Program-made: the position numbers and the translations under genes
NCBI GenBank assembly: GCA_900258555.1
Contig: LT984854.1
Location: 510,392 to 544,445 of the forward strand
DNA: 34,054 nucleotides
From: an uncultured Desulfobacterium sp.
GTDB taxonomy: Bacteria; Desulfobacterota; DSM-4660; Desulfatiglandales; Desulfatiglandaceae
Direction of reading: 5' to 3'
Notes under the pieces: generated by a model
Database searches by the model: none
Seen by the model: only the letters and a program-made list of their open reading frames with translations
Told to the model about the DNA's origin: nothing
Shown: positions 1 to 34,054 of the stretch, one piece after another
Numbering within the stretch: the first letter of the stretch is position 1
How the letters are laid out: every line of letters starts with the position of its first letter

Positions 1-70
1 AGCAATATTTTCAAAAGCAAGAAGGGGAGCCGATTCCTGATGATAGTCGATTTGAAATCGACCCCTCATA

Positions 71-95
71 AAACCCCTCGACTTATAGTCGAGGG
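71..95 (-). terminator. Intrinsic terminator after ssrA
   Basis: On the minus strand, about 30 bases past the tmRNA 3' end, a perfect 9-bp stem (CCCTCGACT / AGTCGAGGG, loop ATA) is followed by GTTTTAT. A second perfect hairpin, 8-bp arms around one base, lies just beyond at 46-62 and shares the TCGA core. The T tract is short, so the second hairpin may back up the first. The remaining leftmost 45 bases hold nothing I can support. Confidence 0.7.
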
Positions 96-123
96 TGGTT
101 TAGTTGAAATTACATATTTTTGT

Positions 124-477
124 TGGTGGAGGCGGGGGGAGTCGAACCCCCGTCCGGAAACATTCAGTTTTGGCTTCTACATGTTTAGCCCGATTTTTGA
201 GTTTCGCCCCAAGGGCATCAATTGGGCGAGATTTCCATGGGACTAACCTGTAAAGGGTTTCGCCTCACCGTCTCACAGGTTAAGCGGATCAGCTAGCCCG
301 CTGTTCCACGCCCGTTTCGGTCACGCGGGCAAAGACCGAAAGGACGCTAGCCTCTATGCGGCTAGGGCATACGCATAGTCGTCTGCGTTTACTTTATGAC
401 CACCTGTTTTACGAGCAGGTAGAACCTCGGCATGCAACCAAAGCCTCAATTATCCCCGTCGAAGCCTGTTCGCCCCC
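124..477 (-). ncRNA. ssrA: tmRNA (transfer-messenger RNA)
   Basis: This is the one-piece tmRNA that rescues stalled ribosomes with SmpB. The 5' end GGGGGCG pairs with CGCCTCC just before the encoded CCA (one G-T pair), making the alanine-type acceptor stem. The T arm GGGGGTTCGACTCCCCC is intact. The tag reading frame lies at about 392-354 and ends in DDYAYALAA followed by TAG, the usual hydrophobic degron with an ALAA terminus. Upstream in frame it reads VNA, so the tag is probably (A)VNADDYAYALAA, but the resume codon is not certain from sequence alone. The gene lies directly downstream of smpB, with its own promoter in between. The encoded CCA and the correct pairing of both ends fix the boundaries. 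Confidence 0.95.
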
Positions 478-497
478 TTTTGTAGTAACTTATAAAA

Positions 498-526
498 AAA
501 ATAACAATCCTGACGAACAATGTCAA
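498..526 (-). promoter_or_regulatory. Sigma70-type promoter for ssrA
   Basis: Minus-strand TTGACA (526-521), a 17-base spacer and TATTTT (503-498), placed about 20 bases before the mature tmRNA 5' end. It starts in the end of smpB, so tmRNA can be made independently of the long upstream operon. The short leader would be removed by RNase P. Confidence 0.65.
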
Positions 527-537
527 TTGAAACGACA

Positions 538-996
538 TCATTGCTGGTTTCGTTTCCTACCCTCTTCCATCTCCCTCTTGATGTCTTTTTCTTTCAAGAC
601 ATGCCTTTTGTCATACTGCTTCTTGCCTTTGGCAAGGGCCAGCTCAACCTTGGCCTTTCCGTTTTTTGCGAAATATACCCTGGTTGGGATAAGGGTAAAG
701 CCCTTTTCCTCGGTCTTTCCGATCAGACGCTTTATTTCCTTCTTGTTCAACAGAAGCTTTCTTACCCTCATCGGCTCCAATTGAATATGGTGGGCAAAAG
801 GATAAGGAGATATGTTCATATTGTGTATAAAGACCTCTCCCTTCTTTACCCTGGCGTAACTGTCAACAAGGCTTGCCCGGCCATCCCTCAATGATTTTAC
901 CTCCGGTCCCAACAGAACAATCCCGGCCTCAATGACTTCATCAATAAAATAATCGTAACGGGCCTTTTTATTCTGGCAGACCGTTTTTGTTTCCAT
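538..996 (-). CDS. smpB: SsrA-binding protein SmpB
   Basis: SmpB binds tmRNA and places it in the empty A site of stalled ribosomes. The 152 residues match the family's usual length of 150-160. Near the N-terminus is KKARYDYFIDEVIEAGIVL, and then GPEVKSLRDGRASLVDSYA, the conserved beta-barrel RNA-binding core. The C-terminus is a lysine/arginine-rich tail (KKQYDKRHVLKEKDIKRE) of the kind that enters the mRNA channel. The ATG at 996 starts the conserved region directly. It lies 6 bases after ptsI and about 60 bases before ssrA, so the protein and its RNA partner are made from adjacent genes. Confidence 0.97.
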   Translation of the reverse strand: METKTVCQNKKARYDYFIDEVIEAGIVLLGPEVKSLRDGRASLVDSYARVKKGEVFIHNMNISPYPFAHHIQLEPMRVRKLLLNKKEIKRLIGKTEEKGFTLIPTRVYFAKNGKAKVELALAKGKKQYDKRHVLKEKDIKREMEEGRKRNQQ

Positions 997-1002
997 GATA
1001 TT

Positions 1003-2799
1003 TTACCTTAACAATATTTCCTGCTGGCGACCCTTTTCACCAAATTCTGGTACAAGGATCATTGCCCTCTCCATGGCATAGGCCTTTACTTCATCAGCGG
1101 TTTCAAAACGCATCATATTTTCAACATCGGTCCTGGCCTCTTCCAGTGATATTAACCGAATAAGGTTTTTTATCAAGGGGATCGCCCTTGCGTTCATGCT
1201 CAACTGATCAAGTCCAAGCCCAACCAAAAAAGGTATGCACAGGGGATCACCGGCCATTTCTCCACAGATGGAGACTGGTATCCCTGCCTGTTTTGCCGCC
1301 TTTACCACCTGATGGATCATCCTCAGTATTGCAGGGTGAAACGGTTGAAACAGATAGGCAACATGCTCGTTGTCCCTGTCAATGGCAAGGGCGTACTGTA
1401 TGAGGTCATTGGTGCCTATGCTGAAAAATTCCACGTGCCTGGCCAGGACCTCAGCGATGGTCACCGCTGAGGGAACCTCAACCATGATACCCACCCTCAG
1501 ATCGCAGTCATAGGCAACCCCTTCCCTGTCCAGTTCAGATTTTGCCTGGTTCAGGATCTCTTTTGCAACCAGGACCTCTTCAACATCAGAGACCATGGGA
1601 AACATCAATTGAACCTCTCCGTAAACGCTCGCCCTCAGGATGGCGCGTAACTGGGTCTTAAGGACGTGAGGCTCTTTGAGGCAAAACCGGATAGCCCTCA
1701 GACCCAACGCAGGATTTGCCTCCTTTTTAATGTCAAAATCCGCCGGGACCTTGTCTCCACCCAGATCAAGGCTCCTTATGGTCACAGGCTTTGGTGCAAT
1801 GATTTCAGCAACCTCCCTGTAATTCTCGAACAGTTCCTCTTCAGTGGGAAGCTCCTTGCTCCTGAGGTACAAAAATTCCGTCCTATAAAGACCAATGCCT
1901 TCTCCGCCATAATCCCTTACTGCTGTAACCTCTTCCAAAAATTCGATATTGGCCAGTACCGCTAATCTGTGGCCGTCAATTGTAATCGCAGGAAGGTGGC
2001 TTGTCTTGGAAACGCCTGATATATATGCCTCGTGCTGGAGCTGTTTTTCCTGATAATAGATGATGTCGCTGTCTTCCGGATTAATCACCACCTCGCCGGT
2101 GGTCCCGTCAACTATCAGTAGGTCTCCATCCTCGACCATTTCAGATACAGATTCAAGACCGACAACCGCTGGAATTTGCAGGGCGTGAGCCAGGATGCCC
2201 GTATGGGATGTCCGGCCTCCTGCATCTGTAACAAAACCCATCACCCTGCTGATATTGAGTTCCGCTGTATCTGCGGGCGAAAGGTCGTGGGCGACAATAA
2301 TCACCCGCTCGTTTATATCTGACAGATGAGGGGGCTCTTTTCCTGAGAGATTCCTCAATACCCTCTCCGTGACGTTCTGAACGTCCCTGATGCGACTGCC
2401 GATATATTCATCATCAATCTGCTCAAAGATTTGTTTTACTTCCTTAAGGGATTTGGTAAGGGCCCACTCGGCATTGATCTTTTCATTTTGGATCTTTTTG
2501 ACCGTCGCGTCCGTAAGCATGGAGTCCTTGAGGATCATCAGGTGGCTGTCAAGCATGAACTCGTGTTCCCTTACCTGGTCAGGCATCTGGTTTTTCAGTA
2601 TATTAAGCTGTTGCTCAGTTTTTAAAAGTGCACCCCTGAATTTCTCGACCTCTTCTGCAACCTCCGCTTCCGTGCGGACATATTTATAACGGACCCTGAC
2701 CCTTGAGCTGTCCACCAGATGGGCCTTGCCTATGATAATACCCGGAGAGACGCCGATGCCTTTTAATAGTTTGGGGGCGTAATTGTTATTGTATCTCAT
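1003..2799 (-). CDS. ptsI: PTS enzyme I (phosphoenolpyruvate-protein phosphotransferase)
   Basis: Cytoplasmic enzyme I takes phosphate from phosphoenolpyruvate onto a histidine and passes it to HPr. At 598 residues it has the normal length (about 570-600). The order is an N-terminal HPr-binding helical part, the swivelling phosphohistidine domain with GGRTSHTGILAHALQIPAVVG split around His199, and the C-terminal PEP-binding barrel with GIGLYRTEFLY, EVPSA, FFSIGTNDLIQY and the catalytic cysteine in SICGEMAGDP. All key residues are present. Its start overlaps the end of rsmI by 14 bases and smpB follows at once, so it is co-transcribed with translation genes. No sugar-specific EII gene lies in the window. 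The likely partner is the HPr-domain protein at 14981-16312, which suggests a regulatory rather than a transport role; that part is inference. Confidence 0.96.
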   Translation of the reverse strand: MRYNNNYAPKLLKGIGVSPGIIIGKAHLVDSSRVRVRYKYVRTEAEVAEEVEKFRGALLKTEQQLNILKNQMPDQVREHEFMLDSHLMILKDSMLTDATVKKIQNEKINAEWALTKSLKEVKQIFEQIDDEYIGSRIRDVQNVTERVLRNLSGKEPPHLSDINERVIIVAHDLSPADTAELNISRVMGFVTDAGGRTSHTGILAHALQIPAVVGLESVSEMVEDGDLLIVDGTTGEVVINPEDSDIIYYQEKQLQHEAYISGVSKTSHLPAITIDGHRLAVLANIEFLEEVTAVRDYGGEGIGLYRTEFLYLRSKELPTEEELFENYREVAEIIAPKPVTIRSLDLGGDKVPADFDIKKEANPALGLRAIRFCLKEPHVLKTQLRAILRASVYGEVQLMFPMVSDVEEVLVAKEILNQAKSELDREGVAYDCDLRVGIMVEVPSAVTIAEVLARHVEFFSIGTNDLIQYALAIDRDNEHVAYLFQPFHPAILRMIHQVVKAAKQAGIPVSICGEMAGDPLCIPFLVGLGLDQLSMNARAIPLIKNLIRLISLEEARTDVENMMRFETADEVKAYAMERAMILVPEFGEKGRQQEILLR

Positions 2800-3721
2800 C
2801 TTCCCTCCGCAGGCCTTTTCTCAAACAGCCCTTCCTCCTGGCAACACATTCTTTATAGATCTGACGGTAGGAAACCCCTTCTTCTTTGGAAATCAATTCG
2901 GCAATATCCTTTGTGCTGATGTCCTGATCGGACAAAAGGCTTTCGATCCTATCTAAAACGCCCTCGCTTAAAGAGTCAACTGCGTCTTCTTTGGCACCGG
3001 ATACAACCAGCGTAAATTCTCCTCTGGTTTTTTCCTGTGTCAGACCTTCCAAGATAGCACTTACCGGCCCATGCCTGGTCTCCTCAAAGACCTTTGAAAT
3101 CTCTCTCACCATCACCATCTGACGATCCCCAAGTGCCCCCCTCAGATCATTCAGCATAGGCCTTATCCGGTGAGGCGCCTCAAAAAAGACCATGGTTCGC
3201 GTCTCAAAGGCAAGCCTTTTTAGGGCCATCATCCTCTTTCCCGCCCTGTTGGGCAGAAAACCCAAAAAAACAAACTGTTCGGAGGGCAGTCCCGATACGG
3301 AAAGCGCGGAAGTAACTGCTGATGGGCCGGGGATCGGGGTTACTCTGATACCATGATCAACCGCCAATCCTATCAGATATACCCCAGGATCAGATATACC
3401 CGGGGTCCCCGCATCTGTCACAACGGCGATATCTTTTCCGCGGTTGAGATGCCCCAAAAGCTCAGGGGCCTTTAACTTGTGATTGTGCTGATTATAGCTT
3501 TCAAGCCTTGTCCTTATATCATAATGCCTTAATAGTTGTCTTGTATGATCAACGCCCTCTGCTGCAATGATGTCAACATTATTTAATACCTTAAGCGCTC
3601 GCAAGGTGATATCTTCCAGGTTTCCAATGGGGGTTGCAACCACATATAAGGTCCCCTGGACACCGGCGGTTTTGACTTCAGACTTAGTTCTTCGAGGTTT
3701 GGGGAAACTTGATTTAGTCAT
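2786..3721 (-). CDS. rsmI: 16S rRNA (cytidine1402-2'-O)-methyltransferase RsmI
   Basis: A tetrapyrrole-methylase-fold enzyme that 2'-O-methylates C1402 in the ribosomal P site using SAM. Visible motifs are LYVVATPIGNLEDITLRAL at the start of the fold, VTDAGTPGISDPG and PIPGPSAVTSALSVSGLP for SAM binding, and FFEAPHRI. The C-terminal extension includes a helical segment with ISKEEGVSYRQIYKE. I chose the ATG at 3721, giving 311 residues, over an in-frame TTG at 3736 that lies inside yraN; neither has a clear Shine-Dalgarno, so translation is probably coupled to yraN. Its end overlaps the ptsI start by 14 bases. Confidence 0.95.
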   Translation of the reverse strand: MTKSSFPKPRRTKSEVKTAGVQGTLYVVATPIGNLEDITLRALKVLNNVDIIAAEGVDHTRQLLRHYDIRTRLESYNQHNHKLKAPELLGHLNRGKDIAVVTDAGTPGISDPGVYLIGLAVDHGIRVTPIPGPSAVTSALSVSGLPSEQFVFLGFLPNRAGKRMMALKRLAFETRTMVFFEAPHRIRPMLNDLRGALGDRQMVMVREISKVFEETRHGPVSAILEGLTQEKTRGEFTLVVSGAKEDAVDSLSEGVLDRIESLLSDQDISTKDIAELISKEEGVSYRQIYKECVARRKGCLRKGLRREDEIQ

Positions 3722-3722
3722 T

Positions 3723-4097
3723 CTAACACATTTCAAAGGCGTTCTTTATTACCTCGATCTCAGGGCTGTCCGCTGATATGCTCACCGCCACCACATCAAA
3801 CCTGGCCTTGGCTTCACAGCAGCCATTAGCCTTCATGTAGAATAGTGCAACCTTGCTCAACTGTCGCATCTTTCTCGTGTTTACCGCCTCCTTTGCATAG
3901 TCAATCGGTCTACCCCTTCTGGTCTTAATTTCAATAAAGGCCAGGGTATCCCCGTCGGTTGCTACAAGATCCACCTCACCCAGGGGGCAGCGGTAGTTAC
4001 GAATAATCTTTTTGTATCCCAGTCTCTTTATCTCCTTGTAGGCAAGCTCCTCGCCGACCCTGCCCAGCTCAAGCCTTTCTTTAGTCACGTTAGACAA
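3723..4097 (-). CDS. yraN: YraN family (UPF0102) endonuclease-like protein
   Basis: Small cytoplasmic protein of 124 residues with the nuclease-like fold of the UPF0102 family. Visible are GRVGEELAYKEIKRLGYKKI at the start, then RCPLGEVDLVATDGDTLAFI followed by EIKTRRG. The spaced Glu/Asp-Glu-Lys set is typical of restriction-endonuclease-like nucleases. Its cellular role is not settled; it is commonly found beside rnhB and rsmI, as here. It overlaps the end of rnhB by 8 bases, and its stop lies one base from the chosen rsmI start. Family assignment is secure, function is not. Confidence 0.9.
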   Translation of the reverse strand: MSNVTKERLELGRVGEELAYKEIKRLGYKKIIRNYRCPLGEVDLVATDGDTLAFIEIKTRRGRPIDYAKEAVNTRKMRQLSKVALFYMKANGCCEAKARFDVVAVSISADSPEIEVIKNAFEMC

Positions 4098-4773
4098 CCC
4101 CTTTGAAGCTCATCCTGTGGACAGGGCACGGGCCATACTGATTCAGGGCCTTGAGGTGACGTGCTGTTCCATAGCCCTTATGCCTGTCAAAACCATAGAC
4201 CGGATACATTTGATGATAAGAGGCCATAATTCTATCCCTGTAAACCTTGGCCAGGACCGATGCTGCGGAAATGCTGCGGCTCAGGCTGTCCCCCTTCTTG
4301 ATGCACCACTGGGGCACTGGCACAGGGACCCTGTGGATACCGTCCACCAAGATAAAATCCGGTTGCGGATCAAGGGCCAAAACCGCCTGTCTCATTGCTT
4401 CAAGAGAGGCGTTAAGGATATTGAATTCGTCAATATATCTGTGTGAAACCACCCCGATGCCGCTTGTCAAGGCCTCGCGGTGTATTGACGTAAAGGCCTG
4501 ATCTCTGGCCTCCGAGCTCATTTGCTTTGAATCCCGGATGCCTTCCAACATAACGCCCGGGCTAAGGATTACCGCAGAGGCGACTACCGGACCTGCCAGC
4601 GGGCCTCGACCCGCCTCGTCAACTCCAGCGATAAAACTGTAGCCATTTTTGCGAGCCAGATCTTCAAAATAAAATGGTTCGTTTACTGCAGAGAATTCAC
4701 TCTCGGGAAAAAGGGACAGATTTTTTGGTGGAGTGGGCAATAAATTGTCAAAGGCACAACTATCTAATCCCAC
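4090..4773 (-). CDS. rnhB: Ribonuclease HII
   Basis: RNase HII cuts the RNA strand of RNA-DNA hybrids and starts removal of single ribonucleotides misinserted in DNA. Its 227 residues carry GVDEAGRGPLAGPV with the first catalytic Asp-Glu pair, then DSKQMSSEAR, ILVDG, and SISAASVLAKVYRD, and end with the typical HKGYGTARHLKAL. The first 40 or so residues before the catalytic core are not conserved in the family as I know it. The start used here is a GTG with no good ribosome binding site, so the N-terminus is uncertain. It follows rplS after about 80 bases and overlaps yraN by 8. Confidence 0.94.
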   Translation of the reverse strand: MGLDSCAFDNLLPTPPKNLSLFPESEFSAVNEPFYFEDLARKNGYSFIAGVDEAGRGPLAGPVVASAVILSPGVMLEGIRDSKQMSSEARDQAFTSIHREALTSGIGVVSHRYIDEFNILNASLEAMRQAVLALDPQPDFILVDGIHRVPVPVPQWCIKKGDSLSRSISAASVLAKVYRDRIMASYHQMYPVYGFDRHKGYGTARHLKALNQYGPCPVHRMSFKGVV

Positions 4774-4854
4774 TAATGAAATTGTCCGAATTTTCCGTTT
4801 AGGACAAAATCACAGGCGGGACTAGATAGCGGGCGGAAACTGATCCGGTTATCG

Positions 4855-5202
4855 TCAATTAAATTTCTGCTCTTTTATTCGGGCAGCCTTTCCCTTCAGG
4901 CCGCGCAGGTAATAAAGCCTGGATCTCCTGACCTTACCTTTGGTTACTATCTCTATTTTATCAACGATCGGAGAATGCAGGGGAAAGATCTTTTCCACAC
5001 CGACTCCGTAAGAGATCTTTCTAACGGTGAACGTCGAGCCGGTGTTGCCTTTTCGCTTCCTGATGACAATCCCCTTGAACACCTGTATCCTTTCCTTTTC
5101 CCCCTCCTTGATCCTGGCATGGACCTTGACGGTATCGCCGGGCCTGAATTCAGGGATATCTGTCCGCATCTGTTCTCTTTCAAGCATTTCTAACACATTC
5201 AT
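4855..5202 (-). CDS. rplS: 50S ribosomal protein L19
   Basis: L19 sits at the 30S-50S interface. The product has 115 residues, normal for the family, with [53 protein letters not shown] and the basic tail [21 protein letters not shown] chose the ATG at 5202 although the frame stays open upstream: GGAGG stands 6 bases before it, and the conserved protein begins there. That binding site overlaps the stop codon of the preceding methyltransferase gene, which ends one base before the L19 start, so the two are translationally coupled. Confidence 0.97.
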
Positions 5203-5203
5203 T

Positions 5204-5779
5204 TTATTCCTCCAACTCACTTTCCTCTCTGCCCGCCAAGCGGTCCAGGATGATAGCCGCTGCCGACCTGACAGACAGGTGTTGGTAGCCTGTTCTGCCT
5301 GTAATGGGGTCCAGGACATAATCCGCGACCGCCAGTACAGCCTTGTCAAGGCCCCATGCTGTTCCAAAGATTAATAATACTGCCTTTTCATCCTGCAGTA
5401 TTTTTCTTGCGCCCATGTATGAAATCGAGCGGATCTTTTGCCTTGAGGCGTCAGTCGCTATTAATAAGGGCGCTTCTCCCTCTCGATTTCTGATGATATC
5501 CATTGCCTCTTCAATGGAGGCGACAATTTCTACAAGACTGATCGCGTCCTTCCTGTCCTGGTTATACCGTGCCCCATAACCCCCTGTCCAATGGCCTATA
5601 ACCCTTTTAACCAATGCCCTCTGGTCCTCTAGGGGCGTTATAACAAAAAACCTCCTGACATCATAGGTCCTTGCCACCCTTGCAATATCGTGCAGATCAA
5701 AGGTGGTCACTGCGGAGGCGATTGTCTCGAAATTCTTATTGTATACAGGGTAATGAACAAGCCCGACATAAAGACGCAT
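5204..5779 (-). CDS. SPOUT-class SAM-dependent RNA methyltransferase (Methyltrn_RNA_4 type)
   Basis: A 191-residue protein beginning [15 protein letters not shown], followed by an alpha/beta fold and a C-terminal trefoil-knot region ([14 protein letters not shown], then YVLDPITG and [15 protein letters not shown]). These features match the family of SAM-dependent RNA methyltransferases usually found between trmD and rplS in Desulfobacterota and relatives. The exact RNA target is unknown to me. The ATG at 5779 is preceded by AAGGAT. It lies 38 bases after trmD and one base before rplS, so it sits among ribosome and tRNA modification genes, which supports an rRNA or tRNA substrate. Confidence 0.85.
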
Positions 5780-5817
5780 TAAAATATCTATCCTTGCAAG
5801 GCGGTATAAAGCGTGGC

Positions 5818-6543
5818 TTATTGACTCTTCAGTTCAGCAAGGAACTTTTCGTCCTCGCTGGTCAATCTGGCCTTTTTAAGCAGATCCGGCCGCCTCTCAA
5901 GCGTCCTTTTCAATGACTCCCTTCTCCTCCATTGCCTTATCTTTTCATGATCGCCGGACAAGAGCACCGGCGGGACTTCCCTGCCCTTGAAAACCCTGGG
6001 CCTTGTATACTGGGGATATTCCAGCAGTCCGTCTTGAAAAGAGTCTTCCTGGTTGGATCTTTCACCCCCAAGAACACCCGGGATCAAGCGACTGACTGCA
6101 TCCATCACCACAAGTGCCCCGATCTCTCCGCCGCTCAGCACATAGTCGCCTATGGAGATCTCCCTGTCTATGCAACCAAGCCTGATCCTCTCATCAACGC
6201 CTTCATATCTTCCGCATATCAGGATCAGTTGATCCCACTCTGTACAATCCCATGCGGCTTCCTGATCAAAGGTCTTTCCCTGCGGGCTTAAAAGGATTAC
6301 AAGACTCCTGTCTAATCTTTCAATCGATTCAAGGGCCTTAGTTAGGGGCTCCGGGGTCATTACCATGCCGTCCCCTCCGCCATAAGGCCTGTCATCTGTC
6401 GCCTTGTGCACCCCTGTTGCAAAATCCCTTATATTGATCAGTCTGATATCTACTAACCCCCGCTTTACCGCTCGGCCTAGTATCCCCTCTTCAAGGTGGC
6501 CGTAAAACAAGCTGGGAAATATAGTAAGAACATCAAACCTCAT
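5818..6543 (-). CDS. trmD: tRNA (guanosine37-N1)-methyltransferase TrmD
   Basis: TrmD methylates G37 next to the anticodon and prevents +1 frameshifting. Its 241 residues contain [13 protein letters not shown] at the start, [18 protein letters not shown], then [35 protein letters not shown] and the catalytic-loop region RLIPGVLG. This is the knotted SAM-binding core followed by a C-terminal helical domain ([20 protein letters not shown]). The start overlaps the end of rimM by 11 bases, as in many bacteria where rpsP-rimM-trmD-rplS form one operon. Confidence 0.97.
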
Positions 6544-7075
6544 TAATCTCCAATAATCCCTCCAAAGGTGAAATGATCATCTTTCTATTTCTGAGGTCAA
6601 CTTCTTTTATCACCTCAAATATCGCCGGGATATAGAACTCTTTATCCGCCATTTTAATCACGTATATATCGTTGGCGCCGGTGGGCAATATCTGACTGAT
6701 AACGCCGATGAATTCTCCGGACTCAAGAAAAACCTCAATGTCCAGCAGTTCATGCCAATAAAAGGTGTCTTCTTCCCGAACGAGGCTGTCCTTTTTAATA
6801 AGGACATCTGCATCCCGGAATGCCTCTGCGGCATCCTCAGAACTTAGGTCCTCAATCTCCATGAGGAAGATATTCTTGTGCGCCTTTACAGCTTTTACCG
6901 TAAATTTGCGCTCCCCTTTAGAAACGGTCCGCAAAAATACTGTCTTGGCGTCTAGTAACCCCTTTTCAGAACCGGAAAATAGGGTAATCCTTAGCACACC
7001 CCTCAGGCCGTGAGGCCTGAGGACCTTGCCCACTAAAAGCAGACCGGAAGAGGAATCATCCCTCGGTCTATTCAA
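6533..7075 (-). CDS. rimM: Ribosome maturation factor RimM
   Basis: RimM binds S19 and helps mature the 30S head. It has 180 residues, with [20 protein letters not shown] at the N-terminal RimM domain and a C-terminal PRC-barrel with [31 protein letters not shown] and EFYIPAI. No ATG precedes the conserved start. The TTG at 7075 fits: GGAG stands 6-7 bases before it, and it overlaps the khpA stop by 8 bases, which implies coupled translation. It overlaps trmD at its own end. Confidence 0.95.
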
Positions 7076-7298
7076 TGATCTCCAGAACCGATCGCTTTTT
7101 TATCTTTGTGGAGGCTGCACCGAGAATTGTTCTCATTGCCCGTGCAGTGCGTCCTTGTTTTCCTATGACCTTCCCCAAATCATCTTTGGCAACTTTCAGC
7201 TCAATAACAGCAGTCTGAGCTCCCTCAATCTCAGTGACGACGACTTCTTCAGGTTTATCCACCAACGCCTTTGCAATGTATGCGATCAAATCTTTCAT
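7068..7298 (-). CDS. khpA: KH-domain RNA-binding protein KhpA
   Basis: A 76-residue single type II KH domain protein. The GxxG RNA-contact loop is visible in [21 protein letters not shown]. In other bacteria KhpA pairs with KhpB (Jag) and affects RNA stability and cell-wall growth; no khpB is in the window. The start [14 protein letters not shown] is typical, and GGAGGTGAG stands just before the ATG. Its position between rpsP and rimM is the usual one. Confidence 0.93.
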
Positions 7299-7338
7299 CT
7301 CGTCTCACCTCCATGATTCGTTCCGGCCCAACGCTAAA

Positions 7339-7602
7339 TTAGCCTGTTGTTGACTGAGGCTTCAACATCCCCTGCTTTTTTAAAAGGGACTTGACAGAAT
7401 CAGAAATACGCGCACCTCGTTCCAGCCAGGAGTCTATCTTGCCTTTATCAACCTTGATAATCGCTGGATCTTTCATAGGGTCGTAATGGCCTAATATGTC
7501 AATAAACTTCCCGTCACGGGGCGCTTCAGAATCAGCCGCGACAATACGATAAAATGGTTTCTTTTTTGCTCCCATCCGTGTCAATCTAATCCTAACCGCC
7601 AT
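7339..7602 (-). CDS. rpsP: 30S ribosomal protein S16
   Basis: S16 is an early-binding 30S assembly protein. The conserved start MAVRIRLTRMGAKKKPFYRI is followed by ADSEAPRDGKFIDILGHYDP and the C-terminal region WLERGARISDSVKSLL. I chose the ATG at 7602, giving 87 residues, over an in-frame TTG seven codons upstream: the family starts at MAVRIRL, and a GGGGGTGAT stretch before it can serve as binding site. ffh lies about 115 bases upstream and khpA about 40 bases downstream. Confidence 0.96.
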   Translation of the reverse strand: MAVRIRLTRMGAKKKPFYRIVAADSEAPRDGKFIDILGHYDPMKDPAIIKVDKGKIDSWLERGARISDSVKSLLKKQGMLKPQSTTG

Positions 7603-7717
7603 CTTTGTCTTTATCACCCCCAAAAAGAATTATACAGTATGTTTAATCATGACTGGTTTGATAATCCTCCAGTTGCCCTAACCGGCAAGCGTGTAACATT
7701 TTATTGTTCCAGACCTG

Positions 7718-9043
7718 CTATCCAAAAAATGACGGCATCCTTAAATGCCCCTTTTTTGTAAATTGCTCCATCATCTTTTTTGTCTGGGCAAAATTCTTTA
7801 ACAGACGATTGATATCCTGCACCGTAGTGCCGCTGCCCATTGCGATCCTTCTTTTTCTGCTTCCATTTATGATCTTGTGGCTATGCCGCTCTTCTGCGGT
7901 CATGGAATTGATTATGGCCTCCACCTTAACCAACTCCTTCTGGTCAGGGGTGAAGCCCTTCATCTTTTTCAATTTGCCCATGCCTGGAATCATGTCCAAT
8001 ATCTGCTCAATGGATCCCAGCCTTTTGACCTGACCTATCTGCGTGCGAAAGTCTTCAAGATCGAATTCGTTTCGTCTGAGCTTTTTTTCTAACCTAATCG
8101 CCTCTTTTTCATCGAATTTATCCTGGGCCTTTTCAATCAGGGTGAGGATATCACCCATTCCCAGGATCTGAGATGCCATCCTGTCCGGATGAAAGGGCTC
8201 AAGCGCATCAATCTTTTCGCCAACTCCGATAAACTTTATGGGCTTGCCTGTAACCGCCTTAATGGACAGAGATGCACCACCCCTGGCATCACCTTCCATT
8301 TTGGTGAGGATAATGCCGGTGATATCCAAGGCAGCATTGAAATCCTTTGCAACGTTTACTGCGTCCTGCCCTGTCATGGCGTCCGCTACCAGTAGGATCT
8401 CAGCAGGATTGATCCGCTGCTTTATCCTGACAAGCTCTGCCATCAGTCCCTCGTCAATGTGCAGGCGGCCTGCGGTATCAATGATAAGGACATCAGCACT
8501 TGCCTTTCCAGCCATGGAAAGTGCCTCAAGGCAGATATCCTCAGGCTTTTTTCCGAGATCGGTTGGATGGACCGGGATGTTTATCTGTGCCCCGAGCTTT
8601 TCTAACTGATCAACAGCAGCAGGCCTGTAAATGTCAGCCGGTACAAGATAGGGCTGCCTGCCATGTTTTCTCAGGTGCCTTGCAAGCTTGGCCGCAGTGG
8701 TTGTCTTACCGGAACCCTGAAGGCCCACAAGCATAAGGGCATGGGGTGTCCGGCCGACAAACTGCAGCCCCTTATTGGCCTCACCCATCAAACGGGTCAA
8801 TTCCTCATTGACGATCTTTATTAACTGTTGGCCCGGGGTAAGGCTTTCAAGGACCTCCTGGCCCACAGCACGGACACGGATGTCTTCAACTAATTTTTTG
8901 ACAACTTTATAGTTGACATCTGCCTCAAGAAGGGCTAAACGCACCTCTTTAAGGGCATCCTGAATATTACTCTCGCTAAGTCTTCCCCTGCCTGTTACCT
9001 TTTTAAAGACCGCGTTTAGTTTTTCGGTTAAACTCTCAAACAT
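7718..9043 (-). CDS. ffh: Signal recognition particle protein Ffh
   Basis: Ffh is the GTPase of the signal recognition particle and brings membrane-protein ribosomes to FtsY. Its 441 residues show the three domains in order. The N domain is MFESLTEKLNAVFKKVTGRG. The G domain has GLQGSGKTTTAAKLARHL (P loop), DIYRPAAVDQL, LIIDTAGRLHID, ILTKMEGDARGG and GVGEKIDALEPFHPDRMA. The methionine-rich M domain has MIPGMGKLKKM and the 4.5S RNA contact SRKRRIAMGSGTTVQDINRLL. ATG at 9043 is used rather than the adjoining TTG. As first gene of the long minus-strand operon it is probably expressed from the promoter at 9074-9102. The 4.5S RNA gene is not in the window. Confidence 0.97.
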   Translation of the reverse strand: MFESLTEKLNAVFKKVTGRGRLSESNIQDALKEVRLALLEADVNYKVVKKLVEDIRVRAVGQEVLESLTPGQQLIKIVNEELTRLMGEANKGLQFVGRTPHALMLVGLQGSGKTTTAAKLARHLRKHGRQPYLVPADIYRPAAVDQLEKLGAQINIPVHPTDLGKKPEDICLEALSMAGKASADVLIIDTAGRLHIDEGLMAELVRIKQRINPAEILLVADAMTGQDAVNVAKDFNAALDITGIILTKMEGDARGGASLSIKAVTGKPIKFIGVGEKIDALEPFHPDRMASQILGMGDILTLIEKAQDKFDEKEAIRLEKKLRRNEFDLEDFRTQIGQVKRLGSIEQILDMIPGMGKLKKMKGFTPDQKELVKVEAIINSMTAEERHSHKIINGSRKRRIAMGSGTTVQDINRLLKNFAQTKKMMEQFTKKGHLRMPSFFG

Positions 9044-9073
9044 CAATTATGCCTCTAAGTTGACAAGCTTTTA

Positions 9074-9102
9074 GTATTAATTTAATCCCACTATTATGTC
9101 AA
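9074..9102 (-). promoter_or_regulatory. Sigma70-type promoter for the ffh operon
   Basis: Minus-strand TTGACA (9102-9097), exactly 17 bases, then TAATAC (9079-9074), about 30 bases before the ffh start. A plus-strand TTGACA at 9060-9065 faces it, so the two -35 boxes flank a shared inverted region; the plus copy has only a weak -10 and may or may not serve uvrA. I saw no obvious SOS-type operator. Confidence 0.6.
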
Positions 9103-9206
9103 TGAAAATTCCTTAACCTAAGACTTTGGGAAAGCAGCAGGTTCTCGATAGCCAAGGCAGGATTGGTATTGCACGGTCAATATCCACTTAAAAGATCGAA
9201 CGACAA

Positions 9207-12200
9207 ATGGATTTTATAAGACTTAAAGGTGCACGCCAGAACAATCTTAAAAACCTGGATCTTGAGATCCCTCTAAACCGTATAACTGTAATTACCGGGG
9301 TCAGCGGTTCGGGAAAGTCATCCCTTGCCTTTGACACCCTCTATGCGGAGGGACAGAGGAGGTATATCGAGACCTTTTCCCCTTACGCCCGTCAGTTCAT
9401 GGACCGGATGGACAGGCCCCAGGTGGATTCAATCGAAGGGATACCACCTGCTATTGCCATTGACCGCAAGGACCCGGTCAGGACATCAAGGTCCACGGTC
9501 GGCACCATGACCGAGATCACCGATTATGCGAAGCTCCTCTATGCCAGACTTGGACAACTCTACTGCGGAAAGTGCGATAGACCCGTCGTCGCTGAGACCG
9601 CCCAGGATGTATGGGAGAGAATAAAAGTGCTGCCTGTCGGCTCCGAGGTGGTCATTTCTTTCCCATACAAGCACGACGGCAGTCCTGTTGATCAGGTTAG
9701 GTTGGAGTTGGGGGGCATGGGGTTTTTCAGGCACATTATTAATGGTGCGGTTCAACCGCTTGATGATTGGCAGCCCACTGCCGGTGTAGATATTGATGTT
9801 GTAGCGGACCGTCTGCGCATTAGCGGCCGGGAGAAATCGCGGATTATTGATTCTGCTGAGCAGGGCCTTCGATTCGGCGGGGGGAGGATTGATGTCTGGA
9901 CCGGAGAGGGGGGGAGGATTCCGTTTTCCGGTACCCTTGAATGCGCCCATTGCAGGATCTCCTATGGGGCGCCCATACCCAATCTGTTTTCCTTTAACAG
10001 CCCCATCGGCGCATGCAAAACCTGCCGCGGCTTCGGCAGAAATATTGATATTGATGTGGATCTGATCATCCCCGACATGGGCCTGTCCATTAATCAGGGA
10101 GTTATCAAGCCTTGGGGCGACAGGGAAAAATCCAGGATGGAATTTGAGGAACTGATCGCCTTCTGCCGGAAACACAAGATCCCAACCGATATGCCCTTTG
10201 GCCGTCTTAGTGCGCTACAGCAAAGGATGATCATTGACGGGACACCTGACTACTACGGGGTCAGGGGATTTTTCAAGTGGCTTGAGACCAAGACCTATAA
10301 GATGCATGTCAGGGTGTTTTTGTCCCGCTACCGTTCTTACACCACCTGCCCCGACTGTAAAGGTATGCGATTCAGGGAAGAGGCCCTGCTCTATCGCCTT
10401 GGCGGGGTCAACATCGGTGAGCTCTATGCGATGAACGTCAATGACGCCTCTGCCTTTTTTAATAGTCTCACCCTGCCCCAGGGAGATCACGCCGGCAGGC
10501 TGGTGTTAAACGAAATCAAGGGGAGGCTTAAATACCTGATTGATGTTGGAGTGGGCTACCTCACACTCGACAGACAGTCCCGCACGTTGTCCGGCGGCGA
10601 GGTTGAGCGGGTAGCCCTTGCATCGGCCCTGGGATCTTCCCTTGTAAACACCCTCTACGTGCTGGATGAGCCCAGCATCGGGCTCCATCCCAGGGACACC
10701 GCTCGTCTGATCAATATCTTAAAAGGCCTTCGTGACATAGGAAACACGGTTGTAGTGGTCGAGCACGACTATGAGATCATGACAAAGAGCGACTATGTCT
10801 TGGACATGGGGCCGGAGGCAGGAGAACACGGTGGAGAGGTGATGTACTTTGGCCCCACGAATGGCCTGAAAAATACGTTAACCGGCCAGTATGTTACGGC
10901 CGAACGTCAGATCCCTGTTCCTGAGGCGCGCAGGTCCGCAAAAAAAGCGCATTGGCTGACCGTAATTGGGGCACAAGAAAACAACTTAAAGGGCATTGAT
11001 GTCAGGATTCCTCTGGGGCTTTTTGTCTGCATTACTGGTGTATCAGGTTCCGGCAAATCCACACTGGCCGAAGAGATCATCTACAAGGCAATCAAGAGGG
11101 AAAAGGGGGACCCGCAGGGTCGTCCGGGCTTACATAGGGGAATCCTGGGGCTTGAGCATATCTCGGATGTATTGCTTGTGGATCAGCAGCCCATTGGACG
11201 CACACCAAGGGCGAATGCCCTTACATATACAAAGGCCTTGGACCCCATCCGTCGCATGCTGGCTGACACTGCCTACGCACGCGAACAGGGTGTAGAGGCA
11301 GGGCATTTTTCATTCAACACCCCTGGCGGCAGATGCGAGACGTGCGGCGGGGAGGGCTTTGAAAGGGTGGAGATGCAGTTTCTCTCCGATGTGTTTATCA
11401 CATGCCCCGATTGCGGCGGAAAGCGCTTTAAGGATGATGTGCTGAAGGTCACCTACGAAGGGAAAAACATCCATGACATCCTTTGCATGACCGTGTCCGA
11501 GGCCCTGGACTTTTTTGGCGGCCAGAAAAAAATCATAGAGGCCCTGATGCCCCTTTACATGGTGGGGTTGGGTTACATCAGGCTCGGCCAGCCTGTCAGC
11601 ACCCTTTCCGGCGGAGAGGCCCAAAGGATGAAACTATCAAGGTACATTAAGCCGGACAACAAAAACCACAGGCTCTTCATCTTTGACGAGCCGACCACAG
11701 GCCTCCATTTCCATGATATTGAAACACTTCTTAAGCCTTTAACTAACCTGGTTGAGGAAGGAAACACGGTGCTGGTTATTGAGCACAATATGGATGTGAT
11801 CAAGACCGCAGACTGGATAATTGACCTTGGCCCTGAAGGGGGCGAGGAAGGCGGCCGCATTGTGGTTGAAGGCCCGCCGGAGAAAGTGGCGCTCCACAAG
11901 GGCTCCCATACTGGCAGGTTTCTCAAGTCCTGCATTAAAGGCCGCACAGTGCCCTGGTCTTTGCCAGCCTTGGCCCAGTTCGTCTCAGAGCCCGTTTCCG
12001 GATACGGAGAGGTCATCGCCATAAAAGGTGCAAGGGAGCACAATTTAAAAAATATAAGCCTTTCAATTCCCCGCAATCAGTTAGTGGTGCTCACAGGGGT
12101 ATCTGGCTCAGGTAAGTCCTCCCTTGCCTTTGATATCATATTTGCCGAGGGTCAGCGCCGGTATCTTGAAAGCCTCACTCCCTATGTCAGGCAGTATATG

Positions 12201-14477
12201 AAGATACTGGAGAGGCCTGAGGTGGATGTGGTCACCGGCCTTCCCCCTACTGTCGCGATCGAGCAGCGGATAAGCCACGCGGGCAGGCGCTCAACAGTAG
12301 CCACCCTTACAGAGATCTATCACTTTTTGAGGCTCCTGTTCAGCAAGGTGGGAGACCAGCACTGCCCCGGCTGCGGCAGAAAAATGAACTTCCAGACTGC
12401 CACGGACGTTATTGCCATTATCCGAAAGACATGCAGGGACAAAAAGGCGATGATCTTGGCACCAAAAATAATCGGCAGAAAGGGGTTTCACAAGGATGTG
12501 TTCACACATGCCCTGCGCAAGGGATTTAATCTCTGCCGCATTGATGGGGAAATTAAGGCCATTGAGCAGGGAATGTCATTAAGCCGCTATCAGGAACACA
12601 CAATCGAGGTTGTGGTTGGGACCCTGCCTGCCAGGGACATGGCCGGGGTTGTGGACCTTGCACTGGAAGAGGGTAAAGGGACCCTGCTGGTGGTGGATAA
12701 TGAAGGCAATCAAAACACATTCAGCCTGAAAGGCATATGTCCCGCCTGCGGGCTCGGGCTTCCGGCACTGGACCCCAGACTCTTTTCATTCAACAGCCGC
12801 GCTGGTGCTTGCCCTGCCTGCAACGGGCTGGGGGTGATCGGAGATGAGGATGAAAATTATCAGACCTGCGGCCTATGCAACGGCAGCAGGCTAAAGGCCG
12901 AGGCCCTCTCCGTAAGGATCGGTGGATATTCCATTCGGGATATAGTGGGGCACCCTGCAAGGGAACTCCAGCATATTATAAAGAAGATCAGTTTTGATCG
13001 CAGGCAGTCGCAGATCGCAAAACCCATTATGGCGGAGATCATCGAACGGATAACCCTGCTAAACCGACTGGGGCTCGGTTACCTATCCCTGGCAAGAAGC
13101 GGAAACACCCTATCGGGCGGCGAGGCCCAGAGGGTGCGGCTGGCCGCCCAGTTGGGGTCAAATCTTACAGGTGTATGCTATATTCTGGATGAACCCACAA
13201 TAGGCCTTCATCCCAGAGACAGCCGTATGCTGCTCGACGCCCTAAAGGAACTGAAAGACAGGGGAAACACAGTCCTTGTGGTGGAGCATGATGAAGAGAC
13301 TATCAGGGAGGCGGATATCCTGATTGACCTGGGGCCCGGGCCCGGCCAAAAAGGCGGCAGGGTCGTGGGCACGGGATGCTTAAGCGATCTTAAAAAGGTG
13401 AGGGCCTCGGTCACGGCGGCCTGTTTTGACGGAATTCCCCACCAAATCACATCACGTCTAAGACCCGCATATGACATTGATTTCATCAGGGTGCTGGGTG
13501 CAGTGGAAAATAACCTCAAGGGTATTGATGTAGATTTTCCTTTGGGAAGATTTGTCTGTGTAACCGGAGTCTCAGGATCGGGCAAGTCCACGCTGGTAAA
13601 AGAGACCCTGTACAAGGGGGTATTAAACCGTTTGACCCACAAGAAAGATCCTGCTGGGGGGTGCAGGGATATTACAGGATGGCAGGCCCTGGACAGGGTC
13701 CTTGAGGTGGATCACAGCCCGATCGGACGCACGCCCCGTTCTGTCCCCGCCTCGTACATCGGGTTTCTGGATCAGATCAGGGGGCTATTCGCCATAACGC
13801 CGGAGGCAAGGGCAAGGGGATACAGGCCTGGAAGGTTTTCCTTCAATGTCAATGAAGGAAGGTGCTCTGCCTGCAGCGGCCAGGGGAGCCTCAAGGTGGA
13901 GATGAGTTTTCTGCCTGATGTATATATCCACTGCGAGCAGTGCAATGGGAAAAGATTTGATGCTGAGACCCTGGCGGTCACGTACAGGGGAAAAGACATC
14001 TCACAGGTGCTTGACCTTACATTTGAAGAGGCAATGGATTTTTTTAAGGCCGTGCCGCAGATCAGGGATGCAGTCCGGTTTGTCTGCGATATCGGTCTGG
14101 GATATATGCGCCTTGGTCAGCCAAGCCCCACACTTTCGGGCGGGGAGGCCCAAAGGATAAAGCTCGCCCAGGAGCTTAGCAGACGATCAAAGGGCCGCAC
14201 ACTCTATGTGCTGGACGAACCGACCACCGGGCTTCATCTGGCCGATGTCATGAATTTAATCACAGTACTCCAGGCCCTGGTGGATGCCGGAAACACCCTG
14301 GTGATCATAGAACACAACCTTGAGATCATAAAAGAGGCGGACTACATAATAGACTTGGGTCCCGAAGGGGGTTATGATGGTGGCCGTGTTGTAGCCAAGG
14401 GCACTCCTTTGGATCTGATCAAGCACCCAGGTGGCTCGCACACGGCAAAAAGCCTTAAGAAATATTGTAGGCGTTAA
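9207..14477 (+). CDS. uvrA: Double-length UvrA: tandem fusion of two UvrA units (excinuclease ABC subunit A)
   Basis: UvrA finds bulky DNA damage and loads UvrB. A normal UvrA has about 940 residues and two ABC ATPase modules. This one has 1756 residues and four. Walker A motifs (GVSGSGKS) begin at residues 31, 611, 964 and 1454. Each module has its LSGGE signature and a DEP[ST][TI]GLH Walker B with the catalytic Glu. Unit one runs to about residue 930. Unit two restarts at [13 protein letters not shown], parallel to [13 protein letters not shown] at the N-terminus. Paired-cysteine zinc modules are present in both units (CAHC...[22 protein letters not shown]...[18 protein letters not shown]). 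The reading frame is intact with no stop at the joint. Tandem UvrA of about 1800 residues is known in chlamydiae, so the fused form has precedent. The two halves have diverged clearly, so this is not a recent duplication. The start lacks a strong binding site. Transcription probably ends at 14574-14615. Confidence 0.93.
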
Positions 14478-14533
14478 CGAGTTTTCACAACCTTTATCAT
14501 CATCGAAAACCTCTTGATGTTCTGATCTGCTGA

Positions 14534-14899
14534 ACTCCGGCAGTAACAGCCGTTGTCTTGACCGATGGCAGACAACTCCCTTGCCGCATGGTGTTCATCG
14601 GCAAGGGAGTTTTTTCCAATGTAGATTTTCTTTCCGGCTGCAAAGTAGATATTGATCATGGAGTTGTAGTCAATAACTTTACACAGACCAATTTTCCTGA
14701 TATACATGCTGCCGGTGATGTCGCAGCCACATTCGACCCTATAAAAGGAAAGAGGGTGGTGAGCGGGCTCTGGACCAATGCAGTAGAGATGGGCCGCTGT
14801 GCCGGAAATAACATGTCTGGTAATATTACGCGTCAGGGACGTTCGAAATACAAGAAGCCGTGCAGGGCTCTACCGATTTCTGATCCGGGAAACGATTGA
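14534..14899 (+). pseudogene. Remnant of an FAD-dependent pyridine nucleotide-disulfide oxidoreductase (C-terminal part)
   Basis: In one frame after a TGA the sequence reads TAVVLTDGRQLPCRMVFIGK, then GVFSNVDF, VDIDHGVVVNN, TQTNFPDIHAAGDVA, DPIKGKRVVSGLWTNAVEMG and RCAGNNMSG. That is the FAD-binding end of the NADH oxidase/nitrite-reductase-type oxidoreductases, whose intact members have DGR-LPADMVVVGIGVRPN, then PDIYAAGDVAE and WPNAVEQGR. Only about 110 residues remain; the N-terminal FAD and NAD domains are missing, there is no start signal, and the frame ends soon after the recognisable part. It lies just after uvrA and carries a terminator within it. I call it a decayed gene; a short functional protein is unlikely. 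Confidence 0.75.
14574..14615 (+). terminator. Strong intrinsic terminator inside the oxidoreductase remnant (for uvrA)
   Basis: A perfect 13-bp stem (AACTCCCTTGCCG / CGGCAAGGGAGTT) with a 12-base loop is followed directly by a run of six T. It stands about 97 bases after the uvrA stop and within the reading frame of the decayed oxidoreductase, over the residues GRQLPCRMVFIGKGVFSN. It would end uvrA transcription and separate it from the HPr-rapZ genes. On the minus strand no T run follows, so it acts in one direction. Confidence 0.8.
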
Positions 14900-14981
14900 T
14901 GTGGGACGCGTCAAGGCACAGATCATAGACCATAGACTGCACTATGGTCATTTTATCACCACCAAGAGGCGCTGGAAATAA
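14799..14981 (+). pseudogene. Short unrecognised coding fragment directly ahead of the HPr-domain gene
   Basis: A 60-codon frame ends in GRVKAQIIDHRLHYGHFITT followed by KRRWK and a TAA whose last A is the first base of the next gene's ATG (TAATG). Such an overlap is usual for a coupled upstream gene. Its last 35 residues look protein-like, while its first part overlaps the oxidoreductase remnant in another frame. I do not recognise the family. It may be the tail of a former operon gene or a small real one. Its only start would be a GTG at 14799. Confidence 0.35.
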
Positions 14982-16312
14982 TGACAAATTCCATTACCCT
15001 GCTTAACGCGGTAAAAGAGCAAAAAGTTATTTCAGAAGATGACTTTGCCAAGATGCTGGAACCAATGGCAGGCCCGTTTGTGGGATTATCCGTTTACATA
15101 GACAAGGCGGAAGAAAACGACCTTCAGACTGTCAACACCATGAGCCTTGCGGCAAACGTGATAAAGATTTCCTCGGACGTTGAACATATGCTGGACAGGT
15201 TTCACGCCAGGAATAACCGGAAATGGATATGGTTTCGCGAATTGACGGCTACAATCAAAAACATTGCAAAGGCGGCATTTCTCCTTGAGGAACTTAAGCA
15301 AAACGTTGGAGCAGAAAAACTCTTACCCAATGAATCTGATTTTTCAAAAAAAGCTGAGGACATAACACGGTTTTTCATAAATACCTTGAGGGTTTGTTTC
15401 CAGGAATTGAAGGAAGAGGGACTGCGGCTGAATATAAATTCTTCCAATAAAGAGGATCTGCCCAGATACAGGGTCAGGATGAGGGATGAGGTCATTCTGC
15501 CTCATACGATCGAGGAGATGGACGAATCTGATATCTCCGGTATGGTGACCAGGATCATCCAAAGGTATATGGAGGTGGCTGCAAAGATTTCTTCTCTCAA
15601 GAATATCACCAACCTAGAATCCAGGGAGTTGGTCAAGCATATCCCTACAAACGCAAATGAGAGTAAGTTCAGGCAACTGGGGACAGACCTCCACAATCTT
15701 CAGTCGTGGTACGACTCCTATGTCTTCAATCATCTGATCGAGAGGGAGTTCCCGGCCCTTAAAACGCTCCGCCAGATCCTTTTCGTCCAGTTAAACCTGT
15801 CAAAGATTGCAACTATCCTGAGCCACTACTATGAGAGGCATCTTTTTATCCCTTCATCCGTCACAGCCAGGTTGAAAAAAAGCGTCTCATCCACCGGAGT
15901 ACTTGAGGCCATATTTTTCTTCACCCTCTATTACTCGATAAAGCTCTCTGAAAAAGGCCTTGAATATGCCGACTCTCTTTCTAAATCCCTGCTTGTGCCC
16001 GATACCTGCGAGCTTCCAATACCCAGGAAAATGGGCTTCCATGCACGGCCCGCCACCAAGGTGGTCAAAGTGGTGCAGCATTACGGCACAGAGGTCAAGA
16101 TGCTGGTAGGGGATCAGTCATTTAATGCGGGCAGTGTGCTGGAGTTGCTTAGCGCAGGAGGCTATATTGTCACAAAGGGGTATGACAAGGTGATTTTTCA
16201 GGGTGACAAACGCACCTTGGATGATCTGCGGTTGCTGGCGGAATATAATTATGGAGAGACAGAGGACGGCAAGGCCAACCAGCTGCCGGAGGCGCTTTCC
16301 TATCTGGGGTAA
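14981..16312 (+). CDS. Large unrecognised helical domain fused to a C-terminal HPr phosphocarrier domain
   Basis: HPr carries phosphate from enzyme I. Here an HPr domain of about 85 residues forms the C-terminus of a 443-residue protein. MGFHARPATKVVKVVQHYG has the phosphorylatable histidine at 354. NAGSVLELLSAGG has a serine at 385, exactly 31 residues later, as His15 and Ser46 are spaced in classical HPr. The first 340 residues look mostly helical and cytoplasmic (no signal peptide or clear membrane span); I do not recognise them. RapZ follows after 26 bases and enzyme I is about 12 kb away, so phosphotransfer EI to this protein is plausible. No EII gene is near. A regulatory phosphorelay is inference. 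The ATG overlaps the stop of the preceding fragment; a weak GAGG stands 12 bases before it. Confidence 0.85.
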   Translation: MTNSITLLNAVKEQKVISEDDFAKMLEPMAGPFVGLSVYIDKAEENDLQTVNTMSLAANVIKISSDVEHMLDRFHARNNRKWIWFRELTATIKNIAKAAFLLEELKQNVGAEKLLPNESDFSKKAEDITRFFINTLRVCFQELKEEGLRLNINSSNKEDLPRYRVRMRDEVILPHTIEEMDESDISGMVTRIIQRYMEVAAKISSLKNITNLESRELVKHIPTNANESKFRQLGTDLHNLQSWYDSYVFNHLIEREFPALKTLRQILFVQLNLSKIATILSHYYERHLFIPSSVTARLKKSVSSTGVLEAIFFFTLYYSIKLSEKGLEYADSLSKSLLVPDTCELPIPRKMGFHARPATKVVKVVQHYGTEVKMLVGDQSFNAGSVLELLSAGGYIVTKGYDKVIFQGDKRTLDDLRLLAEYNYGETEDGKANQLPEALSYLG

Positions 16313-16338
16313 AACCGATCTTCAAGGGAGCTCGGGGG

Positions 16339-17205
16339 ATGATGAACCCCAACATAATAATCATTACCGGCCTGTCCGGTTCGGGCAAAAGCACGGCCCT
16401 CAACGCCCTCGAAGACCTGGGCTACTTTTGTGTGGACAACCTGCCGGTTCAGATATTACCTAAGTTTCTGGAACTGCACTCAAAGAGCGCTTCGGGGATA
16501 CGGAAATTGGGCTTTTGTATGGATATGAGGGAAAAGTCCTTTGCCGGCTCATGTGAGGCGGTCCTGGCAGAATTGAAGAGAAAGGGATTTCACCCTGAAA
16601 TCATCTTTCTGGAGGCCTCTGAAAATGCACTGATCAAGCGATACAGTCAGACCAGACGTCAGCACCCGCTTTTTGACGGTTCAAGCCTTCTCGAGAGCAT
16701 TCGGGCTGAAAAAACCCTCCTAAAGGATCTGAAAGCAATAGCAGACAGGGTAATTGATACCACCGATATATCTGTCCATAAACTCAAAGACACCATATTC
16801 CTTTACGCAGACAAGGACCACGAGACAAAAAGGATGCGTATTCAAATTCTTTCCTTTGGCTTTAAACATGGGCTCCCTCTTGAGGCCGATCTCTTGGTGG
16901 ACGTCCGCTTTTTGCCCAATCCCTATTTTGAACGGGATTTGAAGGAGTTGGATGGAAAGGATTTAAAGGTATGTCAGTTTGTCATGATTTCTGCCGAGAC
17001 ATTGGAGTTTTTGGATAGATATGTCTCTTTGCTTGCCTATATGATCCCATTATTTGAAAGAGAGGGGAAGTCCTATTTGACTATTGCTGTGGGTTGCACC
17101 GGCGGAAGGCATCGTTCTGTGGTGATTGCTGAAGAAATATTCAGTCGCCTCCGGAATCTGGGAATAAATATTGACTTGACCCATCGCGATATTGATATTT
17201 TTTGA
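16339..17205 (+). CDS. rapZ: RNase adapter protein RapZ (nucleotide-binding, YvcJ/YhbJ family)
   Basis: RapZ in enterobacteria binds small RNAs and guides their decay by RNase E, tuning glucosamine-6-phosphate synthase; elsewhere the family is known as a nucleotide-binding protein. The 288 residues have the Walker A GLSGSGKSTALNALEDLGYF, followed by CVDNLP, then EIIFLEASENALIKRYSQTR with RRQHPL, and a C-terminal domain with FGFKHGLPLEADLLVDVRFL, NPYF and IAVGCTGGRHRSV. All are typical and the length is normal. It stands between the HPr-domain gene and a beta-helix protein related to the GlmU acetyltransferase end, so the link to amino-sugar supply may hold here, though that is inference. Confidence 0.95.
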   Translation: MMNPNIIIITGLSGSGKSTALNALEDLGYFCVDNLPVQILPKFLELHSKSASGIRKLGFCMDMREKSFAGSCEAVLAELKRKGFHPEIIFLEASENALIKRYSQTRRQHPLFDGSSLLESIRAEKTLLKDLKAIADRVIDTTDISVHKLKDTIFLYADKDHETKRMRIQILSFGFKHGLPLEADLLVDVRFLPNPYFERDLKELDGKDLKVCQFVMISAETLEFLDRYVSLLAYMIPLFEREGKSYLTIAVGCTGGRHRSVVIAEEIFSRLRNLGINIDLTHRDIDIF

Positions 17206-17261
17206 ATGTCATTACTCAAATGGATGGGCAACAAACTGAATTTAAAAGGAGACCAGTACAT

Positions 17262-18098
17262 ATGCTGCTTCCTTCTGATTTTTTTGAGCTCGACGGTTAC
17301 GAACATAAGGGGCTTTTTGCTGCCGATCAACCTGTGTGGACAGTGCTTGACCGTTTGAAGGGTTATATGGAATCTCTTTTTCAAGACCCCTGGCCCCTTA
17401 AAGGCTTTGAGGGGATGGTGGAAAACTCTATCGTAATAGTTGACGGCGCCGTGCGCCATGACCTCTATGTCAGGTCCGCAGGCAAGGGGTCTGTTCGGGC
17501 ATTTGACGGAGACAACATTGTCCAGAATGCCGCCATAATCATGCAGGGTGCTTATTTGTATGATGACAGGGTGATAATCGGACCCGGTACTGTGGTTGAG
17601 CCAGGGGCTTTGATTAAGGGGCCCACAGTGGTGGGCTCAGACACTGAGGTCCGCCAGGGGGCATATATGCGCGGCGACTGCCTTGTGGGAAACAGGTGCG
17701 TTGTGGGTCATACCACAGAAATCAAAAGTTCGGTCATGCTGGACGGCGCCAAGGCAGGACATTTCGCCTATATCGGCGACAGCATCTTAGGAAGAGATGT
17801 CAACCTGGGCGCAGGAACAAAGCTCGCTAACCTGAAGATGATCCCGGGCAGTATATTTATAAGGGATTCCGAGGGAAACTTCCACAAGACCGGACGTCGC
17901 AAAATCGGGGCCATACTTGGAGACAGGACCGAGACCGGATGCAACTCTGTTACATCGCCGGGTACACTGATGGAGCCCGGCTCTGTTGTCTTTCCAGCGA
18001 TTTCGGTGGCAGGGGGTTATTACAAGAGAGGTTCCTGTGTAATGCCGCGCCGAGGTTCAATTGATATCAGGAGAAATATATTTGGTGAGGAAAGGTAA
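17262..18098 (+). CDS. Left-handed beta-helix protein, GlmU-acetyltransferase-like (sugar-nucleotide acyltransferase or regulator)
   Basis: The 278-residue product has about 80 residues of unique N-terminus, then hexapeptide turns of a left-handed beta helix (VIIGPGTVVEPGALIKGPTV and VGSDTEVRQGAYMRGD, then VGNRCVVGHTTEIKSSVML). The stretch KAGHFAYIGDSILGRDVNLG with AGTKLANLK resembles the active-site end of GlmU (KANHLSYIGD...VNIGAGT). The uridylyltransferase domain of GlmU is absent. It may acetylate or bind an amino-sugar nucleotide. I chose ATG at 17262 (AAAAGGAG stands 9 bases before it) over an ATG 20 codons upstream that overlaps rapZ. It is probably in one operon with rapZ. Confidence 0.8.
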   Translation: MLLPSDFFELDGYEHKGLFAADQPVWTVLDRLKGYMESLFQDPWPLKGFEGMVENSIVIVDGAVRHDLYVRSAGKGSVRAFDGDNIVQNAAIIMQGAYLYDDRVIIGPGTVVEPGALIKGPTVVGSDTEVRQGAYMRGDCLVGNRCVVGHTTEIKSSVMLDGAKAGHFAYIGDSILGRDVNLGAGTKLANLKMIPGSIFIRDSEGNFHKTGRRKIGAILGDRTETGCNSVTSPGTLMEPGSVVFPAISVAGGYYKRGSCVMPRRGSIDIRRNIFGEER

Positions 18099-18127
18099 TA
18101 AAAGGCACGGAATCTTTTTATGAAAGC

Positions 18128-18952
18128 CTATATCCTGCCGCCAGGCATAACTATCGCTGAAATCTGCTCATTAGCTGAAAATTCACCCGCCTCTTTCTCC
18201 GCCTCTCTTCGGGATGCATAATTTCCTATACGAACGGTGTACCAGGTTTTGTCTGATCTATCCTTAAAAGGAACGACCCTGGCTTCATATCCTTTATCAG
18301 CAAGTTTTTTTGTCAAAACTTGTGCATTTTTCATGGAAAGGAAGGCCCCTGCCTGGATACAGAACCCGATGTCTTTGTCTTTGAGTGGATTTGTTTGACC
18401 TGGATTTGTTTTTTTGTTTTCCGCCGCCATTATCCACTCAAGCTGCCTGCGGGTCTCCACACTGTCCGGGTCAATTTCAAGAGCCATTTTATAATCCGAC
18501 ATCGCCTTGGCCTTTTCTCCTTTACTGAATCTTGCAGCCCCCCTGTTGCTGTATGCCTTAAAAAAAGCCGGATCCGCCCCCAGTGCCCTGTTATAATCTT
18601 CAATCGCTCTATCATATTCGAGCTTGTGAAACCAGGCCGCTCCCCTGTTGCTGTAAACCTCAGCGCTTGCGCCTGCTATTTCCAGGGCCGCAGTATAGTC
18701 TGCAATGGCCCGGTCATATTCACCTTCCAGACTCCACGCAATTCCGCGGTTGTTATAGGCCTGATAATTTTCAGGGTCTTCTTCTATGGCCCTGGAAAAG
18801 GCGTCTATGGCCCTTTCGTAGTGATTCAGTCTCAACTCTGTAAGCCCGATGTCAAACCATTGTCCAGCCGCGAACGCAGACCCGCACAGCATCAGAAAGG
18901 CAATTACCGGCCACATCGGGATTACTGGCACATACCTGATCAATATCTGCAT
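18128..18952 (-). CDS. Exported TPR protein with C-terminal SPOR domain
   Basis: The 274-residue protein begins with a hydrophobic export segment ending near FAA at about residues 12-29. At least four tetratricopeptide repeats follow (LNHYERAIDAFSRAIEEDPE, EGEYDRAIADYTAALEIA, KLEYDRAIEDYNRALGADPA, KGEKAKAMSDYKMALEIDPD). The last 80 residues are a SPOR domain (FCIQAGAFLSMKNAQVLTKK, YEARVVPF, WYTVRIGNYASRREAEKEAG). SPOR domains bind denuded glycan strands, so it probably sits in the periplasm at sites of peptidoglycan turnover, with the TPRs as a binding scaffold. It converges with the beta-helix gene, with 29 bases between the stops. No partner gene is obvious. Confidence 0.85.
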   Translation of the reverse strand: MQILIRYVPVIPMWPVIAFLMLCGSAFAAGQWFDIGLTELRLNHYERAIDAFSRAIEEDPENYQAYNNRGIAWSLEGEYDRAIADYTAALEIAGASAEVYSNRGAAWFHKLEYDRAIEDYNRALGADPAFFKAYSNRGAARFSKGEKAKAMSDYKMALEIDPDSVETRRQLEWIMAAENKKTNPGQTNPLKDKDIGFCIQAGAFLSMKNAQVLTKKLADKGYEARVVPFKDRSDKTWYTVRIGNYASRREAEKEAGEFSANEQISAIVMPGGRI

Positions 18953-19014
18953 CTAATTCTGTCCATGAAAAAACGCACGCCCAAAGGATTGCAGACAAAA
19001 AACGTGTTTTTCCC

Positions 19015-19044
19015 TTGACTTTGTTTTGAAAGTTTTTCTATTAT
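19015..19044 (+). promoter_or_regulatory. Sigma70-type promoter for the cytochrome c3 gene
   Basis: TTGACT (19015-19020), an 18-base spacer and TATTAT (19039-19044), with an AT-rich leader of about 75 bases up to a strong binding site (AAAGGAGGG) ahead of the cytochrome start. The match is good enough to expect high constitutive expression. Confidence 0.6.
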
Positions 19045-19127
19045 CCGTTACAAATCGGCATTGAGATGCCCATTATAATAAGATCAAATTGAAAAAATTT
19101 AAAGTCTAAAGGAGGGAATATTTTGGT

Positions 19128-19586
19128 ATGAGACTAAAATCTCTTGGTATTATTGCTGCTGGTTGCTCTGCGCTACTTTTTCTGGCCATGGGTCCTCTGA
19201 CTGCTGCCGACGCCCCGGCTGTTGTTACTGCCCCTGACACCATCAAAATGGAATCAAAGATTTACAAAAAGCACACAAAAGGCGTGGTAACATTTTCCCA
19301 CAAAAAACACGCCGAACACAAAGGTGTGAGCTGCACTGACTGTCACCATGTATATAAAGACGGAAAGAACACCTGGAAGCAAGGCGATCCGGTGCAGAAA
19401 TGTGATGCCTGTCATACTGAGACCGGCAAACCGCCAAAGGAAATGGCCAAAAAGGATGTTATTGCAAAATACCACAAAGAGGCCGTTCACGAGAACTGCA
19501 AGTCTTGCCATAAAAAGATGGTTGACAAGAACAGTGACATGGGCAAGGCATTGAAGGCCTGTACCGGTTGTCATCCAAAGAAGTAA
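19128..19586 (+). CDS. Periplasmic tetraheme cytochrome c3 (class III)
   Basis: Cytochrome c3 carries electrons between periplasmic hydrogenases or formate dehydrogenases and membrane complexes in sulfate reducers. The 152-residue precursor has a signal peptide (MRLKSLGIIAAGCSALLF..., cleavage near residue 27). Four CxxCH heme sites lie at residues 69-73 (CTDCH), 92-96 (CDACH), 124-128 (CKSCH) and 145-149 (CTGCH). Additional axial histidines are in VTFSHKKHAEH and YHKEAVHENC. Many lysines make the surface basic, as in type I c3. It is a single-gene unit with its own promoter and terminator, close to the dsr operon, whose DsrJ subunit is a possible redox partner. Confidence 0.93.
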   Translation: MRLKSLGIIAAGCSALLFLAMGPLTAADAPAVVTAPDTIKMESKIYKKHTKGVVTFSHKKHAEHKGVSCTDCHHVYKDGKNTWKQGDPVQKCDACHTETGKPPKEMAKKDVIAKYHKEAVHENCKSCHKKMVDKNSDMGKALKACTGCHPKK

Positions 19587-19610
19587 ATTTAACTTAAATT
19601 ATATACACTA

Positions 19611-19646
19611 AAAAAGCCGATCCTTTTTGAGGACCGGCTTTTTTTT
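19611..19646 (+). terminator. Intrinsic terminator after cytochrome c3
   Basis: AAAAAGCCGATCCT pairs with AGGACCGGCTTTTT (one mismatch, loop TTTTG), ending in a run of eight T, 25 bases after the stop. The flanking A run makes it usable in both directions. Confidence 0.85.
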
Positions 19647-19785
19647 GCAGTTTTTCAAAAGTTATGTCAGTGCGCGGCCGGAAAGAGCCTGTTTTTGTGT
19701 TTGCATCACCAATAACGGAGGTTAATAATTGCCCCTACTAATCAGAAGTCAGTTTCTATTGAACTAATTGCCTTAACAGCAGAAA

Positions 19786-19832
19786 CAAAAAAAGGCGGAG
19801 TCCCATCAGCGCATTGATGGGACTCCGCCTTT
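19786..19832 (-). terminator. Intrinsic terminator after the ferredoxin gene
   Basis: A perfect 18-bp inverted repeat (AAAGGCGGAGTCCCATCA and its complement, loop of 6) starts about 23 bases after the ferredoxin stop. On the minus strand the stem is followed by a long T run. The region between the two terminators (19650-19785) holds no gene I can see. Confidence 0.9.
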
Positions 19833-19855
19833 AGATGCCTTGTCCGATAAGACCC

Positions 19856-20044
19856 TTAGATTTCAGTAACTGTGATGGCCTCGTGCTCACATACTTCAAC
19901 GCAGCTTTCACATCCGAGGCACTCTTCCGCATTCACTGGTTCAGATTTGCCGTCCACCAGTTCATAGACATCCACAGGGCACACCTCAATACATTCTTCA
20001 CACCCTTCACACTTGTCTTTGTCAACCACTACTTCGTAACCCAT
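19856..20044 (-). CDS. 2x[4Fe-4S] bacterial ferredoxin
   Basis: Small cytoplasmic electron carrier of 62 residues. Two cluster motifs are CEGCEECIEVCP and CLGCESCVEVCE, each giving three cysteines to one cluster and the fourth to the other. The protein is very acidic, as is usual for clostridial-type ferredoxins. GGAGGG stands 7-8 bases before the ATG. It lies 161 bases downstream of dsrP in the same direction but has its own promoter and terminator, so it can be made alone. A role in passing electrons to or from cytoplasmic sulfite-reduction steps is possible; nothing in the sequence proves the partner. Confidence 0.95.
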   Translation of the reverse strand: MGYEVVVDKDKCEGCEECIEVCPVDVYELVDGKSEPVNAEECLGCESCVEVCEHEAITVTEI

Positions 20045-20124
20045 ATCCTAACCCTCCTATCTAAATAAAAATAATTGCTTTTTGATCTCTAAAGATTTGC
20101 GCTGTTGTAAAACCCTCTGCCAGC

Positions 20125-20165
20125 AAGTAAGCGGCTTACTTAGCAGAGTGACATATCACTGTCAA
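20125..20165 (-). promoter_or_regulatory. Ferredoxin promoter with overlapping palindromic operator candidate
   Basis: Minus-strand TTGACA (20165-20160), a 17-base spacer and TAAGTA (20142-20137). A perfect palindrome with 8-base arms, AAGTAAGC-G-GCTTACTT at 20125-20141, covers the -10 and the expected start of transcription. A looser GTGA-N4-TCAC repeat lies in the spacer. Operator is the simplest reading. The palindrome could also form an RNA hairpin in the leader, but most of it would lie before or at +1. Confidence 0.55.
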
Positions 20166-20205
20166 GTGTTTTTCCGCAAACCCACAAATCCCAAATTACC
20201 ACTTT

Positions 20206-21372
20206 CTAGTGATTGGTTACCCCGACCTCTTCCTTTATTGAAATGGCTATCTTGTACAAAATTGTCAATACAAAAAATCCTGTAGCCCATATTGCAAGAC
20301 AGATTATTATCTCACGTGCAGTGGGCATGTACTCAATTACCTTATGAAAAGGATTAGGGATAAAACCTCCTATTACCAGTCCGACACCCTTATCTATCCA
20401 GGTGCCGATGAATACCGCCACGCATCCCAGCGCCAGGGTGGTCTCGTTTCTGCGCAATGCAGGTATGACCAGGAGGACGAGCGCCACAACACAGAAGAAG
20501 ACCGATGTCCACATCCAGGGGACAAGCCTTGAATGCCCATCAAGACCTGCATAGAGGTAGACAAGGGAGCTTTGATGCTCAGGTATGCCGCTGTAAAATG
20601 CGGTAAAGACCTCCAGAAGTAGGAAAAAGCAATTGAGTATCATGGCATAAGTGATAATCCCGCCGAGGGTCCTCAACTGCTCCTTTCCAGGGTCGAACTT
20701 GGTGAGCTTTCGAACCAGGAGACAGAGCAGCAACAGAAGAGATGGGCCTGCTGCAAAGGCCGAAGAAAGAAAGCGCGCGGCCATGATAGCGGTGATCCAC
20801 AGGTGTCTTCCAGGGATGCCAGCATACAGAAATGCCGTAACCGTATGGATGCTGAAGGCCCAAGGGATGGATACGTAGGCCAGAAACTTTACCCATTTTT
20901 TGTATTGCACTCCCTTCCTCTCTGCAGCCAGGACATTCCATCCAACAATAATATTAAGGAAAAGATATCCGTTTAACACGATCATATCCCAGAACAGGAT
21001 TGATCTGGGGCTTGGATACAGGATCACGTTCAGCATGCGGACCGGATTTCCTATATCCACGAAGATGAAGAGCAGGCACATGATAACCGCAGCAATGGCC
21101 AGAAACTCTCCCAGGATGGTTATCCTGCCGAATGCCTTATAGTCGTGGATATAATAGGGCAGCACCACCATCACGCCTCCTGCGGCAATACCGACAAGGT
21201 AGGTGAACTGTGCAATATAGAGACCCCAGGAAATATCCCTGCTCATGCCGGTGATCTTTAGTCCCTCATTGAACTGCGTAATGTAGCATACGACACCTAC
21301 GGTCATCACGGCAAGCAAAGAGCCTAATAACCACCAGTAACCTGGACTTCCTTTTAACGCTCGCTCAAGCAT
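20206..21372 (-). CDS. dsrP: DsrP, NrfD-type membrane subunit of the DsrMKJOP complex
   Basis: Integral membrane quinone-interacting subunit of the sulfite-reduction complex. The 388 residues have about ten hydrophobic spans, starting with SPGYWWLLGSLLAVMTVGVV. Typical NrfD/PsrC family stretches are GMSRDISWGLYIAQFTYLVG and then AGGVMVVLPYY, and PWAFSIHTVTAFLYAGIPGR. No heme or cluster motif is present, as expected. It is the last gene of dsrMKJOP, 7 bases after dsrO, with GAGG before its ATG. In this complex DsrP and DsrO form a module that exchanges electrons with menaquinone on the periplasmic side. Confidence 0.95.
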   Translation of the reverse strand: MLERALKGSPGYWWLLGSLLAVMTVGVVCYITQFNEGLKITGMSRDISWGLYIAQFTYLVGIAAGGVMVVLPYYIHDYKAFGRITILGEFLAIAAVIMCLLFIFVDIGNPVRMLNVILYPSPRSILFWDMIVLNGYLFLNIIVGWNVLAAERKGVQYKKWVKFLAYVSIPWAFSIHTVTAFLYAGIPGRHLWITAIMAARFLSSAFAAGPSLLLLLCLLVRKLTKFDPGKEQLRTLGGIITYAMILNCFFLLLEVFTAFYSGIPEHQSSLVYLYAGLDGHSRLVPWMWTSVFFCVVALVLLVIPALRRNETTLALGCVAVFIGTWIDKGVGLVIGGFIPNPFHKVIEYMPTAREIIICLAIWATGFFVLTILYKIAISIKEEVGVTNH

Positions 21373-21379
21373 AGTAACC

Positions 21380-22201
21380 TCATATCAAATAATATACTTT
21401 CGGTTCAGTGCCCAATTCGGTCTTTCGGCGAATAGAGTAACGGCTGTGCAACAGTTTTCTGATCTCTGAGGCTGGATCATTCAGATCACCGAAGATAAGG
21501 GCATGGACATTGATATTCTGACAAGTCTCAACACAGACAGGGATTTTGCCGACGCCCAGCCTCTCATCGCAGAAATTACACTTTTCAACCACACCTTTGG
21601 TCCTGGTCGGATAATTCATGTTGGTGGGGAAATCAGGGTTCAATTCCTTTGGCGCCTTTCTCGGGTCGCCCCAGTTAAAGCTACGAGACCCGAAAGGACA
21701 GGCCGCCATACAGAACCTGCACCCTATGCAGCGATGTAGATCCATCATCACCACCCCGTCTTCCCTCCTCCAGGTGGACTTTGTAGGGCAGACCCTGCAG
21801 CAGGGCGGGTTTTCACAGTGGTTACAGAGTGCAATAAAGGGCTTTTCTTTGACATCTTCACTAATAAACTCATTGTGCTGGCTGGGAAATAAGTGCTCGT
21901 AACTCTCCTGCCATATCCACTTCATCTCTTCCTTTATGTTGTCTCCAAAGTTAGGCACATTGTGCACCCGGTGGCAGGCGGCCATACACTGGTTGCATTT
22001 TCCTTTTTCCTGCTCCTCCAGGCACTTTTTCATATCAATGACCATTGCCCATTTCTTTTGATTGGTCGCAACAGGCACGGCGCTTCCTGCAGAGGCAAAG
22101 AGCTCCCCAGGGGCGAAGATGTCAACCGCTGTCTTTCCTCCCAGGCCAAAGGCTGCTGAAAGGCCTGCAATTTTTAAGAATTTTCTTCTGTCTACGGTCA
22201 T
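21380..22201 (-). CDS. dsrO: DsrO, periplasmic iron-sulfur subunit of DsrMKJOP
   Basis: DsrO is exported folded by the Tat system: MTVDRRKFLKIAGLSAAFGL carries the RRKFLK motif and a hydrophobic stretch. The 273 residues contain cysteine groups for [4Fe-4S] clusters: CNQCMAACHRVHN with an earlier Cys60, CNHCENPPCCRVCPTKST, CIGCRFCMAACPFG, and CNFCDERLGVGKIPVCVETC. The family usually binds three clusters, and the relation to NrfC/HmcB is clear. It overlaps the end of dsrJ by 4 bases (ATGA) and precedes dsrP. It passes electrons between DsrP and the DsrJ cytochrome. Confidence 0.95.
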   Translation of the reverse strand: MTVDRRKFLKIAGLSAAFGLGGKTAVDIFAPGELFASAGSAVPVATNQKKWAMVIDMKKCLEEQEKGKCNQCMAACHRVHNVPNFGDNIKEEMKWIWQESYEHLFPSQHNEFISEDVKEKPFIALCNHCENPPCCRVCPTKSTWRREDGVVMMDLHRCIGCRFCMAACPFGSRSFNWGDPRKAPKELNPDFPTNMNYPTRTKGVVEKCNFCDERLGVGKIPVCVETCQNINVHALIFGDLNDPASEIRKLLHSRYSIRRKTELGTEPKVYYLI

Positions 22202-22689
22202 TGCTTATCCTCCTTCGGCTGGACATGACAATCCCAGCAATAAGGGGAGACGCCAAGATAGTTGTGACACTCATCACAGAACTTTGACTTATTTGAATGG
22301 CACTCCATGCATGTTACCTGAAGGCTCTTATAATACGTCTTCCCAGTTGCGCCTGGGGTTGAGGCATCGCTTGAAGTAATAAAGCGCCTCCATTTCTCCA
22401 GTAGTTGTCCATCAAACTGGTTATTCCACCACAGGTCCTGATTGGCGTTAAAATACCTGCTTCCTTCCCGGACGACCTCCTGCCTCCAGTTGTCCAGCAA
22501 CTGCATGTGCCAGGCCGTCATATAGGGCTTGGGCGCTACACACTGTTTTGCCTCTTTGGCCTTTGGGGTAAGTTCAGGTACGGGTGCCTTCCCCGCCTTT
22601 CCGCCATTATAGATGAAAGGCGACAGAAACAGACAAAGTCCAATGATCAGACCGGGCAATATCGTCCCTCTATCATAGAAAGTCATCAT
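22198..22689 (-). CDS. dsrJ: DsrJ, membrane-anchored triheme cytochrome c of DsrMKJOP
   Basis: The 163-residue protein has an uncleaved-looking N-terminal membrane anchor (TILPGLIIGLCLFLSPFIY) and three CxxCH heme sites near the C-terminus: CMECH (127-131), CDECH (138-142) and CWDCH (151-155). Cys50 in AKQCVAPKPYM matches the position expected for the unusual cysteine ligand of one DsrJ heme described in other organisms. The gap between the anchor and the hemes is normal. It overlaps dsrK by 4 bases and dsrO by 4 bases, so the order K-J-O is translationally coupled. Confidence 0.95.
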   Translation of the reverse strand: MMTFYDRGTILPGLIIGLCLFLSPFIYNGGKAGKAPVPELTPKAKEAKQCVAPKPYMTAWHMQLLDNWRQEVVREGSRYFNANQDLWWNNQFDGQLLEKWRRFITSSDASTPGATGKTYYKSLQVTCMECHSNKSKFCDECHNYLGVSPYCWDCHVQPKEDKQ

Positions 22690-24308
22690 TCTTCCTCCTC
22701 CATTCCCGGGAGGGGCTCTCCACGAAGATTTGTGGTTCTTTCCTTTTCACCCTCAAAGACCAGGGCATTTGCGACCATCTCATGGACCCCGGTGACCGCA
22801 ACCTCAGGCACCCAGTAACCAAGGGATGTGGGCAGCACTGCCCTATCCAGGGCGCAGATACATGAGAGCATATTTACACCGTATTTTTCATGCACATGCT
22901 TTACCGCATTGGCCCTGGGAAGCCCGCCCCGCATCCTCAGTTCCATGTCTTCTCCTGCGTTCAGGCCTGAACCGCTACCGCAGCAGAACGTCTGCTCCCT
23001 GATGGTGTTGGGCGGCATTTCGTAAAAATTGTTACAGACATTTTTTATCACATACCTGGGCTCTTCGAGAAAGCCCATGCCCCTGGATGTATTGCACGAG
23101 TCATGAAAGGTGACTATGAGGTTATCATTACGGCTTGGATCGAGCTTCAGTCGGTTATTCCTCATAAGATCCGCGGTAAATTCTATTATGTGCACCATCT
23201 TGGTTCCGGTGGCGGTCTCAAACTTTGTACCGGTAATGGGTGACACGGGCTCCTCAAGAAAATCAGCCGGGCCGTTCCAGGTGTTCATGTACTGATGGAC
23301 GACCCTCCACATATGACCGCATTCCCCACCGAGTATCCATTTTACACCCAGTCTCTTGGCCTCTGCATACATCTTGGCATTGAGTCTTTTTGCCATCTCA
23401 TGAGAGGTGAAAAAACCGAAGTTTCCGCCTTCAGATGCATATGTGCTCCAGGTGATGTCCAGTCCCTGGGACTTCAGGTAGTGGAAGAGCATAAGATAGC
23501 CCATTGCGGTATATGTTCCTGGGTCGGCAAAAACATCCCCTGAAGGTGTGACAAACAGGATCTCAGCCCCTTTCCTGTTGAGATCCGGCTCTACCCTTAT
23601 GCCTGTAACTTCCTCGATTTCATCAACGAAGAAGTCAATCATATCCTTGTAGGCATGGGGTTGAATACCCAAATGATTGCCGGTCCGGTTGCAGTTGGCC
23701 ACGGGTCCAGCTATCCAGTCAATATTGAGACCCAAGAGATTGGTCAATTCCCTGCCCATGATGGTGATCTCCGCCATATCAATGCCATAGGGGCAGAACA
23801 CAGAGCAGCGCCTGCACTCAGTGCATTGGTAGAGATATGTCCACCATTCCTTGAGCACTTCCTCTGTGAGCTTTCTTGCACCGGCGATCTTTCCCAGTAT
23901 CTTTCCGGCGGCGGTAAACTTTTTTCTGTAGACCGACCGTAGAAGCTCTGCCCTCATCACCGGCATATTCTTCGGGTCACCTGAACCGATAAAAAAATGA
24001 CACTTGTCTGCGCAGGCCCCGCACCTGACACAGATATCCATAAAGAGCTTGAAGGAGCGATACTTATCAAGCCTGTCCTTCATGCCTTCTTCAACAATCT
24101 GCTCCCAGTTGTCAGGCAGTTTCCAGTCTTCATCCGCTGGGTTCCAATCCCTGGCGTTGGGCATGCCGACAGCGGCCAGGTTTTTGGCCTTTGCGCCATA
24201 ACAATATATGCCTGGCCTGATCTCGGCCGGGACATCCATCCAGCCTTCCATCAGGGGAGGTGCATGATCAATTTTTGATAATTCTTCTGGTTTGGGTGTG
24301 TCTGCCAT
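22686..24308 (-). CDS. dsrK: DsrK, HdrD-like cytoplasmic catalytic subunit of DsrMKJOP
   Basis: DsrK resembles the heterodisulfide reductase subunit HdrD and is thought to reduce the DsrC trisulfide made by sulfite reductase. In 540 residues there are two [4Fe-4S] motifs, CVRCGACADKCHFF (Cys93-103) and CTECRRCSVFCPYG (Cys162-172). CCG-type motifs that would hold the special catalytic cluster follow: HDSCNTSRG and CCGSGSGLN. No signal peptide is seen. AAGGAG stands 7 bases before the ATG. It follows dsrM after 20 bases and overlaps dsrJ by 4. dsrC and dsrAB are not in the window. Confidence 0.96.
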   Translation of the reverse strand: MADTPKPEELSKIDHAPPLMEGWMDVPAEIRPGIYCYGAKAKNLAAVGMPNARDWNPADEDWKLPDNWEQIVEEGMKDRLDKYRSFKLFMDICVRCGACADKCHFFIGSGDPKNMPVMRAELLRSVYRKKFTAAGKILGKIAGARKLTEEVLKEWWTYLYQCTECRRCSVFCPYGIDMAEITIMGRELTNLLGLNIDWIAGPVANCNRTGNHLGIQPHAYKDMIDFFVDEIEEVTGIRVEPDLNRKGAEILFVTPSGDVFADPGTYTAMGYLMLFHYLKSQGLDITWSTYASEGGNFGFFTSHEMAKRLNAKMYAEAKRLGVKWILGGECGHMWRVVHQYMNTWNGPADFLEEPVSPITGTKFETATGTKMVHIIEFTADLMRNNRLKLDPSRNDNLIVTFHDSCNTSRGMGFLEEPRYVIKNVCNNFYEMPPNTIREQTFCCGSGSGLNAGEDMELRMRGGLPRANAVKHVHEKYGVNMLSCICALDRAVLPTSLGYWVPEVAVTGVHEMVANALVFEGEKERTTNLRGEPLPGMEEEE

Positions 24309-24328
24309 GTCTGCTCCTTAACTCTACG

Positions 24329-25399
24329 TTATTCTTCCGCTTCTTTGGCTGGTTCCGAGTCAAGCCCCTTTTCAACCGGAAGCCCGGCCTCTATCATGTG
24401 TTCTCTGAACTCATTTTCGTAGGCCTCGTAGGTATGAAATTTTACCGGGTAGTTCCACGGGTTAACGTGTCTGACTATACGGCTGGTGTTGGCAAGGTTT
24501 CTTGTGGGGCTTAAAAATATCCCTGCCATATGACATAGTTTGCTAAATGGAAAATATGAGATTAGGACACATAAACAAAAAAGATGGACATAGAAAATTA
24601 CGCCGATACCGGCAGGTGCTACCGGGTGAAAGGTGAAGAGCCCTATGGCCAGCTCCTTGACAGCAGTGATGTCCACCCTGATGAGATATCTCATCAGTAT
24701 TCCGGTAGTACCCAGGGTAAGGATCAAAAACAGGGGGAAGTAATCTGCCGGAAGTGAAATATATCTGACCTGAGGGATGTAGATCCTCCTGAGAAGCAGA
24801 TATGTCAATGCCAGCATCAGGAGCATATCCGTCAGGTACACACCGGGGGCACCCAGGCCGTTTATAGGCAGAAGGCCCAACTGCATAAACCCGTCCAGTT
24901 TTTCAAGGATGAGGACGAATCCAGGCACCGGATCCATAAAGAACCTGAAATGCCTCAAAAAGATGACCAGAAATGAGTAATGAAACGCAAGGGCTGCAAG
25001 CCACAACCACTTTTCCCACTCGTAGTCTATCTTAGGGCCTGTTTCGGTGTTTCTGTATTCCAATTTGGTGTGTCTGAAAAGGGACCTGAAGGTGAGCACC
25101 TCAAAGATCATCCGGGCGACCACGCCATATGTGTTTTTGGGATTATCAATGGGGTTTGATTTGATCCATGGATACGAGAATTCCTGCCCTGCCGTCGTCG
25201 GTATACGGTAAGGCACCGGCGAACGGGACCAGTTCATAACACGATAAATCATTCCTATAACAAAAATAGCCAGGGCGGCGTATGGGACAATCACCCCAAA
25301 AAAGAAGTTGAGCTTCAACAACCCGACACCCACCAGGGGGATCATAACGACCGGCCCCATGCCAATGGCGGCAATCACCATACCAAGTATAAAGTTCAT
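24329..25399 (-). CDS. dsrM: DsrM, NarI-like diheme b membrane subunit of DsrMKJOP
   Basis: Integral membrane b-type cytochrome that oxidises menaquinol and passes electrons to DsrK. Of 356 residues, the first 50 form two hydrophobic spans and the middle carries a NarI-like set of further spans. Candidate heme histidines are in AALAFHYSFLVIFLRHFRFF and FYVHLFCLCVLISYFPFSKL followed by CHMAG. The C-terminal 60 residues are polar and charged (EFREHMIEAGLPVEKG). This matches the DsrM family in length and arrangement. It is the first structural gene of the operon, 54 bases after the RsbRD-domain gene. Confidence 0.95.
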   Translation of the reverse strand: MNFILGMVIAAIGMGPVVMIPLVGVGLLKLNFFFGVIVPYAALAIFVIGMIYRVMNWSRSPVPYRIPTTAGQEFSYPWIKSNPIDNPKNTYGVVARMIFEVLTFRSLFRHTKLEYRNTETGPKIDYEWEKWLWLAALAFHYSFLVIFLRHFRFFMDPVPGFVLILEKLDGFMQLGLLPINGLGAPGVYLTDMLLMLALTYLLLRRIYIPQVRYISLPADYFPLFLILTLGTTGILMRYLIRVDITAVKELAIGLFTFHPVAPAGIGVIFYVHLFCLCVLISYFPFSKLCHMAGIFLSPTRNLANTSRIVRHVNPWNYPVKFHTYEAYENEFREHMIEAGLPVEKGLDSEPAKEAEE

Positions 25400-25453
25400 A
25401 GGTTCTTACCTCACTCCTGTTCGTTCAGCCACTATTAAGCAATATTGCCCGAA

Positions 25454-25969
25454 TTACAATTCCGGGATTTCAATTTTCAGATTCGCCCTTTCCAGCAGCC
25501 TGGAGACCTGGTTCGTCGTTTCAATTACCCTCAGTTCATAAATCCTTTGCCTGCACTGAGAGTATATGTCAAGGGCCATAAGGGCTGCATTGTCTATTCG
25601 TTCATCTAGCGATTCTATCTGATCTCTGAGATCATCCGCCTTAAGATCCGACCCGAGTTCCTTTTTTATAAGCCTCTTAAGGGCAAACACAAAACCCACT
25701 GCCTGAGAAGGCTTAAAATCCTGTACGGCCCTGATCCGGACGATGTTGTCAAGGCTCCTTGCGATCTTGTCCGTGTCATTATCAGAGGTCAACTGATCGT
25801 AAAGGATCTCCAGATCCTCTGCGATTGTCTGGCCGACTGGGTTTGAAAAGCGATCCTTCTCTTTTTTCAAGAACCGCTGCGTGTCAATGGGATAGGTACT
25901 GATGACAATATCGCGCCATTTTTTTATGATGGAGGACCTGTTGTCAGACAGAAGATTTTTTAAGCTCAT
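25454..25969 (-). CDS. RsbRD N-terminal-domain protein leading the dsr operon
   Basis: A 171-residue, largely helical cytoplasmic protein. It begins MSLKNLLSDNRSSIIKKWRD and continues PIDTQRFLKKEKDRFSNPVG, QTIAEDLEILYDQL, LDNIVRIRAVQDFKPSQAVG and FVFALKRLIKKELG. The pattern matches the RsbRD N-terminal domain, a globin-like sensor fold found at the start of stressosome RsbR proteins, but the STAS domain is missing. Such genes are often found directly ahead of dsrM in sulfate reducers, so a role in sensing or regulating the Dsr complex is reasonable, not shown. ATG at 25969 is preferred to a GTG two codons upstream. It is first in the operon after the promoter at 26058-26087. Confidence 0.8.
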   Translation of the reverse strand: MSLKNLLSDNRSSIIKKWRDIVISTYPIDTQRFLKKEKDRFSNPVGQTIAEDLEILYDQLTSDNDTDKIARSLDNIVRIRAVQDFKPSQAVGFVFALKRLIKKELGSDLKADDLRDQIESLDERIDNAALMALDIYSQCRQRIYELRVIETTNQVSRLLERANLKIEIPEL

Positions 25970-26057
25970 TTTCACGCACGTTTTTTACGTCTCCGGAGTC
26001 AACGATTTGTAAATAAACTGCTAAAGCCAGACTCCGACCTCTGGTATTTACCGCGCC

Positions 26058-26087
26058 CTTATAGATAAATCTTTTATTTTGTGTCAA
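26058..26087 (-). promoter_or_regulatory. Sigma70-type promoter for the dsrMKJOP operon
   Basis: Minus-strand TTGACA (26087-26082), an 18-base spacer and TATAAG (26063-26058), about 88 bases before the RsbRD-gene start. The leader holds two small symmetric elements that could be operator or RNA structure: CCAGA-N8-TCTGG and the palindrome CTCCGGAG at about 25991-25998. Confidence 0.65.
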
Positions 26088-26153
26088 GCAAAAAATACAC
26101 AACATTAGCTTACATAACCTATACTTCTCGTGTAGAAAACATCTGAAATTCCC

Positions 26154-26182
26154 TTGACATTGGTAATTGATGGTATTATTCA
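26154..26182 (+). promoter_or_regulatory. Promoter candidate for the frdCAB operon
   Basis: TTGACA (26154-26159), a 17-base spacer and TATTCA (26177-26182); an overlapping TATTAT lies at a shorter spacing. It stands about 45 bases before the frdC ATG and is divergent from the dsr promoter, with roughly 65 bases between the two -35 boxes. Confidence 0.5.
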
Positions 26183-26227
26183 AAAACGGTTTTTTTAAAT
26201 TTTTAGGCTAGAAACTGGGGGTTAAGC

Positions 26228-26878
26228 ATGGCAATTGATACAACCATATACGTTCGACCGCAGAGCGGGATATCTGCCTATCTTGACTGGCTTCAGATGC
26301 TGACAGGAGCTGGCTTGATCCTGTTTATGTGGAGCCACATGATATTGGTGGCGAGTGTTAACCTTGGCGTTGGTGCGATGAACACCCTTGCCAAATTTTT
26401 TGAAGATTACTACATGGCACAGGTTGGCGGCCCTATGATAGGGATTACGTTCCTGCTGCACTTTGCCCTGGCTGCTCGAAAGGTCCCGTTTCGCACTGAG
26501 CAGCAGTCCACCATATGGAAGCACAGCAAGATGCTTCATCACAAGGACACATGGCTGTGGATGGTGCAGGCGGTGACTGCAATGATCATACTTATTATGG
26601 GCGCCATACATATGTGGACGGTACTGACGGATCTGCCCATCACTGCGCAGAAGAGCGCTGCAAGGATCCAGGGTGGATTCTGGCTGGTGTTCTATCTTAT
26701 CTTGCTGCCCATGGTAGAACTACACGTGGGTATCGGTTTTTATCGCATAGCTGTCAAATGGGGATTCATCAAGAGAAAAACCAGACATGGTTTTGATGGA
26801 TTTGAGAACATCCTGACCATGATCTTTATAGCTATCGGGCTGATCACCATAGTCCGGTTCATGTTGATAAAGGTATGA
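26228..26878 (+). CDS. frdC: Fumarate reductase/succinate dehydrogenase diheme cytochrome b subunit
   Basis: Membrane anchor that links the enzyme to menaquinone. The 216 residues have five hydrophobic spans. Histidines stand at 37 (WSHM), 78 (LLHF), 128 (GAIHMW) and 166 (ELHVGIG), spaced much like the four heme ligands of the Wolinella enzyme. The loop between spans two and three (RTEQQSTIWKHSKMLHHKDT) is typical of this single-subunit diheme class. There is no second anchor gene, which agrees with this type. A GGGGG stretch precedes the ATG, and the flavoprotein gene follows after 87 bases. The symbol follows Wolinella usage; the reaction may run in either direction. Confidence 0.9.
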   Translation: MAIDTTIYVRPQSGISAYLDWLQMLTGAGLILFMWSHMILVASVNLGVGAMNTLAKFFEDYYMAQVGGPMIGITFLLHFALAARKVPFRTEQQSTIWKHSKMLHHKDTWLWMVQAVTAMIILIMGAIHMWTVLTDLPITAQKSAARIQGGFWLVFYLILLPMVELHVGIGFYRIAVKWGFIKRKTRHGFDGFENILTMIFIAIGLITIVRFMLIKV

Positions 26879-26965
26879 GGGAACGGTTCAAAGATTAAAC
26901 TTTTTTTGGGTAAGGAAATTTTCCTATAACCGTATACCGTGTACCGTTTTATAAGGAGCTTAGAA

Positions 26966-28780
26966 TTGGAAACCATTTATACGGATTTACTGAGCATCGG
27001 AGCAGGGCTTGCCGGAGAAAGGGTTGCGGTCGAGGCGGCCATGGCAGGCTTTGACACCATATGCCTTAGCATCGTCCCACCGCGGAGGTCCCATTCATCT
27101 GCTGCCCAGGGGGGCATGCAGGCATCCTTGGGTAACTGCGCCATGGGAGCAGGGGATAACCCTGATGTACATTTTCAGGATACTGTAAAGGGCTCTGACT
27201 GGGGATGTGACCAAGAGGTGGCGCGCATGTTTGCCGAGACTGCACCCATTGCGGTCAGGGAAATGGCCTTCTGGGGCATACCCTGGAACCGTGTGGTGCC
27301 GGGAAAATCCACATACTACAAGGGCGGAAAGCAGTTTGAAAAGGTTGAGGCCAAGGAAAAGGAAGGCCTGATCACTGCAAGAGATTTCGGCGGCACGGCA
27401 AAATGGCGGACGTGTTACACATCCGACGGCACAGGCCACACGCTCCTCTACACCATGGACAACAAGGCCGTAGAAACAGGTGTAAAAGTCCACGACCGTG
27501 TGGAGGCGATAAGCCTGATACACGACGGTGAGACTTGTATGGGCGCGGTTGCAAGGTGCATGAAGACCGGAAAACTCCGGGTGTATCTCGCAAAGGCCAC
27601 CCTGATCGCCACTGGCGGCTACGGCAGGATCTACCGAGAGACAACAAACGCCGTGATCAACGACGGCTCCGGCGCCATAATCGCCTTGGATACAGGGATA
27701 GTGCCCATAGGAAACCCGGAGGCCATCCAATTTCACCCCACAGGCATCGTGCCCACACATATTCTGGTCACTGAAGGCTGTCGCGGTGACGGAGGGACAC
27801 TTCTGGATGTAAATGAGCAGCGCTTTATGCACGAATATGAACCCACCAAGGCGGAGCTTGCATCCAGAGATGTGGTCTCCCGCTGGATGACCCATCACAT
27901 CCGACAGGGAAAGGGTGTGCCAAGCCCTTACGGCTATCACTTATGGCTGGATATCCGCCATCTTGGGGAGCAACACATCAAGACAAAGCTCAGGGAAGTA
28001 GAGGAAATCTGCAATAATTTTCTGGGGGTGGATCCGATCACACAATTGATCCCTGTAAGGCCTGCCCAGCACTACACAATGGCAGGGGTGAGGACCAACA
28101 AGGACGGGGCCGCATACGGATTAAAAGGACTATTCTCCGCCGGAGAGGCTGCCTGCTGGGATATGCATGGATTTAACCGCCTGGGAGGCAATTCCCTTGC
28201 AGAGACGATTGTCGCCGGCAGGATCGTTGGGATAAAGCTGGTGGAATTCCTAAAGGGTTATGAGGTCAAATTCAACACTGAAGCGATTAAAGACAGTGTG
28301 GAAAAAGACAAGGAGAGGATCGAGAGGCTTATCGGCTGCAAGGACGGGAAGGAAAATGTATATGCAGTCCGAAATGCCATGCAGGACGAATTGATGGACA
28401 AGGTCGGGATATTCAGAAACGGCAAAGACCTTCAATCAGCAGTTGACAACCTCCAGGTGATCTACGAGCGGTCAAAGAAGGTGGGGCTAAAGTCAAACGG
28501 CATCGGCGCAAGTCCGGAGCTAAGCCTTGCCATAAAGATACAGGGGATGTTGAGACTGGCCTTGTGCGTGGCCCATGGGGCATGTGTTCGCACGGAGAGC
28601 CGTGGGTGCCATGCCAGGGAAGACTTTCCTGAAAGAAACGACAGGGACTGGCTCAAGAGGACCCTTGCCACCTGGAAGGAGGGGGATACACTTCCCACCC
28701 TTAATTACGAGCCTGTTACTAAGCTAATGGAGCTTCCGCCCGGAGACAGGGGCTACGGCTCAACCAAAATCATCAGTTAA
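26966..28780 (+). CDS. frdA: Fumarate reductase/succinate dehydrogenase flavoprotein subunit
   Basis: The subunit carrying covalent FAD and the succinate/fumarate site. I chose the TTG at 26966, giving 604 residues, because AAGGAG stands 7 bases before it and because the FAD-linking histidine in SHSSAAQGG then becomes residue 43, the number known for Wolinella FrdA. The dinucleotide fold near the N-terminus reads LLSIGAGLAGERVAVEAAMA. Substrate motifs are IQFHPTGIVP, TEGCRGDGGTLLD, PTKAELASRDVVSR and NRLGGNSLAE. The C-terminal domain has the usual helical arm (LRLALCVAHGACVRTESRGC HARED region). Stop and next start are 19 bases apart. Its function with the frdC and frdB products is clear. Confidence 0.94.
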   Translation: METIYTDLLSIGAGLAGERVAVEAAMAGFDTICLSIVPPRRSHSSAAQGGMQASLGNCAMGAGDNPDVHFQDTVKGSDWGCDQEVARMFAETAPIAVREMAFWGIPWNRVVPGKSTYYKGGKQFEKVEAKEKEGLITARDFGGTAKWRTCYTSDGTGHTLLYTMDNKAVETGVKVHDRVEAISLIHDGETCMGAVARCMKTGKLRVYLAKATLIATGGYGRIYRETTNAVINDGSGAIIALDTGIVPIGNPEAIQFHPTGIVPTHILVTEGCRGDGGTLLDVNEQRFMHEYEPTKAELASRDVVSRWMTHHIRQGKGVPSPYGYHLWLDIRHLGEQHIKTKLREVEEICNNFLGVDPITQLIPVRPAQHYTMAGVRTNKDGAAYGLKGLFSAGEAACWDMHGFNRLGGNSLAETIVAGRIVGIKLVEFLKGYEVKFNTEAIKDSVEKDKERIERLIGCKDGKENVYAVRNAMQDELMDKVGIFRNGKDLQSAVDNLQVIYERSKKVGLKSNGIGASPELSLAIKIQGMLRLALCVAHGACVRTESRGCHAREDFPERNDRDWLKRTLATWKEGDTLPTLNYEPVTKLMELPPGDRGYGSTKIIS

Positions 28781-28799
28781 GATCTTACTGGAGCATGAA

Positions 28800-29543
28800 A
28801 TGACTAGAAGACTGACATTCAATATATTCCGTTACAACCCACAGGACCCAACGTCAGTTCCCCATACAGACACCTATGCCCTTGAAGAGGCGGAGAGGAT
28901 GACCCTCTACATTGCCCTTACTAAAATCAGAGAGGAGCAGGATTCGTCCCTGATCTTTGATTTTTGCTGCCGGGCCGGCATTTGCGGGGCCTGCGCAATG
29001 GTGATCAACGGCAGGCCAGGCCTTGCGTGCAAGACACTTACAAAGGATCTGCCTGATGAGATAACGCTGATGCCTCTGCCGGTCTTTAAGCTGGTAGGGG
29101 ATCTTTCCGTTGATACAGGCACGTGGTTCAGGGCGATGAACGAAAAGGTGGAGTCCTGGGTCCACTCGAGCAAAAAAATGGACCCCACTGTCCAGGAAGA
29201 GAGGATGGACAATGCCTTGGCCGAGGAGATCTACGAACTGGAGCGCTGTGTGGAATGCGGCTGCTGCGTGGCTGCGTGCGGTACGGCCAACATGAGGCCT
29301 GATTTCCTGGGCGCAACGGCCCTGAATCGCATTGCGCGCTTTATCATGGATCCCCGAGATGAAAGGACCGAAAAAGAGTACTTTGAGATCGTGGGGACCG
29401 ATGAGGGGATCTTCGGCTGCATGGGCCTGCTTGCCTGTGAAGATGTCTGCCCCAAGCAGTTGCCCTTACAGGACCAGTTGGGCATCCTGCGCAGGAAGAT
29501 GGGCTGGACTGCGGTAAAGCAGTTGTTCGGGCTTGCAAAATAA
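28800..29543 (+). CDS. frdB: Fumarate reductase/succinate dehydrogenase iron-sulfur subunit
   Basis: It wires electrons between FAD and the b hemes. In 247 residues there is a plant-type [2Fe-2S] site (Cys57, 62, 65 and 77 in CCRAGICGACAMVINGRPG plus LAC), a [4Fe-4S] motif CVECGCCVAAC (150-160), and a [3Fe-4S] set CMGLLACEDVCP (207-217). No third-cluster cysteine is missing. GGAG stands 8 bases before the ATG. It is last in the operon, followed at once by an intrinsic terminator. In sulfate reducers this complex usually oxidises succinate, using reverse electron transport, or reduces fumarate during fermentation; the sequence cannot say which. Confidence 0.95.
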   Translation: MTRRLTFNIFRYNPQDPTSVPHTDTYALEEAERMTLYIALTKIREEQDSSLIFDFCCRAGICGACAMVINGRPGLACKTLTKDLPDEITLMPLPVFKLVGDLSVDTGTWFRAMNEKVESWVHSSKKMDPTVQEERMDNALAEEIYELERCVECGCCVAACGTANMRPDFLGATALNRIARFIMDPRDERTEKEYFEIVGTDEGIFGCMGLLACEDVCPKQLPLQDQLGILRRKMGWTAVKQLFGLAK

Positions 29544-29549
29544 TCGAGC

Positions 29550-29601
29550 AGGAGGAACCCGCAGGCCGCAATTCGGAAGGCCGGTTCCTCCTACGTTTTT
29601 T
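29550..29601 (+). terminator. Intrinsic terminator after frdCAB
   Basis: AGGAGGAACC pairs perfectly with GGTTCCTCCT, with an inner GGCC/GGCC pair, and is followed by ACG and six T. It begins 6 bases after the frdB stop. Confidence 0.85.
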
Positions 29602-29751
29602 ACCTGCACAGGCGTTTTTTCCATTCACTTATCCTGACTCCTCCTGTAACTAGAGAAAACTTCAAAGATTATCACACAATGTCATGGGCTTGTTCGAAAT
29701 TCCTTGTTCAATATTCGATATTCTTAAGTTAATGACATTGGATTGTCACTT

Positions 29752-30612
29752 ATGATCCTTTCCTTTCACCCGTGCCTTGAAGCAGACGCCAACATAATCC
29801 TTGGATCAAGACGCCTTAATAATAATGATCTTGATCTGATCAGAAACGCTGACGCGATTATTCTCCCGCAGGCAAGGCCTGAGGAGATATACAAGGCATG
29901 CTCAGGGTGCGGCGCGCTCATGTTTCCAAACTATGAGGCCAGGTTTAAGTATCCGGGAAAGATCGGACAGGCTCGGCTTTTTAAAGAGCATGGACTTCCC
30001 CACCCGGAAACAATATGCTGGCGGTCAGTCGAGCAATACGAACAATCATTTCCGGCCGGATCAGAGTCTCTTCCGCACAGCCTGCCTTTTTTAATAAAGG
30101 ACGACAAGACACATGAGGCGGAAGGAGTCTTTCTTGTGGAGGACAGAAGCGGGCTTGAAAGCTCGCTTGGGTTTTTAAGACAATGGGAGAGTTCAGGCCG
30201 CTCAGGGTTTATTACGCAGGCATTTGTCCCATCAGAGGGCAATGTGCTCAGGGTTGTCATAGTCGGCAAGAGGATCATCTCATACTGGAAACGGCCATCA
30301 GATTCAGTGGGGCTTATAACAACCATCAGCAGGGGCGCAAAGGTTGACCATCACTGGAGGCCTGATCTCAAGGAAAAGGGACATATTGCCGTGAGCAGGC
30401 TTGCGTTGATGTCCGGAATTAATCTTGCGGCGGCAGATCTGGTCTTTTCCATGTTGGAAAAAGAACCCGAGCCCTTTTTTCTGGAGATCAACTACTACTT
30501 CGGTAGGGAAGGTCTCGGAGGGTCTCAAAGCTATTATCAGATGCTGTATCAGGCCGTTCGTAACTGGCTGAAAGATGGGGGTTATGATCCTGATGCGGTA
30601 AAGCTTGTGTAA
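29752..30612 (+). CDS. Orphan ATP-grasp family protein (RimK/glutathione-synthase-like)
   Basis: The 286-residue protein has an N-terminal pre-ATP-grasp domain (ADANIILGSRRLNNNDLDLI) and the ATP-binding parts: PFLIKDDKTHEAEGVFLVED, FITQAFVPSEGNVLRVVIVG and FFLEINYYFGREG, the last holding the metal-binding Glu and Asn. The fold is that of carboxylate-amine ligases; the substrate is not visible. No biosynthetic partner flanks it: frdB is upstream behind a terminator, and truA is convergent. ATG at 29752 is taken; an in-frame TTG at 29743 is possible, and neither has a good binding site. The 150 bases before it hold AT-rich sequence with no clear promoter. Confidence 0.7.
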   Translation: MILSFHPCLEADANIILGSRRLNNNDLDLIRNADAIILPQARPEEIYKACSGCGALMFPNYEARFKYPGKIGQARLFKEHGLPHPETICWRSVEQYEQSFPAGSESLPHSLPFLIKDDKTHEAEGVFLVEDRSGLESSLGFLRQWESSGRSGFITQAFVPSEGNVLRVVIVGKRIISYWKRPSDSVGLITTISRGAKVDHHWRPDLKEKGHIAVSRLALMSGINLAAADLVFSMLEKEPEPFFLEINYYFGREGLGGSQSYYQMLYQAVRNWLKDGGYDPDAVKLV

Positions 30613-30644
30613 AAGTAATGGTGCAATTACAGCATGTCAGGGAG

Positions 30645-31385
30645 TCAGTAAGTGACACTGACTAGAAACAACCCTTGGGCAGGGGCTTTCCTGCCTGCCT
30701 CACGCCTGTCTCTTGCCTCCAAAATCCTCTTTATGTCGTTGGCGTCAAGCCTTCCCATGCCAGCATCAACTATGGTGCCCACAATATTTCGCACCATATG
30801 TCTTAAAAAGCCATCCGCTTCAATGATAATCCGAATCTGATTGTCCGGACAATACAGCTCGGCCCTTGATACCGTTCTTACAGGGTTTATGTTTTCGCTC
30901 CCCGCAGACCTGAAAGAAGAAAAGTCATGGGTGCCTGTTAACACGGAAAGGCTTTTTGTCATCTCGTCTCTATTAAGGGGCCGGCGTATGTACCAGGTAT
31001 AATTCCTCAAAAATACATCCGGATCAGGTCTGTTCAGTATCCTGTATTCATATAGTTTGCTCTTTACTCTGTATCTTGAATGAAATTCCATGGGTACATA
31101 TTGTGCGCCTGTTATGACAATGTCGCCGGGGAGCATGGAATTGAGCCCGGCCTTGATCGCCTGTGGATCAATAGGTGATCGGGTAATGAAATTGCAGACC
31201 TGATTTAGTGCATGGACACCTGCATCTGTGCGACCGGAGGCTATAAGCCTTACAGGTTCACCTGTCATGGTCCTGATTTTTTCCTCAATAACGCCCTGGA
31301 TGGTTACGCCGTTTTCCTGTCGCTGCCACCCGTGATAACCTGTGCCGTCATATGATAGGGTGAGCTTGATGTTATGGGCATCCAT
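30645..31385 (-). CDS. truA: tRNA pseudouridine(38-40) synthase TruA
   Basis: TruA makes pseudouridine at positions 38-40 of the tRNA anticodon arm. In 246 residues one sees IKLTLSYDGTGYHGWQRQEN, the catalytic Asp54 in ASGRTDAGVHALNQVCNF, then RYRVKSKLYEYRI, HDFSSFRSAGSENINPVRTV and ADGFLRHMVRNIVGTIVDAG. All are typical and the length is normal. It lies about 100 bases downstream of rpsI past a terminator, without a clear binding site of its own. It converges with the ATP-grasp gene, with 32 bases between the stops. Confidence 0.96.
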   Translation of the reverse strand: MDAHNIKLTLSYDGTGYHGWQRQENGVTIQGVIEEKIRTMTGEPVRLIASGRTDAGVHALNQVCNFITRSPIDPQAIKAGLNSMLPGDIVITGAQYVPMEFHSRYRVKSKLYEYRILNRPDPDVFLRNYTWYIRRPLNRDEMTKSLSVLTGTHDFSSFRSAGSENINPVRTVSRAELYCPDNQIRIIIEADGFLRHMVRNIVGTIVDAGMGRLDANDIKRILEARDRREAGRKAPAQGLFLVSVTY

Positions 31386-31429
31386 GAAGCCGGCTCTAAA
31401 AAGGAGGGATCAGTGTTTCTATGGACAAT

Positions 31430-31458
31430 AAAAAAGGGAGCTCACTTGAACTCCCTTG
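31430..31458 (-). terminator. Intrinsic terminator after rplM-rpsI
   Basis: Minus-strand AAGGGAG pairs with CTCCCTT (10-base loop) and is followed by a run of T (plus-strand A run 31430-31435). It lies about 32 bases after the rpsI stop and before truA, which may be reached by read-through. Confidence 0.75.
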
Positions 31459-31489
31459 TAATTGTTTCTAAAAAAAAAGAAAATTAATA

Positions 31490-31882
31490 CTAACGTTTTG
31501 AATACTGGAATCGGGCGCGAGCGCCTGGCTGTCCATATTTTTTTCGTTCTTTCTTTCTTGAATCTCTGGTCAGGAAGCCGGCCTTCTTAATAGGATCCCT
31601 CAATGCAGGATCAGCATTGGTGAGCGCCTTGCTGATACCATGTCTGATCGCGGCCGCCTGTCCGTGTATGCCGCCCCCATTGACATTGACAGAGATATCA
31701 AATTTTCCGGTCTGCCCATTGGCCACAAGGGGTTCCATTATCAGCACCCTGTCGGATTCCCGGTTGACATATTGATTCATGGGTTTTCTGTTTATGGATA
31801 TGTCCCCGCCCCCAGGTTTTAACCAGACCCGGGCAACTGCTGTTTTCCTCTTTCCAGTGGCGTAAAATATTTCCTCTGCCAT
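31490..31882 (-). CDS. rpsI: 30S ribosomal protein S9
   Basis: S9 reaches the P-site tRNA with its C-terminal tail. The 130 residues match the family: [19 protein letters not shown], then [19 protein letters not shown], and the basic end [21 protein letters not shown] with the invariant SKR terminus. Its ATG starts immediately after the rplM stop, with a GGGAG binding site inside rplM, the usual rplM-rpsI pair. Confidence 0.97.
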
Positions 31883-32311
31883 CTAAATCTCCCATTTCTC
31901 GGGTTGTTGTGCCTGATGTGAATGATTGGGGCCAGAAAATATCTTCAGCTTTTTAAGCTGGCGGCGTCCCAGGCTGTTTTTGGGAAGCATCCTTTTAACA
32001 GCAAAACGCAATATCTCCTCCGGCTTTGTTTCAAGGAGCTTTCTGGCCGAGATCTGTTTTAGGCCGCCCATGTAACCAGAATGACGGAAATAGTATTTGT
32101 CATCCCATTTTTTGCCGGTAAAGATAACCTTATCGGCATTGACGACTACAACAAAATCACCCGTGTCCGCATGTGGGGTAAATATGGGTTTGTTTTTTCC
32201 CCTCAAACGCATGGCTATTTGTGTGGCAATCCTGCCGACCACCTTGTCTTTGGCGTCAACCAGGTACCATTTTTTGGCGACTTCATGTTCTTTAGCAACG
32301 AATGTTTTCAT
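31883..32311 (-). CDS. rplM: 50S ribosomal protein L13
   Basis: L13 is an early 50S assembly protein. From the ATG at 32311 it has 142 residues: [59 protein letters not shown] and the conserved [20 protein letters not shown]. The frame is open further upstream, even across the tRNA genes, but AGGGTGAT before this ATG and the family's normal start favour it. It is transcribed from the promoter at 32346-32374. Confidence 0.97.
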
Positions 32312-32345
32312 AGTATCACCCTGCGTGTAAAGCGATAAAAAAATT

Positions 32346-32374
32346 CTTTTAGGTGAATTTTTATTATATGTCAA
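32346..32374 (-). promoter_or_regulatory. Sigma70-type promoter for rplM-rpsI
   Basis: Minus-strand TTGACA (32374-32369), a 17-base spacer and TAAAAG (32351-32346), with a leader of about 30 bases. It is back to back with the tRNA promoter, 22 bases between the -35 boxes. Confidence 0.6.
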
Positions 32375-32396
32375 GCCAATTCTCATAAAAATTGTG

Positions 32397-32425
32397 TTGA
32401 CAAAAACGGGTTTCTTGCATAAGTT
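32397..32425 (+). promoter_or_regulatory. Promoter for the tRNA-Arg/tRNA-Lys pair
   Basis: TTGACA (32397-32402), a 17-base spacer and TAAGTT (32420-32425), 12 bases before tRNA-Arg. A GC-rich discriminator is lacking. It is divergent from the rplM promoter. Confidence 0.6.
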
Positions 32426-32437
32426 CCATTTCGACTG

Positions 32438-32514
32438 GCGCCCGTAGCTCAGCCGGATAGAGCGCCGGGCTTCGAACCCGTCGGTCGCAGGTTCGAGTCC
32501 TGCCGGGCGCGCCA
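32438..32514 (+). tRNA. tRNA-Arg, anticodon UCG
   Basis: 77 bases with all arms: acceptor GCGCCCG/CGGGCGC, D stem GCTC/GAGC, anticodon loop CTTCGAA with TCG at 34-36, T arm GCAGG-TTCGAGT-CCTGC, discriminator G and an encoded CCA. The outer anticodon-stem pair is a mismatch (C-T). It reads CGA codons, and possibly other CGN codons by wobble. Confidence 0.95.
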
Positions 32515-32527
32515 CCGTATCACTAAT

Positions 32528-32603
<76 letters not shown>

Positions 32604-32613
32604 GAAAATTCAA

Positions 32614-32645
32614 GGGGTTAGGCAATAATTGCTTAACCCCTTTTT
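32614..32645 (+). terminator. Intrinsic terminator after the tRNA pair
   Basis: A 12-bp stem (GGGGTTAGGCAA / TTGCTTAACCCC, one G-T pair, loop TAA) followed by five T, 10 bases after the tRNA-Lys CCA. Confidence 0.88.
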
Positions 32646-32658
32646 CTTTGGCTGGTCG

Positions 32659-32680
32659 TTTTGTCCCCATTTTGTCCCCA
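32659..32680 (+). repeat. Tandem 11-base direct repeat beside tRNA-Lys
   Basis: Two perfect adjoining copies of TTTTGTCCCCA (32659-32669 and 32670-32680), just past the tRNA terminator. They could be part of an old attachment or integrase-end region, since mobile elements often insert at tRNA 3' ends, but I see no second copy of the tRNA end within the window. Confidence 0.5.
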
Positions 32681-32698
32681 CTTTTAAAAAGAAGCCAT

Positions 32699-32721
32699 AA
32701 AAAAACCGCCCGAAGGCGGTT
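32699..32721 (-). terminator. Intrinsic terminator after the 65-residue gene
   Basis: Minus-strand AACCGCC pairs with GGCGGTT over a tight TTCG-type loop and is followed by a run of T (plus-strand A run 32699-32705), about 28 bases after the stop of the gene at 32749. Confidence 0.8.
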
Positions 32722-32748
32722 GAAGATTTGGGGGCAGGGGATCCGGGT

Positions 32749-32946
32749 CTATGCCTGTGCTTGTGTTTCCCGTAAGTCTTCAATTGTGCTGTCTAAAAGG
32801 TCAATATAGAAATCTGTTGATTGTTCTATGACAGTACAAAAGGCTGTTGGATTCTGTAAAACCTGAGAAGAGGTCTCCCTTAAAAATTCCAGGTAATTCT
32901 TAGCGTCGGTCATGTGATTAATGGCATCGTCTATTTTTACGTTCAT
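32749..32946 (-). CDS. Small acidic helical protein of unknown function (65 residues)
   Basis: The gene has a near-perfect binding site (AAGGAGGG, 7 bases before the ATG at 32946) and its own terminator, so it is very likely expressed. The protein begins MNVKIDDAINHMTDAKNYLE and ends TIEDLRETQAQA. It is acidic and predicted helical by its residue pattern, with no signal peptide, membrane span or cysteine pair. I do not recognise a family. Upstream at 32989-32999 an odd palindrome, GTCTG-C-CAGAC, may be an operator. Its place just outside a tRNA gene suggests accessory DNA. Confidence 0.75.
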   Translation of the reverse strand: MNVKIDDAINHMTDAKNYLEFLRETSSQVLQNPTAFCTVIEQSTDFYIDLLDSTIEDLRETQAQA

Positions 32947-32949
32947 AAA

Positions 32950-33440
32950 AAAACCCTCCTTCTGATTATAGATTATAAGAAACAAGATGTCTGGCAGACC
33001 ATAGGCAGGGAAACATTTTCAAAAAACTTTGTCAATAATATTTTTCAAAATAAGTTTATTTATTAAAAATGTGCCCCACATTCACATTTCTTTTAATCTG
33101 TTGTTCCTGTGTGGACTCATTTTTTAAGTACCGGAATTCAGTACTTGAACCGCCCTGCCTACTTTTTTAACTATCCGGTTTTCCTGACTTTTCATGATTT
33201 TTGCTTTGCGGGCATTTGAGGCAAAAACCGATACCGCTCGGAATGACGCGGGGTCTTAAGATTTTCGCTCTATACCAAAACAGGCGCGGATTCTCCAACT
33301 CTGCCATGGCAAGGTTTTTTCGTCGGATGCACTCGCCACTTCCGATATTGGCGCGGAGTCGTGTGCAGATAACTCTCCCAGGGCCGGATAAAATTTTTTC
33401 GCAATCAATCGGTGAAGGATATTTCATCGCTCAACTTGGT
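32950..33440. other. Gene-poor stretch with AT-rich part
   Basis: From 33000 to about 33180 the sequence is rich in A and T and holds only promoter-like fragments, among them a minus-strand TTGACA near 33033-33038 without a convincing -10. From 33180 on, short open frames occur on both strands, but none has a binding site, a recognisable family or codon use that persuades me. It may hold decayed coding sequence. Confidence 0.5.
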
Positions 33441-33491
33441 AAAAAGATATATGGGGGATCCCCGCAATTGTGAGGGCGTCGGAGATCCCCC
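33441..33491 (-). terminator. Inverted repeat, probable terminator of the right-edge gene
   Basis: GGGGGATC (33453-33460) and GATCCCCC (33484-33491) form an 8-bp stem with a 23-base loop, within which CCC and GGG can pair further. On the minus strand the stem is followed by ATATATCTTTTT. It lies 36 bases past the stop of the partial gene at 33527. Confidence 0.55.
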
Positions 33492-33526
33492 AGGAGGCAA
33501 GCTTGCCCGCTAAAATGGGGCTCGAG

Positions 33527-34054
33527 TTAGCCGGTCGCCTTAACCGGCTGCTTTTCCCTTTGGTTCGGCAGGAGGCCAAACCGTCGTTGTGTGTGAACCG
33601 AATACCGATCCGGGTTTCGATAAATATCATCTGGTTTGTCATCTTTAGTGACCGTAACCCTCACACCGCGCGCCGCTGGCTGAACTCCAGTATCCGTTAT
33701 TGGAGCCCCAGGAGCGTTCAGGTGAATATGCCTGAGCGTCCCGGCATAGGTGATGAACCTCTCCACCAAAGTGCCAAATTGCTGTGATTGCTTCCTCCAA
33801 CTGAGGATATTATTTTGCAAACCATGGATTTCATCCCATGACACCGGAACATTGATTTTTAAATATTGCTCATGCGTCATTCTTCCAATAATGACATCGA
33901 GATCTAAAACCGGATTCTGACAAGTCAACAGGTCCTGAATAAGGGGTTCCAGTCCATTTATCTGGTCGAATATTGCTGTAATCTTTCCCTTTATCAGATT
34001 GACTTTACTGAGGAAATCCGCCTCTTTTTCGGGATAGTCGGCAAGCAGTTCCTG
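33527..34054 (-). CDS. C-terminal part of an unrecognised protein, cut by the window edge
   Basis: The frame is open from the right edge to 33527: about 175 residues, with the N-terminus outside the window. It starts QELLADYPEKEADFLSKVNL, a charged helical stretch that may be coiled coil (IKGKITAIFDQINGLEPLIQ). It continues YLKINVPVSWDEIHGLQNNI with SWRKQSQQFGTLVERFI and ends in a basic, proline-containing tail (QRRFGLLPNQREKQPVKATG). I know no family for it. The continuous frame and the terminator-like repeat beyond support a real gene. Confidence 0.6.
   Translation of the reverse strand, partial: QELLADYPEKEADFLSKVNLIKGKITAIFDQINGLEPLIQDLLTCQNPVLDLDVIIGRMTHEQYLKINVPVSWDEIHGLQNNILSWRKQSQQFGTLVERFITYAGTLRHIHLNAPGAPITDTGVQPAARGVRVTVTKDDKPDDIYRNPDRYSVHTQRRFGLLPNQREKQPVKATG

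Follow-up and report, generated by a model that had tools for sequence, protein, structure and literature searches.

The window analysed here, a stretch of 34,054 nucleotides from an uncultured Desulfobacterium sp., carries on its minus strand an ATG-start open reading frame of 171 amino acids at 25454–25969, exactly where the original prediction had placed a gene; a GTG two codons upstream, at 25975, is an alternative start. A Pfam scan of the protein returned a single domain, RsbRD_N (PF14361; score 82.5 bits, cut-off 24.3), which spans residues 3–105 (25655–25963, minus strand). The protein ends 66 residues past this domain, and the same scan found neither a STAS domain nor any DNA-binding or other output domain. 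Both the presence of an RsbRD sensor-like domain and its isolation from STAS, as originally predicted, are thus borne out. Behind it, in the same orientation, come five genes: dsrM (24329–25399; NarI-like membrane cytochrome b; NF038037, 526 bits), dsrK (22686–24308; HdrD-like Fe-S protein; NF045796, 729 bits), dsrJ (22198–22689; cytochrome c; NF038038, 157 bits), dsrO (21380–22201; exported Fe-S subunit; NF045797, 284 bits), and dsrP (20206–21372; NrfD-like membrane protein; NF045798, 487 bits). Each of them scores above its NCBIfam equivalog cut-off, which confirms the predicted position at the head of dsrMKJOP.

The gap between the 171-residue gene and dsrM measures 54 nt, and a scan of this gap for terminator-like sites returned none. 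On the other side, the upstream neighbors are divergent genes for the cytochrome b and the flavoprotein of a fumarate reductase/succinate dehydrogenase, which makes our gene the first of its operon in this genome. The sequence TTGACA-18-TATAAG lies upstream on the minus strand at 26058–26087; it was noticed by eye and is unscored, since the scan rule requires a T at the end of the second hexamer. The sigma-70 scan itself listed no promoter-like site on the minus strand upstream of the gene, and its total counts were about those obtained with shuffled sequences.

Three other genes of the window, all on the plus strand, may be mentioned. A class III cytochrome c (Pfam; 19128–19586) lies near the end of the dsr operon, on the opposite strand, and its nearest NCBIfam model, TmcA, was matched below the cut-off. 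A RimK-like ATP-grasp protein (29743–30612), slightly below the Pfam cut-off, is encoded downstream of the fumarate reductase genes. Finally, an ORF of 1756 codons at 9207–14477 apparently encodes a double-length UvrA, in view of its two UvrA interaction stretches and numerous ATPase matches.

As judged by synteny and homology, the 171-residue gene is almost certainly dsrT, with which the dsrTMKJOP block usually begins. According to Table 2 of PMC5812927, the dsrT tag adjoins that of dsrM in the Nitrospirota genomes Nbg-4, GWF2-44-13, CG1-02-44-142, and RBG-13-39-12. At the corresponding loci in our samples (L119, L103, L138, and L131, respectively), the gene immediately ahead of dsrM encodes a relative of the window protein, and it is from this synteny with the published Nitrospirota genes, together with their homology to ours, that the assignment follows; the loci were paired with the published ones on genome names and the order of genes rather than on protein accessions. 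At two of them (L103 and L119), the ORF that precedes the dsrT relative is presumably DsrC-like, to judge by its C-terminal motif. This agrees with the order of genes in the table of PMC5812927.

Published work already contained this gene under its name and in this position; the original prediction missed both the name and the literature on dsrT, while its reading of domain, missing STAS, position, and conservation has stood. Passages in two of the papers describe dsrT as a neighbor of dsrM in several lineages of bacteria (PMC10504309) and dsrTMKJOP as a single operon in most sulfate reducers (PMC13047784). In 2024, the function of DsrT was called unknown in a paper which also states that dsrT was not found in Pseudomonadota (PMC11406059). 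What is new may be confined to the link with a fold. In the open literature, to which most subscription journals do not belong, we found no paper that joins DsrT, or dsrM and sulfate, with RsbR, and none among the matches listed combines DsrT with RsbR, the stressosome, or the term globin-like; the relationship of DsrT to RsbR-type sensor domains may thus be unreported there. Nor do the passages cited here describe the T-K-J-O-P-M gene order that is presented below. The study behind the published statement on the role of DsrT is reportedly Holkenbrink 2011. A need of DsrT for sulfur metabolism is mentioned in PMC6018796, and the expression "based on homology" in a passage of PMC10504309 suggests that some relation had been noted earlier.

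The original prediction proposed that conservation of the gene next to dsrM be checked across sulfate reducers, and the opposite outcome, a gene usually absent from close relatives, is not what was found. The sample from the phylum of the window comprises 297 genomes; 138 of them have DsrM above the cut-off, and at least 127 of these carry an RsbRD_N gene immediately ahead of dsrM and in the same orientation. Three more (G067, G087, and G259) have dsrM at the end of a record, and their RsbRD gene is found, whole or in part, on the far side of the origin or where another contig ends. In G022 and G059, dsrM is adjoined by a divergent relative that has no Pfam match. Both copies are rows of alignment A1, and probably of the DsrT HMM, so that their HMM scores are circular and the independent evidence for them consists of their position and of BLASTP from the window protein (E-values of 1.4e-9 and 8.2e-15).

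The same arrangement recurs in two other phyla. In the Nitrospirota sample (148 genomes), RsbRD_N adjoins dsrM in 57 of 58 cases, and the remaining dsrM stands at the start of a contig; counted per genome, 57 have both genes, one has DsrM only, two have RsbRD_N only, and 88 have neither. A third sample, 249 genomes from the phylum to which a Clostridiales-titled MAG belongs, includes 24 with DsrM above the cut-off, all 24 of which have RsbRD_N, followed by dsrM in six and by dsrK in 18. Ten of these 24 loci were inspected in full: each has all six genes, in the order T-M-K-J-O-P in six and T-K-J-O-P-M in four, and in the latter dsrT holds the front of the block even with dsrM moved to its tail. 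Conversely, 25 of the 26 genomes of this phylum that have only sub-cut-off relatives of DsrM lack RsbRD_N (the exception is G569). Among the best 80 of 368 relatives in a search of the whole collection, the next gene is dsrM in 75 cases and dsrK in three, and two relatives lie at the end of a contig. Its recurrence in samples of three phyla places the arrangement far beyond chance. Spacing is often tight as well: for 158 distinct pairs of dsrT and dsrM, gene starts being taken as first start codons and distances being approximate, we counted 20 overlaps of 4 nt, 100 gaps of 0–60 nt, and nine gaps of more than 150 nt. In one genome (G003; loci L208 and L080), dsrT occurs twice, on separate contigs; a dsrM fragment follows one copy and dsrK the other.

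The association is nevertheless not obligatory. The rule that DsrT is present with DsrMKJOP and absent without it holds in the Nitrospirota sample, and its exceptions in the phylum of the window are three of the 138 DsrM genomes (G028, G064, and G221, of one family), which have a full dsrMKJOP, no match to the DsrT model, and only weak matches to RsbRD_N. In three others (G170, G216, and G276), a dsrT copy is present away from dsrM. Taken together, these six genomes establish that DsrT need not adjoin the genes of the complex and can be absent.

Some of these loci have particular neighborhoods. In the family of G028, G064, and G221 (loci L062, L065, and L066), the usual dsrT site before dsrMKJOP is occupied by a second DsrK-like gene and, ahead of it, by a gene of approximately 311–314 codons, whose product in L062 is NarI-like. 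In family f53 (G216, G276, and G146; loci L300, L301, and L302), dsrT lies 2.6–3.5 kb from, or immediately behind, a divergent DsrK-like gene (28–30% identity to DsrK) with a neighbor that resembles a membrane subunit. In G216 and G276, the dsrT copy is followed by a gene for a protein with an FMN-reductase domain.

Residue conservation was counted in 177 of the 179 distinct sequences encoded before dsrM or dsrK (those of 140–260 amino acids), and 12 sequences encoded before neither gene were left out. The pair Asn43-Pro44 (25838–25843, minus strand) is invariant in all 177. Other positions are nearly so: Y26 and K98 (99%), A81 and Q83 (98%), and R140 and E141 (96%), the window protein itself having Gln at position 141. 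Cys139 (codon at 25553–25555, minus strand) is found in 157 of the 177 proteins (89%); 20 are without it, five of which have Tyr within one common motif. These sequences were compared with five proteins in which Pfam confirmed both RsbRD_N and STAS. The latter retain W18 and R80 (5/5) and, in four cases, K98 and E141, and their STAS domain comes after the region of the C-terminal helix, where DsrT ends shortly after. In none of the five is Asn43-Pro44 found (four have a gap and the fifth Asn-Met), Q83 occurs in only one of them, and Cys139 in none of the four whose aligned stretch covers the site. In a tree of 83 of the 177 DsrT and six other RsbRD_N proteins, DsrT forms a group of its own with moderate support (0.76).

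The AlphaFold2 model of the window protein (mean pLDDT 91.4) has seven helices, the last of which is long and, according to DSSP, covers residues 112–161 (25487–25636, minus strand). With VIA-align, the closest structures to this model were the sporulation inhibitors 3pmc and 3pmd (Z 12.6 and 11.6), followed by DosC (11.0), RsbR-N (10.8), and the stressosome protein 3zta (10.7), with phycobiliproteins scoring up to 10.2. All of these values are below 13, the level that the tool flags as possibly common for helical models, and no Foldseek match reached E ≤ 0.001 (E ≥ 0.18), so that a globin-like fold of DsrT is likely rather than proven. A sequence search of solved structures, with either the protein or its profile, gave nothing significant. 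Membership in the RsbRD_N family, which is seen in the sequence, is firmer ground than the predicted fold.

A globin-like fold could point to a haem-based redox sensor. Such a function is unlikely, since the 177 DsrT proteins have no conserved histidine: the best histidine column reaches 42/177, and 37 of the 177, as well as the window protein, contain no histidine at all.

The family relationship also raises the question of whether DsrT might be an RsbR input module on its own, passing signals to a stressosome or another partner-switching pathway, as the Pfam domain and the residues W18, R80, K98, and E141 that it has in common with RsbRD_N-STAS proteins would allow. We consider this highly improbable. 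DsrT lacks STAS, stands apart in the tree, and carries Asn43-Pro44 and Cys139, which the RsbR types compared do not have. In addition, the genome, which is 98.9% complete, has one match to STAS (PF01740, the one model to which the search for partners was limited), and this match is inside a sulfate permease, which argues against a stressosome partnership in this organism. The second and last RsbRD_N match of the genome lies on a different contig, where it forms the N-terminal part of a PAS-histidine kinase.

A different proposal is that DsrT regulates the transcription of dsrMKJOP, for example by switching a partner protein. Regulation of dsrMKJOP or of Dsr gene expression by DsrT appears as a possibility in passages of PMC10504309 and PMC13047784 and as a fact in PMC12948486. 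Its relatives include the sensor domains of RsbR-type proteins and of a histidine kinase, and the first place in the operon, which dsrT holds here, is common for regulators. However, the published statements, in the passages concerned, rest on homology or on citation of other work, DsrT has no DNA-binding or output domain, and the only STAS partner that the PF01740 search could offer is the sulfate permease. On balance, a transcriptional role seems unlikely to us.

Similar doubt applies to an assembly chaperone, a counterpart of the NarJ/TorD type that would serve in haem or Fe-S loading or in the proof-reading of export, for instance that of DsrO. Several observations are compatible with such a chaperone: DsrT is a small, all-helical protein encoded beside a NarI-like cytochrome b, the genomes with only sub-cut-off DsrM relatives mentioned above almost all lack RsbRD_N, and, according to a passage of PMC10504309, the appearance of dsrT goes with the full DsrMKJOP. 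A lower expression of dsrT, reported for Desulfurivibrio in PMC13047784, would suit a chaperone and counts against a stoichiometric subunit; for Ca. Electronema, the paper lists dsrTMK together. A distance-tree test on 60 complete operons gave partial correlations of DsrT of 0.44 with DsrO, 0.31 with DsrM, 0.10 with DsrP, 0.02 with DsrJ, and -0.10 with DsrK; this test is rough, the gene starts being those of the longest ORFs, and nothing was made to rest on it. On the other side, RsbRD_N is the sole Pfam match, and G028, G064, and G221 encode the complex but nothing that matches the DsrT model. The fold matches listed are sensors, globins, and phycobiliproteins; TorD/NarJ-like proteins are not among them, which was not counted as evidence against a chaperone.

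As to the partner of DsrT within the complex, the adjacency of dsrT and dsrK suggested DsrK itself, a candidate that the distance-tree test did not support, DsrT tracking DsrO and DsrM best. Another possible partner is DsrMK without DsrJOP. The proximity of dsrT to a second, divergent DsrK-like gene in the f53 genomes fits this possibility, as do the cable bacteria, for which passages of PMC13047784 describe dsrTMKJ together with dsrOP homologues elsewhere. Against it, the ten inspected loci of the Clostridiales-titled phylum all have the full MKJOP set, and RsbRD_N is missing from 25 of the 26 genomes of that phylum in which DsrM is represented by weak relatives.

We return to the complex as a whole. 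The reading that we favor, with chances that we put at about even, is that DsrT is a cytosolic accessory protein that acts on DsrMKJOP, by regulation or by assembly, and the odds are equally balanced on the narrower point of whether its role concerns the complex itself rather than transcription. The argument for an action on the complex combines three elements: the absence of an output or DNA-binding domain, the frequent close coupling to the gene of the first membrane or Fe-S subunit, and the fact that dsrT travels with the complex even into the Chlorobi, which oxidize sulfur (according to a passage of PMC10504309). DsrT would then follow the type of complex and not the direction of flux. Opposed to this are the preference for regulation in the published passages (PMC10504309, PMC13047784, and PMC12948486), the three genomes with dsrMKJOP and no DsrT match, and the three that carry dsrT elsewhere.

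On this accessory-protein model, DsrT is a soluble RsbRD_N protein that lacks STAS, is predicted to fold like a globin without haem, and ends in a conserved helix; it would work after translation, on the cytoplasmic side, as a dedicated partner of DsrMKJOP. Produced alongside DsrM or DsrK, it would dock onto the complex, in the simplest case onto DsrMK. Once docked, it could help to assemble or stabilize the complex, or tune its activity according to thiol state or the ligand bound; a route through a stressosome is probably not used in this organism. Regulation and assembly are inseparable on present evidence, and ligand sensor, redox sensor, and assembly factor, as put forward in the original prediction, are all roles that DsrT may have.

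A bolder version makes DsrT a globin without haem. Sulfide, sulfane sulfur, or a membrane lipid or quinone-like compound would be the ligand that it senses, and it would gate DsrMKJOP, the terminal reductase, directly. An RsbR-type sensor would then have been rewired from the stressosome to serve a respiratory enzyme, and Cys139, which lies on the output helix, could act as a thiol switch in the majority of lineages. We regard this as quite improbable, and the 20 of 177 sequences without Cys139 weaken the case for the thiol switch.

Sulfate respiration ends at the membrane complex DsrMKJOP, and the genes of this complex have a remarkably faithful companion in dsrT, which stays at the front of the block even in the T-K-J-O-P-M order of the Clostridiales-titled phylum. 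To describe it as an RsbR-type sensor domain with no output, no conserved haem ligand, and no stressosome partner found here replaces a vague "regulator" with two testable choices, an action on the complex or an action on its expression.

Among known systems, the closest is DsrT of sulfate reducers, Nitrospirota, and Chlorobi, which in the named Nitrospirota genomes stands directly before dsrM, as does the window gene. The window protein has 36–54% identity to 40 of the 43 relatives aligned and 20–30% to the other three. The upstream neighbor of the window gene is the divergent fumarate reductase/succinate dehydrogenase set rather than dsrC. The N-terminal sensor domain of the stressosome proteins RsbR/RsbRD (PF14361; PDB 2bnl) is related by Pfam and resembles the DsrT model over 129 aligned residues at 10% identity, but the RsbR sensor continues into a C-terminal STAS domain. 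The globin-coupled sensors DosC (4zva) and HemAT (1or4; Z 9.6, also below 13) have the globin fold that is predicted for DsrT and bind haem through a proximal histidine, a residue for which DsrT has no conserved equivalent. The best structural matches, pXO2-61 and pXO1-118 (3pmc and 3pmd), have 14 and 12% identity to DsrT and belong to an unrelated pathway; like DsrT, they have no output domain, and both are free-standing sensor domains that bind a fatty acid.
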